Part shown: positions 1 through 64,000 of the stretch, one piece after another | How the letters are laid out: every line of letters starts with the position of its first letter | Numbering within the stretch: position 1 is the first letter of the stretch | Source: Aquimarina aggregata | GTDB taxonomy: Bacteria; Bacteroidota; Bacteroidia; Flavobacteriales; Flavobacteriaceae | NCBI RefSeq assembly: GCF_001632745.1 | Contig: NZ_LQRT01000006.1 | Coordinates: 1-64,000 of the forward strand | Reading direction: 5' to 3' | Length of the DNA stretch: 64,000 bases | The notes under the pieces: model-generated | Database searches by the model: none | What the model saw: only the letters and a program-made list of their open reading frames with translations | What the model was told of the DNA's origin: nothing | Program-made: the position numbers and the translations under genes

Positions 1-3000
1 CTAAACGTAGCATTGGCTAAGTCATTATCATAATCACCATTACCTGCTGTACCATTTGCAACACTCGCTCCGATACTGATTGCACTACTACTACCATTAC
101 TCAACGTAACTGTATGAACCAAAGCATCGCCTTCTTCTTCCGTTGGACTACTTACTGTACTTACTGTAGGAGCATTATCATCATCGGTAATTGTTCCGGT
201 GCCACTAGCAGTAGTATTACTACTATTGGTAATACCGGTAATATTAAGGTTTAAGGTCTCATTTGGCTCATCTATCGTATCATTGGTAGTAGGAACTCTA
301 AAGGTAACACTGGTCTCACCTGCAGGAATCGTAATACTTCCTCCTGTATAATCTACAAAAGCACCACTGCCAATCTGTACCTGTAACGGAGTACCCGTAT
401 CGGTTCCTATAGTCGCTGGATTAACTCCTGTACCCGCTAAAGCTGGTGTAAATTCTATAGCATTCGTACTCGCATTACTTAAACTTATCGCAAAATCTAA
501 ATTAGAACCTTCTGTAACCGTAGGGCTACTAATACTTAATGTAGGAGGGAACTCAGTACAAAATCGTGTATTCCCAAAACCAATTCCTCGAGATTCTAAA
601 GGAGCACAGCCTGCACAATTATTCCATACAATACTTATACTCGTAATTCCATCAGTATCTAAAAAGTTAACTCCTAGCTGACTATCTTCTACATTACTAG
701 TTCCATTATTAGCATTAACAACACCGGTAGCACCATCTACTGTGAAATTAGGTGTAGCGCCTGTTGTAAACGTCGGGAATATTGTATTTCCTAAACCATC
801 TATTGCTGTAATTGTTACTCTATCTCCACTACTTTCTAAAGAAGAAAAATCTATATCAAATAAGTCAAAACCTATAGAATAAATATTAGTGGCACCGCTA
901 CCATCCGAAAATGTTATCGTTTGTATAATCCCAGCACTACCTGTAGCCAATCCGTCAGTATGTATTTGTAATACTTCTTGCGTATTTACTGTTGCATTAA
1001 ATCCAATATTTGGAGAAAGTGTTGAACCAGGCCAAGCTGATAAAGTACCTGTCTCTCCTGTAAAAGTATGTGTTATATTAATTCCTGAACTATTAACATC
1101 ATTAAATGTATTTGTTAAAGCCCCATCTGGTGCCCAATCAAATTCATTATCTGCTGTAGCTTCAGGTACTGTATCCCAATTAAGGCTATACAACGTACCA
1201 TCACAAGCAGGAGTTGTATGAAGCACATTTGGAGGAGGAAGTACAAATCCGTCTATTCCCCCATCATTTGATACATTGACTGTTACTGAATGACTGCTAG
1301 GATCTGTTCCTAGTGTTTGCGTAAAAGTAGTTCCATAATCTGGATCTATAATATCAACAGTTGCTGTTCCAGGAGCTAAAGATGTCGCTGTCCAGATACC
1401 ATTAAAATTTGTTGTTACAACTTGGACATTATTAAGAGCATCAGTAACTCTAACATCAACATTTCTTGCTTTAGGTTCAGCCCCTTCAAAAATTCCATTT
1501 CCGTTAACATCTATAAAAATTTGTCCGGATAGTACTGTACAAATATTAATTGTATCGTCAGTCACCCCAGCATTTAATGCCAAACCATAATCTACTCCAG
1601 GAGCATCAACCAGTCCATTTGCCGGGTTTATATTCGCAGGAGTACCATCTCCAAATTGGCCTCCATCTGTACCATCTGCATCTGTATCATTATAAGCTTC
1701 ATCAGCATCACTACACCCATCATCATCACTATCTAACTCTAAACAATCAGGTATTGAGTCACCATCTGAATCTCTAAATACTTCTACAAGAGGTTCTGCA
1801 GGGCTATTAAAAGTAAACGTTAAACCTCCTATAAAACCTAAATTCATGAATCTTATTTCTACTTCTGCTCCTGCTGTAATTGGAATAGACGCTGCAACTC
1901 CACTACCCGGTCTTGGATCAGGTGCTCCTCCGCTAGGGAAATAAGCATATTCTCTAACCCCATCAACAAAAACTTCAATAACATCATCTACGATTTCATT
2001 AGCCCCACCTCCAAAAGAAAGTGTTCCTGCAGTTGGAAAAGTTCTTCTAAAATCAATTTCATAATACGGATTCCCTGAAGAAGCCCATGTAGTACCTATA
2101 TAGTTATCTGGACGTAAAGGAATTGTTGGTGTTTCCATTTGACTCCACCTATCATTTATTGCCGAACCTCCAGACGAATATGTTGCTGAATTACTATTAA
2201 CACCAAAAAATGACTCCCCTCTAAAAGTTCTTGAACCTGGATTTCCTGATCCGTCTCTTTCTACGGTAAAACTAGAGGCAGCTACTGCCTGATGTCCTTC
2301 ATAATATGAAGCTGCCCAATACCCGGTTGGAAAACTGGAATCTTCTGTACCGTCTATATTTAAAGTAAGTGAATTACAACCTTCTGTTATATCTGAAATA
2401 CCATCATTATCATTATCTAAATCACAACCATCAGGAACCAAATCTCCATCGGTATCTACTGAATCATCAAAATTAGGACATACATCACTGACATTAACAA
2501 CTCCGTCATTATCATCATCACACTGTGCTCCTGTTGTAGTGTTATCTGTACTACTTACATCGCTTTGACCAGAACCAGCAGTATTTGGAACTCCTGTTCC
2601 CGTATTTACTCCTCCTGTAATTTCTCCAGTACTATTATTTACCTGAGTTGCCAAAATCCCCCCGTTACCTTCTAAAGCATCAAAACAACTATCATTATCA
2701 CTATCTGTATCTAAATAATTTGGTATATTATCTCCATCTGTATCATCTAATGAACAGTATTCAAAATTTGAAAACAAAAATGTTACATTACCATTATTGG
2801 TTACATCACCATCTTGCCTTTGTTTTCTTGTAATAACATTAAAGGAAGTTACTTGCCCATTTATTGTTACTTCTGTGTAATTAAGTGCAGTATTTACAAC
2901 ACCATCAGAATATGCCGTTATCGTTGGAGACAAACTATTATTATTCTCTATAATATGAGAATTACCATTAGAAGTAGCCAAGTAGTCTGCATTAGGAAAT

Positions 3001-4664
3001 GATGATGGATCCATCAAATTACCCATATATACAGATTCGACATTAGGTCCAGTTGCATTTACAGTAACTCTATCCCCTTGATCAATACCTGACCACCTAA
3101 ACTTAACACCAGAAACCGTCTGATTAAACGTAAATGTATACGTTACTGTTTCTCCTATACCATCATCTATTTGCTGTCCCTGTATTCTTAAAGAAGTTGT
3201 ATTTTCTACTAATAACTGGGACAATGAACCTCCATCTATTGTATTTGCTACGGCAGTCACATCTACATTAACCCCATCAAAATCATAAATATCGTTAATT
3301 GCTCCAACCCCATTTTGATTTCCAGAAGGAGCTGTTCCAACGTTGATCACACCAGATGCACAATTTAATCCTTCGTTTATATCAGTAATACCATCATTAT
3401 CATCATCTAAATCTGTGCTATCATCGACTCCATCACCATCATTATCTCTTAATACAACATTTAATTGATAATCCTCAACTTCACCATTGCTAACATTACC
3501 TGACGCGTCACTAGCGGTTAACGTTTCTGTAGATAACCTAAATCTAGCAAAAGTAGAAGATTCTACACTATTGGGTCCTGAACTATTAATATTATTCCAT
3601 GTAAGCGTAACTATACCATTAGTTGTGCCATCAGGCACACTAGCTGTGGCGTACTCATCTGTATCAAAAATACCGTTATTATCAAAATCAATCCATCCTG
3701 CAAGATTAGCAGTTACTCCTTCATTATTATTTACTGTAACATCTACACTATATGAAGATGTATTGGTAGTAAGAAGATCAAATACAGGAACTCCTTCATC
3801 CCTATCAGCTGTTGCAGTAGCATTTGTTCTATCTGCGATAACACCATCACTATCTGGCATTGTTGTACCTAAAAACAAATTAGTTGTTGGTGTAAACTGA
3901 CCCGAAAAAGTATGTATTGCTTCTGCATACCCAGGTGCATCCCCATAATCGGTATGTACAAATACACCAATTGCTATACCCGTACCTCCTGCTGTCCTAA
4001 TCAACTCTGCATTAATATCTAATGGATTAGCTAAAGCAGCTTGTTCTGTATACATTATTGGTGTACCATAACCACTTGGACCTGGAACCGATCCTGCTCC
4101 AAAAAAAGAATATGTCTGTGTACCTACTCCTGAATCAGAGAAGAGAGTAGGATTAATTTCATCTATTTTAGCCCAATTTGTTCCCGTATTACTATTTATT
4201 GTCAACACAAAATCTTCACCAGTTCCAGATGCCTCACCATCTGCCATGACAATTCCAATTGGATACGGGTTACCATTTAATGTAGCTGATACAATAACTT
4301 TAATAGTCGCATCTGAGCTAACATTCCTATTCCTTAACGTTCTTTCTAAAACTGAAGTATATAAAGGAGTAATCGCTCTAGGTGCACCAGCAACTTGTGA
4401 TTGCACACCAGAAGAAATTTCTTGAACTGTAACACTTAATACTATACCTCCAGGTACATTAAAAACGGTAGGACCAAAAGTTTCTCCAGATACATCATTA
4501 TCAGGAATCATACTTGAGAAATCTAACCAGTAAATTTCATCCAAATACAATCCAGATCCTGCTGTAGAAAATTGAGCAGAAATACTAGTGCTGAAAAGAA
4601 AAATAAGAGTTAAAAAAGAAATACTTCTTTTTAAACCCCTTAAGACTTGGGTAATTTTTTTCAT
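1..4664 (-). CDS. giant secreted multidomain surface protein (CshA-like, GEVED, TSP3, SdrD-B-like, Calx-beta-like), 3' end outside window
   Basis: Open from an ATG at 4664 to the left edge (1554 codons, no stop), so the C-terminus is missing. The first 30 residues are a signal peptide (basic start, long hydrophobic core, ending SISA). A CshA-type non-repetitive domain follows to about residue 230 (ITPLYTSVLERTLRNRN), then a GEVED domain (about 237-398, ending NGEVEDYQ). Several thrombospondin type-3 calcium-binding stretches rich in DxDxDG lie near 405-437, 638-668, 714-758 and 964-997. A lectin-like beta domain sits near 770-956, an SdrD-B-like repeat near 1040-1100 (IFIDVNGNGIFEG) and Calx-beta-like repeats from about 1375. 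The architecture matches flavobacterial adhesin-like proteins, which usually end in a type IX secretion domain or gliding-motility domain; that end lies outside. Surface adhesion is inferred. Antisense ORFs across it are shadows. Confidence 0.85.
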   Translation of the reverse strand, partial: MKKITQVLRGLKRSISFLTLIFLFSTSISAQFSTAGSGLYLDEIYWLDFSSMIPDNDVSGETFGPTVFNVPGGIVLSVTVQEISSGVQSQVAGAPRAITPLYTSVLERTLRNRNVSSDATIKVIVSATLNGNPYPIGIVMADGEASGTGEDFVLTINSNTGTNWAKIDEINPTLFSDSGVGTQTYSFFGAGSVPGPSGYGTPIMYTEQAALANPLDINAELIRTAGGTGIAIGVFVHTDYGDAPGYAEAIHTFSGQFTPTTNLFLGTTMPDSDGVIADRTNATATADRDEGVPVFDLLTTNTSSYSVDVTVNNNEGVTANLAGWIDFDNNGIFDTDEYATASVPDGTTNGIVTLTWNNINSSGPNSVESSTFARFRLSTETLTASDASGNVSNGEVEDYQLNVVLRDNDGDGVDDSTDLDDDNDGITDINEGLNCASGVINVGTAPSGNQNGVGAINDIYDFDGVNVDVTAVANTIDGGSLSQLLVENTTSLRIQGQQIDDGIGETVTYTFTFNQTVSGVKFRWSGIDQGDRVTVNATGPNVESVYMGNLMDPSSFPNADYLATSNGNSHIIENNNSLSPTITAYSDGVVNTALNYTEVTINGQVTSFNVITRKQRQDGDVTNNGNVTFLFSNFEYCSLDDTDGDNIPNYLDTDSDNDSCFDALEGNGGILATQVNNSTGEITGGVNTGTGVPNTAGSGQSDVSSTDNTTTGAQCDDDNDGVVNVSDVCPNFDDSVDTDGDLVPDGCDLDNDNDGISDITEGCNSLTLNIDGTEDSSFPTGYWAASYYEGHQAVAASSFTVERDGSGNPGSRTFRGESFFGVNSNSATYSSGGSAINDRWSQMETPTIPLRPDNYIGTTWASSGNPYYEIDFRRTFPTAGTLSFGGGANEIVDDVIEVFVDGVREYAYFPSGGAPDPRPGSGVAASIPITAGAEVEIRFMNLGFIGGLTFTFNSPAEPLVEVFRDSDGDSIPDCLELDSDDDGCSDADEAYNDTDADGTDGGQFGDGTPANINPANGLVDAPGVDYGLALNAGVTDDTINICTVLSGQIFIDVNGNGIFEGAEPKARNVDVRVTDALNNVQVVTTNFNGIWTATSLAPGTATVDIIDPDYGTTFTQTLGTDPSSHSVTVNVSNDGGIDGFVLPPPNVLHTTPACDGTLYSLNWDTVPEATADNEFDWAPDGALTNTFNDVNSSGINITHTFTGETGTLSAWPGSTLSPNIGFNATVNTQEVLQIHTDGLATGSAGIIQTITFSDGSGATNIYSIGFDLFDIDFSSLESSGDRVTITAIDGLGNTIFPTFTTGATPNFTVDGATGVVNANNGTSNVEDSQLGVNFLDTDGITSISIVWNNCAGCAPLESRGIGFGNTRFCTEFPPTLSISSPTVTEGSNLDFAISLSNASTNAIEFTPALAGTGVNPATIGTDTGTPLQVQIGSGAFVDYTGGSITIPAGETSVTFRVPTTNDTIDEPNETLNLNITGITNSSNTTASGTGTITDDDNAPTVSTVSSPTEEEGDALVHTVTLSNGSSSAISIGASVANGTAGNGDYDNDLANATF

Positions 4665-5223
4665 ATAACAATGTGTTTACAAATATATCTACGAAAACAT
4701 GTTAGGGTCGGTTTTCATAAATTATAACAAAAACACCTTTAAAATACATTTAAGGCGTATAAAAATTATGGTTTTACCGTAGTCCCTGATTCAAAATTAA
4801 GAAAATAAAGTTAAATTACTAGGCGCCAACCTCATTATTTAGTTAAATATATCGACGAAATACATATTTAACACGATAAAATACACATCCCTTTAGTAAA
4901 TACTACTTACACTTTTATAAAAAATACTAGTTCTCATAGTATAGTATGGAATAATTTAATCGACTCTTTTTTTAATTTTAATAGCAACTAAAGCTCGAGC
5001 ATTAAATACACTAATCATATCTAACATGCTCAATAACATCAAATTTCATATAAATTTATAAAGATTAAAGTTTAAGTTTATGGAAAACCTCAAGGAAATC
5101 GATGTAATAATTTTTTTAACGATAAAATACATTACAAATAAAATTTATTCCTATAATCCTACGCGCGCTCTTATAATATTGTCTTAGTATTCTCCCCTAC
5201 ATATATTCTATTTAATATTATAT
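4665..5223. other. 559-bp AT-rich intergenic region with divergent promoters
   Basis: No ORF or RNA gene is visible. On the minus strand CAAATATA at 4680-4687 reads as an exact -7 box TATATTTG for the surface-protein gene, about 15 bp from its ATG. On the plus strand TATATTTG at 5219-5226 serves prfC. Neither has a clear TTTG -33 element at the usual spacing. The rest is featureless AT-rich sequence. Confidence 0.5.
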
Positions 5224-5226
5224 TTG
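5219..5226 (+). promoter_or_regulatory. -7 box of prfC
   Basis: TATATTTG matches the Bacteroidota -7 consensus TAnnTTTG exactly. It contains the in-frame TTG at 5224, which therefore is promoter sequence and not a start codon; the ATG at 5248 follows after a leader of roughly 15-18 nt. No good -33 TTTG is present. Confidence 0.5.
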
Positions 5227-5247
5227 CATCCTTACTATAAAGATTTT

Positions 5248-6834
5248 ATGAAATTTATTGAAGAAATAGGGAGACGAAGAACCTTTGGAATTATATCTCA
5301 CCCAGATGCAGGAAAAACTACTTTAACTGAAAAATTATTACTTTTTGGTGGTGCCATACAAGAAGCTGGGGCTGTAAAATCTAATAAAATAAAAAAAGGA
5401 GCGACTAGTGACTTTATGGAAATCGAACGACAGCGTGGGATTTCGGTAGCTACATCGGTTCTAGCTTTTGAATATAAAAACATCAAAGTTAATATATTAG
5501 ATACCCCTGGACACAAGGATTTTGCCGAAGATACTTTTAGAACACTTACCGCTGTTGATAGTGTCATCGTTGTTATAGATGTAGCAAAAGGTGTTGAGGA
5601 ACAAACAGAAAAACTAGTTTCTGTATGTAGAATGCGAAATATCCCAATGATTGTTTTCATTAATAAATTAGACAGAGAGGGTAAAGATGCATTTGAATTA
5701 CTAGATGAAATAGAACAAAAACTTGGTTTAACTGTTACACCTCTAAGTTTTCCTATTGGGATGGGTTATGACTTTAAAGGAATTTATAACATTTGGGAAA
5801 AAAACATTAATCTTTTTAGTGGTGATAATCGTAAAAACATTGAAGAAACTATTGAGATTTCTGACTTATCATCTAAAGAACTTAATACTACCATTGGTGA
5901 CAGTGCAGCCGAAACTTTAAGAGAAGAACTCGAATTAGTAGAAGGGATTTATCCTAAATTTGAGAAAGATGCCTATCAAAATGGAACATTGCAACCTGTA
6001 TTTTTTGGTTCTGCTTTGAACAATTTTGGTGTTAGAGAATTATTAGATTGTTTTATCTCTATTGCTCCTAAGCCAAGGCCAAAAGAAAGTGATACCCGTG
6101 TCGTAAATCCAGAAGAAAAAGACTTTACTGGATTTGTATTTAAGATTCATGCAAATATGGATCCTAAACATAGAGATCGCTTAGCTTTTATAAAAATTGT
6201 TTCTGGGGTATTCGAAAGAAATGTACCCTACTTGCACACAAGACACAATAAAAAATTAAAATTTTCTAGTCCAAATGCCTTTTTTGCAGAGAAAAAAGAA
6301 ATAGTAGATACCTCATACCCTGGAGATATTGTGGGATTACATGATACCGGAAACTTTAAAATTGGTGATACCCTTACTCAAGGCGAGATCTTACATTATA
6401 AAGGAATACCAAGTTTTTCTCCAGAACACTTTAGATATATCAATAATGCTGATCCAATGAAATCAAAACAATTGGCCAAAGGGATTGATCAATTAATGGA
6501 TGAAGGAGTAGCCCAGCTTTTTACACTTGAACTGAATGGAAGAAAAGTTATTGGTACAGTTGGAGCACTTCAGTATGAAGTAATACAATACCGATTAGAG
6601 CATGAATATGGAGCTAAATGTACTTATGAAAATTTAAATGTACATAAAGCATGCTGGGTAGATATTAAAGATGCAGATGAAAATGAGTTTAAGGATTTTA
6701 AACGAGTAAAAAGTAAATTTCTGGCAAAAGATAAGCAGGGTCAATTAGTGTTTTTTGCAGATTCATCATTTAGCTTACAAATGACACAACAAAAATATCC
6801 TTCTATTGTTTTTCATTTCACATCCGAATTTTAA
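5248..6834 (+). CDS. prfC: peptide chain release factor 3
   Basis: 528 residues, the same length as E. coli RF3 (529). RF3 is the cytoplasmic GTPase that removes RF1/RF2 from the ribosome after termination. The G domain is complete: P-loop HPDAGKTT, switch region with [13 protein letters not shown], and NKLD. The RF3-specific stretches [17 protein letters not shown] and GALQYEV follow. The start is taken at ATG 5248 because the protein then begins [18 protein letters not shown], aligning with the family; the upstream TTG lies inside the -7 promoter box. It is a single-gene unit, convergent with the DUF962 gene across a strong hairpin terminator. Confidence 0.97.
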
Positions 6835-6935
6835 AACAACTCAGACCAATATATAGATAACTATCCTTAAAAAGATTTTAAAGCTATTTAAGGACAAATA
6901 ATAGATCAAAACAGACATATATACTATTATAAAAC

Positions 6936-6971
6936 AAAACGGCTTGCAATCGATTTATTGCAAGCCGTTTT
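6936..6971. terminator. bidirectional intrinsic terminator between prfC and the DUF962 gene
   Basis: Perfect inverted repeat: a 15-nt arm (aaaacggcttgcaat), a 6-nt loop and the matching arm, with an A-run before it and a T-run after it, so it can terminate transcripts from both convergent genes. Confidence 0.85.
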
Positions 6972-7028
6972 TATATTTATATTCTTAAAACCAATGACTA
7001 TTACTACTTATATAGATTTTTTTTATTA

Positions 7029-7349
7029 TTAATCTTTACCACTGTCTAACGAACGTTGACCGAACAGGATCTCAAAAAATAATTTAAAATCCGAAATCAA
7101 ACTCCAAAAGGGATATTTAAATGTAGCTGGTTTATTTTTCTCAAAAAAAGCATGACCAACCCATGCAAAACCATAACCTATAATAGGTACGATAAACCAT
7201 TTCCAGGTCCAATTAAAATAGATGGCAATTCCTATACATATAAAAACTAAAAATGTTCCTATAAAATGTAACGTGCGGCTTGTTTTATTTTGGTGTTCTG
7301 TTAAATAAAATTTATAAAACTCCTTAAATGTTTTGATTCTATCAGACAT
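7029..7349 (-). CDS. DUF962 / Mpo1-like small membrane protein
   Basis: 106 residues with two hydrophobic segments (about 28-45 and 48-68). The conserved pattern of the DUF962 (Mpo1-like) family is visible: EHQN with SRTLHFIGT near 18-33, GYGFAWVGH near 58-66, then FEKNKPATF and YPFWSL. The yeast member Mpo1 is an Fe(II) dioxygenase acting on 2-hydroxy fatty acids; the histidines needed for that are kept here, so lipid alpha-oxidation is possible but inferred. It is transcribed alone, with an exact -7 box TATATTTG on the minus strand at 7376-7383, and ends in the terminator shared with prfC. Confidence 0.85.
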   Translation of the reverse strand: MSDRIKTFKEFYKFYLTEHQNKTSRTLHFIGTFLVFICIGIAIYFNWTWKWFIVPIIGYGFAWVGHAFFEKNKPATFKYPFWSLISDFKLFFEILFGQRSLDSGKD

Positions 7350-7375
7350 TACATATCTAATTTATATGTTTATCT

Positions 7376-7383
7376 CAAATATA
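7376..7383 (-). promoter_or_regulatory. -7 box upstream of the DUF962 gene
   Basis: Plus-strand CAAATATA reads TATATTTG on the minus strand, an exact TAnnTTTG match 27 bp upstream of the ATG. No clear -33 element is seen. Confidence 0.4.
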
Positions 7384-7509
7384 CTAAAAACATAACTTTT
7401 AAAAATTAGTCTTTATTTATCATCAAAAAAAAGCATTTTCTATACGTTTATTATATAATAGAGTAACTTAATGTGTATAAAAATTAGATCTCTAACAAAG
7501 TAGTTAGCA

Positions 7510-7824
7510 CTAAGCCTCACCAGTTGGTCCAAAATTCATAGGGATAGGTGGTTGCTCGTAATCTATAATTTCACCATGAGCAGCTTCGAATCTATTTACA
7601 TTATCAATAAGAGCTTTAGATAGTCTTTTTGCATGTTGTGGTGTTAAGATAATTCTACTTTTTACTTTACTTTTAGGTCTTCCCGGCATTATATTCACAA
7701 AATCAACTACAAATTCTGATACAGAGTGATTAATAATTGCAAGATTACTGTATATGCCATCCGCGATTGACTCATCTAATTCTATATTTAATTGATTCTG
7801 CTTTGGGTTTTTATTCTCTGCCAT
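7510..7824 (-). CDS. DUF3467 domain-containing protein
   Basis: 104-residue soluble protein recognisable as DUF3467: NIELDE near the start, YSNLAIINHSVSEFVVDF in the middle, then PGRPKSKVKSRIILTPQHAKRL. Function is unknown. It lies directly downstream of rpoC on the same strand, an arrangement common in Bacteroidota, but a strong terminator (7940-7961) separates the two, so it may depend on read-through or on its own promoter in the 145-bp gap. No signal peptide or membrane segment is present. A role linked to transcription is only suggested by the conserved neighbourhood. Confidence 0.88.
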   Translation of the reverse strand: MAENKNPKQNQLNIELDESIADGIYSNLAIINHSVSEFVVDFVNIMPGRPKSKVKSRIILTPQHAKRLSKALIDNVNRFEAAHGEIIDYEQPPIPMNFGPTGEA

Positions 7825-7939
7825 GTCACTTTTTTTTGTAACCCGTTTGGGTTGCCATTATTTTTTTGGTTTTTTAGAAAAGAAAAACCGAATGTATAGT
7901 ACTTCCGGTTTTATGTTTACTTTTCTATTTAAAAAAGAA

Positions 7940-7961
7940 AGCCTGCCTAAAAAGGCAGGCT
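7940..7961 (-). terminator. intrinsic terminator after rpoC
   Basis: Minus-strand hairpin AGCCTGCCT / AGGCAGGCT (9 bp, GC-rich, 4-nt loop) followed by TTCTTTTTT. It starts 9 bp after the rpoC stop codon and marks the end of the rpoBC transcript. Confidence 0.88.
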
Positions 7962-7969
7962 ATTATAAT

Positions 7970-10900
7970 TTAGTTATAATTTACTTCTTGTCGCTGTTCC
8001 ATTCGCTCTTCAAATTCTTCATTTGATCCTACGATGATGCTTTCATAATCTCTCATACCTGTACCTGCTGGAATTCTGTGACCAACAATTACATTTTCTT
8101 TAAGACCTTCTAGCGTATCAACTTTTCCGCTTACAGCAGCTTCGTTTAATACTTTGGTAGTTTCCTGGAATGACGCAGCAGATATAAACGATTTCGTTTG
8201 TAGCGATGCTCTTGTAATACCTTGTAGTATTGGAGTTGCAGTCGCTGGCGATACGTCTCTTGCAGTAACAAGATTCTTATCATCTCTACGCAATACAGAA
8301 TTTTCATCTCTTAAATCACGAGGAGAAATAATCTGTCCTGCTTTAAGGTTAGCACTATCTCCAGCATCTTCAACTACTTTCATTCCAAAAATCTCATCGT
8401 TTTCTTCGATAAAATCTGATTTATGAACTAGTTGATTTTCTAAGAAAATAGTATCTCCCGGATCTTGAATTCTAACTTTACGCATCATTTGACGTACTAC
8501 TACCTCAAAATGCTTATCGTTAATTTTCACACCTTGTAATCTATATACTTCTTGTACTTCGTTTACAAGGTATTGTTGTACCGCAGATGGGCCTTTGATC
8601 TTAAGAATATCTTCTGGTGTAGTTGAACCATCAGACAACGGCATTCCTGCACGTACATAATCATTTTCCTGAACAAGAATCTGATTAGAAAGCTTAACCA
8701 AGTACTTCTTGATCTCACCTATTCTTGATTCTACTATGATCTCACGATTACCACGTTTGATCTTACCAAAAGAAACAACACCATCAATCTCACTAACCAC
8801 AGCTGGGTTAGATGGATTACGCGCCTCAAACAACTCGGTAACTCTAGGAAGACCTCCTGTAATATCACCCGCTTTTGCAGATTTACGAGGAATCTTAACT
8901 AAAATTTTACCAACTCCAATCTTATCATTATCATCCACCATTAAGTGAGCTCCTACCGGAAGGTTATAAGAACGAAGAACTTCGTCTCCTTTACCCATAA
9001 TTAAAAGTGTAGGTATCTTTTTCTTATCACGAGATTCAGAAATTACTTTTTCCTGGAAACCAGTTTGTTCATCAATCTCTACTTGATATGTAATACCTTG
9101 CTCTATATTTTCATATTTTACTTTACCAGCAAATTCTGAAATAATAACACCATTATATGGATCCCACTGACAGATAACCTGATCAGCTTCTAACTTATCA
9201 CCATCCTTAATGAACAACTGTGATCCATAAGGGATTAGGTTAGTACTTAATACAATTTTTGTCTTTGGATCTATAACTTTTACTTCAGAAGTACGAGAAA
9301 TTACTACATCAATTTCTTTTCCATCATTATCTTCTCCTTTAACCGTCTTAAGTTCTTCTATTTCTGCTTTACCAGCAAATTTAGATTTTAATTGGTTATC
9401 TTCAGAGATGTTACCTGCAATACCTCCTACGTGGAATGTACGTAACGTAAGCTGTGTACCTGGTTCTCCAATTGACTGGGCAGCTACAACACCTACAGCT
9501 TCACCTCTTTGTACCGTTTTACCAGTAGCAAGGTTACGACCATAACATTTTACACAAATTCCTTTCTTAGCTTCACAAGTAAGTGCAGAACGTACTTCAA
9601 CAGTTTCTACTGGTGAGTTTTCAATAAGTTTAGCCGTTGCATCATCTATTTCTGTTCCAGCCTCAATTAGTACCTCTTGCGTTAGTGGGTTGATCACATC
9701 TGTTAATGCTGTTCTACCTACTATTCTCGCTCCAAGGCCTTCGATAATCTCTTCGTTTTTCTTTAACGGAGCAACTTCAACACCTCTAAGCGTGCCACAA
9801 TCTTCGATATTAACAATAACATCTTGAGCAACATCTACTAAACGACGAGTTAAGTACCCTGCATCTGCCGTTTTAAGAGCCGTATCCGCAAGACCTTTAC
9901 GTGCACCGTGAGTAGAGATAAAGTATTCTAAAATTGAAAGACCTTCTTTAAAGTTAGAAAGAATTGGATTCTCAATAATTTCTCCACCTGCAGAATTCGA
10001 TTTCTTAGGCTTAGCCATTAATCCACGCATTCCGGTTAACTGACGAATCTGTTCTTTAGATCCCCTTGCTCCAGAATCAAGCATCATATATACAGAGTTA
10101 AATCCTTGTTGATCTTCTCTAATACGTTTCATTGACAATTCTGTCAATTCTGCATTCGTAGAAGTCCATATATCAATAACCTGATTGTAACGTTCATTAT
10201 TCGTAATAAGTCCCATGTTATAATTCGCAACAATATTATCTACTTGCGAATTTGCATCAGCAATCATGGTGTGTTTTTCTTTAGGAATAATAATATCTCC
10301 TAAACTAAATGATAAACCACCTCTAAATGCAAAATTATACCCTAGAGTTTTTATTTCATCCAAGAAAGCAGCCGTTTCAGGAACACTAGTTACTTTAAGA
10401 ATTCCACCAATAATATCTCTAAGAGATTTTTTAGTTAAAACTTCATTAATATAACCTGCTTTTTCAGGAACTTTATCATTAAATAGAACTCTACCTGTTG
10501 TAGTTTCTATAATCTTAGTTACTATTTCTCCTTCTTCATTAATATCCTTTGTACGTACTTTAATATTAGCATTAATATCAAGTCTTTTTTCGTTATATGC
10601 AATAACTACTTCTTCTGGAGAATAGAACGTAAGATCTTCACCTTTTATCTCTAATTCTGGCGTAGATCTACGAGATTTTGTCATATAGTATAGACCAAGT
10701 ACCATATCTTGTGAAGGAACGGTTACCGGTGAACCATTCGCTGGATTCAAGATATTATGAGATGCCAGCATTAATAACTGAGCTTCTAATATTGCCTCTG
10801 GTCCTAATGGTAAATGCACCGCCATCTGATCTCCATCAAAATCGGCGTTAAATGCAGTACATACTAATGGGTGTAACTGTATTGCTTTACCCTCGATAAG

Positions 10901-12271
10901 TTTAGGCTGGAATGCCTGAATACCCAGACGGTGAAGCGTAGGAGCACGGTTTAATAATACAGGATGTCCTTTTAAGACATTCTCTAAAATATCCCATACT
11001 ACAGGCTCTTTTCTATCTATAATCTTTTTAGCAGATTTAACTGTTTTTACAATACCACGCTCAATCAGTTTTCTGATAACAAATGGCTTGTATAATTCTG
11101 CTGCCATATTTTTTGGAAGACCACACTCAAATAATTTTAATTCTGGTCCTACAACAATTACAGAACGTGCTGAATAATCTACACGTTTACCAAGTAAGTT
11201 CTGACGGAAACGTCCTTGCTTACCTTTTAATGAATCTGATAAAGATTTTAATGGTCTGTTAGAGTCTGTCTTAACCGCAGATGCTTTACGCGTGTTATCA
11301 AATAATGAATCTACTGATTCCTGAAGCATACGTTTTTCATTACGTAAAATTACTTCAGGAGCTTTAATTTCCATCAAACGTTTTAAACGATTATTACGAA
11401 TAATTACACGTCGATATAAATCATTAAGATCCGATGTCGCAAAACGACCACCATCTAAAGGCACTAACGGACGTAATTCTGGTGGAATTACGGGAACCAC
11501 TTTTAAGATCATCCATTCTGGACGATTCTCTCTATTTTTATTTGCATCACGTAACGACTCTACAACTTGAAGTCTTTTTAATGCTTCAGTTTTACGTTGT
11601 TTAGAAGTTTCGTTATTTGCTTTATGTCTTAACTCATAAGAAAGTCCATCAAGATCAATTCTTCTTAAAATCTCAATAAGACATTCTGCACCCATTTTAG
11701 CGATAAACTTATTTGGGTCTGTATCGTCAAGGTAAAGGTTTTCTTGAGGAAGACTATCTAGGATGTTAAGGTACTCTTCTTCTGTAAGGAAATCCATTTT
11801 TTGTACTGGTTCTCCTTCTTCGTTTTTTGCAATACCTGGTTGAATTACTACATAACGTTCGTAGTAAATGATCATATCTAATTTCTTAGATGGTAATCCA
11901 AGTAAATATCCTATTTTATTTGGTAAAGAACGGAAATACCAAATATGAGCCACAGGAACCACTAAGTTAATGTGACCAACACGATCTCTACGTACTTTCT
12001 TTTCTGTTACTTCTACTCCACATCGATCACATACGATCCCTTTGTAACGAATCCTTTTATATTTACCACAAGCACATTCAAAGTCCTTTACAGGTCCAAA
12101 AATACGCTCACAGAATAAACCATCACGCTCTGGTTTATGAGTACGATAATTGATAGTTTCAGGTTTAAGTACTTCTCCTTGAGAAACTGCCAAAATAGAT
12201 TCTGGAGAAGCTAAACCAATAGAGATTTTGTTAAATCTCTTTACTGTATTCTTATCATTATTTCTTGCCAT
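7970..12271 (-). CDS. rpoC: DNA-directed RNA polymerase subunit beta'
   Basis: 1433 residues, the usual size for the Bacteroidota beta' subunit. The N-terminal zinc ribbon has C66, C68, C81 and C84 (CACGK and CDRCG). The catalytic Mg2+ loop NADFDGDQM is at 475-483. The bridge helix/trigger-loop region follows ([19 protein letters not shown]), and the second zinc site is seen in [20 protein letters not shown]. It forms the catalytic core of RNA polymerase together with RpoB, whose gene lies 104 bp upstream on the same strand. The rpoB-rpoC spacer carries an unusual hairpin with a genomic-repeat-like core. The gene ends in a strong terminator. Confidence 0.99.
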
Positions 12272-12323
12272 AATATATGGTTGCTAAAGAATTATTGTAA
12301 TTTAAAATTGAATAACATATGAT

Positions 12324-12365
12324 ATCAAACTGTTTCCTTCGACAAGCTCAGGAAAACAGTTTGAT
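12324..12365 (-). repeat. hairpin with REP-like core in the rpoB-rpoC spacer
   Basis: A 12-bp perfect inverted repeat (ATCAAACTGTTT / AAACAGTTTGAT) encloses CCTTCGACAAGCTCAGG at 12336-12352. That core resembles a short palindromic repeat I recall from many bacterial genomes (CTGAGCTTGTCGAAG). The structure fills much of the 104-bp spacer and would be transcribed in the rpoBC mRNA. On the plus strand the hairpin is followed by TGTTTTT, but it is rpoB, upstream on the minus strand, whose transcript passes through it. Confidence 0.6.
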
Positions 12366-12375
12366 TGTTTTTATA

Positions 12376-15300
12376 TTATTCTTCTAATCTGATATCCAGA
12401 CCAAGACCTTTTAATTCATGCATTAATACATTAAAAGATTCTGGTAATCCTGGTTCTGGCATAGGCTCACCTTTAACGATACTTTCGTATGTTTTGGCTC
12501 TTCCTATAACATCATCAGACTTAACTGTCAGTATCTCACGCAGCGTGGCAGAAGCACCATATGCTTCAAGAGCCCAAACTTCCATTTCTCCAAAACGTTG
12601 ACCTCCAAACTGAGCCTTACCACCAAGTGGTTGCTGAGTGATCAATGAGTATGGACCAATAGAACGTGCGTGCATCTTATCGTCTACCATATGCCCTAGC
12701 TTAAGCATATAAATCACACCTACTGTTGCAGGTTGATCAAAACGATCTCCAGTACCTCCATCAAATAGATATGTATGTCCAAATCTTGGAATTCCAGCCT
12801 CGTCTGTAAATCCGTTAATTTGATCTAAAGATGCTCCATCAAAAATAGGTGTAGCAAATTTTCTATTTAATTTTTGTCCTGCCCATCCTAATACTGTCTC
12901 ATATATCTGTCCGATATTCATACGAGATGGTACCCCGAGTGGATTTAATACAATATCAACTGGTGTTCCATCTTCTAAGAAAGGCATATCCTCTTCTCTT
13001 ACAATACGTGCTACGATACCTTTGTTACCGTGACGTCCTGCCATTTTATCTCCTACTTTCAGTTTACGCTTTTTAGCAATATAAACCTTAGCAAGTTTTA
13101 TTATTCCGGCTGGTAATTCATCTCCTACAGAGATTGTAAATTTCTCTCTTCTTAAATTACCTTGTAAATCATTCTCTTTAATCTTATAGTTATGGATAAG
13201 ATCCGCAACCATAGAATTTAAGTCATCGTCAGTAGTCCAAGTTCCTTTAGTAAGGTGAGCATAATCATCAACACTGTTAAGCATTTTTTGAGTATACTTC
13301 TTACCTTTTGGAAGTACTTCTTCTCCTAGATCATTCATTACTCCTTGAGAAGTTTTTCCTCCTACGATGATAAATAATTTATCTATTAATTCGGATTTTA
13401 ACAACTCAAATTTAGTATCATAAGATCTTTCTAGAATATCGATATCTTCTTTATCCTGAGAACGTTTTCTCTTATCTTTTACTGCTCTTGCAAATAATTT
13501 CTTATCAATTACAACACCATGTAATGAAGGTGAAGCTTTTAAAGACGCATCTTTAACATCTCCTGCTTTATCTCCAAAAATTGCTCTTAATAATTTTTCT
13601 TCTGGTGTAGGATCACTTTCTCCTTTTGGAGTAATCTTACCGATAAGAATATCTCCTGGCTTAATTTCGGCACCAACTCGAATCATTCCGTTTTCATCCA
13701 AGTCTTTAGTAGCCTCTTCTGAAACATTAGGAATATCATTTGTTAATTCTTCATTACCAAGTTTTGTGTCTCTTACTTCCAGAGAATATTCGTCGATATG
13801 GATCGATGTAAAAATATCATCTCTTACTACTTTTTCAGAAATTACGATTGCATCCTCAAAATTATACCCTTTCCAAGGCATAAAGGCTACTTTCATATTT
13901 CTACCTAAAGCAAGCTCTCCATTTTCTGTAGCATATCCTTGACATAATACTTGACCTTTATTTACTCTATCCCCAACTCTTACGATTGGTTTAAGGTTAA
14001 TACTTGTACCTTGATTAGTCTTACGGAATTTTATCAGATTATAAGTTTTAGAATCAGTATCAAAACTTACCATTCTTTGCTCATCGGTTCTATCGTACTT
14101 AATAGTGATCTTTTGTGCATCTACGTACTCAACTTCACCTGAACCTTCTGCATTAATCAATACTCTTGAATCAGAAGCCACTTGACGTTCTAAACCTGTT
14201 CCAACAATAGGAGCGTCAACTCTTAATAATGGTACTGCCTGACGCATCATATTTGATCCCATCAATGCACGGTTTGCATCATCATGTTCTAAGAAAGGAA
14301 TTAAAGATGCTGAAATAGAAGCAATCTGATTAGGTGCAACATCCGCATAATTCACATTTGTAGGATCAATCACTGGGAAATCCCCTTCCATACGTGCAAT
14401 TACTTTCTCAGAGGTAATACTACCTTCTTCTGTCATGGGAATATTAGCTTGCGCTATTAATTTCTCTTCTTCTTCTTCTGCACTAAGATATCTAAACTCA
14501 TTGATATCAACCTTACCATCAGTTACTTTACGATACGGTGTTTCAAGGAATCCCATAGAATTCACTTTAGCAAATACCGCTAGTGAAGATATTAATCCAA
14601 TATTTGGTCCTTCAGGAGTTTCAATTGGACATAAACGACCATAATGAGTATAGTGTACATCTCGAACCTCAAATCCAGCACGTTCACGAGATAAACCACC
14701 AGGCCCAAGAGCAGACAGTCTACGCTTATGAGTAATCTCTGCTAATGGATTTGTTTGATCCATAAATTGAGATAACTGATTTGTTCCAAAAAATGAATTA
14801 ATTACAGAAGATAATGTCTTTGCATTAATAAGGTCAATCGGCGTAAAAACTTCATTATCCCTTACATTCATACGCTCACGAATAGTACGTGCCATACGAG
14901 CCAAACCAACACCAAACTGTTGAGATAATTGTTCTCCTACAGTTCTAACACGACGATTAGAAAGGTGATCAATATCATCGATCTCTGCCTTAGAGTTAAT
15001 TAATTCAATTAAATATTTAATAATGGTAATAATATCTTCTTTGGTAAGCACTTGCTTATCCATGGCAATATCAAGACCTAATTTTTTATTCATTCTATAA
15101 CGTCCAACCTCTCCAAGGTTATAACGTTGATCTGAGAAGAACAATTTGTCAATAATACCTCTTGCAGTCTCTTCATCAGGCGGCTCTGCATTACGCAGTT
15201 GACGGTATATATGTTCTACCGCTTCTTTTTCAGAATTGGTAGGATCTTTTTGCAATGTATTGTGAATAATTGCGTAATCTCCTTTTTGATTATCCTCTTT

Positions 15301-16185
15301 ATGAAGTAAAATTGTTTTTGCTCCAGATTCGATAATTTCTTCTAAATGATCTTTATCTAGAATTGTATCACGATCCAAGACAATTTCATTACGCTCAATA
15401 GATACTACTTCTCCAGTATCTTCATCAACAAAATCCTCGTGCCATGTATTCAAAACACGTGCCGCCAATTTACGGCCTAATACTTTCTTTAATCCGGATT
15501 TAGAAACTTTTATTTCTTCTGCAAGATCAAAAATCTCTAATATATCTTTATCACGTTCAAAACCAATTGCACGGAAAAGTGTAGTTACCGGTAATTTTTT
15601 CTTTCTATCGATATAAGCATACATTACGCTATTAATATCGGTAGCAAATTCTATCCAAGATCCTTTAAAAGGAATTACTCTTGCAGAATATAATTTTGTT
15701 CCATTTGCATGGAAAGATTGTCCAAAGAACACACCTGGAGAACGGTGTAATTGAGAAACTACTACACGTTCTGCACCGTTGATACAAAAAGTACCACTTG
15801 GTGTCATATAAGGAATTGTTCCTAAATACACATCCTGTACAATTGTTTCAAAATCTTCATGCTCTGGATCTGTACAAAACAGTTTAAGTCGTGCTTTTAA
15901 AGGCACACTATAGGTAAGTCCTCTCTCTATACACTCCTGAAGGTCATATCTTGGAGGATCAACGAAATAATCTATAAATTCTAATACAAATTGATTACGT
16001 GTATCTGTAATCGGGAAGTTTTCCATGAAGGTATTGTATAGACCTTCGTTTCCTCTTTCTTCAGATTTTGTTTCTAATTGAAAGAAATCCTGAAAGGATT
16101 TGATCTGAATATCTAGAAAATCAGGATAATCAGGTCTATTCTTTACAGAAGAGAAATTCAATCTTTCAGTTTGCGTTGCTAACAT
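12376..16185 (-). CDS. rpoB: DNA-directed RNA polymerase subunit beta
   Basis: 1269 residues from the ATG at 16185; a TTG one codon upstream is a less likely start. The rifampicin-pocket region is intact (about 468-530: [53 protein letters not shown]). The C-terminal catalytic motifs include [12 protein letters not shown] and [18 protein letters not shown]. It is the second-largest core polymerase subunit and is co-transcribed with rplL upstream (242-bp gap holding an attenuator-like hairpin) and rpoC downstream. No unusual insertions stand out. Confidence 0.99.
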
Positions 16186-16368
16186 CAATGGACGGAATTA
16201 AATTAAAATTTTAAAAAAGGGTTGTGTAATCTACAATTCAATATAACTTATACTTAAAATTACTAAATTAAAATGAAGGTTTTATCTAATGTTTCAAAAT
16301 AAAAATACTTCATTTTTTTATATTTCTATGTATCGTAAAAATTATATACTATTTATATACACAAAATG

Positions 16369-16405
16369 GGTTTAGACCTCAGAGAAAATTCTCTGGGTCT
16401 AAACC
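16369..16405 (-). terminator. attenuator-like hairpin between rplL and rpoB
   Basis: Inverted repeat GGTTTAGACC(T)CAGAGA / TCTCTGGGTCTAAACC, a 16-bp stem with one bulged base, 22 bp downstream of the rplL stop. The minus strand then reads CCCATTTTG, a weak U-tract. By position it resembles the rplL-rpoB partial terminator that lowers polymerase expression relative to ribosomal proteins in E. coli; the function here is inferred. Confidence 0.7.
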
Positions 16406-16427
16406 TAAGTGTTAATCTATGGTAAGC

Positions 16428-16805
16428 TTACTTAAGCTCAACCTCTGCTCCAGCCTCTTCTAATTGAGCTTTAAGAGCTTCTGCTTCGTCTTTAGCAATT
16501 CCTTCTTTGATTGCTTTAGGAGCCTCATCAACTAATCCTTTAGCATCTTTAAGACCTAAACCAGTAAGTTCTTTTACTAATTTAACAACCGCTAGTTTAG
16601 AAGCACCAGCTGACTTAAGGATTACATCAAATTCTGATTTCTCCTCAGCAGCGTCTCCACCAGCAGCACCTCCACCAGCAGCTACAGCTACAGCAGCAGC
16701 AGCAGGCTCTATACCATATTCTTCTTTTAATATATCTGCTAACTCATTAACTTCTTTTACCGTTAAGTTAACTAATTGTTCTGCGAAATCTTTTAAATCT
16801 GCCAT
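16428..16805 (-). CDS. rplL: 50S ribosomal protein L7/L12
   Basis: 125 residues. The N-terminal dimerisation helices ([19 protein letters not shown]) are followed by the Ala/Gly-rich hinge ([16 protein letters not shown]) and the C-terminal factor-binding domain with [22 protein letters not shown]7/L12 dimers bind L10 on the ribosomal stalk and recruit translation GTPases. It follows rplJ by 69 bp and precedes the rpoB attenuator-like hairpin. The long antisense reading frame opposite it is a product of the Ala-rich codons. Confidence 0.98.
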
Positions 16806-16874
16806 TTTCTATCGTTTTAAATAATTTTTTTTAATTGAAATATAATTGTTAAAAAGTGCGTACACTACTATTGA

Positions 16875-17396
16875 TTATCCTTCTTTTTCGGATAATGTTT
16901 TAAGGATACCAGCTATAGTACCTCCACCTGACTTTAATGCTGAAATAACATTCTTAGCAGGAGACTGTAATAAGCCAATAATTTCACCGATAACTTCTTC
17001 TTTAGACTTGATATTAACTAAGGTGTCTAAGTTTTCGTCACCAATAAAAATTGCTTCCTCAACAAAAGCTCCTTTTAATAAGGGTTTTTCTGATTTCTTA
17101 CGAAACTCTTTAATTACCTTTGCAGGTGCATTACCAGTTTCTGCAAACATTAATGAAGTATTACCTTTTAAAACGTTTGGTAATTCTCCAAAATCCTTAT
17201 CAGAGTTCTCCATTGCCTTTGCAAGGAGTGTGTTCTTAATTACTTTTAATGATACATTAGCTTTAAAACAAGCTCTACGTAAATTTGAAGTCGTACCTGC
17301 ATCTAATCCCGAAATATCGGCTAAATAGATATTAGCATTTTCAGCTAACTGAGCAGTCAAGTCTTCAATTACTAGTGATTTTTCTTCTCTTGTCAT
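16875..17396 (-). CDS. rplJ: 50S ribosomal protein L10
   Basis: 173 residues beginning MTREEKSLVIEDL. The L10 pattern is clear: a central GLDAGTTSNLRRACFKANVSLKVIKNTL and a C-terminal L12-binding helix region (KNVISALKSGGGTIAGILKTL). L10 anchors L7/L12 dimers to the ribosome. It lies only 15 bp after rplA, so the long L10 autoregulatory leader known between rplA and rplJ in E. coli is not present here. Confidence 0.97.
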   Translation of the reverse strand: MTREEKSLVIEDLTAQLAENANIYLADISGLDAGTTSNLRRACFKANVSLKVIKNTLLAKAMENSDKDFGELPNVLKGNTSLMFAETGNAPAKVIKEFRKKSEKPLLKGAFVEEAIFIGDENLDTLVNIKSKEEVIGEIIGLLQSPAKNVISALKSGGGTIAGILKTLSEKEG

Positions 17397-17411
17397 AATC
17401 GTTTTTCTTAA

Positions 17412-18107
17412 TTACCCAGCAAAGTTTTTACTATCTATTTCGATACCTGAGCTCATTGTTGAAGACATATATATTGATTTAATATAAATACCTTTAGCAG
17501 CCTGTGGTTTCAACTTTACCAATGTTGTTATTAATTCTTTAGCATTACCGGCTATTTTTTCTGCGTCGAAAGAAGACTTTCCAATAGCCGCGTGAACGAT
17601 ACCAGTTTTATCAACTTTAAAATCAATTTTACCAGCTTTAACATCAGAAACAGCTTTTGCTACATCCATTGTTACTGTTCCTGTTTTTGGGTTAGGCATT
17701 AATCCACGAGGTCCTAATACTCTACCAAGTGGTCCTAATTTCCCCATAACACTAGGCATTGTGATGATCACATCAACATCTGTCCATCCGCCTTTGATTT
17801 TATCCAAGTATTCATCAAGACCAACGAAATCAGCTCCAGCTTCTTTAGCCTCTGCTTCTTTATCTGGTGTTACTAATGCTAATACTTTTACATCTTTTCC
17901 TGTTCCATGTGGTAATGTTACCACACCACGTACCATTTGATTTGCTTTGCGCGGATCTACGTTCAAACGAACAGCAAGATCTACAGAAGCATCAAAATTA
18001 ACGGTTGTTATCTCTTTTACTAAAGCTGAAGCTTCTTCTACTGAATATGCTTTGTTGCTATCAACCTTAGCACTTACTTCTTTTTGCTTTTTAGTTACTT
18101 TTGCCAT
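17412..18107 (-). CDS. rplA: 50S ribosomal protein L1
   Basis: 231 residues, the standard size. Family motifs include [20 protein letters not shown] and the signature [21 protein letters not shown]1 binds 23S rRNA at the mobile stalk and in other bacteria represses its own operon. It is 18 bp after rplK and 15 bp before rplJ, so these genes form one tight transcriptional unit on the minus strand. The plus-strand reading frames across this operon are shadows. Confidence 0.98.
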
Positions 18108-18125
18108 TTTGTAAACGTTTTTGGA

Positions 18126-18563
18126 TTAAAAAGGAGCCTGTCCTTTTACAGTTACACCCATAGAACGAGCGGTACCAGCAATCATTTTCATAGCTGACTC
18201 AACAGTAAATGCATTTAAATCTGCCATTTTATCTTCTGCTATTGTACGAACTTGATCCCAAGTAACACTTGCTACTTTTTTACGATTAGGCTCTCCAGAA
18301 CCTTTCTTTTGTTTTGCTGCTTCCAGTATTTGAACAGCTGCAGGTGGAGTTTTAATAACAAAGTCAAAAGACTTGTCTTTGTACACATTAATAACTACTG
18401 GTAATACTTTACCAGCTTTATCCTGTGTTCTACCATTGAATTGCTTACAGAATTCCATGATATTTACTCCGGCAGCACCTAAAGCAGGTCCAACTGGTGG
18501 GGACGGGTTCGCCGCGCCTCCACGTACTTGTAATTTTACAACCTTACTTAACTCTTTAGCCAT
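18126..18563 (-). CDS. rplK: 50S ribosomal protein L11
   Basis: 145 residues. The N-terminal domain has the proline-rich [20 protein letters not shown] and the C-terminal rRNA-binding domain carries the signature with [10 protein letters not shown] near the end. L11 forms the GTPase-associated centre with L10/L12. The gene follows nusG by 76 bp, the canonical order, and has no visible SD, as is usual in this phylum. Confidence 0.98.
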
Positions 18564-18639
18564 TTTTCTAAGTTTAAATTTAGTCTTGTTCTATAAGTGG
18601 AAGCAAAAGAACAATCCTGGATATATAATGTAACAATTA

Positions 18640-19194
18640 TTATACTTTTTCTACTTGCATATAACTTAGCTCTAATGGTGTTTTTCTTCCGAAAATCTTA
18701 ACCATCACCTCTAGTTTACGCTTTTCTTCATTTACTTTTTCTACAGTACCATTAAATCCGTTAAACGGCCCATCAATAACTTTAACAGTCTCACCAACCG
18801 TGTATGGTATCGCTACATTATCTGTTTTCACAGCTAATTCATCAACTTTACCTAACATTCTATTGATCTCAGCTTTTCTCAAAGGCACAGGATCTCCTCC
18901 TTTTACCTCTCCTAGAAAGCCTATAACACCATTTATTGACTTTATGATATGTGGTATTTCTCCAGAAAGGTTTGCCTCTATCATGACATACCCTGGAAAA
19001 TATACTCTTTCCTTATTAATTTTCTTTCCATTACGGATTTGAATCACTTTCTCTGTAGGAACTAGAATTTGAGCCACATAATCTTCAAGACCCATATGAG
19101 CAATCTCTCGCTCTATATAATCTTTGATCTTATTTTCTTGACCACTAACCGCTCTAACAACGTACCACTTCTTTGTATTATCCACCTCGGCCAT
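18640..19194 (-). CDS. nusG: transcription termination/antitermination protein NusG
   Basis: 184 residues: an NGN domain (KKWYVVRAVSGQENKIKDYI, then YFPGYVMIEA) and a C-terminal KOW domain (GETVKVIDGPFNGFNGTVEK). NusG binds RNA polymerase and couples transcription to Rho or to the ribosome. It follows secE by 9 bp, the standard pair. The length is that of general NusG, and its place between secE and rplK rules out the capsule-specific paralogues common in Bacteroidota. Confidence 0.97.
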   Translation of the reverse strand: MAEVDNTKKWYVVRAVSGQENKIKDYIEREIAHMGLEDYVAQILVPTEKVIQIRNGKKINKERVYFPGYVMIEANLSGEIPHIIKSINGVIGFLGEVKGGDPVPLRKAEINRMLGKVDELAVKTDNVAIPYTVGETVKVIDGPFNGFNGTVEKVNEEKRKLEVMVKIFGRKTPLELSYMQVEKV

Positions 19195-19203
19195 TCTAAC
19201 TAA

Positions 19204-19401
19204 TTAAGATTTAATTTTAGCAAAATAAAACTCTATCAAATTACTAAAGACAGTGTCTATCCCCCAGATTGCAAGAGAGAAGATAATTGAAAAAACAATC
19301 ACAACAACCGTAAGTCTTTGAGCTTCTGCCCAAGGAGTCCATGTTACATGATTTTTCAATTCGTTATATGATTCTGATATATAATCTACTAATCCAGCCA
19401 T
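19204..19401 (-). CDS. secE: preprotein translocase subunit SecE
   Basis: 65 residues with one C-terminal membrane segment (VVVIVFSIIFSLAIWGIDTV) after a short amphipathic stretch (YISESYNELKNHVTWTPWAEAQ). This is the short single-span SecE of most bacteria, a partner of SecY in the inner-membrane translocon. It lies between tRNA-Trp (101 bp upstream) and nusG (9 bp downstream). Confidence 0.95.
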   Translation of the reverse strand: MAGLVDYISESYNELKNHVTWTPWAEAQRLTVVVIVFSIIFSLAIWGIDTVFSNLIEFYFAKIKS

Positions 19402-19502
19402 CTTATCTATTTTTTAACACGGAATATAAATCTTAAAAAGAAATATAGTCACGTTAATTTTTCATTTCAAAATTGCTTACATAACAACAAACAATTTCTA
19501 AG

Positions 19503-19575
19503 CACGGGTTGAGAGGCTCGAACTCCCGACACCTGGTTTTGGAGACCAGTGCTCTACCAACTGAGCTAAACCCGT
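19503..19575 (-). tRNA. tRNA-Trp (anticodon CCA)
   Basis: 73-nt cloverleaf on the minus strand: acceptor ACGGGTT pairs with AACCCGT, D-arm GCTCAGTTGGTAGAGC, anticodon stem CTGGT/ACCAG with loop CTCCAAA (CCA), T-arm GGTTCGA-like (GAGTTCGAGCC). The discriminator base is G, as expected for Trp. CCA is not encoded. It sits between tuf and secE. Confidence 0.97.
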
Positions 19576-19581
19576 ATATAC

Positions 19582-19620
19582 ATAAGTCAAGGTATTCGCC
19601 GAGACGAATACCTCACTTAT
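19582..19620 (-). other. strong hairpin between tuf and tRNA-Trp
   Basis: Inverted repeat with arms ATAAGT..AGGTATTCG and CGAATACCT..ACTTAT (15 bp in two blocks, 6-nt loop). On the minus strand it begins 17 bp after the tuf stop and ends 6 nt before tRNA-Trp. No U-tract follows, so it is more likely an mRNA-stabilising or RNase-processing structure than a terminator. Confidence 0.65.
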
Positions 19621-19637
19621 CTATAATATATACTAAA

Positions 19638-20825
19638 TTAGTCTAAAATTTCGGTTACCTGACCAGCACCTACTGTTCTACCTCCTTCACGGATAGCAAA
19701 ACGAAGACCAACATTCATTGCAATTGTTTGAATTAACTCAACTGTTATTGTTAAGTTATCTCCAGGCATAACCATCTCAACTCCATCAGGAAGTGCAATA
19801 TTTCCAGTTACATCAGTAGTACGTACGTAGAACTGAGGACGGTAGTTATTATGGAATGGAGTGTGACGTCCACCTTCTTCTTTTTTAAGGATATAAACCT
19901 CAGCTTTGAACTTCTTATGTGGAGTTACAGAACCCGGCTTAGTAATTACCATACCTCTAGAGATTTGAGTTTTCTCAATACCTCTTAATAAGATACCTGC
20001 ATTATCTCCAGCCTCACCTCTATCAAGGATCTGACGGAACATTTCAATACCTGTTATAGTAGAAGTTAATTTCTCAGCTCCCATACCGATGATCTCTACA
20101 GGATCTCCAGTGTTAGCAATACCAGTTTCTATACGACCAGTTGCTACTGTACCACGTCCAGTAATAGAGAATACATCTTCAATAGGCATTAAGAAATCTT
20201 TATCAATTTCACGTAATGGCTCTTCAATCCATGCATCAACTGCTTTCATTAATTCCATTACTGTATCAACCCACTTTTGCTCACCATTAAGTGCTCCTAA
20301 AGCAGATCCAGCGATTACAGGTCCATTATCTCCATCATACTCATAGAAAGATAATAAATCTCTAATTTCCATTTCTACTAATTCAAGTAATTCCTCATCA
20401 TCAACCATATCCACTTTATTCATGAATACAACAATTCTTGGAATACCAACCTGACGTCCTAAAAGGATATGCTCACGAGTTTGTGGCATTGGACCATCTG
20501 TCGCAGCAACCACTAAGATCGCACCATCCATTTGAGCAGCACCAGTAACCATGTTCTTTACGTAATCGGCGTGACCAGGACAGTCAACGTGAGCGTAATG
20601 ACGATTTTCTGTTTGATACTCTACGTGAGATGTGTTAATAGTAATACCTCTTTCTTTTTCTTCAGGAGCATTATCGATTTGATCGAAATCTCTTGCCTCA
20701 GAAAGACCTGCATCAGCTAAAACCTTAGTAATAGCGGCAGTTAAAGTCGTTTTACCGTGATCAACGTGTCCAATAGTACCAATATTTAAGTGCGGTTTGG
20801 AACGATCAAAAGTTTCCTTTGCCAT
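19638..20825 (-). CDS. tuf: elongation factor Tu
   Basis: 395 residues. All EF-Tu G motifs are present: [10 protein letters not shown], the switch I segment [34 protein letters not shown] and SALGAL. Domains 2 and 3 follow ([13 protein letters not shown], then [20 protein letters not shown]) with a C-terminal [18 protein letters not shown]. It delivers aminoacyl-tRNA to the ribosome. Four tRNA genes lie just upstream on the same strand and tRNA-Trp downstream, the classical tufB arrangement. No second tuf copy is seen in this window. Confidence 0.99.
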
Positions 20826-20883
20826 AATTAATTTATTTAATCTTAGTTATATATTAGTGTTCAATTTAAAATCCTGAACATAG

Positions 20884-20955
20884 AGCCAATGACGAGATTT
20901 GAACTCGTGACCTCTTCCTTACCAAGGAAACGCTCTACCCCTGAGCTACACCGGC
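20884..20955 (-). tRNA. tRNA-Thr (anticodon GGT)
   Basis: 72 nt on the minus strand. Acceptor GCCGGTG pairs with CATTGGC (two G-T pairs), anticodon stem TTTCC/GGAAG with loop TTGGTAA (GGT), T-arm GAGTTCAAATCTC. It reads ACC/ACU codons and is the last tRNA before tuf. Confidence 0.95.
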
Positions 20956-21081
20956 TTTTTAATGAGTATAATGATAAACCAGAACACCTTATCTAAATCT
21001 TAGAAAGAAATCTGACAAATCATTATATCTATTTTAAAAATCCAATATTAATTTGTGATTATTAAAATTAGCTCTATTTAG

Positions 21082-21154
21082 AGCGGGAGACCGGGTTCGA
21101 ACCGGCGACATTCAGCTTGGAAGGCTGACGCTCTACCAACTGAGCTACTCCCGC
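21082..21154 (-). tRNA. tRNA-Gly (anticodon TCC)
   Basis: 73 nt on the minus strand. Acceptor GCGGGAG pairs with CTCCCGC, anticodon stem TCAGC/GCTGA with loop CTTCCAA (TCC), T-arm CCGGTTCGAACCCGG. It is the third tRNA of the tuf-proximal cluster. Confidence 0.97.
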
Positions 21155-21289
21155 GTTTGAAATTTCAAATCACTTATATAAAAGTAATTTGAAACATATG
21201 ATATTTCACAAATAGATCAAATAAAAAAATTGATCTTGATCGATTATAAATCAATCATTTTTTGAAACAAATTATATTTCAAAAAATTG
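21155..21289 (-). repeat. tRNA-Gly/tRNA-Tyr spacer with nested inverted repeats
   Basis: The 135-bp spacer contains the palindrome TTTGAAATTTCAAA (21156-21169), a GATCAA / TTGATC pair and an inverted repeat TTTTTTGAAA / TTTCAAAAAA (21258-21286). All would be transcribed in the tRNA precursor and could be processing signals; they have no coding content. Confidence 0.5.
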
Positions 21290-21371
<82 letters not shown>

Positions 21372-21416
21372 TAATATCATTTCAATATTTTATAATGAAC
21401 TTATAAATTTCGAGCG

Positions 21417-21446
21417 CAAAAGTAATCAAATATTTTACAATTCAAA
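21417..21446 (-). promoter_or_regulatory. internal promoter upstream of tRNA-Tyr-Gly-Thr-tuf
   Basis: The minus strand reads TTTG (21446-21443), an 18-bp spacer and TACTTTTG (21424-21417): an exact Bacteroidota -33/-7 promoter in the spacer between tRNA-Thr(TGT) and tRNA-Tyr. It could drive tRNA-Tyr, tRNA-Gly, tRNA-Thr(GGT) and tuf without the first tRNA. Confidence 0.65.
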
Positions 21447-21495
21447 ATTTCATTTCAAAAGCTTCTATTTTTTTTCAAAATTTTAGCTTTTTAAG

Positions 21496-21569
21496 AGCCG
21501 ATGGAGGGACTCGAACCCACGACCTGCTGATTACAAATCAGCTGCTCTAGCCAGCTGAGCTACATCGGC
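21496..21569 (-). tRNA. tRNA-Thr (anticodon TGT)
   Basis: 74 nt on the minus strand. Acceptor GCCGATG pairs with CATCGGC, anticodon stem GCTGA/TCAGC with loop TTTGTAA (TGT), T-arm GTGGGTTCGAGTCCC. It is the first tRNA of the cluster and reads ACA/ACG. Confidence 0.97.
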
Positions 21570-21596
21570 TTTTTAATGCTTTTTAAGGCATAAAAA

Positions 21597-21618
21597 AGTC
21601 CGCTATTTCTAACGGACT
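21597..21618 (-). terminator. terminator of hpf, overlapping the start of the tRNA-tuf transcript
   Basis: Minus-strand stem AGTCCG / CGGACT with a 10-nt interior that can add TA/TA pairs, followed by TTTTTT. It begins 53 bp after the hpf stop but lies just downstream of the promoter at 21620-21649, so for that promoter it would occupy about the first 25 nt of the transcript. Confidence 0.7.
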
Positions 21619-21619
21619 G

Positions 21620-21649
21620 CAAATGTATATAAATTATTTATTACACAAA
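21620..21649 (-). promoter_or_regulatory. promoter of the tRNA-Thr/Tyr/Gly/Thr-tuf operon
   Basis: The minus strand reads TTTG (21649-21646), 18 bp, TACATTTG (21627-21620): exact matches to both Bacteroidota promoter elements at optimal spacing. It lies in the gap between the hpf stop and tRNA-Thr(TGT). Confidence 0.75.
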
Positions 21650-21670
21650 ACTATTTTTCAAAAAAAATAA

Positions 21671-21973
21671 TCAAACATGTGCATTTAATTTTTCTTTACG
21701 TTTTCTCAATTGTCTTTCTAAAGAACTAACACACTCATCTACACCTCCTTCAAACGATTTGTTGATTTTTTTAATTATAAACTCATCTCCAGGCACACTC
21801 AATAAAATTTCTGTTATTTTATTTTCTTTACTACTTGTATTCATAACTTTCAAAAATACATCAGCATGAATTATTCGATTAAAATGCGTTTCTAGTTTAT
21901 CTAATTTATTTTGGGTAAAATCAACCAACTTTTGATCTACATTAAAATTTACGGACTGCAAGTTTACTTTCAT
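21671..21973 (-). CDS. hpf: ribosome hibernation-promoting factor, short form
   Basis: 100 residues, matching the short HPF/YfiA (RaiA) family: VNFNVDQKLVDFTQNKLDKL at the start, ADVFLKVMN, and a basic tail with LERQLRKRKEKL. The protein binds the 30S decoding region in stationary phase and blocks translation or promotes ribosome dimers. It lacks the C-terminal dimerisation domain of long HPF. It is 73 bp downstream of xerC on the same strand, as in many Flavobacteria, and is followed by a terminator that separates it from the tRNA genes. Confidence 0.93.
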   Translation of the reverse strand: MKVNLQSVNFNVDQKLVDFTQNKLDKLETHFNRIIHADVFLKVMNTSSKENKITEILLSVPGDEFIIKKINKSFEGGVDECVSSLERQLRKRKEKLNAHV

Positions 21974-22046
21974 AAGCGCTAGTTTAATTGGTTTAAAAAA
22001 TATTTTAAGCCTAAAAGAAGAACAAACTAGGGGGCTTGTTTTTTTT

Positions 22047-22937
22047 TTACTTTTTGTTCCTTGGATGAGACTGTTTATACACTTTTGTTAATTGAGCTAC
22101 ACTATGATGTGTATACACTTGAGTAGCTGCTAAACTGGAATGACCAAGCAATTCTTTTACGGCATTAAGATTAGCACCTTCATTAAGTAAGTGAGTAGCA
22201 AACGAATGTCTTAGTATATGCGGACTCTTTTTAACTTTTGAAGATACCTTACTAAAATAGCCATTTATGATGCGATAAACAAGTGTTTCATATATTTTAA
22301 CTCCTTTTTTAGTCAATAATAACGAAGATTCATCATCACTTAACAAAACACCTGATCTTATTTTTAAATATTGTTTTAATGTTTCACTAACAGATGGAAG
22401 CAATGGCAAATAACGCTCTTTACTTCTTTTCCCCATTACTTTAATTTGCATATTTGCTAAATCAATATCAGTCATTTTTAGACCAACTAGCTCTATTCTT
22501 CTAATTCCTGTTGCATAAAAAAGCTCAACGATCAGTTTATCTCTAACGCTTTCAAAATCTTCGTTATCGACAAAATTACCCAACACCTCCTCTACTTCCT
22601 TAACAGAAAATGGAATTTGAAGTTTTTTAGGACTTTTCAAAGCATGATGCTTAGCTAATGGATTGCTCTCAATCTGATCAATCTTAAGCAGGAATTTATA
22701 ATACGTTTTTAATGAAGACACCTTTCTATTTATGGATCGATTAGAAACCCCTGTATCTACCAAAGACACAATCCAGGATCTAATTTGCTGATAATTTGCT
22801 TCAGCAAGCAAAGTATTCTCATATTCATTTTGATAAAACATAAGAAAAGCTGACAAATCAGTCTTGTACGCTTTGACTGTATGTTCAGAATATTTTTTTT
22901 CAAGAAGTAAGTAATCAAGAAACTCAGAAATAAACAT
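22047..22937 (-). CDS. xerC: tyrosine recombinase XerC
   Basis: 296 residues from the ATG at 22937, the normal Xer length; an upstream TTG lies inside the terminator hairpin and is rejected. The SAM-like N-terminal core-binding domain (HTVKAYKTDLSAF) is followed by the catalytic domain with all tyrosine-recombinase residues: R146 (ATGIRRIEL), K170, H240xxR243 (HILRHSFATHLL), H266 (LLGHSSL) and Y275. It resolves chromosome dimers at dif. The fixed position next to rpsU and hpf argues for the housekeeping enzyme and not an integrase. Its ATG directly follows the U-tract of the rpsU terminator, leaving no room for an SD. Confidence 0.93.
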   Translation of the reverse strand: MFISEFLDYLLLEKKYSEHTVKAYKTDLSAFLMFYQNEYENTLLAEANYQQIRSWIVSLVDTGVSNRSINRKVSSLKTYYKFLLKIDQIESNPLAKHHALKSPKKLQIPFSVKEVEEVLGNFVDNEDFESVRDKLIVELFYATGIRRIELVGLKMTDIDLANMQIKVMGKRSKERYLPLLPSVSETLKQYLKIRSGVLLSDDESSLLLTKKGVKIYETLVYRIINGYFSKVSSKVKKSPHILRHSFATHLLNEGANLNAVKELLGHSSLAATQVYTHHSVAQLTKVYKQSHPRNKK

Positions 22938-22940
22938 AAA

Positions 22941-22990
22941 AAAACCGTTAGGACACAAAAGTATGAAACTTTTGCTATCCTAACGGTTTT
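22941..22990 (-). terminator. long terminator hairpin between rpsU and xerC
   Basis: On the minus strand: outer arm AAAACCGTTAGGA, inner arm CAAAAGT, 5-nt loop, inner ACTTTTG, outer TCCTAACGGTTTT, about 20 bp in all with a small internal loop, then TTT and immediately the xerC ATG. It is 68 bp after the rpsU stop. Confidence 0.9.
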
Positions 22991-23057
22991 AAATTTTATA
23001 CTGAAAAACGAAGTCTTTCTAGAACTCAGAAAGAACTATAGACCACGTTTGAACTTT

Positions 23058-23252
23058 TTAAATCTCTTCTTGATCTCTTAAGTGCTGAATGTACTGCGCT
23101 TTTTGGATTTGCGCTCTTCTTTCAACAGAAGGTTTTGAAAACGCTTGACGTTTACGAAGCTGACGCATTGTCCCTGTTCGATCAAATTTTCTTTTAAAAC
23201 GTTTTAACGCTCTATCTATATTTTCTCCGTCCTTTACTGGTATAATTAACAT
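23058..23252 (-). CDS. rpsU: 30S ribosomal protein S21
   Basis: 64 residues: MLIIPVKDGENIDRALKRFK, then the basic helix with RTGTMRQLRKRQAF and RRAQIQKAQY. bS21 binds near the 3' end of 16S rRNA. In Flavobacteria bS21, with bS18 and bS6, holds the anti-SD, so ribosomes mostly ignore SD sequences. Unlike the other genes here, rpsU has a full SD, AAAGGAGGT, 7 nt before the ATG, as expected if S21 shortage exposes the anti-SD and boosts S21 synthesis. It has an exact -33/-7 promoter at 23286-23315 and its own long terminator before xerC. Confidence 0.96.
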   Translation of the reverse strand: MLIIPVKDGENIDRALKRFKRKFDRTGTMRQLRKRQAFSKPSVERRAQIQKAQYIQHLRDQEEI

Positions 23253-23259
23253 AGTGGGT

Positions 23260-23268
23260 ACCTCCTTT
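23260..23268 (-). promoter_or_regulatory. strong Shine-Dalgarno sequence of rpsU
   Basis: The minus strand reads AAAGGAGGT, then a 7-nt spacer and ATG. This is a near-complete complement of the 16S anti-SD and stands out in a window where other genes, including highly expressed ribosomal protein genes, lack an SD. Confidence 0.9.
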
Positions 23269-23285
23269 CTTTAAAAATTAGGATG

Positions 23286-23315
23286 CAAAGATAATACAAA
23301 AGTATTACTGACAAA
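23286..23315 (-). promoter_or_regulatory. rpsU promoter
   Basis: The minus strand reads TTTG (23315-23312), an 18-bp spacer and TATCTTTG (23293-23286), exact matches to both elements. The predicted start near 23281 gives a leader of about 28 nt that carries the SD. Confidence 0.8.
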
Positions 23316-23338
23316 GCTTTCTATTAAAATATTTAATA

Positions 23339-24718
23339 TTATTTCAAAGACCACACAGTATATCCTTTTGGAGGTGCTTGAATTTTAACCCATTTTCCTC
23401 CTTGAGTTGTTGGTTCCCAACCTGAATTTCCAGTGTAATCTTTAATTTTTCTACTAGACCAATTTGTTTGTACCCATCTCTCTTGCCATGAATTAGAGTT
23501 ATTGATATACACAATCAATCCTTGTTTTCCATTACCCCCATTTCTTTTAGCAATGTATTCATCATTATCTGTCCATAAATTTGTGGTGCTTCCTCCTGCA
23601 AGGTTATTATGAATCCATATTAAATTATTCATTTTACTTTTACTCAACCAATCTTCATAATCTCGATAAAAAATTGCTGGATATCCTTCATGAGTTAATA
23701 TATAAGCATATGCTAATATTTTATTATTAATAATCTCGTCTGTATCATGATTAGCCACAAAAGTTACTGCTCTAGTCGAATTTCTTTTCCATAGCATATC
23801 ACCACTTAGCGCATTTAAATTATTCCCCATGAATGCATCTCTCATTTTATAATAACATCCAAAATCAAAAGCCGACATCTGCGCATTATCAGTCCACCAC
23901 TTTAGAGCGTTTACATTACCATCCCAATACTCGCCTACCGCAAAACCACCAACAGCTTGATTAAATTGTCTTGCTACCCAAGGTTCAAAACCTTTTACAT
24001 AATCGAATCTCCAACCATCAAACTTCATTGTATTTTTATAATATTTGGCTACCGAATTGGATTTTTTCCATAACCAATCTTGAACATAAGGTTTCTTGTG
24101 ACTTAGATCTGGAAAACCTCCAAAAAAACCACTATCTGCGTCATATTTATCATTAGGGTGAAAATCATATTTTGTTCTGTTAAATTTACCAGACATTGGA
24201 GTAAATTTTGTGTATGTCTCTTTCCCAGCAAATTCATTTGACTCTAAATCACCACCACTATTATGATTAATCACAATATCTGCTATTACACTCAACCTAT
24301 TATTATGCGCAGTTGTTATTAAACTAGTTAGCTCGGATCTTGAACCAAATCTAGTTTCTGTACTACCCATCTGATTAAATTCTCCAAAATCATAATAATC
24401 AAAAGGATCATAACCCATAGAAAAACGTCCGTTCTGAGCTTTGCTTACCGGTGGTAACCATATAGCATCTATTCCTGCATTACTCCAATCACTCACTTTT
24501 CCTTTGATCGTATTCCACCAATTACCCCCTGCCGGTACATCCCAATAAAATGCTTGCATCATTACTCCAGAACCTATTTGTTTTAGAGCTTTAGAAGAAA
24601 CCTCTTTCTCAAGGTTTACGGTTTGTTCTTCTGCTTCATCTATAAGTTCATCTTTGACACAGCTCGAATACAGCAGTACGACGGAAAGAATTCCGTAAAA
24701 AAAAGTCTTGTTTTTCAT
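23339..24718 (-). CDS. GH13 alpha-amylase lipoprotein, archaeal (Thermococcales)-like
   Basis: 459 residues. A signal peptide ends in a lipobox (LLYSSC, C20), so it is a lipoprotein, probably outer-membrane. The catalytic barrel starts near residue 50 (GVMMQAFYWDVPAGGNWW). The conserved regions are DIVINH (147-152), GWRFDYVKG with nucleophile D239, GEYWDG with acid/base E263, and FVANHDTDE with D325. Wording such as MGYDPFDYYDFGEF, AIFYRDYEDWL and NNLIWIHNNLAGGSTT is, from memory, very close to the Pyrococcus/Thermococcus amylases of subfamily GH13_7. It should cut internal alpha-1,4 glucan bonds. It is transcribed alone; two AAAACGTTTG copies lie upstream, suggesting LacI-type control. Confidence 0.93.
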   Translation of the reverse strand: MKNKTFFYGILSVVLLYSSCVKDELIDEAEEQTVNLEKEVSSKALKQIGSGVMMQAFYWDVPAGGNWWNTIKGKVSDWSNAGIDAIWLPPVSKAQNGRFSMGYDPFDYYDFGEFNQMGSTETRFGSRSELTSLITTAHNNRLSVIADIVINHNSGGDLESNEFAGKETYTKFTPMSGKFNRTKYDFHPNDKYDADSGFFGGFPDLSHKKPYVQDWLWKKSNSVAKYYKNTMKFDGWRFDYVKGFEPWVARQFNQAVGGFAVGEYWDGNVNALKWWTDNAQMSAFDFGCYYKMRDAFMGNNLNALSGDMLWKRNSTRAVTFVANHDTDEIINNKILAYAYILTHEGYPAIFYRDYEDWLSKSKMNNLIWIHNNLAGGSTTNLWTDNDEYIAKRNGGNGKQGLIVYINNSNSWQERWVQTNWSSRKIKDYTGNSGWEPTTQGGKWVKIQAPPKGYTVWSLK

Positions 24719-24772
24719 AATTAATTGATATTTGTGTTAAATTATTATCAAATTAATTATTTCAGAGTATCG

Positions 24773-24802
24773 AAAACGTTTGAAATTTCACTAAAACGTT
24801 TG
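24773..24802 (-). promoter_or_regulatory. twin AAAACGTTTG operator-like sites upstream of the amylase
   Basis: Two identical 10-mers AAAACGTTTG, each containing the palindrome AAACGTTT, start at 24773 and 24793, exactly 20 bp (two helical turns) apart and 55-84 bp before the ATG. Palindromes centred on CG are typical of LacI-family operators, which control glucan-utilisation genes. A one-mismatch -7 box TTAATTTG lies at 24757-24750. Confidence 0.55.
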
Positions 24803-24858
24803 CGTGTTGATAAAATTTAAAACTTTAACATTATCATTAGTTTGAAAAAGATGTTAGT

Positions 24859-24897
24859 AAACAAATACCCCGAGGTATTGCCTCGGGGTATTTGTTT
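24859..24897 (-). terminator. terminator after the acyl-CoA dehydrogenase gene
   Basis: Perfect 17-bp inverted repeat (aaacaaataccccgagg, 5-nt loop, cctcggggtatttgttt). It lies 27 bp after the stop of the gene ending at 24924 and isolates it from the amylase gene. The built-in A/T ends give a short U-tract on the minus strand. Confidence 0.85.
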
Positions 24898-24923
24898 ATA
24901 TACTTACTAAAAGAATAACTCTA

Positions 24924-26090
24924 CTAAGTTGCAGGTTTATATTCTTTTTTATCAATAATCATTTTTGCTATAATTTCTCTTAAGATTTCCGAAGTTCCTC
25001 CACCAATAGGCCCTAATCTACTATCTCTAAGCAAACGTGCTAAAGGATATTCTTCCATATAACCATACCCTCCTAAAAGTTGCAGTGCTTTATAAATAAC
25101 TTCATCTGCCATTTTAGTCGAAAGTAATTTAGACATACTTGCTTCTTTAACTACATATTGGCCATCATTTAGTCTTTTGGTAATTGAGTAATTAAATTCT
25201 TTACACATTTCTACTTCACTCGCCATATCAGCTACTGTATGTCTTAATGCTTGAAATCTATCAATTGTCTTTCCAAAAGCCTCTCTTTCTGACATATATT
25301 TTAGAACATAATCTACAGCATACTCTGCGCGTGCATGAGAGTTAACCCCCATAATTAATCGTTCTAGAGCAAAATGCTGCATAATATATGAAAAGCCTTT
25401 ATTTTCTTCTCCCATAAGGTTATTTACAGGAATTTTCACATTATCAAAAGCAATCTCTCCAGTATCTGAAGCTTTCCATCCTAGTTTATCAAGTTTTGTA
25501 GCAGAAATACCCGGAGTATCTCTATCCATAACAAAGATACTTATACCTTTATTACCCAATTCTGGACTTGTTTTTGCTGCCACTACAAGATAATCACTAT
25601 ATACCCCATTAGTGATAAAAGTTTTAGATCCATTAATTACATAATGATCTCCTTCTTTAACCGCTGTAGTTCTCATCCCTGCAACATCAGAACCTCCAAA
25701 TGGTTCTGTTATTGCTAAACATCCTATTTTTTCACCAGAAATACTTGGTGTTAAATATTCTTCTTTTATTCTATCGTCTCCTTCTTTATTGATATGAGTC
25801 ATTGCCAGATACGCATGAGCCCACATAGCCGCTGCAAAACCACCCGAATTAATTTTCTGTAACTCTTCTAAAAAGATAACAGTATAAAAAAGATCCAGGT
25901 CTAGACCTCCATATTTTTCGGGATAAGCAATGCCAAAATATCCCATTTCACCAAATTTACTCCAAATAAAGCGCTCTATATCTCCTGTTTTTTCCCATTT
26001 ATCGATATGCGGAACAACTTCTTTTTTCAAAAACTCTTTAAGGCTTTCTCTAAACAATTCATGCTCTTCTGTAAAATACATACTATTCAT
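24924..26090 (-). CDS. acyl-CoA dehydrogenase
   Basis: 388 residues with the full FAD-dependent acyl-CoA dehydrogenase fold. The N-terminal helical domain (FTEEHELFRESLKEFL) is followed by the middle beta domain (CLAITEPFGGSDVAGMRTTA, then INGSKTFITNG) and the C-terminal helical domain (QALRHTVADMASEVEMC). The catalytic base is the Glu in GGYGYMEEYP, the short/medium-chain position. It introduces the alpha-beta double bond in beta-oxidation or branched-chain amino-acid breakdown; the chain length cannot be told from sequence. No other beta-oxidation gene is adjacent. It ends in a strong terminator. Confidence 0.93.
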   Translation of the reverse strand: MNSMYFTEEHELFRESLKEFLKKEVVPHIDKWEKTGDIERFIWSKFGEMGYFGIAYPEKYGGLDLDLFYTVIFLEELQKINSGGFAAAMWAHAYLAMTHINKEGDDRIKEEYLTPSISGEKIGCLAITEPFGGSDVAGMRTTAVKEGDHYVINGSKTFITNGVYSDYLVVAAKTSPELGNKGISIFVMDRDTPGISATKLDKLGWKASDTGEIAFDNVKIPVNNLMGEENKGFSYIMQHFALERLIMGVNSHARAEYAVDYVLKYMSEREAFGKTIDRFQALRHTVADMASEVEMCKEFNYSITKRLNDGQYVVKEASMSKLLSTKMADEVIYKALQLLGGYGYMEEYPLARLLRDSRLGPIGGGTSEILREIIAKMIIDKKEYKPAT

Positions 26091-26318
26091 CTGTTCTTTT
26101 TCTTTTTTTTTAAAAACGTCAGATAGAATTTACCAATATTATAGTGCAATTCTTATTGTTATGCACCAAACTATTTACATATGGTAATTTTGACTGTTTT
26201 AATTAATATAGGCCGTGTATTGAGATTATCAGCAAAAATAAAGATATCGTAATCCAACAATAGTTTTTGTATTATTAATTGAGGATTTATCAAAATTCAC
26301 AGCAATTTTTTCCGATTT

Positions 26319-27179
26319 TTAATTTAATGTCAAATATAAAGCTATTCTGTCAATTTTTTCTAAAGAAAAACCTTCGATTTTTCCTAATTCGTTAAAATTT
26401 GAAACACTTCCATTCTTTTTAATAAAATCAGTTATTTCTAGGGCTGTTTCAAAATCGAAGTAAGGTATTTCTATCAGATCTTTAACTGAAGCGCTATTCA
26501 GGTTAATTTTTTTTATGTTTGGTGAAGATTTGACAGTAAAGTTGGATAAAATCTTCTTTCTTTGAAAATCATAAAGACCTTTAATATCTTTAAGCTGTTC
26601 ATCATCTAAAAATCCACCTATTTTATTTCTGTATTTAATTATTCTTTCGGCTATAAAGTCGGGAACTTGCAAATCATCTATAAGTTGTTTTGCCAATACT
26701 TTATTCAGATCCTCTTTTTCTGTATATGGTTTAGTAAAAGTACTTTTCTTTGCAGCTGTTTTTTTCTTTTTCCATTCAGGAAACTTAAACAATGGAGCAA
26801 TTACTTTAAGAAGTGAGTCCGACACTCCTGATACCTTTTTAAAATCAGAAATAGAATTTATCCATTTATCTTGTTTCCTAAACCGATAAATTCTATCGAG
26901 TTCATCAGGAGACAATCCTAATTGATAGCCTTTATAATCTGAAATAAAATTAGGATTAAAAGGTTTTAATTTAAACTTCTGTTTTTTCTGCTCTGCAATG
27001 GATTTTAAGGAATCTATTTGAACTTGAAAGGTAGTAAGTTCAACCAAATCGTTTTCTACATGTGTAGACTTAGGATAAAAAAAATACCCCAGTATACTTA
27101 CCAAAAGGATAAGGGTTAAAATAAAAATCCCATTTCGAAAACGTGAATGTATATCGAAATGGGATTTTATATTATTCAT
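26319..27179 (-). CDS. ComEA-like helix-hairpin-helix protein with one N-terminal membrane anchor
   Basis: 286 residues. One transmembrane segment (about 16-34: GIFILTLILLVSILGYFF) is followed by a soluble part with repeated helix-hairpin-helix units, for example QLIDDLQVPDFIAERIIKYR and INLNSASVKDLIEIPYFDFE. In ComEA such domains bind DNA during uptake. This longer multi-HhH form is common in Bacteroidota, and DNA binding is inferred. It lies 13 bp downstream of the AGCS symporter gene, so the two are probably co-transcribed, though no functional link is obvious. Confidence 0.85.
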   Translation of the reverse strand: MNNIKSHFDIHSRFRNGIFILTLILLVSILGYFFYPKSTHVENDLVELTTFQVQIDSLKSIAEQKKQKFKLKPFNPNFISDYKGYQLGLSPDELDRIYRFRKQDKWINSISDFKKVSGVSDSLLKVIAPLFKFPEWKKKKTAAKKSTFTKPYTEKEDLNKVLAKQLIDDLQVPDFIAERIIKYRNKIGGFLDDEQLKDIKGLYDFQRKKILSNFTVKSSPNIKKINLNSASVKDLIEIPYFDFETALEITDFIKKNGSVSNFNELGKIEGFSLEKIDRIALYLTLN

Positions 27180-27192
27180 GATGTATTAAATC

Positions 27193-28794
27193 TTATTTAT
27201 TCGAAGCTTTTATCGCTTCAAAATATCGTGCTAGTTGTTTTTTAACTACTGGGAACAAGAAAAACAATCCTACCATATTAGGGAATACCATTGCAAAAAT
27301 CATTGCATCAGAGAACGCCCATATAGAATTCATACTTGCAGCAGCTCCTATAACCACAAAGCTCAAGAACAATAGTTTATAAACTAAATCAGCTACTTTT
27401 CCTCTACCGAATAAAAATTTCCATGATTGTAAACCATAGTACGACCATGATATCATAGTAGATACTGCAAACAATACCACTGCAATAGTTAAAAATATAT
27501 TAGAATATGGTATATATTTCCCAAAAGCTTGGGCTGTTATACCAGCACCTTCATAAGCAACACCATCGATTAAAACAGAACCACTTCCATCACCACCATA
27601 AGTAAAGGCTCCTCCTGAATTAAAAATTATGATTACTAAAGCTGTCATTGTACATATAACCACTGTATCAATAAATGGCTCTAACAAGGCAACAAGTCCT
27701 TCACTGGCAGAATATTTAGTTTTTACAGCAGAGTGGGCAATTGATGCAGAACCAGCTCCAGCTTCGTTAGAAAATGCTGCTCTTTTAAATCCTACTAGTA
27801 ACACTCCTATAACTCCTCCTACTCCAATAGCTTTAGGATTAAAAGCTTCTGTAACAATCAATCCAAGAGCATCATCCACAAAAGAGAAGTTACTAAAAAT
27901 GATATACAAACATGCTAACAAATACATGATTGCCATAAAAGGCACTACTTTTTCTGTAACCGAAGCAATACGTTTTATTCCTCCGATAATTATAATTCCT
28001 ACTAAAATAGCTAGTATTATTCCTATCCAAAAACCAGCTCCCGTGCTTTCAAGTCCCATTAGTTCTTTTAAAACTATAGTCGCCTGATTTGATTGTGCAG
28101 CGTTTCCACCACCAAAAGATCCTCCTATACAAAATACTGCAAATATTGCTGCTGCAATTTTACCTAATGTCACGAAACCTTTTTCTTTAAGTCCTTTGCT
28201 TAAATAATACATAGGCCCACCATATATAGTACCATCTTCACCAACATCTCTATATTGAACACCAAGTGTACATTCTACAAATTTAGTAGACATACCTAGT
28301 AACCCACAGATGATCATCCAAAAAGTAGCTCCAGGACCGCCTAAAGCAATTGCCAATGCCACCCCTGCAATATTACCATTACCCACAGTTCCTGACACTG
28401 CAGTTGCTAGTGCCTGAAAATGAGAAACTTCTCCTTCTTTAGATTCATCTCTGATAGTATCTTTAATATCACCATCTACCGCTGCAGAAGAATCTCCTAG
28501 ACCATGTCCTTCAACATCATCGTATTTTCCTCGTACTACATTAATTGCTTTTCCAAAATATCTAATATTAGGAAAACCAAAATAAAGCGTAAAAAATAAT
28601 GCACTTAATACTAATAGTATAATTACAAATGGTGCACCATCAAATACTTCAAAAAAGATGATACTAGAAATTGTATCAGAAAATGGCTTAAAAGCCTCGT
28701 CAATTTTCTGATCTAAACCTTTTTCTGTAACTTCTTGTGCAAATGATAAAAATGGAATTGTAAGCGCTAAAAATGAAAGAAGAATTCTCTTCAT
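27193..28794 (-). CDS. alanine/glycine:cation symporter family (AGCS) protein
   Basis: 533 residues, about 10 membrane segments. The N-terminus looks like a cleavable signal (LLSFLALTIPFLSFAQ) before the AGCS core, which is frequent in Bacteroidota members. Family patterns include GTVGNGNIAGVALAIALGGP, YGGPMYYLSKGL, GGSFGGGNAAQSNQ and KRAAFSNEAGAGSASIAHSA. It should import alanine or glycine with Na+ or H+ across the inner membrane. It is the first gene of a likely two-gene unit with the HhH protein. Substrate preference is not readable. Confidence 0.93.
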   Translation of the reverse strand: MKRILLSFLALTIPFLSFAQEVTEKGLDQKIDEAFKPFSDTISSIIFFEVFDGAPFVIILLVLSALFFTLYFGFPNIRYFGKAINVVRGKYDDVEGHGLGDSSAAVDGDIKDTIRDESKEGEVSHFQALATAVSGTVGNGNIAGVALAIALGGPGATFWMIICGLLGMSTKFVECTLGVQYRDVGEDGTIYGGPMYYLSKGLKEKGFVTLGKIAAAIFAVFCIGGSFGGGNAAQSNQATIVLKELMGLESTGAGFWIGIILAILVGIIIIGGIKRIASVTEKVVPFMAIMYLLACLYIIFSNFSFVDDALGLIVTEAFNPKAIGVGGVIGVLLVGFKRAAFSNEAGAGSASIAHSAVKTKYSASEGLVALLEPFIDTVVICTMTALVIIIFNSGGAFTYGGDGSGSVLIDGVAYEGAGITAQAFGKYIPYSNIFLTIAVVLFAVSTMISWSYYGLQSWKFLFGRGKVADLVYKLLFLSFVVIGAAASMNSIWAFSDAMIFAMVFPNMVGLFFLFPVVKKQLARYFEAIKASNK

Positions 28795-28894
28795 AATTCT
28801 GTGAGTTAATTAAATTTAGTTATTTATGAGGTTAGCAAGATGCTAAAAAAAACGGTCGTGTACAATTTTTAGGAAGTTAAATGTTTTGTAACGG

Positions 28895-29911
28895 TTAAAT
28901 ATTAAACTCTTTATTAAGTAAATTAATTTGTTCTGGACGACCCAAAACAACAACCTTTGAACCCGGTTTTAACACTGTACTTGCTTCGGGGTTTACAATA
29001 TATTCTCCATTTGGTGATTTATACCCTATAATTGTGCAACCTGTTCTTGATCGCATATCTATATTAAGTATAGTTCGCTCTTGATGGTCATCAAACATAT
29101 CTTCAAAAGAAACTTCTTCAATATTTATAGATCGTTTTCCTACAATAGAAAGATTGTCGAGGAACTCTATTAAATCCGGCACTACCACTAACGAAGCCAT
29201 ATGATCTCCACCTATACGGTCTGGCATGATTACATTATCGGCTCCTGCCAATCTTATTTTTTTATATGAGGCATCTTCAGAAGCTCTACTAATTATTTTA
29301 AGTTTCTTATTAATCTGTCTTGCAGACAGCACTATAAATAGATTGTCTGCATCCTCTGGCAATGTACATATTAGACAAGCAGCATTTTTGATACCAGCTT
29401 CAATTAAAACTTGATCTTCTGTTGCATTACCCTTAAGAAATAATAATTGATCATTCTGATATCGTTCTATTATCTCATCGTCTTTTTCAATAATAATAAA
29501 TGGTTTATTATACGCTAATAATTTTACTGCCGATTGTTTTCCATTTCGACCATAACCAATGATAATAATATGGTTTTCTAGCTTATGTATCATTTTTTGT
29601 ATTTTTCGATATTGAACTCTTTTCGGGTCATTTTTACTAACGATATAGTCTGTAATTACAGATACAGAATATGCAAATATAGAAACACTCGTAGCAATCA
29701 AGAAGATAGTGAATAATTTGGCATTTTCATCGAGTGGATGTACTTCACTAAAACCAACGGTAGACATGGTTATTACCGTCATATACAAAGCATCAATCCA
29801 AGAATAATCAGAAAAAAATCGAAATCCTAATACGCCGATCAATATGACAACAATTAATAAAATTAAAGCGATATAGACCTTTTTTCTACCCCAATTGTAA
29901 ATTTTTATCAT
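28895..29911 (-). CDS. potassium channel protein with RCK/TrkA-N and TrkA-C domains
   Basis: 338 residues. Two membrane segments flank a pore loop with the K+ selectivity filter TVGF at 51-54 (MSTVGFSEVHP). A cytoplasmic RCK domain starts near 113 with the nucleotide-binding motif IIIGYGRNG, and a TrkA-C-like domain occupies about 255-338 (GCTIIGYKSPNGEYIVNP). This is the two-TM/RCK architecture of MthK-like channels, gated by ligands or nucleotides. Its ATG overlaps the stop of the PspC-domain gene (ATGA), indicating translational coupling. Potassium flux is well supported; direction and ligand are not. Confidence 0.92.
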   Translation of the reverse strand: MIKIYNWGRKKVYIALILLIVVILIGVLGFRFFSDYSWIDALYMTVITMSTVGFSEVHPLDENAKLFTIFLIATSVSIFAYSVSVITDYIVSKNDPKRVQYRKIQKMIHKLENHIIIIGYGRNGKQSAVKLLAYNKPFIIIEKDDEIIERYQNDQLLFLKGNATEDQVLIEAGIKNAACLICTLPEDADNLFIVLSARQINKKLKIISRASEDASYKKIRLAGADNVIMPDRIGGDHMASLVVVPDLIEFLDNLSIVGKRSINIEEVSFEDMFDDHQERTILNIDMRSRTGCTIIGYKSPNGEYIVNPEASTVLKPGSKVVVLGRPEQINLLNKEFNI

Positions 29912-30129
29912 AGGTCAAATACTGAAGTTCTTTTAGTATACACTAAATCTTTTATTTTTAGCCAAAATGCCATGTTTAGATAAATCACAAAACCTAAACC
30001 AGCTGTAGCAAAAGTCAAATAAATAAAAAACAAACGTACAATTTTTGCACGCATACCCAATCTATCAGCTAATCGTGATGATACATAAAATCCATTTCGT
30101 TCTAAAAAGTGTCTTAGATTATATAGCAT
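29908..30129 (-). CDS. PspC domain-containing small membrane protein
   Basis: 73 residues with the PspC pattern: a short amphipathic start (FYVSSRLADRLGMRAKIVRLFFIYLTF) and a hydrophobic segment (FATAGLGFVIYLNMAFWL). Its last codon overlaps the start of the K+ channel gene by 4 nt. PspC domains occur in envelope-stress proteins of the phage-shock type, but nothing else of that system is present here, so a membrane role linked to the channel is only inferred from the coupling. Confidence 0.85.
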   Translation of the reverse strand: MLYNLRHFLERNGFYVSSRLADRLGMRAKIVRLFFIYLTFATAGLGFVIYLNMAFWLKIKDLVYTKRTSVFDL

Positions 30130-30158
30130 CCTGCAAAATAATTATATTATCTCAAACT

Positions 30159-31439
30159 TTAATCTTGATTTAGTAAATTATTACCAATTGCACATTTTAA
30201 ACATTTTTTTTGATCACAATACATATTCTTAAGTTGTAACATCGCTTGAGAGTGCATTGCCGTTTTGATAGGCACTTTATGTTTTATGAAATTATCTATA
30301 ATAGTATTTTTCTCATAAGATATTTGAGAAATTAACTTAAAAATTTCCTCTTCTACATATTTTCCTTGACTACGGGCATAACTAAATTGCATAGGGATTA
30401 TAGTATTTATCACTATTAAATCCACAAATTGCTTAGTTATCTGTTTTTGCCGAGGTTTTGACTCTTTATCAAAGGTATAATGACGCTCCCAAAAACTACT
30501 AGTACCAACATTAAAGATCTGATAGAATTCGTTTATATCATATGTCTGAATAATTCTACTAAACAGTCTGTCATTTTTAAAATATAATTTAGCCAATTGC
30601 GCTAATCGTATTGTTGGAAAGTTTGACGGTCTTAACCTAAAAAACTGCATTGAAATTGTATGTATTGGTTTAAGGCCAAACTTAGTTTTTAGAAAATCAT
30701 ATTCTATTTTAAGTTTTTTTGAATAATAATTATCTTTTTCTTTTTCTAAAAAACCGGCTTGTCCAAAAAACAAAGCTTCTAATTGACCCAGATCATGAGT
30801 ACATTTTCTAAGTACAGAGAAATTAAATGAGTTTGCAAAACTTAAAAAGGCATCTCCGTTTACTTTTAACCCAAAGTTTTTTGCTAACATTTTAAACATT
30901 ACAGTTTCCCAATTATTTGCAGAGCTTTTCAATAATTCTGAAATTAGAATAGACTTTTGCTCTAATCGTTCTAAATACAATCTATCTTGCCAGTTTACTA
31001 GGACGAAATCTGAAACATTTGACAATTGATTTTCGCATAAAATCCATTTTTTAAAAGTACGCTCAAAAAGTTTTTGATACCTAAATAAAAGTTTCTCATC
31101 TATATAGTCTTTTAACACTAATGTGGGAATACTACTATTATCTTTTCTAAAGACCTTTATATCATCAAACCATACAACATGTAGAATAACATTATTATAA
31201 GCAAGATCGTTTTCATGATGATGTGCATACCAATCACTAGATTTGATATGAATCTCGACATTCCCTGCCCATTTTTGATTATGTATTGTTATTTGCGCAT
31301 TAAAAAAGTCTGGCCCAGAATTTTCTACATTGTGTGTTCCGACCTGCTTAATAATCACTTCGTGGTTATCGGTAGTCCTTAAACAAGAAGGGTTAAACTT
31401 CTTGTATTTCCAGAGAAACTGGAGAAAATCTTCTTTCAT
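30159..31439 (-). CDS. DUF2851 family protein
   Basis: 426 residues, soluble, recognisable as the Bacteroidota DUF2851 family by its opening (EDFLQFLWKYKKFN), the acidic segment NSGPDFFNAQI near 40-50, GNVEIHIKSSDWYAHHHEND, and LRPSNFPTIRLAQLA in the middle. The tail contains CDQKKCLKC, a Cys cluster that could bind metal. The ExHxxxSDW segment with several His and Asp residues resembles a nuclease-like active site, but I know of no proven function. It lies 29 bp upstream of the PspC gene, so these three genes probably share a transcript. Confidence 0.85.
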   Translation of the reverse strand: MKEDFLQFLWKYKKFNPSCLRTTDNHEVIIKQVGTHNVENSGPDFFNAQITIHNQKWAGNVEIHIKSSDWYAHHHENDLAYNNVILHVVWFDDIKVFRKDNSSIPTLVLKDYIDEKLLFRYQKLFERTFKKWILCENQLSNVSDFVLVNWQDRLYLERLEQKSILISELLKSSANNWETVMFKMLAKNFGLKVNGDAFLSFANSFNFSVLRKCTHDLGQLEALFFGQAGFLEKEKDNYYSKKLKIEYDFLKTKFGLKPIHTISMQFFRLRPSNFPTIRLAQLAKLYFKNDRLFSRIIQTYDINEFYQIFNVGTSSFWERHYTFDKESKPRQKQITKQFVDLIVINTIIPMQFSYARSQGKYVEEEIFKLISQISYEKNTIIDNFIKHKVPIKTAMHSQAMLQLKNMYCDQKKCLKCAIGNNLLNQD

Positions 31440-31544
31440 GTGTTTTTGTATATAGCTTTGTTATTCTGCAGATCAATTATTGATAACCACAGAAAGATGC
31501 TATTTACATTTTGGGTAGGATTAAGACAAATGCTTTAGCTTATC

Positions 31545-31552
31545 TAAATTTG
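31545..31552 (+). promoter_or_regulatory. -7 box upstream of the redoxin gene
   Basis: TAAATTTG is an exact TAnnTTTG match 88 bp before the ATG at 31641. No -33 TTTG at the standard spacing is visible. Confidence 0.35.
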
Positions 31553-31640
31553 AATGTGAAAATACTAAAATTTACTTTAATCTTGTAAGTCATCAATTAG
31601 AACCTTGACCAATACAGACTAATAATAAATACTATCCATC

Positions 31641-32498
31641 ATGAATTCAGTACTTAAATCCATTTTTATTTCGGTATTTCCGCTTATTGCTTTATATTTT
31701 TCGATAGACGGCATATTACATTTAACCAATCATGGATTGTCTTACAGATATATTGGTAGGTTAATTGCATCTTTTTCTATATTATTTTTCTTTGCTATGC
31801 TATTTATAAAACCTGTGGCGAGAACAGATGCTAATTTAAAAATCAATACCATTTTAATTGCAATTGGATTCTTAATCAGCATTGTATTTGGTGGTCTTAT
31901 CGAAAAGGATATCAATGGCTCATTACCTAGCGTTGGATTATTCTTAGGATGGATTCTTTATATCAAATGGTATTCTATTTTTACAGATCGTAAATCAAAT
32001 ACCACAATTCAAGTTGGCAAACAACTTCCTTCTTTTGAATTAGAGGACTCTGATAAAAATACTGTGCCTATGTCTGGTTTTATCGGCAACCCTTCTATCT
32101 TTTTATTTTACAGAGGAAATTGGTGTCCTTTATGTATGGCTCAAATTAAAGAAATTGCCGAGCAATACAAAGAACTAGAAAAAAGAAATGTAAATATGGT
32201 TTTGGTAAGCCCGCAACCACACAAATACACTAAAACTCTTGCAGAGAAATTTAATGTAAACTTTAATTTTCTAGTAGATCAAGGAAATAAAGTAGCCAAA
32301 GAGCTTAAAATTCTTGCAGAAAATGGATTACCTATGGGTTTTCAAGCCCTAGGATATACAAGTGACACCGTAATGCCAACAGTAATTATAACCGATAAAT
32401 TTGGAAAAATTATCTTTGCCGATCTTACCAATAACTATAGAGTAAGACCAGAGCCCGAAACTTTTCTTAAAATTCTTGATCAAAACATTATTGACTAA
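31641..32498 (+). CDS. membrane-anchored peroxiredoxin-like (AhpC/TSA, redoxin) protein
   Basis: 285 residues. About four hydrophobic segments in the first 120 residues form a membrane domain. A thioredoxin-fold domain follows from about 125 (VGKQLPSFELEDSDKN), with the active-site segment YRGNWCPLCMAQIKE holding a CxxC motif in the position of the peroxidatic cysteine. It is expected to be a peroxiredoxin or thiol oxidoreductase facing the periplasm or the cytoplasm; topology is uncertain. It is a lone gene, divergent from DUF2851. A hairpin with a U-tract 262 bp after the stop may be its terminator. Confidence 0.85.
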   Translation: MNSVLKSIFISVFPLIALYFSIDGILHLTNHGLSYRYIGRLIASFSILFFFAMLFIKPVARTDANLKINTILIAIGFLISIVFGGLIEKDINGSLPSVGLFLGWILYIKWYSIFTDRKSNTTIQVGKQLPSFELEDSDKNTVPMSGFIGNPSIFLFYRGNWCPLCMAQIKEIAEQYKELEKRNVNMVLVSPQPHKYTKTLAEKFNVNFNFLVDQGNKVAKELKILAENGLPMGFQALGYTSDTVMPTVIITDKFGKIIFADLTNNYRVRPEPETFLKILDQNIID

Positions 32499-32760
32499 AT
32501 ATTCTAATCAAACTAGAAATAAAATATCCTAAACAAAATTGAGGTTACAATAGGTCATAATTAATGTCATAAATACATTTAATTCTTAAAACTACGTTAA
32601 TTACAAGTAGAAATGTACTATTGGTAAGATTTTATGTATTAATGGAAAACCGTACAACAATTACTTTTCTTTTCTTTGTTTAACAATTAATGGGGAAATT
32701 AATTCACAACGACATAAAGATTACAAAACCCTAAGCTAAGTTGAGTTTGTGTTAGGTTAT

Positions 32761-32788
32761 AGATGGCTGTCATTTTTGATAGCCATCT
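32761..32788 (+). terminator. intrinsic terminator on the plus strand, far downstream of the redoxin gene
   Basis: Stem AGATGGCTGTCA / TGATAGCCATCT with one G-U pair on the plus strand, then TTATTTTTAT. The orientation fits plus-strand transcription. The nearest plus-strand gene ends 262 bp upstream, so either it has a long 3' UTR or a small RNA is made here. The 296-bp gap 32499-32794 holds no convincing ORF. Confidence 0.6.
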
Positions 32789-32794
32789 TTATTT

Positions 32795-33781
32795 TTATAA
32801 GTTAATATCAGGATAAATATCAAACTTATTGAAAAAGGATTTTTTAAATTTAGATGAGTTAGAATAATTAAGCGTATCCATAACCTCTTTAAGAGGTAAC
32901 CCCTCACCAAATATCATATTGTAAGAGCTTTCTAATTTTTTATTGTTAAAAAATTCTAGCGGAGTTTGATTATGAATTTCTTTAAACATATTAAAGAAAT
33001 TTGTTCGACTCATGTGAGCCATCGCAGCAAGCTGATCTACTCCTATAAATGGTTCATGTAAATTGTTCTTAAGATAGTTACTTACTTTATAAATATTACC
33101 AACTTGTGCACTATTAATATTAAATGGATTACTCTCTGTCTCCCACTTTAAAACATCTTTCCAAAATGTCTCTAATAATCGGATTCCTCTTGATATATAA
33201 TATAAATAATTTTCAACCCTATTAATATCTGGTTGCACAATCTGATCAAAAAGATTAGATTGTTTATAAGAAAGGTAAAACTTGTTGATGTGTTGATGAG
33301 AATATCGTATATAAGTATCTACGCGTTCGGCCATATCATTATTCTTCATAAAATAAGACCGTGTATACGAACTTTTAAGCACTATCATTGTTGATTTAAC
33401 TACTGCTCCTTTTGGAATAAAAACCTGCTCTCCCTGCTGTGAATCCATACACCTCATATTGCCTGGCGTATAGCTATCAGAATATGTACTTATAATTTGA
33501 TCTTTCTCTAGTTGATGATCTAATGCATACTTTCTAAAATGAAGAATAATATCTCGTTCGTTTATAGGTTGTCTTATATACTCTATATCTGCATTTGCCT
33601 TATAATTATTGACCAACAAAAAAACCTCGGGCGAGATTTTATAATATGATAAATACCCTTCTCCTATTTCAGGTGGAAAATAGATATGATCAGAAGTGCT
33701 ATTTGGATCTAATTGTGATCTAAAATAGTTTCTTAACTTATCTATATCTGAAAAATCAAACGAATATTTATACATCCTCAT
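32795..33781 (-). CDS. AraC-family transcriptional regulator
   Basis: 328 residues. The C-terminal 100 residues are a double helix-turn-helix AraC domain: FIGVDQLAAMAHMSRTNFFNMFK and then LPLKEVMDTLNYSNSSKFKKSFFNKF. The N-terminal 220 residues are an effector or dimerisation domain of no family I recognise. A second ATG two codons downstream is an equally possible start. It is a single gene; the target is unknown, though the adjacent redoxin and cystathionine beta-synthase genes are candidates by position. Confidence 0.9.
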   Translation of the reverse strand: MRMYKYSFDFSDIDKLRNYFRSQLDPNSTSDHIYFPPEIGEGYLSYYKISPEVFLLVNNYKANADIEYIRQPINERDIILHFRKYALDHQLEKDQIISTYSDSYTPGNMRCMDSQQGEQVFIPKGAVVKSTMIVLKSSYTRSYFMKNNDMAERVDTYIRYSHQHINKFYLSYKQSNLFDQIVQPDINRVENYLYYISRGIRLLETFWKDVLKWETESNPFNINSAQVGNIYKVSNYLKNNLHEPFIGVDQLAAMAHMSRTNFFNMFKEIHNQTPLEFFNNKKLESSYNMIFGEGLPLKEVMDTLNYSNSSKFKKSFFNKFDIYPDINL

Positions 33782-33872
33782 TTAGGTTTTACATATGTTT
33801 ATATTCTTATAAGATCAATACTTTTCATTTAAGTTGCGTATTAGCCTTTGTAAAAGATCGACAGATATAAAC

Positions 33873-33908
33873 AACCCCTTTATCAGCGCGTACACTAATA
33901 AAGGGGGT
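33873..33908 (-). terminator. weak terminator-like hairpin after the cystathionine beta-synthase gene
   Basis: Arms AACCCCTTTAT / ATAAAGGGGGT with a 14-nt loop and one mismatch, 28 bp after the stop at 33937. There is no clear U-tract on either strand. Confidence 0.45.
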
Positions 33909-33936
33909 ATATTAAACTTGATATAAATATAATAAT

Positions 33937-35298
33937 TTATTTTATATGACTGATTACGTCATATTTTGTGATAATGTGATGCTTGCCATTTTCTAACGCT
34001 ACAAGAACTGCTGGATTTCCATTTTTAATAAGTTTAGATATCTCATCTAGTGACGTTTTAGCTTTTACTATAGGAAAAGGTTCTTTCATTACTTCTTTGA
34101 TAGGAGTACTATCCATATCTTTATTTTCCATAAAAGCTTTAAATAAAGCACTTTCATCTACAGATCCTACAAAACCATCAGTATCGATTACCGGTATTTG
34201 TGAAATTTGAAATTTACGCATACGTTCAATCGCATGAGAAACAAGTTCTTCTGTTTTTACGGTAATTAATGGTTTATCTGCATGATCCTTTATCAAACCT
34301 TCGGCATTAGAAACTTCTTCTTCAAGAAAGCCTCTCTCACGCATCCAATCATCATTAAACATTTTTCCAACATATCGGCTACCATGATCGTGATATAAGA
34401 TTACTACGACATCATCTTTAGTAAAATTTTCTTTTAACTGAAGTAATCCTTTTATAGCCGCACCTGCACTATTTCCTAAAAACATTCCTTCTTCTTTGGC
34501 TAGTCTTTGCGTATATATTGCAGCATCCTTATCGGTTACTTTTGTAAACCCATCTATAACAGAAAAATCCACATTTTTAGGCAAAATATCTTCACCAATA
34601 CCTTCTGTTATATAGGAATAAATTTCGTTTTCATCAAAAACACCTGTTTCATGGTATTTTTTAAAAACTGACCCATAAGTATCTATCCCCCAAATTTTAA
34701 CATTAGGGTTTTGTTCTTTTAGATACTTTCCCACACCAGAAATGGTTCCACCTGTACCTACACCAACAATAAAATGGGTAATCTTGCCATCTGTTTGTTT
34801 CCAAATTTCAGGACCGGTACTTTCATAATGCGCCAAAGCATTAGATGGATTATCGTATTGATTTACATACCATGAATTTGGAGTTTCCTCTGCTAATCTT
34901 TTTGATACAGAATAATACGATCTTGGATCTTCGGGTTCTACATTTGTTGGGCAAACCATAACTTTAGCGCCAACTGCGCGCAGAATGTCCATTTTTTCTT
35001 TGGATTGCTTATCCGCCAAAACACAAATCAATTTATATCCTTTGATAATCGCCACCAACGCTAATCCCATACCTGTATTACCAGAGGTCCCTTCGATAAT
35101 GGTACCACCAGGTTTTAACCTTCCATCAGCTTCAGCATCTTCTATCATTTTTAACGCCATTCTATCTTTTACAGAATTCCCTGGGTTAAATGTTTCATAT
35201 TTGGCCAACACCAATGCATCAACATCTTTTACCAATGCATTCATTTTAACCATAGGTGTATTGCCTATAGTTTCTAATATATTTTCTGCGTATTCCAC
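33937..35298 (-). CDS. cystathionine beta-synthase (PLP enzyme with C-terminal CBS pair)
   Basis: 453 residues. The fold-type II PLP domain has the Schiff-base lysine K44 (NPGNSVKDRM), phosphate loop GTSGNTGMGLA and a glycine-rich GVGTGGTISGVGKYL. About residues 335-453 form two CBS motifs (ISQIPVIDTDGFVGSVDE and later NPAVLVALENGKHHII). The stretch VILYHDHGSRYVGKMFNDDWM matches eukaryote-like CBS rather than plain cysteine synthase. It condenses serine (or an activated form) with homocysteine, or works as cysteine synthase. GTG 35298 is the only suitable start; an exact -33/-7 promoter lies 45-74 bp upstream. Confidence 0.9.
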   Translation of the reverse strand: MEYAENILETIGNTPMVKMNALVKDVDALVLAKYETFNPGNSVKDRMALKMIEDAEADGRLKPGGTIIEGTSGNTGMGLALVAIIKGYKLICVLADKQSKEKMDILRAVGAKVMVCPTNVEPEDPRSYYSVSKRLAEETPNSWYVNQYDNPSNALAHYESTGPEIWKQTDGKITHFIVGVGTGGTISGVGKYLKEQNPNVKIWGIDTYGSVFKKYHETGVFDENEIYSYITEGIGEDILPKNVDFSVIDGFTKVTDKDAAIYTQRLAKEEGMFLGNSAGAAIKGLLQLKENFTKDDVVVILYHDHGSRYVGKMFNDDWMRERGFLEEEVSNAEGLIKDHADKPLITVKTEELVSHAIERMRKFQISQIPVIDTDGFVGSVDESALFKAFMENKDMDSTPIKEVMKEPFPIVKAKTSLDEISKLIKNGNPAVLVALENGKHHIITKYDVISHIK

Positions 35299-35342
35299 TA
35301 GTGTATATTTAGCAACCTAAAGAAATAGGTCATTTAATCGTA

Positions 35343-35372
35343 CAAAGATACAATCTAGATTACCGATGCAAA
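35343..35372 (-). promoter_or_regulatory. promoter of the cystathionine beta-synthase gene
   Basis: The minus strand reads TTTG (35372-35369), 18 bp, TATCTTTG (35350-35343), exact matches at the same spacing as the rpsU promoter. The expected leader is about 40 nt, which supports the GTG start at 35298. Confidence 0.75.
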
Positions 35373-35394
35373 AATTTTAAATAGATAATCGATA

Positions 35395-36702
35395 TTATTG
35401 AAATCGAATTGATTTTGTAGGAGATATTTTTGAAACGATATATGAAGGAATTAATAGCATTATTAGACATAAAAGTATAGTTCCTACATTAAGCAATAGT
35501 ATATAACCAAGGTTTATATATACGGGAGCTGTATCTACATAATACGTCTCGGGGTTAAGTCCAACTACCCCATAGTAATCTTGAATTAACAACAAGCCTA
35601 TACCTATAAGATTACCCCAAAAAAGACCTATTAAAATTAAATAAGCTGCATTATATAAAAACATCTTTCTAATGCTCCAATCAGAACTACCTAATGCTTT
35701 AAGAATACCAATCATAGGGGTTTTTTCTAAAATCAAAACCAGTAATGCCGTAATCATATTAATCCCAGCTACTAGAATAATAATCCCAATGATCCCAATA
35801 ATATTGAGATCAAAAAGTTTAAGCCATTCAAAAATCATTGCATACTTCAACGTTATTGTCTGACTATCAAGTGTAGAGGGTATATTTTCGTAGATTTCCT
35901 GGCCTTTAGTATCAATCGCAGTAAAATCGTCAATAAAGACTTCAAAATTACCGATCTCGTTAGTCTGCCATTTATTCATTTTTTGAATATGCCGTATATC
36001 TGCAAAAAGAAATTTCTCGTCAAACTCCTGAAAACCTGAACTATAAATTCCAACTATTTTAAACGCCCTAATATATGTTTTGGAATTTGAAACAGAGTTC
36101 TTTTTTAAAAAATATGTAATGGCTTTATCACCTACAGTAAGTCCTAAACGACTTGCTATATGTGAGGACAATAAAATCTCTTCATTTAGTTCATTCCTAA
36201 AATCAGGTATTCTACCTTCTATTAAATACTCTTTAAAGTAACTCCAATTATAATCTTTGCCTACACCTTTAACAACGACACCATCAAAATCAGTTTCAGT
36301 TCGTATGATACCCATTTTAGTTGCAACTCCTTGCATATGAGCGATTCCTTTTACCTCTGGGAATATAGATGGACTTCCTTTTTCTATCCAATTTGTCCAA
36401 TCTGAATTTTCTACTAGAGCTTTAAATTCTTTGGAGTAAAACTTTTGATCTTTCGAAATTGGAATTAAAGATTCTAAACTACTATTATTATCAAAGCTTG
36501 ATATTAGCACATGTCCGTTAAACGCTGCAACTTTTTCTCTTATTTTTCGTTGTAAACCTATGCCAGTAGCAATTGTAATAAGCATCATAACCATACCAAT
36601 AGCAATAGCCGAAATCGCAATTTTTATAATTGGTGTCGAAATGCTACTTTTATGTTCCTTACCTTTGATAAGGCGTTTGGCGATAAAATACTCGAAATTC
36701 AA
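35395..36702 (-). CDS. ABC transporter permease, LolE/FtsX-MacB type
   Basis: 435 residues. One N-terminal membrane segment (IIKIAISAIAIGMVMMLITIA) is followed by a large periplasmic MacB-like domain (about 50-270) and three C-terminal segments with the FtsX-family signature (ILEKTPMIGILKALGSSDWSIRK). This is the layout of lipoprotein-releasing permeases; the ATPase partner is not adjacent. The first codon is TTG at 36702: an in-frame TAG lies three codons upstream, and the next ATG would remove the first membrane segment. The start codon is only 8 bp from that of the divergent NamZ gene. Confidence 0.9.
   Translation of the reverse strand: MNFEYFIAKRLIKGKEHKSSISTPIIKIAISAIAIGMVMMLITIATGIGLQRKIREKVAAFNGHVLISSFDNNSSLESLIPISKDQKFYSKEFKALVENSDWTNWIEKGSPSIFPEVKGIAHMQGVATKMGIIRTETDFDGVVVKGVGKDYNWSYFKEYLIEGRIPDFRNELNEEILLSSHIASRLGLTVGDKAITYFLKKNSVSNSKTYIRAFKIVGIYSSGFQEFDEKFLFADIRHIQKMNKWQTNEIGNFEVFIDDFTAIDTKGQEIYENIPSTLDSQTITLKYAMIFEWLKLFDLNIIGIIGIIILVAGINMITALLVLILEKTPMIGILKALGSSDWSIRKMFLYNAAYLILIGLFWGNLIGIGLLLIQDYYGVVGLNPETYYVDTAPVYINLGYILLLNVGTILLCLIMLLIPSYIVSKISPTKSIRFQ
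36660..36667 (+). promoter_or_regulatory. -7 box for the NamZ-like gene, inside the permease gene
   Basis: TACCTTTG is an exact TAnnTTTG match 43 bp before the ATG at 36711. It lies within the first codons of the divergent permease gene because there is almost no intergenic DNA. Confidence 0.45.
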
Positions 36703-36710
36703 GCTTAACT

Positions 36711-38018
36711 ATGATTTTTATTAGAAATGCATTCAAAAATACATTTTTATTCTTTTGCACCCTTCTTATTTTTCATGGAAGTGTAACAAAAACATTTGCA
36801 CAAGGTCAAAATGTAAGACAATTAAATGCTATTACTAAAGATAGTGTTCAAATTACTGCACCAATTATTGTGGGTGCAAACCAAACAGAACTTTATCTTC
36901 CGATATTAGAAGGTAAAAAAGTAGCCATAGTTGGTAATCAAACTTCAGTTATTTTTAGATATCCAAATCTTAACATGCTTATTGAAGAGCAAGGAGGGAT
37001 TGAATCTACAGAATTTAAACAGTACACACATTTAGTTGATTCTTTATTATCTAGAAATATTAAAATACAAAAAGTATTCGCCCCAGAACATGGTTTTAGA
37101 GGCAAAGCAGATGCCGGTGAACTAGTTGCAAATAGCAAGGATATTAAAACTGGTCTGCCTATTTTTTCACTACATGGCAAAGACAAGAAACCCTCTGTAG
37201 CATCCCTATCTGGTATTGACATAGTTGTTTTTGACATACAAGATGTTGGCGTTAGGTTTTACACCTATATATCAACATTACATTATGTTATGCAAGCTTG
37301 TGCAGAGAACAATATTCCTGTTTTAATTCTGGATAGACCTAACCCAAATGCGCATTATATAGATGGACCTACCTTAGAGCCTAAACATTCAAGTTTTTTA
37401 GGAGTACACCCTATCCCACTCGTACATGGTATGACTATAGGTGAGTACGCTAAAATGATTAATGGTGAAGGCTGGCTAGGCAAAGATCTTACTTGTGAAA
37501 TTACGATTATACCTCTTAAAAACTATACCCATAAAAGTTCTTATAATTTACCGATTAGACCTTCTCCAAACTTACCTAATGATAAAGCTATAAATCTATA
37601 TCCAAGTTTAGGTTTTTTTGAAGGTACTACTATAAATGCTGGTCGAGGCACCGAAAAACAATTTCAAATTTTTGGATCTCCTGATCTAGCGATAGAGCAT
37701 TATAATTTTGCATACATTCCAAAACCAAATTTTGGAGCAAAATATCCTAAACATCGCGGAGAAGTTTGTTATGGTAATGATTTAAGAAAAACAAAATGGC
37801 TTAGCTCTATAAATTTATGGTGGTTAGTAAATGCCTATAAAAACTCAAACGACAAAGACAAATTCTTTAATACCAAATCTTTTACACTTCATGCTGGAAC
37901 AGAGAAACTACAGCAACAAATTCAAGATGGAATAAGTGTTCAGGAAATCAAGAAATCTTGGAGCGAAGATTTAAAAGCGTATAAAATCAAAAGACAACAA
38001 TATCTTTTGTACAAATAA
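36711..38018 (+). CDS. DUF1343 / NamZ-like exo-beta-N-acetylmuramidase (GH171)
   Basis: 435 residues with a signal peptide ending TKTFAQ (about residue 30). The DUF1343 signatures are all present: KVFAPEHGFRGKADAGE, VFDIQDVGVRFYTYISTLHY, PVLILDRPNPN, SFLGVHPIPLVHGMTIGEYA and GRGTEKQFQIFGSP. The Bacillus member NamZ removes terminal MurNAc from peptidoglycan fragments, so a periplasmic role in cell-wall recycling is likely. It is not linked to a MurNAc uptake operon here. Its promoter must lie inside the neighbouring permease gene. Confidence 0.9.
   Translation: MIFIRNAFKNTFLFFCTLLIFHGSVTKTFAQGQNVRQLNAITKDSVQITAPIIVGANQTELYLPILEGKKVAIVGNQTSVIFRYPNLNMLIEEQGGIESTEFKQYTHLVDSLLSRNIKIQKVFAPEHGFRGKADAGELVANSKDIKTGLPIFSLHGKDKKPSVASLSGIDIVVFDIQDVGVRFYTYISTLHYVMQACAENNIPVLILDRPNPNAHYIDGPTLEPKHSSFLGVHPIPLVHGMTIGEYAKMINGEGWLGKDLTCEITIIPLKNYTHKSSYNLPIRPSPNLPNDKAINLYPSLGFFEGTTINAGRGTEKQFQIFGSPDLAIEHYNFAYIPKPNFGAKYPKHRGEVCYGNDLRKTKWLSSINLWWLVNAYKNSNDKDKFFNTKSFTLHAGTEKLQQQIQDGISVQEIKKSWSEDLKAYKIKRQQYLLYK
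36734..36741 (-). promoter_or_regulatory. -7 box for the permease gene, inside the NamZ-like gene
   Basis: Plus-strand CAAAAATA reads TATTTTTG on the minus strand, an exact TAnnTTTG match 31 bp upstream of the TTG start at 36702 and within the signal-peptide codons of the divergent gene. Confidence 0.35.
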
Positions 38019-38091
38019 GATGATTTGGATAATTACGAGTAAACACTTTTGGATCAAAGAATCATCAACTCACAACAATATTAATAATCGC

Positions 38092-38610
38092 TTAAGCCCT
38101 TCTATTGCTTTTATGTTCAAGATCTATAGTCGCTTTCATTTTTTCAACGATATTATAAGCAGCAGGGCATATAGCTACATTTTTTAAGGTTAAATCAGAA
38201 ATTTGCTGAAACTTCTTGCGATCTGTATGTGGATATTCTCTACAAGCCTTTGGTCTTACGTCATAAATTGAACAATAATTATCATCTCCAAGAAAAGCGC
38301 AAGGTGTTTCTTGTAATACCAAATCTCCATCTTCATCTCTTCGTAAATACTGTGCTTCAAATTGACTAGATTTCATTCTAAAATGCTTCGCAATTCGTTC
38401 TACATCTTTATCTAAAAATAATGGACCAGTAGTTCTACAACAATTACCACACGCTAAACAATCTGTTTTTTCAAACTCATCTTGGTGCAAATCTTGCATG
38501 ATTTCGTCTAACTTCTTTGGTGGCTTTTTTTTGAGCTTAGTAAAGAACTTTTTATTCTCGTTATGTTTATCTTTGGCCAGTTTTGGTAATTGATCTATAA
38601 ATTGCTGCAT
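38092..38610 (-). CDS. YkgJ-family cysteine cluster protein
   Basis: 172 residues from the ATG at 38610 (MQQFIDQLPKLAKDKHNENK), which matches relatives better than the ATG 12 codons upstream. The cysteine cluster is CLACGNCCRTTGP near the middle, then CAFLGDDNYCSIYDVRPKAC, a probable Zn or Fe-S site (CxxCxxCC...C...C). The biochemical role of the family is unknown. An exact -7 box, TAATTTTG on the minus strand, lies at 38623-38616, just 6 bp before this ATG, which would make the mRNA almost leaderless and again argues against the upstream start. Confidence 0.88.
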   Translation of the reverse strand: MQQFIDQLPKLAKDKHNENKKFFTKLKKKPPKKLDEIMQDLHQDEFEKTDCLACGNCCRTTGPLFLDKDVERIAKHFRMKSSQFEAQYLRRDEDGDLVLQETPCAFLGDDNYCSIYDVRPKACREYPHTDRKKFQQISDLTLKNVAICPAAYNIVEKMKATIDLEHKSNRRA

Positions 38611-38615
38611 AGATG

Positions 38616-38623
38616 CAAAATTA
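38616..38623 (-). promoter_or_regulatory. -7 box immediately upstream of the YkgJ gene
   Basis: Plus-strand CAAAATTA reads TAATTTTG on the minus strand. It is 6 bp from the preferred ATG at 38610 and lies inside any longer N-terminal version. No -33 element is clear. Confidence 0.35.
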
Positions 38624-38662
38624 CAACTAAACCAATGAATTATCATTTAGGAAACAGTAATT

Positions 38663-39376
38663 ATGAATAAAGACATTTTTGGAGAAGCCATTAAAGACTT
38701 TTACAATCAGAAATACACTGAAGATATCATAGTACAAGCTCCTGATTTTGATGATGATATTATACCCATACCATATCTATTTAGATCCTATAATGAAATG
38801 CCTGAACTAGAAAAAAAAGCATTGGATTTATCATATGGAAAAGTACTTGATGTTGGTTCTGGAGCAGGAAGTCATAGCTTGTATCTTCAAAATACTCGAG
38901 ATATAGATGTAACTGCTATTGATATTTCAGCTGGAGCTATAGATATTTGCAAAAAAAGAGGACTACAAAAAGCTATAATTCAGGATATATTCGAATTGAA
39001 AAATACTACATATGATACGCTACTATTTTTAATGAATGGAAGCGGAATTATAGGTAATTTATCAAATATCGATCGATTTTTCAGCCACATAAAAACACTT
39101 CTCGCACCAAAAGGACAAATTCTTATAGATTCTTCTGATATCTCATATTTGTTTACTGATAATGATGGGGGATTTTGGGTTGATGCTTCTGCCGGATATT
39201 ACGGAGAAATGCAATACAAACTCAAGTACAAAAATTTAGAATCAGATTGGTTTGATTGGTTGTATATAGATTATAACACATTACAAAATGCAGCAAATAC
39301 CCATGGATTTTTATGTGAATTGTTATCTGAAGGAGAAAATAACGACTACCTAGTTAAATGTACAATAATTAACTAA
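38663..39376 (+). CDS. class I SAM-dependent methyltransferase
   Basis: 237 residues. SAM-binding motif I is GKVLDVGSGAGSHSLYLQ (about 65-82), followed by AIDIS (motif II), and NGSGIIGNLSNIDRFFSHIK further on. The C-terminal third contains several aromatic residues (DWFDWLYIDYNTL). The substrate is not evident. It is divergent from the YkgJ gene with about 50 bp between their starts. No partner gene suggests a pathway. Confidence 0.85.
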   Translation: MNKDIFGEAIKDFYNQKYTEDIIVQAPDFDDDIIPIPYLFRSYNEMPELEKKALDLSYGKVLDVGSGAGSHSLYLQNTRDIDVTAIDISAGAIDICKKRGLQKAIIQDIFELKNTTYDTLLFLMNGSGIIGNLSNIDRFFSHIKTLLAPKGQILIDSSDISYLFTDNDGGFWVDASAGYYGEMQYKLKYKNLESDWFDWLYIDYNTLQNAANTHGFLCELLSEGENNDYLVKCTIIN

Positions 39377-39503
39377 TTTTTAGCAATTAAAAAAGTAAGT
39401 AATGTCATAGTGGTATACTATTTGTGGGTAAACTCCTATTTTTAAACAATCATCTACTAAACTTTTTTATTTACTAACTATTATTCACTAAAAACTATAT
39501 CCC

Positions 39504-40286
39504 GTGCAAATTACAAAGTTTCTAAGTTATCTATTTATCACTTCATTTTTACTAGTAAGTTGTTCTAACGATGATGATGCAGCCCCAGATAACAACAATA
39601 CACCAAATTCTTTTAATGTTGCTAACAGACAACCTCTTGGGAGTTCTGCTAATGATCTTTTAAGTGATAATCAATTTAAAAGTATAACAATAGAAATCGT
39701 ATCTGTTCAAGGGTTTGAGCCTACATCTACTGCAGTAGATGCTTTTAGACAGTTTTTAGAAAATAGAATATTTAAACCAGATGGAATCACCATCAACCAG
39801 CGCTCTGTAGCTTCGTCTAATAGAGCTCCTTTTACCGTAGACGAAATCAGAGAAATTGAAGATGGAAATAGAGGTCTATTTAATGCAGGGGATGAAATAA
39901 CAGTTTATGTGTACTTTGCTGATGGAAATAATGAAGGAGACACCAATACGCAGGTAACATTAGGAACAGCCTATAGAAATACGTCTATGGTTATTTATGA
40001 AAGCACACTACGTAGACTTAGCACAAGACCTGGAGCTCCATCTCTTCCTACGATAGAAACAGCAACACTCAATCATGAATTTGCACACCTTATGGGATTA
40101 GTTAACATTGGTACTCCTTTACAATCTGATCATGAAGATCCAGAAGCAGGTGGTCACTGTAACGTAGAGAGCTGCCTTATGGAAGCTGCAATAGAATTTG
40201 CCAGCGGTATGATGGGAATGGGAGAAATAGTACCCGAATTAGATGCACAATGTATCGCAGATTTACGTGCTAACGGAGGAAGATAA
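39504..40286 (+). CDS. zinc metalloprotease-like lipoprotein
   Basis: 260 residues. The lipobox LLVSC (C20) follows a short signal peptide, so it is a membrane-attached lipoprotein. A metzincin-like zinc motif HEFAHLMG is at 191-198, and CNVESCLMEAA downstream resembles the Cys-rich Met-turn of archaemetzincin-like enzymes; H210 or H218 may be the third ligand. The substrate is unknown. Translation must begin at the GTG at 39504, as no in-frame ATG precedes the signal peptide. It is a single gene ending at a bidirectional terminator. Confidence 0.82.
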   Translation: MQITKFLSYLFITSFLLVSCSNDDDAAPDNNNTPNSFNVANRQPLGSSANDLLSDNQFKSITIEIVSVQGFEPTSTAVDAFRQFLENRIFKPDGITINQRSVASSNRAPFTVDEIREIEDGNRGLFNAGDEITVYVYFADGNNEGDTNTQVTLGTAYRNTSMVIYESTLRRLSTRPGAPSLPTIETATLNHEFAHLMGLVNIGTPLQSDHEDPEAGGHCNVESCLMEAAIEFASGMMGMGEIVPELDAQCIADLRANGGR

Positions 40287-40304
40287 AAAAAACAAAATAC
40301 TACC

Positions 40305-40341
40305 AAAAAAGCATCACTTTAATACAGAGTGATGCTTTTTT
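40305..40341. terminator. bidirectional terminator between the metalloprotease and amidohydrolase genes
   Basis: Arms AAAAAAGCATCACT / AGTGATGCTTTTTT with a 9-nt loop, with A-run and T-run on opposite sides, placed between two convergent genes. Confidence 0.88.
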
Positions 40342-40362
40342 AATGGAGTTATTTCTTATTAT

Positions 40363-41988
40363 TTAAAAAACTTTTTTACCATCTAAATACGTTGCATTCA
40401 CTTTGATATTTGGAATCCTATCTTCATCTACTTCCATAATATTCTCTTCCAGGATTACAAAATCTGCAAATTTACCTATGCTTATACTCCCTTTCTCTGT
40501 TTCTTCAAAATTACTGTAAGCCGCCCATATTGTCATTCCTTTTAAAGTCTCTTCTCGTGTAAGCGCATTTTCTTTTTGAAAACCACCTTCTGGGTATTGT
40601 TTTAGATCTTTTCTTGCTACTGCTGCATAAAAAGTATAAAAAGGACTTACTTGTTCTACAGGGTAATCAGTACCTAAAGCTACTTTACCGGTTTTTTCTA
40701 ATAACTTTTTATAAGCATAAGCTCCCTTAATACGTTCGTTTCCTAATCGTTCATCTGCCCAATACATATCACTAGTAGCATGAGTAGGTTGTACACTCAT
40801 GACTAAATTATCATTTAAAATCTCAAACTCTTCTGGAGCTACTACTTGTGCATGTTCCACTCTCCATCTACGATCCGATTTGTTTTGTAAAACTTCATAA
40901 TACGTTTTCATGACAACAGCGTTCGCAGAATCACCAATAGCGTGTGTATTCATTTGAAAAGGAGATCCCGCCAATTTTTTTGCTAATGCTTTAAATTCTG
41001 CATTGCCAATTACCATAGCTCCAAAATGTTCATCTTGATCGCTATATGGTTCTTTTAAAGTAGCACCACGAGATCCCAAAGCCCCATCTGCATACACTTT
41101 AAAAGATGAGACATTCAATTTATCTGTTTTATGCACTCCATTTTTTAAATAATAGTCCACATACTCTGGCACATTACTAACCATGGCATACATCCTGATA
41201 CTAAGCTCTTTTTTGTTTTGTAAGCTATCAATTAATTGTATTACCTGAGGACTCAATCCTGCATCATCAACAGTAGTTAAACCATAACTGAAATTAATTT
41301 TTTCGGCTTCTTTTAAAGCTTGAACTTGTTCGTGAACTCTAGGCTCCGGTATAGTTGATTCTATTAACCTCATTGGGTTATCAATAAGTACTCCTGTAAG
41401 TTTACCTCCTTTTATAATAATATCCCCTCCTTCAACTTTAGTATTTACCGTAATTTTAGCCAGATCCAATGCTTTTTGATTTACCAACAAAGCATGACCA
41501 TCAACACGTCGCATCGCTACAGGGATGTTAGGAAATAAACTATCTAATTTTTCTTTGGTTGGGAACTCTTTCACTTCCCAATCATTTTGATCCCAACCTC
41601 TACCTGTTATAAAAGCTACATTATTTTCTTTTTGAAATGATACGATACGTTCTAGTACCTCATCATAACTTTTGGTCCCTCTTAAATCAACTTTTTGCTG
41701 CTGTAATCCTAATCTATAAAAATGACAGTGTGCGTCTATTAATCCTGGAACGATAGTTTTTCCATTTGCATCCAAAGTATCAGAAACATTATATTGTTTC
41801 ATTAATGTTTCACTTGTTCCAACCGCTATAAATTTTCCGTCTTTAATTACAAAAGCTTCTGCTTTTGGTTTATCATCATCTACTGTATATATGTTTGCAT
41901 TTAATACCAAAAGATCTGCATCTTTTTTGGGTTCTTGACAAGAAATAAAAAACAGTGTAATACTAAATAATAGAATAACTTTTTGCAT
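40363..41988 (-). CDS. amidohydrolase family (YtcJ-like) lipoprotein
   Basis: 541 residues. Lipobox LFFISC near residue 17. The amidohydrolase_3 fold is shown by the HxH metal motif DAHCHF after GLIDAHCHFYRLG, by GRGWDQNDW, by MNTHAIGDSANAVVM and WRVEHAQVV (metal His), and by ALGTDYPVEQVSP (catalytic Asp). Relatives include N-substituted formamide deformylase and uncharacterised exported hydrolases. It acts outside the cytoplasm; the substrate is unknown. It stands alone, convergent with the metalloprotease gene. Confidence 0.9.
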   Translation of the reverse strand: MQKVILLFSITLFFISCQEPKKDADLLVLNANIYTVDDDKPKAEAFVIKDGKFIAVGTSETLMKQYNVSDTLDANGKTIVPGLIDAHCHFYRLGLQQQKVDLRGTKSYDEVLERIVSFQKENNVAFITGRGWDQNDWEVKEFPTKEKLDSLFPNIPVAMRRVDGHALLVNQKALDLAKITVNTKVEGGDIIIKGGKLTGVLIDNPMRLIESTIPEPRVHEQVQALKEAEKINFSYGLTTVDDAGLSPQVIQLIDSLQNKKELSIRMYAMVSNVPEYVDYYLKNGVHKTDKLNVSSFKVYADGALGSRGATLKEPYSDQDEHFGAMVIGNAEFKALAKKLAGSPFQMNTHAIGDSANAVVMKTYYEVLQNKSDRRWRVEHAQVVAPEEFEILNDNLVMSVQPTHATSDMYWADERLGNERIKGAYAYKKLLEKTGKVALGTDYPVEQVSPFYTFYAAVARKDLKQYPEGGFQKENALTREETLKGMTIWAAYSNFEETEKGSISIGKFADFVILEENIMEVDEDRIPNIKVNATYLDGKKVF

Positions 41989-42273
41989 TGTGTATTTGAG
42001 TTTGATGTATGTAATAGTGCTTAAAAGTAGGAATATCTATATTTTAAAAGGTTAAGGTTTTCTTAATAAAGATTGACTTACAAAATCCTAAGCGATAAAT
42101 TAAGCAAAAAATGACCTACAAAAATGCGCTTTATTAGAATTAGAAAAGGACAAATAAATACTATTCTTTTTTATTAATTATAACCTTTATCATAACCTTA
42201 TGGTAAAAACTTAAAACTATCGTGATTATAGTTCTTCTTTTCTTTAATTTGTATAAACTAAAAAAATAAACAC

Positions 42274-42711
42274 ATGGATTTAAAACCAAAACTGGGCTTA
42301 GATAATCTTACATTCGGAATGTCTAAAAAAGAGGTTTATGAAGTGCTAGGAATGCCAGATAGAAAAAGAATTAGTGACGACGACGACGATCAGCAACTTT
42401 TAGAATATAATGATCAAAAATTAAGATTAACTATATACAAGAATGAGGATAATCGTCTAGGATATTTGCAAACCTCGAATCCAAAATTAGAATTTAATGG
42501 ACATGCTATTATAAATTCAAAAATAGATTTTGTAAAAGATAAAATATTTGGAGACATTATTTCTGATTGGGAAATTGAGGACTATGATTTTTTTGCAACC
42601 CATAGCAATGATGACTATTGGATTACACTTAATGTAGAATTTGGAATTGTAATTAATATAGAGATTGGGGTTCCGTTTAACGACGATAACGACTATGACT
42701 GGCCCAATTAA
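42274..42711 (+). CDS. acidic protein of unknown function
   Basis: 145 residues, very rich in Asp, Glu and Asn, with no signal peptide or membrane segment. I recognise no family with certainty. The opening LDNLTFGMSKKEVYEVLGMPD resembles the helix-turn start of SmpA/BamE-like folds and of some small immunity-type proteins. Acidic runs (DDDDDQQ, DDNDYDWPN) occur in the middle and at the C-terminus. A GNAT gene follows after 26 bp, so the two are probably co-transcribed. No toxin gene is adjacent, so immunity is speculation. Confidence 0.75.
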   Translation: MDLKPKLGLDNLTFGMSKKEVYEVLGMPDRKRISDDDDDQQLLEYNDQKLRLTIYKNEDNRLGYLQTSNPKLEFNGHAIINSKIDFVKDKIFGDIISDWEIEDYDFFATHSNDDYWITLNVEFGIVINIEIGVPFNDDNDYDWPN

Positions 42712-42737
42712 ATAACACTAACTGAAGAAACCAATAT

Positions 42738-43226
42738 ATGAATATTACTATTCGTAGAGCTGAAGTTGATGACCTAGAGTTTATCTGGCAGATGTGGCAT
42801 GATGTTATGGCACAAAAGATTTACTTTTCATATAATCATACTTCAACAAGAGCAACAATTGAAAAAAGTTGGATTAATCTTACAAACCATATCTATGTTG
42901 CTACTATAGAAAATGAAGTTGTAGGTGCTTATATTTTTAAAGATAATCAACCAGGTTATGGCAATCATATCGCAAATGCTTCGTATATGGTAAAATCAGA
43001 ACGAAGAGGATTACGAATCGGACATCAATTATGTGCGCATTCTATAATCAAAGCCAAAGAAGTAGGATATAAAGCTATGCAATTTAACTTAGTAGTAAGC
43101 ACAAACAAAGGAGCAATAAAAACATGGTTAGATAATGGTTTTAAAATTATTGGCACTATCCCAGAAGGTTTTCATCATTATCAGGAAGGATATGTTGATG
43201 CTCATATTTTTTACCGTAAACTTTAA
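42738..43226 (+). CDS. GNAT-family N-acetyltransferase
   Basis: 162 residues covering a complete GNAT fold: ITIRRAEVDDLEFIWQMW at the start, the acetyl-CoA loop region with VKSERRGLRIGHQLCAHSI (the R/QxxGxG/A-type motif appears as RRGLRIG) and a C-terminal MQFNLVVSTNKGAIKTWLDNGFK. The substrate cannot be told. It probably shares a transcript with the acidic protein upstream and ends in a strong bidirectional terminator. Confidence 0.88.
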   Translation: MNITIRRAEVDDLEFIWQMWHDVMAQKIYFSYNHTSTRATIEKSWINLTNHIYVATIENEVVGAYIFKDNQPGYGNHIANASYMVKSERRGLRIGHQLCAHSIIKAKEVGYKAMQFNLVVSTNKGAIKTWLDNGFKIIGTIPEGFHHYQEGYVDAHIFYRKL

Positions 43227-43266
43227 CTTTACTCAAATCCATATCATACATTAGATCTGTTTCAAA

Positions 43267-43304
43267 AAAAACACACCCAAAATCAATAGATTTTGGGTGT
43301 GTTT
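43267..43304. terminator. bidirectional terminator between GNAT and DUF885 genes
   Basis: Perfect 17-bp inverted repeat (aaaacacacccaaaatc, 4-nt loop, gattttgggtgtgtttt) with A-rich and T-rich flanks, between convergent genes. Confidence 0.92.
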
Positions 43305-43323
43305 TTTTTGAAAAACTTCTAGA

Positions 43324-45114
43324 TTATTTACTTGCAATAATCCAAGTACTTATTTTATCTTCTAACAACGCCAATGGCACACAACCTGTTTCTAAAACTT
43401 GATTATGAAACTCACGAATATCAAATTTATCTCCTAATGCTACCTCTGCTTTAGCTCGAAGTTCTCTTATTTTCAATTGTCCAATTTTATAAGATAGTGC
43501 CTGTCCAGGATTAGCCATATATCGTTCAATTTCAGAAGTTATTCCTGCTTCAGATTCTGCTTCATTATCCAAAGAATATTGTATTGCTTGCTCTCGTGTC
43601 CAACCCTTAGCATGAAGCCCTGTATCCACTACTAAACGAACCGCTCTATGCATTTCTGCTCCTAACATTCCAAAATATTGATAAGGATCGGTATATAATC
43701 CAAGTTCTTTACCCAAAGATTCGCTATATAAAGCCCAACCTTCTCCATAACCACTATACCAAAGTGTTTTTCTAAACTGCGGAAGATCTTTACTTTCTTG
43801 CGTTAATGAAATTTGATAGTGATGTCCAGGAATTGCCTCATGCAAAAACAAAGACTCATCACTATAGGTATTATACTTTGTTACATCTGGTATTGGTGTG
43901 TAAAAAATCCCAGGACGAGTACCATCTAAAGAACCTGGGTTATATTCTGCACTTGCAGATTTCTCACGAAACGCTTCGGTACGACGTACCTCAAAAGGCG
44001 TTTTAGGTTTAACATCGAATAATTTTTCAATCTGTGGTTTCATGCGGTTATGAATCGCATTAAAATTATCGATCACTTCTTGAGGATCTTTAAAAGGCAT
44101 TAGTTCCTTCTTAGTACGTACATAATCAAAGAATGATTTTAAATCCCCTTTATATCCTACTTCATTTTTAATCTTTTCCATTGCCGCAGAAATACGTGCC
44201 ACTTCAGACAATCCTAATTCATGAATCTCATCGGCAGTCATATTTGTAGTAGTATACAATTTAATCTGATACTTATATAGATCAGCTCCGTTTGGAATAT
44301 CGGAAATCCCAGAACTTGCTCTACCTGCTTCCATATACTCAGCACTCATGAACTTATGCAAACTTTTGTATGCAGGAACAATTTTTTCTGAAACCATTTT
44401 AGTATATGCTTCAGTGAGTTGTTTTTTATCTTCTTCTGAAAAACCTTCTGGAAAATTTTTGACTGGTGTATAAAAAAGATGCTTATCTAAATCTTCTACT
44501 GTTAACGCTTCTAACTGCGGAAGGACTTTTGTAATTAAAGATTTAGGAAGAACGTATCCCGCTTGCATACCTTCTTTCATTTTTGACTCTGCTGAAGTCA
44601 ACCATTCTAAATACCCTTCAAGACGTTTTAGCCAATTATTATAATCTTCTACCGTTTCAAAAGGTTGTGCACTTGCACCACTTGCTAACTGACCTGCAAC
44701 AAGATTAATCGACCACATTTGATCAATCGGGAAATACTCTTTTTTAAATTTAAAAGCTTCTAGGTTAATATCACACTCCCATTTTAGGATAGCTTTGCTC
44801 ATTTTTTCACTAGCAGAAAGAGAAGCATCATCAAATTGATCTAGCATTTCTTTATATGTAGTATAATATGCTTTTACTTTTGCTACTGTTTCATCTGCTA
44901 ATGGATTAGGAAACTGATCATTAAAACGATTATCCCCTGCAAAGGTAGCTTGTACAGGGTTTAGTTTAAGTCCTTCTTCATAATAATTATCCAGCATTTT
45001 ATTAAACTTGGCACTAACATCAACATTGGCCTCAGGTTCTTTTGTAGTGACTTCATTTTTACATGCGGTAAAAACTACTGCTAGATAAACTACAGTAAGT
45101 ATTCTTTTAATCAT
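43324..45114 (-). CDS. DUF885 lipoprotein, putative metal-dependent hydrolase
   Basis: 596 residues from the ATG at 45114, giving MIKRILTVVYLAVVFTACK with a lipobox (FTAC); an ATG 13 codons upstream would spoil the signal peptide. DUF885 motifs include TFAGDNRFND, the zinc-peptidase-like LHEAIPGHHYQ, YGEGWALYSESLG and AEVALGDKFDIREFH with a C-terminal CVPLALLE. Members are thought to be extracytoplasmic metallopeptidases (HExxxH type), but the substrate is unknown. It is a lone gene. Confidence 0.88.
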   Translation of the reverse strand: MIKRILTVVYLAVVFTACKNEVTTKEPEANVDVSAKFNKMLDNYYEEGLKLNPVQATFAGDNRFNDQFPNPLADETVAKVKAYYTTYKEMLDQFDDASLSASEKMSKAILKWECDINLEAFKFKKEYFPIDQMWSINLVAGQLASGASAQPFETVEDYNNWLKRLEGYLEWLTSAESKMKEGMQAGYVLPKSLITKVLPQLEALTVEDLDKHLFYTPVKNFPEGFSEEDKKQLTEAYTKMVSEKIVPAYKSLHKFMSAEYMEAGRASSGISDIPNGADLYKYQIKLYTTTNMTADEIHELGLSEVARISAAMEKIKNEVGYKGDLKSFFDYVRTKKELMPFKDPQEVIDNFNAIHNRMKPQIEKLFDVKPKTPFEVRRTEAFREKSASAEYNPGSLDGTRPGIFYTPIPDVTKYNTYSDESLFLHEAIPGHHYQISLTQESKDLPQFRKTLWYSGYGEGWALYSESLGKELGLYTDPYQYFGMLGAEMHRAVRLVVDTGLHAKGWTREQAIQYSLDNEAESEAGITSEIERYMANPGQALSYKIGQLKIRELRAKAEVALGDKFDIREFHNQVLETGCVPLALLEDKISTWIIASK

Positions 45115-45231
45115 GGTATTATGTGTTTTGTTTTGAGTGTTGAAAGATAGCAAAATTTGCTCTAGAAGATTTACTGCTTAACAACATCTTAAGTCCTAAG
45201 TTTTGCTTTGAGTTATACTATTATAAAAAGA

Positions 45232-45255
45232 AGGCATAGAATTTCTTCTATGCCT
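45232..45255 (-). terminator. terminator after the beta-helix lipoprotein gene
   Basis: Minus-strand stem AGGCATAGAA / TTCTATGCCT (10 bp, 4-nt loop) followed by CTTTTTATAA, 36 bp after the stop at 45291. Confidence 0.85.
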
Positions 45256-45290
45256 CAAAGCTTTTACTGATTTTTTATTTTAAATATACA

Positions 45291-46658
45291 TTATTCGATA
45301 TAATATTTTAAATGCGCAGAACTATTTGGTTCTAACGCTGTTTCTACAACAAAATATCCATTCCCTATTTCTTTAAGAAAAGCTACTGCTGTATTACCTT
45401 GAGCGGACTCTAGTCTTATTTTAGAAAGTTTACGAACATTTCCATTTGAGATTCTAAAATTTGTAAAATCTATTTCTGGGTCTGTAAAGTTTATCTCCCC
45501 TTGCATTGGATCATTAGACAATCTTACATTTCTAAACACATAATCCGCACTGTTTCCAATATTAAAAAATGCGAATGTAGTATTATTCAAAAACTCAGAA
45601 TTAGTAACTCTGACCGATGTTTCAAAAAGTGCCAATCCAACATTACTCTGTTTTGCGGAAATATTGTCAAAATCAATGTTAGTCGCATTATTAGAAACAT
45701 TAAACCCCTTATCATTGGCGTTATCAACATGACAATTACTAACATTATTGTTATTTGAACCGAACCCAAAATTAAATCCGTTTACGGCTGAATTTCTGGA
45801 TATACAATCTGAAATTCGACAATTTTCAGTTGGTAATCCAGAGTGTCCAAAATTAAATCCATGATGAAATGTATTATCTTCTACAATGCAGTTACTAAGT
45901 GTGGAAAATTTAGTATCAAAACTTATCCCACTAGCTCCTGCATTTTTTACATTGCAGAAGCTTACTGAATTATTAGAGCCATCGCCAACTTGAATTCCCG
46001 ACCAAGAGTCAACATCACCATTAAAATCTACATTATTTATATTAGAATCTTTACAATTCAAAAGCCAAACCCCTTCTCTACTCCAATTTTCCATTGTCAT
46101 ATCTTGTACCTTAACATCATTACAATTGATCATATATATACAACCAAGTGTCAATGAGCTATGTTTTGGATTTGGTAATCTATTATTACCGATCTTTTTT
46201 ACAGACACTTCTATATTATTACTATCTTCAAATTTAATAAGAGAAAAATACCCATTATTAAGAGCTCTTTTATTACCATCTATAAAACCATTACCCGTAA
46301 TTATTACATCATTTACATTTTTACCATATATAAAGTTATAATACTCATATCCATAATTCATATTACTATTCACTTGTAAAGTCCCGTCTATTATTAGTGT
46401 TTTATTAGAAGGTATCGTTAAATCATCTATTACAAATACTTTATTGGTTTCAAATAATATTGTCTGGATAGAAGTATCATCAAGCAAATTTTGGATTACT
46501 TGCGTATCATTTGTTACACCATCACCTAATGCTCCATGATCTAATACATTGACAATTGATATTGTCTTTGCTACAATATCGCTATTCACTTGTTCATCTT
46601 CACTACAACCAACATATACCATTGTTAAACATAGCAATATTAAATACCTAAATTTCAT
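45291..46658 (-). CDS. right-handed parallel beta-helix lipoprotein (pectate-lyase-3-like)
   Basis: 455 residues. The signal peptide ends in a lipobox (MVYVGC, C18). The segment VLDHGALGDGVTNDTQVIQNLLD is the opening typical of the pectate_lyase_3 superfamily, which includes GH28 and polysaccharide-lyase-like folds. From about 110 to 400, Asn-rich parallel beta-helix coils recur (NCKDSNINNVDFNG, NNVSNCHVDNANDKGFNVSN). A short beta domain ends the protein. The target is probably a polysaccharide, but catalytic residues cannot be assigned. There is no linked SusCD pair. It is a single-gene unit ending at a terminator. Confidence 0.82.
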   Translation of the reverse strand: MKFRYLILLCLTMVYVGCSEDEQVNSDIVAKTISIVNVLDHGALGDGVTNDTQVIQNLLDDTSIQTILFETNKVFVIDDLTIPSNKTLIIDGTLQVNSNMNYGYEYYNFIYGKNVNDVIITGNGFIDGNKRALNNGYFSLIKFEDSNNIEVSVKKIGNNRLPNPKHSSLTLGCIYMINCNDVKVQDMTMENWSREGVWLLNCKDSNINNVDFNGDVDSWSGIQVGDGSNNSVSFCNVKNAGASGISFDTKFSTLSNCIVEDNTFHHGFNFGHSGLPTENCRISDCISRNSAVNGFNFGFGSNNNNVSNCHVDNANDKGFNVSNNATNIDFDNISAKQSNVGLALFETSVRVTNSEFLNNTTFAFFNIGNSADYVFRNVRLSNDPMQGEINFTDPEIDFTNFRISNGNVRKLSKIRLESAQGNTAVAFLKEIGNGYFVVETALEPNSSAHLKYYIE

Positions 46659-46849
46659 ATTTATTAGATTTTAAAAATTAATTAGAAAACTTACTAAAAT
46701 ATCAATGTCTTAGAAACCTAAAGTGTTACCTTTTTTTCTAATATTTCTTTATGCTAATTAAAAAAATGTAGATTCTCACCTTAAGAAGATTGGTGGTGAA
46801 AATTTTATCGATTACATCAAATTTTATAAGATGTAAATTACCTGCTAGG

Positions 46850-47452
46850 TTACACTTTAAATTTTGCTTTGAGTTTTGCTTTTTCTTCGGCTAACCATTC
46901 ATCTTTAAGGATACTCAATAATACGCCATCGGTTCTTCCTTCACCATTAATTGCAGGAAAAACACCTCTTAAAACTCCTTCTTGCTCACAACCAACACTT
47001 TGCATTGCAGCGATACTCACTTTATTTTCGACATACGAACCTAACCCTATACGCTGTGCTCCCATGGTTTCAAAAGCAAACTCAAAAAGCAAATATTTAC
47101 AATGTTTATTTAACCCTGTTCCTCTAAATGCAGAGCCATACCAGGTATACCCCAATCGTATCGCAGATAATATGGATGATATTTCGCAATATCGAGTACT
47201 ACCCGCATATTGATCTTTTATTTTATCATATACAATAAATGGATATTCTTTTTTAGCTTTTCTATTAGTTATCGCAGTTTTTATATATGCTGTAAGCCGC
47301 TCTTCTCCATCCCCTTTTATAAATGAGTAGTCCCAAATACCAGGTTCATTAGCTATATCCAACAGATGCTCTATATCGTTCATTTGTAATGGTCGAAGTT
47401 TTACAAAATCATCTTCGAGCACATATACTTTTGAAAAATCAAAATTTAGCAT
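46850..47452 (-). CDS. GNAT-family N-acetyltransferase (RimJ/RimL-like)
   Basis: 200 residues with the RimJ/RimL-type GNAT_3 pattern: VKLRPLQMNDIEHLLDIANE at the start, YAGSTRYCEI, then LGYTWYGSAFRGTGLNKHCKYLLFEFAFE and the motif VSIAAMQSVGCEQEGVLRG. Such enzymes acetylate N-terminal or small-molecule amines. It lies 81 bp downstream of the M23 peptidase gene on the same strand, perhaps at the tail of that operon. The substrate is unknown. Confidence 0.9.
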   Translation of the reverse strand: MLNFDFSKVYVLEDDFVKLRPLQMNDIEHLLDIANEPGIWDYSFIKGDGEERLTAYIKTAITNRKAKKEYPFIVYDKIKDQYAGSTRYCEISSILSAIRLGYTWYGSAFRGTGLNKHCKYLLFEFAFETMGAQRIGLGSYVENKVSIAAMQSVGCEQEGVLRGVFPAINGEGRTDGVLLSILKDEWLAEEKAKLKAKFKV

Positions 47453-47533
47453 TTAAATAATAATATTAATTAATTTACCACCTATTAAGGTCACCTCATT
47501 TTATGCTCAAAAACCCTATAAAATGATTCAAGG

Positions 47534-48346
47534 CTAGTATGCTCTTGTATATTGTTCTTTTTCTGAAAGTAGAATGGCTTTTTTTCCGGTATCTATAAGG
47601 AACTTTGTTTTTAAAGTAACCCTATCTTTAAGCTCTTGAAGAAACACTATAAAATGTAAATGAGGACCTGTTGCCCAACCTACATCTCCGCTATAACCGA
47701 TTAGCTGACCAATTTTTACCTGATCACCAACAGTCACTTTGGCTCCGCCTTTTTGGATATGTGTATATTCTGCAAAAGTACCATCACTATGATAGACCAA
47801 TATAAAATTATTCAGTTTCGCACATTCTGGTGTTGTACAGCTTTTGCTATTACTTTCTTCAACATCTATAACAACTCCTCCTCTAGCAGCATAAATCTTG
47901 GTACCCATAGGCATTTTAAAATCTAATGCATTTTCATTTTTATGAGAAGTAGCTCCATTATACCCTTGAGAAAGCCAAAATGTATTTCCTTTACCATAGG
48001 GAAGATAATAGTTGAAATCTTTATCATACTCTTTTTGATTATGATCACCATGATTATACACCGACTCATACCCTAATTTCACCCGTTTTTTTCGATCAAT
48101 CACGCTTAAATTAGTAATTATATGTCGCTTAGTCATGGCTGGCACTACAAATACTTTATTATTTCCATTAGACGATTTAAGATTTTCTAGTGTAAAATTC
48201 ATCTTGGCAGAAACCGGACTATACTCATCGTTATCTGCTAGAATTACAAATCCATTATCTGTTTCTTCATAATAAAGCTTAAAGTTATCTTGCGAAAAGA
48301 CAATCAATGAACATAAACTTAAAATAACCAGAATAGTATTTTTCAT
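47534..48346 (-). CDS. M23-family peptidase (LytM-like) with signal peptide
   Basis: 270 residues. A signal peptide (ILVILSLCSLIVFSQ) precedes an about 100-residue beta domain and a C-terminal M23 domain (about 140-250): ENALDFKMPMGTKIYAARGGVV, YTHIQKGGAKVTVGDQVKIG, and the HxH motif GPHLHF. In LytM the first zinc ligand is the H of HxxxD; here that position is E (ENALD), with a His seven residues before the Asp, so zinc binding may differ. It is 46 bp downstream of the outer-membrane barrel gene and probably co-transcribed with it. Confidence 0.88.
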   Translation of the reverse strand: MKNTILVILSLCSLIVFSQDNFKLYYEETDNGFVILADNDEYSPVSAKMNFTLENLKSSNGNNKVFVVPAMTKRHIITNLSVIDRKKRVKLGYESVYNHGDHNQKEYDKDFNYYLPYGKGNTFWLSQGYNGATSHKNENALDFKMPMGTKIYAARGGVVIDVEESNSKSCTTPECAKLNNFILVYHSDGTFAEYTHIQKGGAKVTVGDQVKIGQLIGYSGDVGWATGPHLHFIVFLQELKDRVTLKTKFLIDTGKKAILLSEKEQYTRAY

Positions 48347-48392
48347 AGGGGTTTACTTTTATTAAATATAACAAAAGTTATTCCTGATTTTG

Positions 48393-50135
48393 TTAATAAT
48401 CAAACTTATATGTCGCTCCTCCTAAGATTTGAATATCCTGAACAGGAAAATTCACCCATTTTTCATAATTATCTCCTACTAAATTATTTCCTTTTACAAA
48501 GAAAGACAGTTGATCATTTAATCGATAGCCGACGTTAATATTAGCATCAAAATAAGAATCTAATGTAACTGTTGCTTCGGGAACTGTAGGTACAACCGCA
48601 ACGGTATTATCTATATCTTTTCGTTCACCTACATAAAATAATTGCCCTCCTAAAAACCACTGCTTGTTGATTTGGTAGTCTACTAATACCGATGCCTTTA
48701 TTTCTGGTAGATTCCAAGCTTCTTGCTCATCTTCACTACTATAACTAAAATATTCTGCAGCAGCTCCTAGTTTAAACTTTTTATTGATTTCAAAATTAAG
48801 TTCTCCATAACCTATAACTGTATTTACATCATCATAACGATAAGAAAAAGAATTTCCAAAATCGTAACCTTCCAGTTGAAGTGTAGCACTTCTATTGTTA
48901 ACAAATAAAGGCTTTTCATCTTCAGAAATATAACTCCCACGAACATTATAACTCACTATATCTGAAATCTTACCTTTTAATCCAATATAGGCATCATAAA
49001 GCATATTTGTAGGTTCCAAAATTAATGTTGGTGAAACAAAAGGATTCTTTTGCACTGCATTTCTATACGTGTTTTGTTGCAATGTTCCTTCTAACCCACC
49101 GTAAGCTATTACAGCCTCATCTAACAATCTATACGATGCGGTAACTTTTGGATAAATAAAGAAATCATTATCACTGTTTTCGGTATCAATACTATAATAT
49201 ACTGCTGCTCCTAAATTCACCGTAAGATTATCTCTCAAAATAACCAAACTGGGGTTTACACCTAAATTAAGTATCCCATAATTATTTGGGGTTTGTAAGA
49301 CAGGATCCAGGTCACGATCAAAACTTCCGCTTACATAATCTACAATAAAATCGGTATTGATTAATGAGTCTCCCATTTCGAACTCAAATGTAGGTTTTGC
49401 CACCACATGATGTTCTGTAGACCCTAGAGCATCACCAAAAAAGCGATATCTTAAAGAAGCTTTTTTAAAGTATAAATCATCAAACTGAAGTTTTCCTCCT
49501 AATTTAATTCCGAAATAACTTTGTTGAGGATCTATAGCTGCAATTTGTTCTTGAGTCAATGTGGGCACCTCAGGTAACCCATACCAATTATACAACTGGT
49601 GTTCTGCTCCCACTTCTAGACCATAAGTATATTTTCTACTACGCGAAGTATAATTAACGTCTAAAAATGAATTGTAAAATTTATCATCTAATTGCACTTC
49701 ATCGATACCCCCTTGCGAAGAATTATGATGCAAGTATATCCCTAGATTATCAGAACGATTGATTTGAAAATTACTATAAAATTCTGCTAGTGCAGAGGTA
49801 AAGTTTCCAAATCCTAATGTTGCATAATTATCATAAATCTTAATACGTTTAGGTCGATCAATATTAGCCGCTTTTCCTTTTGCAGGTGTATAAGTAGATG
49901 CCACTGGAACAGAAAAAATACTGTATCGTATTTGCTTTTTCTTTTGGGTAACAGAATCATTAAGTATCGGTGTAGATTTTATCTTAAATGCATCGCTAAT
50001 TGTAGGCGTATAAGCTTTAACAATTACTACACGTTCTGTATCCAGGGTTTCTTCTTCTTTTTCTTGTGCAAGTGTTCCCCAACTTACTATACCCATACAA
50101 ATAAAAGGTATTGTTTTTTGAAAATATCTAATCAT
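48393..50135 (-). CDS. TonB-receptor-like outer-membrane beta-barrel without a plug
   Basis: 580 residues. A signal peptide (ending TLAQ) and a short acidic linker (EKEEETLDTERVVIVKAYTP) lead almost directly into alternating beta strands up to the C-terminal GGATYKFDY, whose last aromatic residue is a BAM sorting signal. A normal TonB-dependent receptor would have about 130 residues of plug; only about 90 residues precede the barrel and no plug is recognisable. It follows the TPR-protein gene by 29 bp. The pair looks like an outer-membrane complex of unknown function; TonB dependence is doubtful. Confidence 0.82.
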   Translation of the reverse strand: MIRYFQKTIPFICMGIVSWGTLAQEKEEETLDTERVVIVKAYTPTISDAFKIKSTPILNDSVTQKKKQIRYSIFSVPVASTYTPAKGKAANIDRPKRIKIYDNYATLGFGNFTSALAEFYSNFQINRSDNLGIYLHHNSSQGGIDEVQLDDKFYNSFLDVNYTSRSRKYTYGLEVGAEHQLYNWYGLPEVPTLTQEQIAAIDPQQSYFGIKLGGKLQFDDLYFKKASLRYRFFGDALGSTEHHVVAKPTFEFEMGDSLINTDFIVDYVSGSFDRDLDPVLQTPNNYGILNLGVNPSLVILRDNLTVNLGAAVYYSIDTENSDNDFFIYPKVTASYRLLDEAVIAYGGLEGTLQQNTYRNAVQKNPFVSPTLILEPTNMLYDAYIGLKGKISDIVSYNVRGSYISEDEKPLFVNNRSATLQLEGYDFGNSFSYRYDDVNTVIGYGELNFEINKKFKLGAAAEYFSYSSEDEQEAWNLPEIKASVLVDYQINKQWFLGGQLFYVGERKDIDNTVAVVPTVPEATVTLDSYFDANINVGYRLNDQLSFFVKGNNLVGDNYEKWVNFPVQDIQILGGATYKFDY

Positions 50136-50164
50136 AAGATACGCGTCATTTTTAAAACTAATTA

Positions 50165-53100
50165 CTACTGCTCTTCAGTTTGGATGGATGAATTTGTTTT
50201 TGCCTCTTTGGCTTTGATTTTTTTGAGTTCGGCACTTGCCTCATCAATTACTTCAGGAAAATCTGCAAAATTCTTAATCACACTTTCCAAAATATACGTG
50301 GCTTGATAGGCATCTTTAAGTCCGTAGAAATTCTTAGCCATTAATAATAACCCTTTAGAACCATATAATCGGTATCCTGGATAATCTTTAGCCAATTTTT
50401 GAATGGTTTCGTTAGACGACTTGTATTTTCCCTCGTCATTTTCAAAATATGCTGCATAATACAATGCCTCTGCTGCTAATTCTCCTGTAGCTATTTTTTG
50501 TACTTCGGCATACGCTTTTTTAGCACGTACCATATCTACAGTTTTTAATGCTGCTCTTGCAGTAAAAATTTTAGCATCACTTTTTACATCATTTTGAATT
50601 TTAGGATTAGCCAATACCTTATCTGCATATTCGATTGTTTTTTGATACTTCAATAATTGATAATATGATTTCATTAAATTAGATTGTGCAAAAATGATAT
50701 TTTGCGGATAATCTGCATCACTTTCTAGACGTTCTAATATCGGGATGGCTTTTTCGTAGCTACGATTTTCTAGATGCACCTGTGACAATCTTGCCAATGC
50801 TTGCTCTGTAAATTCTGTTCTATCATTTTTAAGCACATATTCATAATGAGGAATCGTTACATCTTTATCGTTATTTTTGAAATATAATTGTGCGAGATAA
50901 AAATGACTTTTTAACGCATGTAAGCCATTAGGAAATTCATTTAAGTATTTTTCAAATCCTGAGATAGCCGCATTATCATTATTTTCTAAAAACTGTTTTT
51001 CTGCTGCTTCATATGAGGTGTTATCCAGATCAGCGTCACTAACATCAACAAAACTTAACCCTTTTACCCAAGTAGCATACTCATCGGTTCTACCTAAATC
51101 TACATAAATTAATCTTGCAGTATTTACCGCTTGTAACGCCTCGTCTGTATCAGGATACTCTGCTACTACTTTTTTGAATTTAGACAAGGCTTTATTTCCT
51201 TGATCTCCATTGTAAAACACAAGACCTTGTTTTAATAATGCTTTAGGCACATATGAACTTCTAGGTATATCTCGTATCAAACGATCATACGCTTGGATAC
51301 CGCGTTCTGTTTTATTTTCTGAAATATAAACATCCCCTAAAGCAAACATCGCATCATCTCTATATGTTGATCTTGGGTATTGTTTTAGAAACATTTCTAA
51401 ATCCTGTATTTTTTTATCATGCTTATTTACAAAACCATAACTAATAGCTTTTTGGTAATGTGCATAATCAGAATCTGGTCCGTTTTTCTTGATTGCCTTG
51501 TTATAGGCTTCCATAGCCGGCCAATATTTACTAGAAATAAAATGACTATCACCTAACCTAAGGTATGTATCTATTTGTCTAGCTTCATCAACATTATCTT
51601 TTTCAGAAAAAGTTTCAAAATACTTTGCTGCTTGTGGATATTGTTTCAACTTAAAATATGTGTATCCTAAATTATAGTCTATCTGTTGATATTCTACTGT
51701 AGTTGAAGCTCCTGTGCTTCCTTGAAACTGCTTAAATCCTATTAAAGCACTATCATAATCGTTAAGCAGATATTCACTTTCTGCTTTCCAATATGTCGCT
51801 CTAGATGTAAAATTTGGATCTACTGGTTGTTTCAAAGATTTATCAAAATAGGTTATCGCCTCTGCATGATTGTTTTCGTTGTATAATTCTATAGCACGAT
51901 AAAAAGCTACTTTTTGATACACTTCTTTATCTGCAAAATTGCGGCTACCTTCTAATAAGTCCATTGCCTCCTTATAATTTTTAGAGGTTATATAGGAACT
52001 GATCAAAAGCTCTTTGATTTCTTCTTTAAATTCTGTGCTTGGATACTCATCTAGATATCTCAATAAAACTTTTGGTGTACTTTCATAAGAGTTCCCTATT
52101 TCATAACTTAATTTGGCATAATTATATAGCGCATCCTCTTTAATTTTAGCTTCAAAATTCATTTCTGAAGCATTTTTAAACGCATTAAGCGCTTGCTGTT
52201 TTTGGTCTGTTTTTAAATATGATTCTGCCAGATGGTAATATGCATTTTGTGCAGTTGCATTTTTACCCCCTACAATTTTATTAAATTCAGAAATCGCATT
52301 TTGATAATCGCCTTGTTTATAATAGGCATATCCCAAGAAATAATAATCTGTATTATTCCATTTTCCTTTTCTTCCTTTATATCCTTTAAGGTAAGGTATT
52401 GCTTTATCATATTGACCAAGATTAAAATAACTTTCTCCTATGATCTTGTTTAACTCTGACTTTTCTGATGGTTTTGATTTTGGCAATTGCGATATTCCTT
52501 CGGTAATAGCTTCTTGAAAATTTCCAGATTTAAAATTCATATCACTCTGAAAATAGGATAGATTTTTATTGTATTGATCTAAATCTTTTACTTCATCAAA
52601 TAACTTATCTGCCTCTTGATAATTATCTCCTTCATAGGCTATAAAACCGAGGTAATACTTTGCTTTAGCCCCATATTCCGGGGAATCTTGAACTCGGTTT
52701 AAATACTTTTTAGCTTCGTTAAACCGTTGTATTTTAAAGTATGCATAACCGTTATTAAAATTATATTTCTCTTTTTCGGTTCTACTTAAACTACCTTGAT
52801 CTACTTTTTCATACCATTTCCTAGCATAAGCGTATTTTCCATTATCAAAATAATAGGTTGCTGCATCCAAATATGCCGCATTTCGTTTAATACTGGTTGG
52901 ATATTGTACTACAAAATCTTCAAGAAGTTGATCTGCATCTTTTTGATTTAACCATACTGCACAATTTGCTATATAATATGAGCAATTCGCATCAATATTC
53001 TCGTCATTTACAGCATCACGAACTTTATCAAAAAGATTTTGTGCTGCGAGAAATTGTTTGTTATTATACAATTCTAGTGCCTGATTATACAAGACTAACT

Positions 53101-53191
53101 CATTCGTATAAATTTCGGATTGCTGAGCAGTTAAATCGACTGACAGGCTAATCACAAAAAGCATCAAAGCGATGTATTTCATAGTATTCAT
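50165..53191 (-). CDS. large tetratricopeptide-repeat protein with signal peptide
   Basis: 1008 residues. After a signal peptide (ALMLFVISLSVDLTAQ) nearly the whole chain is TPR-type helical repeats, for example YYIANCAVWLNQKDADQLLE, YYFLGYAYYKQGDYQNAISE and AMFALGDVYISENKTERGIQ, with tetratricopeptide and YbgF/BamD-like spacing. It ends in a charged tail. It is periplasmic or outer-membrane-associated by inference. It is the first gene of a unit with the plug-less barrel and perhaps the M23 peptidase. A second ATG at codon 4 is an equally good start. No enzyme motif is visible; it is probably a scaffold. Confidence 0.85.
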   Translation of the reverse strand: MNTMKYIALMLFVISLSVDLTAQQSEIYTNELVLYNQALELYNNKQFLAAQNLFDKVRDAVNDENIDANCSYYIANCAVWLNQKDADQLLEDFVVQYPTSIKRNAAYLDAATYYFDNGKYAYARKWYEKVDQGSLSRTEKEKYNFNNGYAYFKIQRFNEAKKYLNRVQDSPEYGAKAKYYLGFIAYEGDNYQEADKLFDEVKDLDQYNKNLSYFQSDMNFKSGNFQEAITEGISQLPKSKPSEKSELNKIIGESYFNLGQYDKAIPYLKGYKGRKGKWNNTDYYFLGYAYYKQGDYQNAISEFNKIVGGKNATAQNAYYHLAESYLKTDQKQQALNAFKNASEMNFEAKIKEDALYNYAKLSYEIGNSYESTPKVLLRYLDEYPSTEFKEEIKELLISSYITSKNYKEAMDLLEGSRNFADKEVYQKVAFYRAIELYNENNHAEAITYFDKSLKQPVDPNFTSRATYWKAESEYLLNDYDSALIGFKQFQGSTGASTTVEYQQIDYNLGYTYFKLKQYPQAAKYFETFSEKDNVDEARQIDTYLRLGDSHFISSKYWPAMEAYNKAIKKNGPDSDYAHYQKAISYGFVNKHDKKIQDLEMFLKQYPRSTYRDDAMFALGDVYISENKTERGIQAYDRLIRDIPRSSYVPKALLKQGLVFYNGDQGNKALSKFKKVVAEYPDTDEALQAVNTARLIYVDLGRTDEYATWVKGLSFVDVSDADLDNTSYEAAEKQFLENNDNAAISGFEKYLNEFPNGLHALKSHFYLAQLYFKNNDKDVTIPHYEYVLKNDRTEFTEQALARLSQVHLENRSYEKAIPILERLESDADYPQNIIFAQSNLMKSYYQLLKYQKTIEYADKVLANPKIQNDVKSDAKIFTARAALKTVDMVRAKKAYAEVQKIATGELAAEALYYAAYFENDEGKYKSSNETIQKLAKDYPGYRLYGSKGLLLMAKNFYGLKDAYQATYILESVIKNFADFPEVIDEASAELKKIKAKEAKTNSSIQTEEQ

Positions 53192-53706
53192 CTAATATAT
53201 TAGAAAACCAACAACTAGAACCAACCCTTGTTTATAGATACACCAAGTATCTATATAACTAGAGAGTAAATCCTGTTAGGTGTTAATAGTCTTATTTTTA
53301 ATTAAAAGTAAATATCGTTTCCCGCGAATAAATTTTGTGTTAAAGATAGCCTAATCTTCATTTTAATAACGAAACATTTTAGAGATAATTACACCTCATT
53401 ATTAGAATTATGAATTCTTTATGACTGTGATATCAAAAAAATAAGTCAATCTTAAACTATTAATGGTTCTTATAAGATTAAGTACTTAGAGATTTCATCT
53501 TTCAAAACTTCTTGCATTATTAACGCTATTACATAAAAACCGATTTTATATATATTTTATACTGATTTTACAATAAATTATTTAAAACTTTGGTTCTACT
53601 AACTCATGGTCTATTTATATAATAAATTGCTTATTTAAATATTAGTCATTTTTTTAACGAAAACTTTTTACTTTTACGAAGTATTATTAATCCAGAACTA
53701 TAAACT
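53192..53706. other. 515-bp AT-rich divergent intergenic region
   Basis: It separates the TPR-protein gene (minus) from the FtsE-like gene (plus). No ORF, RNA gene or strong hairpin is visible. A near -7 box, TACTTTTA, lies at 53669-53676, 31 bp before the ATG at 53707. Confidence 0.4.
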
Positions 53707-54390
53707 ATGTCCAATACGGTATTGAGCCTAAAAGATGCATCAATTTATCAACGCGAAAGCTTAATTCTATCTGATGTTAATGTCGAAGTTAACAAAGGAG
53801 ATTTTGTATATCTGATCGGTAAAACCGGAACCGGAAAAAGTAGCTTTATGAAAACCCTATATGGAGATCTACCTTTGTTAGAAGGTGAAGGCAGTATTGT
53901 GGATTTTGATTTACCAAGTTTACAAGAAAATCAAATCCCTTTTTTGCGTAGGAAATTGGGTATTGTATTTCAAGATTTTAAATTACTTAATGATCGAACT
54001 GTAAAAGACAATCTGTTATTTGTTTTAAAAGCTACCGGTTGGACAGATGAAAAAGCAATGGACAGTAAAATTGATAATGTGTTAGACAAAGTTGGTATGA
54101 AAACAAAAGGTATTAAATATCCTTATCAATTATCTGGTGGCGAGCAGCAACGTATTGCGATTGCAAGAGCATTACTAAATGACCCAGAACTTATACTAGC
54201 AGATGAACCCACTGGAAATCTTGACCCACAAACCTCTGTAGAGGTTATGGAAGTATTACAAGACATTAATAAAAATGGTAATACCATTCTTATGGCTACC
54301 CATGACTACGCTCTTCTTCTTAAATATCCTTCAAAAACTCTAAAATGTGATGGCAACAAAGTTTTTGAGGTAGTACAACGAAAAGCATAA
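53707..54390 (+). CDS. ftsE: ABC transporter ATP-binding protein, FtsE-like
   Basis: 227 residues, the size of FtsE. Walker A is GKTGTGKSS, the Q-loop VFQDFKLL, the signature LSGGEQQRIAIARAL, Walker B LILADEPTGNLD and the switch His in MATHDYALLL. FtsE with the permease FtsX couples ATP use to peptidoglycan hydrolysis at division. No FtsX gene is adjacent; in Flavobacteria it is often elsewhere. Closely related LolD/MacB-type ATPases cannot be fully excluded, but VIDFDLPSLQENQIPFLRRKLGIVFQ-type wording (short pieces here) supports FtsE. Confidence 0.85.
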   Translation: MSNTVLSLKDASIYQRESLILSDVNVEVNKGDFVYLIGKTGTGKSSFMKTLYGDLPLLEGEGSIVDFDLPSLQENQIPFLRRKLGIVFQDFKLLNDRTVKDNLLFVLKATGWTDEKAMDSKIDNVLDKVGMKTKGIKYPYQLSGGEQQRIAIARALLNDPELILADEPTGNLDPQTSVEVMEVLQDINKNGNTILMATHDYALLLKYPSKTLKCDGNKVFEVVQRKA

Positions 54391-54395
54391 ATTTT

Positions 54396-54734
54396 TCAGC
54401 CAATACGCAATCCATTAATTACTTTTTTGGTAGGACTTAACAAGGTGACATCATTGTCTAGACCTACTACTCCAAGTACAAGGCATTCACTCATCATATT
54501 GGCTATTTGTTTTGGTGGAAAATTAACAACTGCAACTACTTGCTTTCCTATCAACTCTTTGGCTGCATACAATTTTGTTATTTGTGCTGATGTTTTTCTT
54601 TTACCAAACTCTCCAAAATCTACAATCATCTTATAAGCTGGCATTTTTGCCTCTTTAAATAATTCTGCACTTAGTATTGTTCCAACCCTCATATCAACCT
54701 TCATAAAGTCTTCCCAGTGTAAATGTGTTTCCAT
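54396..54734 (-). CDS. CsaA-like tRNA-binding domain protein
   Basis: 112 residues from the ATG at 54734 (METHLHWEDFMKVDMRVGTI), the normal size of CsaA. The OB-fold tRNA-binding domain shows FMKVDMRVGTILSAE, AYKMIVDFGEFGKRKTSAQI and VVAVVNFPPKQIANMMSECLVLG. CsaA has been described as a chaperone with export-related activity and as a tRNA binder. A longer reading frame upstream is low-complexity Lys/Tyr/Phe sequence unlike the family and is rejected. It is convergent with the FtsE-like gene with 5 bp between stops. Confidence 0.9.
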   Translation of the reverse strand: METHLHWEDFMKVDMRVGTILSAELFKEAKMPAYKMIVDFGEFGKRKTSAQITKLYAAKELIGKQVVAVVNFPPKQIANMMSECLVLGVVGLDNDVTLLSPTKKVINGLRIG

Positions 54735-54875
54735 TAAATAATCATTTTTTATGTAGTATGATAAAAATAATAAAGTTTCTAATTGATTATATGTTAGTTC
54801 GTACATTTTACGCATAAACAGTACTACATTTGATGGTAAAAAATAAAAAATGTGTTTTTTGTCGAAAATAAATTG

Positions 54876-54936
54876 CTTTTTACCGAATATTTGTTGGTTT
54901 TTACAAGTTACGAAACGGTATTTCTTCTTACATTTG
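54876..54936 (+). promoter_or_regulatory. promoter region of candidate small RNA A
   Basis: The shared block TTTTTACAAGTT (54898-54909) lies 19 bp before an exact -7 box TACATTTG (54929-54936). The region from 54876 aligns without gaps to the one before RNA B (about 28 of 34 positions identical up to the -7 spacer). The -33 TTTG is replaced by the shared block. Confidence 0.6.
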
Positions 54937-54940
54937 TAAT

Positions 54941-55072
54941 ATAAAATTAAGACATTGTTTTTGGCACTTCGCCCCAAAATCGAAAAGCCCAATTGATTGC
55001 CCCAAAATTAAATAAACCCCAAATTTACCCCAAAATATTATCTAAAGTCCCGATCCCCCTCTCGGGACTTTT
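54941..55072 (+). ncRNA. candidate small RNA A with C-rich motifs
   Basis: About 130 nt from the predicted start after the -7 box to an intrinsic terminator. The body carries four C-rich motifs: CGCCCCAAAATCG, GCCCCAAAATTA, CCCCAAATTTA and CCCCAAAATATTA. The terminator stem AAAGTCCCGA / TCGGGACTTT (55044-55071) has a loop TCCCCCTC, another accessible C-run. No conserved ORF fits: the only short frame (TTG start, 13 codons) does not stay in frame with the paralogue at the CCCCAAAA motif. Repeated unpaired C-runs are typical of sRNAs that pair with G-rich target sites. I do not recognise an Rfam family. Confidence 0.6.
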
Positions 55073-55073
55073 C
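55044..55073 (+). terminator. terminator of candidate small RNA A
   Basis: 10-bp stem AAAGTCCCGA / TCGGGACTTT, 8-nt loop TCCCCCTC, then TTC and TTT. Confidence 0.8.
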
Positions 55074-55332
55074 TTTAAAAAAACAGCTCTTCCCTATTAA
55101 GAACACTGCTTTTAGCATAAGTAGATAGCACTTATAAATCTACAAATTAATTCATTTTAGTACTATCAACAGAACTATTCTTTATATGAAATAAAAGTTC
55201 AAAAGCTTTATGAAAATATCATTCAAATCAAGTTAGGTGTTGTAATTAGATTCTCGTTCGAAAAACGAAAGAAAAAAGCTCTCAAAACCCTATAAAACCT
55301 TAATAAATGCACCTTTAATCGTAAAAAAATAA
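55073..55332. other. 260-bp spacer between the two candidate small RNAs
   Basis: AT-rich sequence with no ORF of note. A small inverted repeat CGTTCGAAAAACG is present near 55256. Nothing else is recognised. Confidence 0.3.
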
Positions 55333-55393
55333 CTTTTTAACGATATTTTATTGATTTTTACAAGTTTTACTCAAGAAAGTAATCTTAACTTTG
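55333..55393 (+). promoter_or_regulatory. promoter region of candidate small RNA B
   Basis: It has the same layout as for RNA A: CTTTTTAACGA from 55333, TTTTTACAAGTT at 55355-55366, 19 bp, and the exact -7 box TAACTTTG at 55386-55393. Confidence 0.6.
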
Positions 55394-55397
55394 TAGT

Positions 55398-55564
55398 ATA
55401 AAATTAGATTAATGTTTTTATGGTATTTCGCCCCAAAATTGAAAAACCACAAATATTTGACTTAGCCGAAAAATATTTAACCCAACCAAACAACTAATTT
55501 TACCCCAAATTTACCCCAAAATATCGACAGGCAGTCTGAAGTATATACTTCAGACTGCTTTTTT
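55398..55564 (+). ncRNA. candidate small RNA B, paralogue of RNA A
   Basis: About 165 nt. After a start region like that of RNA A (GTATAAAATTA) come TTTCGCCCCAAAATTG, a 60-nt insertion relative to A, and then the 20-mer CCCCAAATTTACCCCAAAAT followed by AT, identical to RNA A. It ends in its own terminator, unrelated in sequence to that of A. A 17-codon ATG frame exists but is out of register with A. Promoter, 5' motif and 3' C-rich tandem are kept while linker and terminator differ, which is what a duplicated regulatory RNA would show. Confidence 0.6.
55531..55564 (+). terminator. terminator of candidate small RNA B
   Basis: A 28-nt palindrome with arms GCAGTCTGAAG / CTTCAGACTGC (plus central AT pairs), followed by TTTTTT. 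Confidence 0.9.
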
Positions 55565-55811
55565 ATATTAAATTATTACGTTTTGTATTGTCTTTTTTTA
55601 GACACTATATCGAGTAGTACTTGTAAAAGACTTTAAACCCTTACAACAAACTTTATCGGTTCACAAAACCTTATTTTTTTCATGAAAAAACATCGTAACA
55701 TTCATATAACTAAATAATTAAAACCTTGACATGACACATGATATTTATAAATTTAAACTCTTAATTTATAAATCCCAACAACGATAGATTTATTTCTAAT
55801 AATGACACAAT

Positions 55812-55819
55812 TACCTTTG
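55812..55819 (+). promoter_or_regulatory. -7 box upstream of the repeat lipoprotein gene
   Basis: TACCTTTG, an exact TAnnTTTG match 84 bp before the ATG at 55904; it implies a leader of about 80 nt. The -33 element is not clear. The rest of 55565-55903 shows nothing. Confidence 0.45.
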
Positions 55820-55903
55820 GTTTTAAGAAAATCATTAACCCAAAAGAGCAGGCACTAACAATAGATTTTTAAACTACTCTTTTATTTTAAAACCTAATTA
55901 TTT

Positions 55904-56557
55904 ATGAAAACAATTAATCTTTTAACAAAATCAGTTTTATTATTATCTATTTTACTTATCACCTATAGTTGTGATAAAAATGAAGAAGATGAGTTAACTC
56001 AAGAAAGTATACAAGAAATAGGTATTTCTGAAGAAGAATGGACAGGAGAAATCGCCAATCCCAGTTCAAAAAATCTAATTTCTTCGGTTAGCGGTAGTAA
56101 TTTTAGACGCTTTTATTTAGATGTAAATTTTGATAGGTTTGCTGACTTAGTAGCAATCAAAACCAGAAGTACTGGTACTAGAAGTACAGAAATACATGTT
56201 TTAGATGGAAAATCTGGGTTTACAAAATTCATCATACAAACTGGCACAGCGCTACACGAAACTGGATCAAACTTTGATTTCTTAGTAGGACTAACACCAA
56301 GAGGAGGGTTAACAATGTACGCAATTAAAAAATCCAATACAGGTAGCAGAAGTACTGAGGTTCATGTAATTTCTGGGAGAAATGGTTATAACAGATTCTT
56401 TAGACAATCAGTTACACCACTACCAGAAACTAACAGATCTTATTCTTTTAGATTAGTTGGTGGACTAGATCAATATTTACACCATATTCAAGTTTTTAGA
56501 AGTGGTGTTAAAAGTGGATTATTAGATGCACGTACGAGTTATAGAACCTTCTTCTAG
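55904..56557 (+). CDS. lipoprotein with two VCBS/FG-GAP-like repeats, function unknown
   Basis: 217 residues. The signal peptide ends in a lipobox (LITYSC, C23), followed by an acidic linker. Two tandem units of about 45-50 residues follow: one with LDVNFDRFADLVAIKTR, RSTEIHVLDGKSGFTKF, and one with LTMYAIKKSNTGSRSTEVHV, SGRNGYNRFF. Each resembles one blade of an FG-GAP/VCBS beta-propeller, but two or three blades are far too few to close a propeller, so the protein may be truncated or may oligomerise. No neighbour hints at a role. Confidence 0.72.
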   Translation: MKTINLLTKSVLLLSILLITYSCDKNEEDELTQESIQEIGISEEEWTGEIANPSSKNLISSVSGSNFRRFYLDVNFDRFADLVAIKTRSTGTRSTEIHVLDGKSGFTKFIIQTGTALHETGSNFDFLVGLTPRGGLTMYAIKKSNTGSRSTEVHVISGRNGYNRFFRQSVTPLPETNRSYSFRLVGGLDQYLHHIQVFRSGVKSGLLDARTSYRTFF

Positions 56558-56607
56558 AGTCTTAACTTTCTGTATAGTTTTTACTATTAACATATACTGG
56601 TAAAAAA

Positions 56608-56637
56608 GAAACCCCAAATCATATGATTTGGGGTTTC
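56608..56637. terminator. terminator hairpin between the repeat lipoprotein and typA
   Basis: Perfect palindromic stem GAAACCCCAAATC / GATTTGGGGTTTC with loop ATAT. On the minus strand it is followed by TTTTTT, so it mainly ends typA; on the plus strand the T-run is weak. Confidence 0.88.
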
Positions 56638-56660
56638 CTTATGTATGTAATACAATATAT

Positions 56661-58460
56661 TTATACAATTTTATTTCTCTTACGTTCTACTTCAGTAAGG
56701 AATACTTTACGCAATCTTAAATGATTAGGAGTCACTTCAACGTATTCATCTTTCTGAATATATTCTAAAGCTTCTTCTAGTGAAAATTTAATTGCAGGTA
56801 CAATCTTAGCTTTATCATCTGCTCCAGAAGAACGTACGTTAGATAATTTTTTAGTTTTGGTGATATTCACGGTCATATCATCTCCACGAGAATTCTCTCC
56901 GATAACTTGCCCTTCATAAATATCTTCTCCTGGGTCAACAAAAAACTTACCTCTATCTTGTAGTTTATCTATTGAATATGGAATAGCAGATCCTTTTTCC
57001 ATTGAAACCAAAGAACCATTTATTCTTCCTGGAATGTCTCCTTTTAAAGGCTGATATTCTTTAAAACGGTGAGCCATAATGGCCTCACCTGCAGTAGCAG
57101 TTAAAAGTTGGTTACGTAAACCTATAATCCCTCTAGATGGAATTAAAAATTCGCAAACCATACGATCTCCCTTTGCTTCCATACTTAGCATTTCACCTTT
57201 ACGTAGGGTAACCATTTCCACAGCTTTTCCTGAAACATTTTCAGGTAAATCTATAGTTAACTCTTCTATTGGTTCACATTTTACGCCATCAATCTCTTTT
57301 ATAATTACCTGAGGTTGACCAATCTGCAACTCATAACCTTCTCTTCTCATTGTTTCGATAAGGACAGATAAATGCAATACACCACGACCAAATACTAAAA
57401 ATTTATCAGCACTATTTGTTTCATTAACTCGTAATGCCAAGTTTTTTTCAAGTTCTTTCTCTAGTCTTTCTTTAATATGTCTTGAGGTTACAAATTTCCC
57501 ATCTTTTCCAAAGAAAGGTGAGTCATTAATTGTAAACAACATACTCATTGTTGGCTCATCAATAGCGATAGTTTTTAATCCTTCAGGATTTTCAATATCG
57601 GCTACTGTATCACCTATTTCGAAACCTTCTAGTCCAACTAAGGCACATATATCTCCAGCTTCGACTTTTTCTACTTTCATTCTTCCTAAACCTTCGAAAG
57701 TATGAAGTTCTTTTATTTTTGATTTCTTAATAGATCCATCACGTTTTACCAGAGAAACTTGCATTCCTTCAGTTAATGTACCTCTTTGTAAACGACCGAT
57801 AGCAATACGTCCTGTAAATGAAGAAAAATCTAACGAAGTAATCAACATTTGAGTTGTACCTTCTTCTATTTTTGGAGCAGGAATATGTTCTATTACCATA
57901 TCTAATAATGGCTCGATGTTATCCGTCTCATTTTTCCAGTCTTCACTCATCCAGTTATTCTTTGCAGAACCATATACTGTTGGAAAGTCCAATTGCCATT
58001 CTTCTGCACCTAATTCGAACATAAGGTCAAATACTTTCTCATGAACTTCATCTGGAGTACAGTTTTCTTTATCCACCTTATTAACAACTACACAAGGTTT
58101 TAAACCAAGATCAATAGCTTTTTGTAGTACAAATCGTGTTTGAGGCATAGGTCCCTCGAAAGCATCAACAAGTAATAATACTCCATCTGCCATGTTTAAT
58201 ACACGCTCTACTTCTCCTCCAAAATCGGCGTGACCAGGAGTGTCTATAATATTAATTTTAGTGTCTTTGTATATGACAGAAACATTTTTAGAAGTAATGG
58301 TAATACCTCTTTCACGTTCCAGGTCATTGTTGTCTAAAATTAAATCACCAGTATTTTCATTCTCACGAAATAATTGGCAATGGTACATAATCTTATCTAC
58401 CAACGTAGTTTTACCATGATCTACGTGAGCAATTATCGCAATATTTTTTATAGCTGTCAT
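56661..58460 (-). CDS. typA: ribosome-associated GTPase TypA/BipA
   Basis: 599 residues. Translation-GTPase motifs are all present: [45 protein letters not shown]. Domain II has GRIAIGRLQRG, and the BipA-specific C-terminal part includes SRGIIGLRNQLLTATAGEAIMAHRF. It binds 70S ribosomes and helps 50S assembly and stress adaptation. It has an exact -7 box, TACCTTTG on the minus strand at 58490-58483, 23 bp before the ATG, and a strong terminator. It is a single-gene unit. Confidence 0.98.
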   Translation of the reverse strand: MTAIKNIAIIAHVDHGKTTLVDKIMYHCQLFRENENTGDLILDNNDLERERGITITSKNVSVIYKDTKINIIDTPGHADFGGEVERVLNMADGVLLLVDAFEGPMPQTRFVLQKAIDLGLKPCVVVNKVDKENCTPDEVHEKVFDLMFELGAEEWQLDFPTVYGSAKNNWMSEDWKNETDNIEPLLDMVIEHIPAPKIEEGTTQMLITSLDFSSFTGRIAIGRLQRGTLTEGMQVSLVKRDGSIKKSKIKELHTFEGLGRMKVEKVEAGDICALVGLEGFEIGDTVADIENPEGLKTIAIDEPTMSMLFTINDSPFFGKDGKFVTSRHIKERLEKELEKNLALRVNETNSADKFLVFGRGVLHLSVLIETMRREGYELQIGQPQVIIKEIDGVKCEPIEELTIDLPENVSGKAVEMVTLRKGEMLSMEAKGDRMVCEFLIPSRGIIGLRNQLLTATAGEAIMAHRFKEYQPLKGDIPGRINGSLVSMEKGSAIPYSIDKLQDRGKFFVDPGEDIYEGQVIGENSRGDDMTVNITKTKKLSNVRSSGADDKAKIVPAIKFSLEEALEYIQKDEYVEVTPNHLRLRKVFLTEVERKRNKIV

Positions 58461-58482
58461 AAACGCCTCATTTTTAAGGCTG

Positions 58483-58490
58483 CAAAGGTA
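58483..58490 (-). promoter_or_regulatory. -7 box of typA
   Basis: Plus-strand CAAAGGTA reads TACCTTTG on the minus strand, an exact match; no TTTG -33 at the usual distance. Confidence 0.5.
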
Positions 58491-58611
58491 CGAGTTATTT
58501 CAACAGGTTGTATATGAAAACTTAATTATTAAAAAAGCTTTATATTAAAGTTTACAAAACCTTCATATAAAGCTGCTTGTATTTTAAAAAATTAATACTT
58601 CTTATTCTACA

Positions 58612-59148
58612 TTATTTCCCAAATGCCCAACCTAATCTAAAATTAACAATTGGTGTTATAATACCATAGTCATCGGTAGATGCAAAACCAACACCCAAGT
58701 CCAAACCAAGATTTAAACCAGAATTATATGTGCGTTGAAATCCCCAAACAGGTCCAACCTGTACCAAATAGCTATCATTAATATCTATGTCTCCCAGTAT
58801 CGGGTCTAAATTCGTGTACAATGAGGTTAAAGCGATATAATTTGCAGAATTACCAGATGTCTTTTTCCCTTTACGTGCTCTTTTCTCAAAATTATAATAA
58901 TATCGATATGCACCTTCAAAGGTCAAAAAAACACCATACTCCTCTTCATCATTAGATTTCACATATATAAGCCCGGTACCTAGTCTAAAATCTAAGGTAG
59001 TTTTTTTATTGAGCCCAACTTCATATTCTATTCCAGGAGTTAGTAATAGATTTGCTTTAAATTGATGTTTTTCTACTTCATTTGTGTTTCCTTGAGCGTT
59101 TACAAAAGCTACAGTTAAAAATAAAAATGCTGTGAATATTTTTTTCAT
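58612..59148 (-). CDS. outer-membrane beta-barrel protein of unknown function
   Basis: 178 residues from the ATG at 59148 (MKKIFTAFLFLTVAFVNAQ, a clean signal peptide); a longer frame 15 codons upstream would bury the signal and is rejected. The mature part alternates hydrophobic and polar residues as in small OM barrels: FKANLLLTPGIEYEVG, DFRLGTGLIYVK, GAYRYYYNFEKRARKG, LNLGLDLGVGFASTDDYG, ending NFRLGWAFGK. No family is certain; it may be an OmpW- or OprF-like 8-strand barrel. It is divergent from kdsA. Confidence 0.78.
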   Translation of the reverse strand: MKKIFTAFLFLTVAFVNAQGNTNEVEKHQFKANLLLTPGIEYEVGLNKKTTLDFRLGTGLIYVKSNDEEEYGVFLTFEGAYRYYYNFEKRARKGKKTSGNSANYIALTSLYTNLDPILGDIDINDSYLVQVGPVWGFQRTYNSGLNLGLDLGVGFASTDDYGIITPIVNFRLGWAFGK

Positions 59149-59245
59149 TATACTAAGTTTTTTTATGTGAATGTCTATGTCGAAATCAAACATCTTGCCA
59201 TAGTTACTTTTACCAATAATTCTTTACTTCAACTATTAAAAATCC

Positions 59246-59253
59246 TATCTTTG
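59246..59253 (+). promoter_or_regulatory. -7 box of kdsA
   Basis: TATCTTTG, an exact TAnnTTTG match 18 bp before the ATG, with a one-mismatch TTTA 19 bp upstream as a possible -33 element. Confidence 0.55.
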
Positions 59254-59271
59254 CCTTTTTAAAAATATCAT

Positions 59272-60090
59272 ATGGATCTTTCTGAAATTGAAAACTTAAA
59301 AAATCTTGATGCCAATAACTTTTTCTTACTTGCTGGGCCTTGCGCTATAGAAGGAGAAGAAATGGCCCTACGCATAGCAGAAAAAGTCGTAGAGATCACA
59401 TCAAAACTGAAGATACCATATGTTTTTAAGGGTTCTTTTAAAAAAGCCAACCGCAGTCGTATAGATAGTTTTACAGGAATTGGCAATGAAAAGGCATTAA
59501 AAATTTTACGTAAAGTTGGAGAAACTTTTGAAATCCCAACAGTAACAGATATTCACGAAAACGAAGACGCTACACTAGCAGCAGAATATGTGGATATCCT
59601 ACAAATCCCAGCGTTTCTTGTACGTCAAACTGATCTTGTTGTGGCTGCAGCTAATACCGGAAAAACAGTTAACCTAAAAAAAGGTCAATTCATGAGCCCA
59701 GAGGCCATGCAACATGCTGTAAAAAAGGTTACAGATTCTGGTAATTCTAAAGCTATGATTACAGATAGAGGAACCATGTTTGGATATCAAGATATGGTTG
59801 TGGATTTTAGAGGAATACCTACAATGAAACAATATGGTACAACGGTTTTAGATGTTACACATTCTTTACAGCAACCAAATCAATCAAGTGGCGTTACTGG
59901 AGGAAGACCTGATATGATAGAAACTATAGCACGTGCAGGTATTGCAACTGGTGTTGATGGTTTATTTATAGAGACACATTTCGACCCTGCAAATGCGAAA
60001 AGTGATGGAGCAAATATGCTAGACTTACAATACTTAGAAAAGTTATTAAGTAATTTAGTTGCAATAAGACAAACAATTAATAATCTATAG
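59272..60090 (+). CDS. kdsA: 3-deoxy-8-phosphooctulonate synthase
   Basis: 272 residues. KdsA joins arabinose 5-phosphate and phosphoenolpyruvate to make Kdo-8-phosphate for LPS. Motifs: FFLLAGPCAIEGEE, YVFKGSFKKANRSR, FEIPTVTDIHE, DILQIPAFLVRQTDL, KKGQFMSPEAM and the C-terminal DVTHSLQQPN, GLFIETHFDPANAKSD. C24 in GPCAIE is the metal-ligand cysteine of the metal-dependent class (the E. coli type has Asn there), so this enzyme probably needs a divalent metal. No other Kdo gene is adjacent. Its stop lies 9 bp from that of the convergent DUF1801 gene. Confidence 0.96.
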   Translation: MDLSEIENLKNLDANNFFLLAGPCAIEGEEMALRIAEKVVEITSKLKIPYVFKGSFKKANRSRIDSFTGIGNEKALKILRKVGETFEIPTVTDIHENEDATLAAEYVDILQIPAFLVRQTDLVVAAANTGKTVNLKKGQFMSPEAMQHAVKKVTDSGNSKAMITDRGTMFGYQDMVVDFRGIPTMKQYGTTVLDVTHSLQQPNQSSGVTGGRPDMIETIARAGIATGVDGLFIETHFDPANAKSDGANMLDLQYLEKLLSNLVAIRQTINNL

Positions 60091-60099
60091 ACATACTTA

Positions 60100-60456
60100 T
60101 TAGTAAAACTTCTTATCTTTTACTTGATAGGCATTTTCTAGAATTTCAATTAAAACCATCTCATTAATCTCTTCAATATTTCTATATCGTAGAGATTTCA
60201 TGACCTTACGTCCTGCGGTGACCATTTGATCAGAGTGCACAGTAATATGACCAGCATTCCAAAACCCTAAATCTACATAATCCTTAGCTACATTTAAGTA
60301 ACAAAATGGTCTACCATCAATATAATAAAAGGGTATTTTGTACTTATAAAGTAGTTCTACTGAAGAAACCGTATTCTCTATTAACACTTGTAAATGTAGT
60401 AGTATAGTTTTATACGGTTCTTGTTGATTAAGAATATAGGTTTCTGCTGGATTCAT
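60100..60456 (-). CDS. DUF1801 domain-containing protein
   Basis: 118 residues from the ATG at 60456 (MNPAETYILNQQEPYKTILL); a TTG four codons upstream is less likely. The DUF1801 (YdhG-like) fold is seen in LEN..VSSVELLYKYKIPFYYIDGRPFC-type spacing and VDLGFWNAGHI near the middle. It is a small soluble protein of unknown function. It converges with kdsA with almost no spacer and no terminator between them, so the two transcripts must overlap. Confidence 0.85.
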   Translation of the reverse strand: MNPAETYILNQQEPYKTILLHLQVLIENTVSSVELLYKYKIPFYYIDGRPFCYLNVAKDYVDLGFWNAGHITVHSDQMVTAGRKVMKSLRYRNIEEINEMVLIEILENAYQVKDKKFY

Positions 60457-60812
60457 ATCATTATACAATCAAGATATGACAATATAAATATTCCTTTTCA
60501 AATTGAAAAATCTAACCACTTACTCTTTACAAATGTTGCAAAAAACAAGTGGTAGATAGCTTCAACGATATGTGTAATACTACAGAATTAATACTGCATC
60601 ACTAATAGTTACTGAAATTAAAAAATCGGAAAATAGTAATTACTAGTCGACTAAAATCAACATCTATTCTAAAACATGTAACTGATCTTAGCATGTGTAT
60701 TTTTAACAGATTCGAAAATAGTTCTACATACAAAGTAAGTTATTATAATTTTTTACGTCAAATTGATAATATAAATACGAGTATTTATATTATCAATAAC
60801 CAACCAACATAT
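60457..60812. other. intergenic region upstream of oxyR
   Basis: 356 bp, AT-rich. It contains the 36-bp inverted repeat at 60762-60797. An open frame of 40 codons in front of the oxyR ATG runs through that repeat and is not family-like, so it is treated as noncoding. No exact -7 box is found. Confidence 0.4.
60762..60797. promoter_or_regulatory. perfect 17-bp inverted repeat upstream of oxyR
   Basis: Arms ATTGATAATATAAATAC / GTATTTATATTATCAAT with a 2-bp centre (GA), ending 15 bp before the oxyR ATG. It is 36 bp long, has no U-tract and lies where LysR-type regulators bind their own promoter, so an OxyR autoregulatory operator is the likely reading. If transcribed it would form a hairpin next to the start codon. 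Confidence 0.7.
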
Positions 60813-61742
60813 ATGACACTCCAACAACTCAAGTATATAGTCGCCCTTGACCATAAACGACACTACGTAAAAGCTGCAGAAGAATGTTTTGTAACGCAAC
60901 CCACATTAACTATTCAAGTAAAAAAATTAGAAGACGAAATTGGTTCAACAATTTTTAACAGAGAAAAAACTCCTCTTGAACCTACTCCCATCGGCGTAAT
61001 ATTGATTGCAAAAGCGAAATCTATTTTACGCGAAGTAAATGAATTTAATGAATATGCTTATGGAGACAAGACTAATATTTCTGGAGAATATACATTAGGT
61101 ATTATACCAACAATAGCTCCTTACCTTCTTCCTCTTTTTCTTGAAGAGTTTTTAACTACTCATCCAAATATTAAACTAACCATTAAAGAAATGCAAACCG
61201 AACATATCGTTAAAGCATTACATAATGGCACTTTAGATATTAGTATAATATCTACCCCTCTAGAAGATCCAGGTTTGAAAGAAGTACACCTTTATCAAGA
61301 ACCCTTTCTTTTATATTGTAAAGATCCAAAACAATTTAGCCAATCAGAAAAAGTAAATCAAGATGATCTCACTCCAGAAAAACTTTTGCTACTAGAAGAA
61401 GGGCACTGTTTTAGAAATCAAGTCTTAAATATTTGTAAGCATAAAAAAGAACATTCAAACCACCATTTTAGCTTTAAAAGTGGCTCTATTCAAACCATTA
61501 AAAGATTAGTAAAAGCTGGTCTAGGGTATAGTTTAGTGCCTCAACTATCTGTTAACCACCCATCAGAAGATAGATTTATAAAATCGTTTTTAAACCCTAT
61601 GCCTACAAGAGAAATCAGTATTGTCATTAATAAAAATTTTACAAAAGAAAAACTTATAGATGATCTGCATTTGACTATCAAAAAGAGCATTCCTGATAAT
61701 CTAAAAGAAATCAATAATTACCGTAAGGTAGCATGGCGATAA
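60813..61742 (+). CDS. oxyR: hydrogen peroxide-sensing LysR-type regulator OxyR
   Basis: 309 residues from the ATG at 60813 (MTLQQLKYIVALDHKRHYVK). The N-terminal winged HTH of the LysR family (AAEECFVTQPTLTIQVKKLE) is followed by the substrate-binding-like domain. The redox pair is C199 and C208 in GHCFRNQVLNIC, the same positions and spacing as the C199/C208 disulfide switch of E. coli OxyR. It activates peroxide-defence genes; the exported catalase gene lies immediately downstream (about 290 bp), its likely target. A perfect 36-bp palindromic element precedes its ATG. Confidence 0.95.
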   Translation: MTLQQLKYIVALDHKRHYVKAAEECFVTQPTLTIQVKKLEDEIGSTIFNREKTPLEPTPIGVILIAKAKSILREVNEFNEYAYGDKTNISGEYTLGIIPTIAPYLLPLFLEEFLTTHPNIKLTIKEMQTEHIVKALHNGTLDISIISTPLEDPGLKEVHLYQEPFLLYCKDPKQFSQSEKVNQDDLTPEKLLLLEEGHCFRNQVLNICKHKKEHSNHHFSFKSGSIQTIKRLVKAGLGYSLVPQLSVNHPSEDRFIKSFLNPMPTREISIVINKNFTKEKLIDDLHLTIKKSIPDNLKEINNYRKVAWR

Positions 61743-62033
61743 TTCAAACTCAAGCCTAACTACACCAAATATTTTAAAGATCCAATTCGTACCGTATCTT
61801 CTTCGTAATATTTATTATAAAATATAATATACGCTAATGAAAACCCTATCAGATTACCATACCACTATATCGATTTGAGTTTCATTTATTTTTGATAATT
61901 AAAATTTATTGATTTAACAAAGCTATAAGTTTTAGTTATAACTGTATAATTTATGGATACTAAAGTCCAAATTATTAATGTTGTTTTGTAATTAGTTTTG
62001 TGTGCAACTAAATATATTTTAAATAATTTATTC
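61743..62033. promoter_or_regulatory. katA promoter region
   Basis: 291 bp. An exact -7 box TAGTTTTG at 61993-62000, 34 bp before the ATG, without a TTTG at -33, which suits an activator-dependent promoter. A 10-bp palindrome AGTTATAACT at 61934-61943, centred about 55 bp upstream of the -7 box, could be part of an OxyR site; this is weak evidence. Confidence 0.45.
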
Positions 62034-63554
62034 ATGATCACACAAAAGAAAACACTAGTATTACTTTTGGTTTTAAGCCTCTATTTAAATGGCTTTTCTC
62101 AAAAATTGACAACGAATTTTGGCGCCCCGGTTGGAGACAATCAAAATTCACAAACTATGGGTGTAAATGGCCCTGTTTTATTACAAGACATTCATTTAAT
62201 CGAAAAACTTGCTGCTTTTGATAGAGAACGTATTCCTGAAAGAGTTGTTCATGCAAGAGGTACTGGAGCTTTTGGTTATTTTGAAGCCTCTGCTGACATG
62301 TCTGAATATACAATGGCTGTTCCTTTTCAAAAAATCGGAAAAAAGACTGATGTAGCTGTACGGTTCTCTACAGTCGCCCATGGTAAGGGGTCCGCAGAAA
62401 CTGCAAGAGACCCAAGAGGGTTTGCAGTAAAATTTTATACAGAAGAAGGAAACTATGATATTGTAGGAAATCATCTTCCTATATTTTTTATTAGAGATGC
62501 AATAAAATTTCCTGATTTTATTCATACTGTAAAACCATCTCCTGTGACAAATAAACAAGACCCCAATCGATATTTTGATTTTTGGAGTCTTTCACCAGAA
62601 GCAACACATATGGTGACAAGGTTATTTACTGACTTAGGGATCCCAAAAGGGTATCAATACATGGATGGAAGTAGTGTTCATGGATTTAAATGGGTAAATA
62701 AAGAAGGAAAAGTAGTATACCTAAAGTATACCTGGAAAACCAAACAAGGAGTTCAAAACCTTACTCCAGCAGAAGCATCTGCAATCCAAGCCAAAAATGT
62801 TGGTCACGCTACAGAAAGCTTACGAAAAGATATAGAAACTAAAAAATTTCCACAATGGGATTTATATGTTCAGTTCATTAAACCAGAAGATCTTAATAGT
62901 TTTGACTTTTGGCCTCTAGATGACACCAAACATTGGTCAGAGAAAAAATTTCCTTTAATTAAAATTGGAACTATGACTCTGAACCGCAATCCGGTTAACT
63001 TTTTTGAAGAAGTAGAATCAATAGCAATGGCTCCCGGAAATCTAATTCCAGGTGTAGAACCTTCTGAAGATAAAATGTTACAAGGAAGATTATTTTCGTA
63101 TTTTGATACGCAACGTCATAGACTTGGTGGTAACTTTCAACAAATAAAGGTTAATCAACCTAAGAACAAAGTTATAAACTATAATTCAGATAGTTGGAAC
63201 AGTTCTAGAAACAGTAGTTTTCCCAATCCAGACATTAATTATGAACCAAGTAATCATATACCTGTAGCCGAAGAAAATAAGTATAGAAATGCATCTTATA
63301 GCTCTGCAGAGAAAGCAATCATTGTGCAATCTCCTATAAATAAAACAAATAATTATGGTCAGGCAGGTGAATTTTATCGTTCTCTAACTGATACAGAAAA
63401 GGAACATTTAATCGCAAATCTTGTAGGAGATTTAAGTCAGGTTAATAGTAAAGATGTTCAAAAGAAAATGATTACTCATTTTTATCGTGCCGATAAAGAT
63501 TACGGCATGAGAGTAGCAAAAGCTTTAGGTTTTTCTGCTAAAGATTTTAGATAA
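62034..63554 (+). CDS. katA: exported monofunctional heme catalase
   Basis: 506 residues from the ATG at 62034, giving a signal peptide (TLVLLLVLSLYLNGFSQ) that sends the enzyme to the periplasm; an upstream in-frame ATG 12 codons earlier would weaken it. The catalase core has distal H73 (RVVHARGTGAFG), N146 (IVGNHLPIFFIRD) and proximal heme ligand Y356 (RLFSYFDTQRHRLG). It is a small-subunit (clade 3-like) catalase converting H2O2 to water and oxygen. It is preceded by oxyR and followed by an exported ankyrin-repeat gene. Most bacterial catalases are cytoplasmic, so the signal peptide is notable. Confidence 0.95.
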   Translation: MITQKKTLVLLLVLSLYLNGFSQKLTTNFGAPVGDNQNSQTMGVNGPVLLQDIHLIEKLAAFDRERIPERVVHARGTGAFGYFEASADMSEYTMAVPFQKIGKKTDVAVRFSTVAHGKGSAETARDPRGFAVKFYTEEGNYDIVGNHLPIFFIRDAIKFPDFIHTVKPSPVTNKQDPNRYFDFWSLSPEATHMVTRLFTDLGIPKGYQYMDGSSVHGFKWVNKEGKVVYLKYTWKTKQGVQNLTPAEASAIQAKNVGHATESLRKDIETKKFPQWDLYVQFIKPEDLNSFDFWPLDDTKHWSEKKFPLIKIGTMTLNRNPVNFFEEVESIAMAPGNLIPGVEPSEDKMLQGRLFSYFDTQRHRLGGNFQQIKVNQPKNKVINYNSDSWNSSRNSSFPNPDINYEPSNHIPVAEENKYRNASYSSAEKAIIVQSPINKTNNYGQAGEFYRSLTDTEKEHLIANLVGDLSQVNSKDVQKKMITHFYRADKDYGMRVAKALGFSAKDFR

Positions 63555-63567
63555 ATAACACATTACA

Positions 63568-63615
63568 AAATAGCCTTTAACAGAACCTATTCTTAATTTC
63601 TTTTAAAGGCTATTT
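63568..63615 (+). terminator. hairpin between katA and the ankyrin gene
   Basis: Perfect 13-bp inverted repeat AAATAGCCTTTAA / TTAAAGGCTATTT with a 22-nt loop, followed by GATTTTTAA. It ends 26 bp before the next ATG. It could be a partial terminator or a 3' stabiliser that lets katA be expressed above the ankyrin gene. Confidence 0.6.
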
Positions 63616-63641
63616 GATTTTTAACACTACTAAACATAGTT

Positions 63642-64000
63642 ATGAAAACAAAAATATGGTTAACTATGGTATTTCTAAGTTTGATAATACCAAATATCAT
63701 AAAGAGTCAAGATTTTCATCTTTTAGAACAAGTCGTAAGAGAAGGGAAACTTGAAATATTACAAGAAGCTATTAAAAAAAATAACGATTTATTACATTAT
63801 CAAAACTCTAAAGGTTTCTCTTTATTAATATTAGCATCTTATAATAATCAATCAGAAATAGTAAAATACTTAATCTCTAAAAACGCAAATATTAACCTTG
63901 CAGACACCTCAGGGAATACTGCTTTAATGGGAGTAGCTTTTCAAGGGTATACAGATATCGCTAGAATATTAATCAAAAATAAAGTGAGCATTGATCAGCA
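63642..64000 (+). CDS. exported ankyrin-repeat protein (AnkB-like), truncated by the window end
   Basis: 119 codons are visible before the window edge. A signal peptide (MVFLSLIIPNIIKSQ) is followed by ankyrin repeats: EQVVREGKLEILQEAIKKNN, SKGFSLLILASYNNQSEIVK, INLADTSGNTALMGVAFQGY. Periplasmic ankyrin proteins beside catalase genes are known from Pseudomonas (katB-ankB), where AnkB supports catalase activity. Position 87 bp after an exported catalase gene suggests the same partnership here. The 3' end is outside the window. Confidence 0.88.
   Translation, partial: MKTKIWLTMVFLSLIIPNIIKSQDFHLLEQVVREGKLEILQEAIKKNNDLLHYQNSKGFSLLILASYNNQSEIVKYLISKNANINLADTSGNTALMGVAFQGYTDIARILIKNKVSIDQ

Follow-up and report, generated by a model that had tools for sequence, protein, structure and literature searches.

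A predicted multicopy small-RNA family with repeated C motifs in the genus Aquimarina

Several described systems offer themselves for comparison with multicopy RNAs that carry a short motif repeatedly. In the part of the literature available to us, LhrC1-5 of Listeria monocytogenes are described as a multicopy family with redundant C-rich motifs in a stem-loop, in a single-stranded segment and in the terminator loop; these RNAs are controlled by the LisRK two-component system, have a surface adhesin among their targets, bind Hfq and are predicted to block the Shine-Dalgarno sequence (PMC4132741). Bacteroidota mRNAs, as far as the accessible text describes them, are devoid of Shine-Dalgarno sequences (PMC6847099). 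CsrB/CsrC and RsmY/RsmZ are characterised, in the sections at hand, as redundant RNAs under a common response regulator with many motif copies in loops and single strands, the same motif being found also at mRNA starts (PMC7652899). In Bacteroides, excerpts on GibS and FopS, which are studied together with RbpB, portray them as multicopy RNAs composed of a single-stranded 5' part and a terminator (PMC11697453). Finally, Rfp18 of Flavobacterium psychrophilum is a genus-conserved small RNA with secreted-protein targets; it is strongly structured and pairs through one stem-loop, and the term "C-rich" is absent from the accessible part of its description (PMC9723704).

Two neighbouring loci in a 64-kb window of the Aquimarina aggregata genome (the window being the whole stretch of 64,000 nucleotides that was analysed) had been proposed in a preliminary description to be a duplicated, possibly undescribed regulatory RNA. 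Our results support this proposal: the predicted plus-strand transcripts at 54940..55077 (RNA A) and 55397..55565 (RNA B), whose approximate ends were placed from promoter and terminator positions, are best regarded as two members of a small-RNA gene family that is multicopy, is conserved in Aquimarina and apparently has not been described before. Genus-wide conservation, synteny, a conserved promoter, a covarying terminator, and the lack of both a matching Rfam family and a conserved peptide all agree with it, and we are confident that the family is real and that its C motifs are under selection.

Upstream of each transcript lie three direct repeats spaced by 20-21 bp, a period of about 21 bp, of the TTTTATCGAT, TTTTACCGAT and TTTTTACAAGTT types, the last of which covers the -33 region. 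All features of the two units are on the plus strand. For RNA A, the repeats are TGTTTTTTGTCGA at 54853..54865 (placed in a 16-copy alignment, 21 bp before repeat 2), TTGCTTTTTACCGA at 54873..54886 and TTTTTACAAGTT at 54898..54909; for RNA B, they are a weak copy at 55308..55322 (from the same alignment), TTTTTAACGA at 55334..55343 and TTTTTACAAGTT at 55355..55366. The first two repeats of each copy (54853-54886 and 55308-55343) are additions to what had been noticed earlier, as is a further C motif of RNA A at 55000-55003. The remaining landmarks were all recovered by direct reading and alignment as originally claimed. The TTTTTACAAGTT blocks are offset by 457 bp, and in both copies exactly 19 bp separate them from the -7 boxes, TACATTTG at 54929..54936 and TAACTTTG at 55386..55393. 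The CGCCCCAAAAT element is located at 54970-54980 and 55429-55439, and the identical 20-mer CCCCAAATTTACCCCAAAAT at 55017 and 55503, with AT directly after each. Each copy has its own intrinsic terminator with an unrelated stem, that of RNA A (55044..55073) having the C-run loop TCCCCCTC, which is its fifth C run (55055-55059), and that of RNA B (55531..55565) being without a C loop.

The first CCCCAAAAT motif of RNA A (54972-54975) is predicted to lie in the loop of a hairpin at 54963..54989 and is followed by C motifs 2-4 (55000..55031, with CCCC at 55000, 55017 and 55028). In RNA B, the corresponding hairpin (55421..55449) holds the first CCCCAAAAT motif (55431-55434) in its loop, and motifs 2 and 3 (55503..55517, that is, 55503-55506 and 55514-55517) are unpaired in the predicted fold. 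This first-motif hairpin is also new relative to the preliminary description; its closing pairs co-vary between the copies (GGC..GCC to GGT..ACC), and the fold z-scores were -3.24 for RNA A and -6.34 for RNA B with terminators included in both folds. The CCCCAAATTTACCCCAAAAT stretch is the sole same-strand recurrence of a 20-mer within the window, and the 21-mer, with up to three mismatches allowed, has two matches in the 6.19 Mb genome (60 contigs), both at these loci, against one for the reversed control. Taken alone, CGCCCCAAAAT is compatible with chance (three matches at one mismatch in 3 of 100 shuffles); the whole arrangement, with the same promoter type and neighbours, was found again genus-wide.

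The pair is flanked by an ABC ATPase gene (53707..54390, plus strand; ABC_tran domain), which we take to be FtsE-like and which is a neighbour in most relatives, and by a tRNA_bind domain gene (54396..54815, minus strand), presumably CsaA-like. On the other side stands a minus-strand GTPase gene (56661..58460), assumed from its sequence to be of the TypA/BipA type, and a frame of 217 aa (55904-56557) lies between RNA B and this gene.

The genome collection was scanned with the pattern TTTTTACAAGTT-N15-25-TAnnTTTGTA, which returned 105 stretches; all 10 of those with at least two CCCCAA or CCCCGA downstream belong to Aquimarina. Sixteen copies could be aligned from the upstream repeats to the -7 box with gaps of at most one base. 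The third repeat is identical in all of them, yet the invariance of TTTTTACAAGTT and the box partly reflects how the copies were selected, because 14 of the 16 were found by a pattern containing both. A sequence-only model of the promoter block built from these copies gave matches at E<=0.05 in 59/66 Aquimarina genomes and at E<1e-6 in 42/66 (among the matches listed); A. aggregata itself has only two strong places. Copies found by the model alone differ at the 3' end of the third repeat (ACAAGC, ATACAAGTC), and C motifs are still present in them. The RNA itself was read in 30 strong loci and L377, out of 42 strong genomes; conservation of the C motifs in relatives, a point on which the preliminary description had made its proposal depend, was thereby checked, and the motifs are kept.

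Synteny points in the same direction. The search expression found the RNA in 18 of 22 loci, representing 16 distinct genomes; the four loci without it were L102, L116, L210 and L213, the last of which spans a second cluster discussed below. The TypA-type GTPase gene lies downstream in 14/16 genomes, the remaining two loci ending before the gene is reached, and the ABC ATPase gene is on the opposite side in 13/16, with other genes in three. Over the window, the gathering score of Rfam 15 was reached by five tRNAs only; within the two-RNA region, the best weak match was HrrF (31.8 bits against a gathering score of 77), and the GibS model, whose gathering score is 115, reached 17.9 bits on the opposite strand. 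In the openly licensed literature on Aquimarina, flavobacterial and Bacteroidetes small RNAs and on LytTR, we recognised no paper describing this family.

To look for the family more widely, the promoter model was run on an even draw from a larger group of Flavobacteriaceae, comprising 397 genomes from 237 genera. Among the matches listed, E<1e-10 was reached in only two genomes, both Aquimarina (A. aggregata and G042), and one more Aquimarina genome, G028, had no strong match. Seventeen other Flavobacteriaceae gave E values of 1e-6 to 1e-4, the match running from the repeats onward, upstream of varied genes. Tandem non-coding units at a common locus were seen in Joostella and Galbibacter (L057 2445-3469 and L107 865-1270, minus strand); what they have in common with the Aquimarina family is limited to the TTTTTACAAGTT-N-TAnnTTTG core and to terminators with C-rich loops, and they are perhaps a related system with a different RNA sequence. 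In another Flavobacteriaceae locus (L381, 1500-1850), the direct repeats are followed by GCCCCAAAT and by a terminator whose loop is C-rich, possibly a similar RNA outside Aquimarina. In four others (L380, L386, L387 and L391), the same repeat type stands upstream of small CxxC zinc-ribbon-like proteins of one family, which are paired in three of the four.

The RNA bodies were compared in 32 distinct predicted transcripts obtained from 35 sources (no terminator was found for L146; L147, L149 and L339 fell outside the search expression, and L143, L145, L062 and the window added no new transcript). In the 3143 nt of body before the terminator, C4+ runs (at least four C in a row) number 117 and G4+ runs are absent, whereas letter shuffles of the same bodies gave a mean of 7.4 such C runs and a maximum of 14 in 500. 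The median is four C runs per RNA, with at least two in 31/32 and at least three in 27/32; A or G precedes 113 of the 117, AA comes after most of them, and the bodies are G-poor (9.7% G). The mean predicted unpaired probability was 0.90 for the C runs; it was lower in the remaining nucleotides (0.62) and in C outside the runs (0.59). As judged by eye, the first motif is open in two settings, either in a hairpin loop (A, B and others) or directly 3' of another hairpin. RNAalifold returned the terminator as the sole common structure, with compensatory change in six of its eight pairs, and a C run occupies its loop in many copies. Each unit stands on its own: the direct repeats come first, followed by a promoter of the Bacteroidota type, by a body of little structure in which [A/G]CCCCAA usually occurs 3-6 times, and by a terminator that is often C-looped.

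Two other explanations of this conservation were weighed. Translation of a short peptide, for which ATG GCA ATT CGC CCC AAA ATA would give MAIRPKI, could draw on the in-frame ATG, GTG or TTG that precedes the first motif in 15 of the 28 copies having that motif within the first 60 nt, and on a frame of 25 codons in RNA B. However, the codon is ATG in only 5/28, 13/28 have no start, the frames end differently, and 14 of the 32 copies are without an ATG frame that closes inside the transcript. The short ORFs are out of register, as had been observed at the outset, no peptide is conserved among the family copies, and a coding function is the least credible of the readings considered here. Alternatively, selection could act on the DNA, as regulator sites or a repeat element, with the transcript being incidental. 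This would suit the mean column identity of 78% in the promoter block versus 54% in the RNA, a difference that arises in part since the copies were chosen by promoter pattern, but is at odds with the terminator covariation, the 117-to-0 strand bias, the unpaired state of the C runs, and the persistence of motifs where the structure changes; we deem it very improbable.

With regard to control of the family, a looser form of the repeat pattern gave 27 matches in the A. aggregata genome compared with 56 for its reversed control, hence the repeats are meaningful only in context. Likewise, 40 weak promoter-model sites were fetched, most of them unremarkable, with CCCC within 300 nt in 11 and GGGG in 9. 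The repeat spacing matches that of LytTR sites, about 21-22 bp; the letters fit the LytTR consensus, [TA][AC][CA]GTTN[AG][TG], poorly. On contig 1 of A. aggregata (L241, 5765-11577) there is an operon encoding a response regulator, H-NOX, histidine kinases, FIST domains, an HPt-like protein and a LytTR regulator. It is preceded by related direct repeats of the CATTCGTCTA type, as seen by eye in relatives (29 of the 30 H-NOX loci were covered), and this is taken as a hint that the repeats are sites of a LytTR-type regulator. The operon itself was discarded as the specific regulator, for it does not track the RNA: among the 42 genomes with strong RNA matches, 10 are missing the H-NOX gene, and 22 of the 24 without such matches have it. 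It is kept as a sign of the association between the repeats and LytTR, and on the whole we lean towards a LytTR-type activator driving the RNA family.

Weaker matches of the promoter model led to a second RNA-like cluster and to a CHU_C gene, both with such repeats. The second cluster (L240, 7922-8621, minus strand, contig 46 of A. aggregata) has two repeat pairs and two terminators and is bordered by a CAAX-protease-type gene on one side and a Na+/H+ antiporter gene on the other. Its units bear C motifs and C-run terminator loops and are predicted to be RNA-like, so that four C-motif RNA genes over two clusters are predicted in this genome; relatives in other Aquimarina (L181, L347, L352, L356, L358 and L374) have up to three units. 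In seven segments, C4+ runs numbered 28 and there was a single G4+ run, one segment having none; the count is biased, since C motifs were what had drawn attention to six of these segments.

The CHU_C gene encodes a protein with the type IX domain PF13585 and has the repeats upstream. Out of 24 orthologues, which are phylogenetically non-independent, 23 have CCCC within a start region of 70 nt, compared with 14 of 408 genes in the background; none of the 24 has GGGG there. These 24 were the loci that could be read out of 30, six being outside the expression or cut. With a loose expression, at least two repeat units were present upstream in 18/24 and none in 5/24. The CHU_C leaders (L307-L336) also carry an inverted repeat of the ACGGTTTAACCGT type between promoter and start codon in 23/24 (loose expression); the same type occurs near some other genes, for instance in L340 and L375.

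Start regions were tested more broadly on 1.79 Mb with 1366 frames, 29% of the genome, in a non-random sample with nine stretches chosen for other reasons. At -30..+15, CCCCAAA was seen 4 times with 3.7 expected (rank 8 among 35 words of the same composition), and TTTGGGG 2 times with 3.7 expected (rank 6/35). A genome-wide enrichment of CCCCAAA at starts, which had appeared in a first sample (4 seen, rank 1/35; 0.52 Mb, 408 frames), was gone in the 1.79 Mb and was abandoned. At -100..0, both words ranked 1/35, CCCCAAA with 11 against a same-composition mean of 4.1 and TTTGGGG with 9 against 3.5, both being near the background expectation of 8.2. CCCCAAA being at background near starts, there is no sign in this sample of a broad motif regulon like that of CsrA. 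The duplex energy of RNA A with 1339 start windows averaged -12.3 kcal/mol, compared with -11.3 to -13.5 kcal/mol for seven shuffles, and the CHU_C window ranked 1237/1339. The earlier suggestion that the C runs serve as seeds and pair with ATTTTGGGG-like sites was not clearly borne out, as TTTGGGG was not enriched and RNA A paired with the start windows like its shuffles. Overall, the start-region tests on this 29% of the genome favour neither titration nor base pairing. Two individual candidates were also dropped: ppk1, which has ACCCCAAAAT before its start here, shows CCCC in only 2 of 29 orthologous leaders (30 loci fetched), and an adhesin-like gene on contig 14 (L226), with TACCCC in its leader, has a similar gene in L353 without CCCC.

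Post-transcriptional control in Bacteroidota is little known. Searches of the A. aggregata genome found no CsrA (PF02599; control positive in 3/14), no Hfq (PF17209; control positive in 5/14) and no RRM_1 protein of the RbpB type (PF00076; control positive in 2/14, including Bacteroides ihuae). The explanation that we consider best as a whole, with a probability of roughly 0.4, is a LytTR-type switch combined with decoy RNAs for a putative RNA-binding partner. A LytTR-type response regulator would, via the three repeats, turn on the RNA cluster, the second C-motif cluster and the CHU_C protein gene. One RNA-binding partner, which is probably a protein, would dock at the unpaired repeated C motifs, and the RNAs, as decoys, would pull this partner off mRNAs that carry this motif at their start codon; the sole conserved candidate for such an mRNA is that of CHU_C. 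Such a scheme would resemble CsrB/RsmZ, without CsrA. Because C does not pair with C, the presence of one motif in both the RNAs and a co-regulated mRNA suggests a common partner; together with the failure to find CsrA, RRM_1 and Hfq in the genome, the motif in the CHU_C start favours titration of another putative partner. Decoy action of the RNAs is accepted only tentatively.

The main rival is base pairing through redundant C seeds in the manner of LhrC, with CCCCAAA pairing to UUUGGGG-type sites of mRNAs and so altering translation or stability. The first rank of TTTGGGG at -100..0 would speak for such pairing, although CCCCAAA behaves likewise; TTTGGGG shows no enrichment over the overall background in either interval (2 versus 3.7 and 9 versus 8.2), and RNA A does no better than its shuffles over the start windows. 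Moreover, as Bacteroidota mRNAs are without Shine-Dalgarno sequences, the LhrC mode would have no general target here, and we find base pairing doubtful, if still a serious contender. Should the C motifs instead titrate a different small RNA by pairing to a G-rich seed in it, also from the CHU_C leader, both the repetition of the motif and its presence in the leader of a co-regulated mRNA would be accounted for; we judge such an RNA-on-RNA sponge improbable. The decoy reading can also be extended: a Csr-like system would have arisen anew from one LytTR-type regulator, at least two RNA clusters and a protein, neither CsrA nor Hfq nor RRM, that reads CCCCAAA at the starts of secreted surface proteins. 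In this full form it appears rather unlikely. The RNAs may derive from duplicated promoter-plus-leader pieces of a secreted surface-protein gene.

What is new here is a predicted multicopy small-RNA family with an unusual repeated C motif and a common control element. Its bait-like repeated motif, together with a strong promoter signature and a single co-regulated mRNA that is conserved, offers a direct handle on the partner, and, if the decoy reading is true, the system would be a Csr-type circuit made from different parts.

Compared with the systems introduced above, the family shares with GibS/FopS its multicopy nature in Bacteroidota and a single-stranded 5' part plus terminator, and differs in that RRM_1 proteins of the RbpB type were not found in A. 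aggregata. Like Rfp18, it would be a genus-conserved small RNA of Flavobacteriaceae with a secreted protein as candidate target, and it is set apart from Rfp18 by the strong structure and the one pairing stem-loop described for the latter. The closest analogues appear to be LhrC and CsrB/RsmZ. As in LhrC, the copies are multiple and redundant C motifs are placed in a loop, in single strands and in the terminator; the LhrC motif is CUCCC..UUUU and that of Aquimarina is CCCCAAA, Rfam gives no sequence relation, Hfq was not found here, the regulator is an inferred one, and where LhrC targets a surface adhesin, the conserved candidate of this family is a type IX-secreted protein. From CsrB/RsmZ the family is separated by the failure to find CsrA and to see a broad motif regulon, and by the motif itself, GGA in 22 copies in CsrB against CCCCAAA, usually in 3-6 copies, in G-poor bodies (GGA not counted separately). 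With CsrB/RsmZ it has in common redundant RNAs, which here would answer to one response regulator, and a repeated motif in loops or single strands that is also present in an mRNA start region, that of CHU_C.
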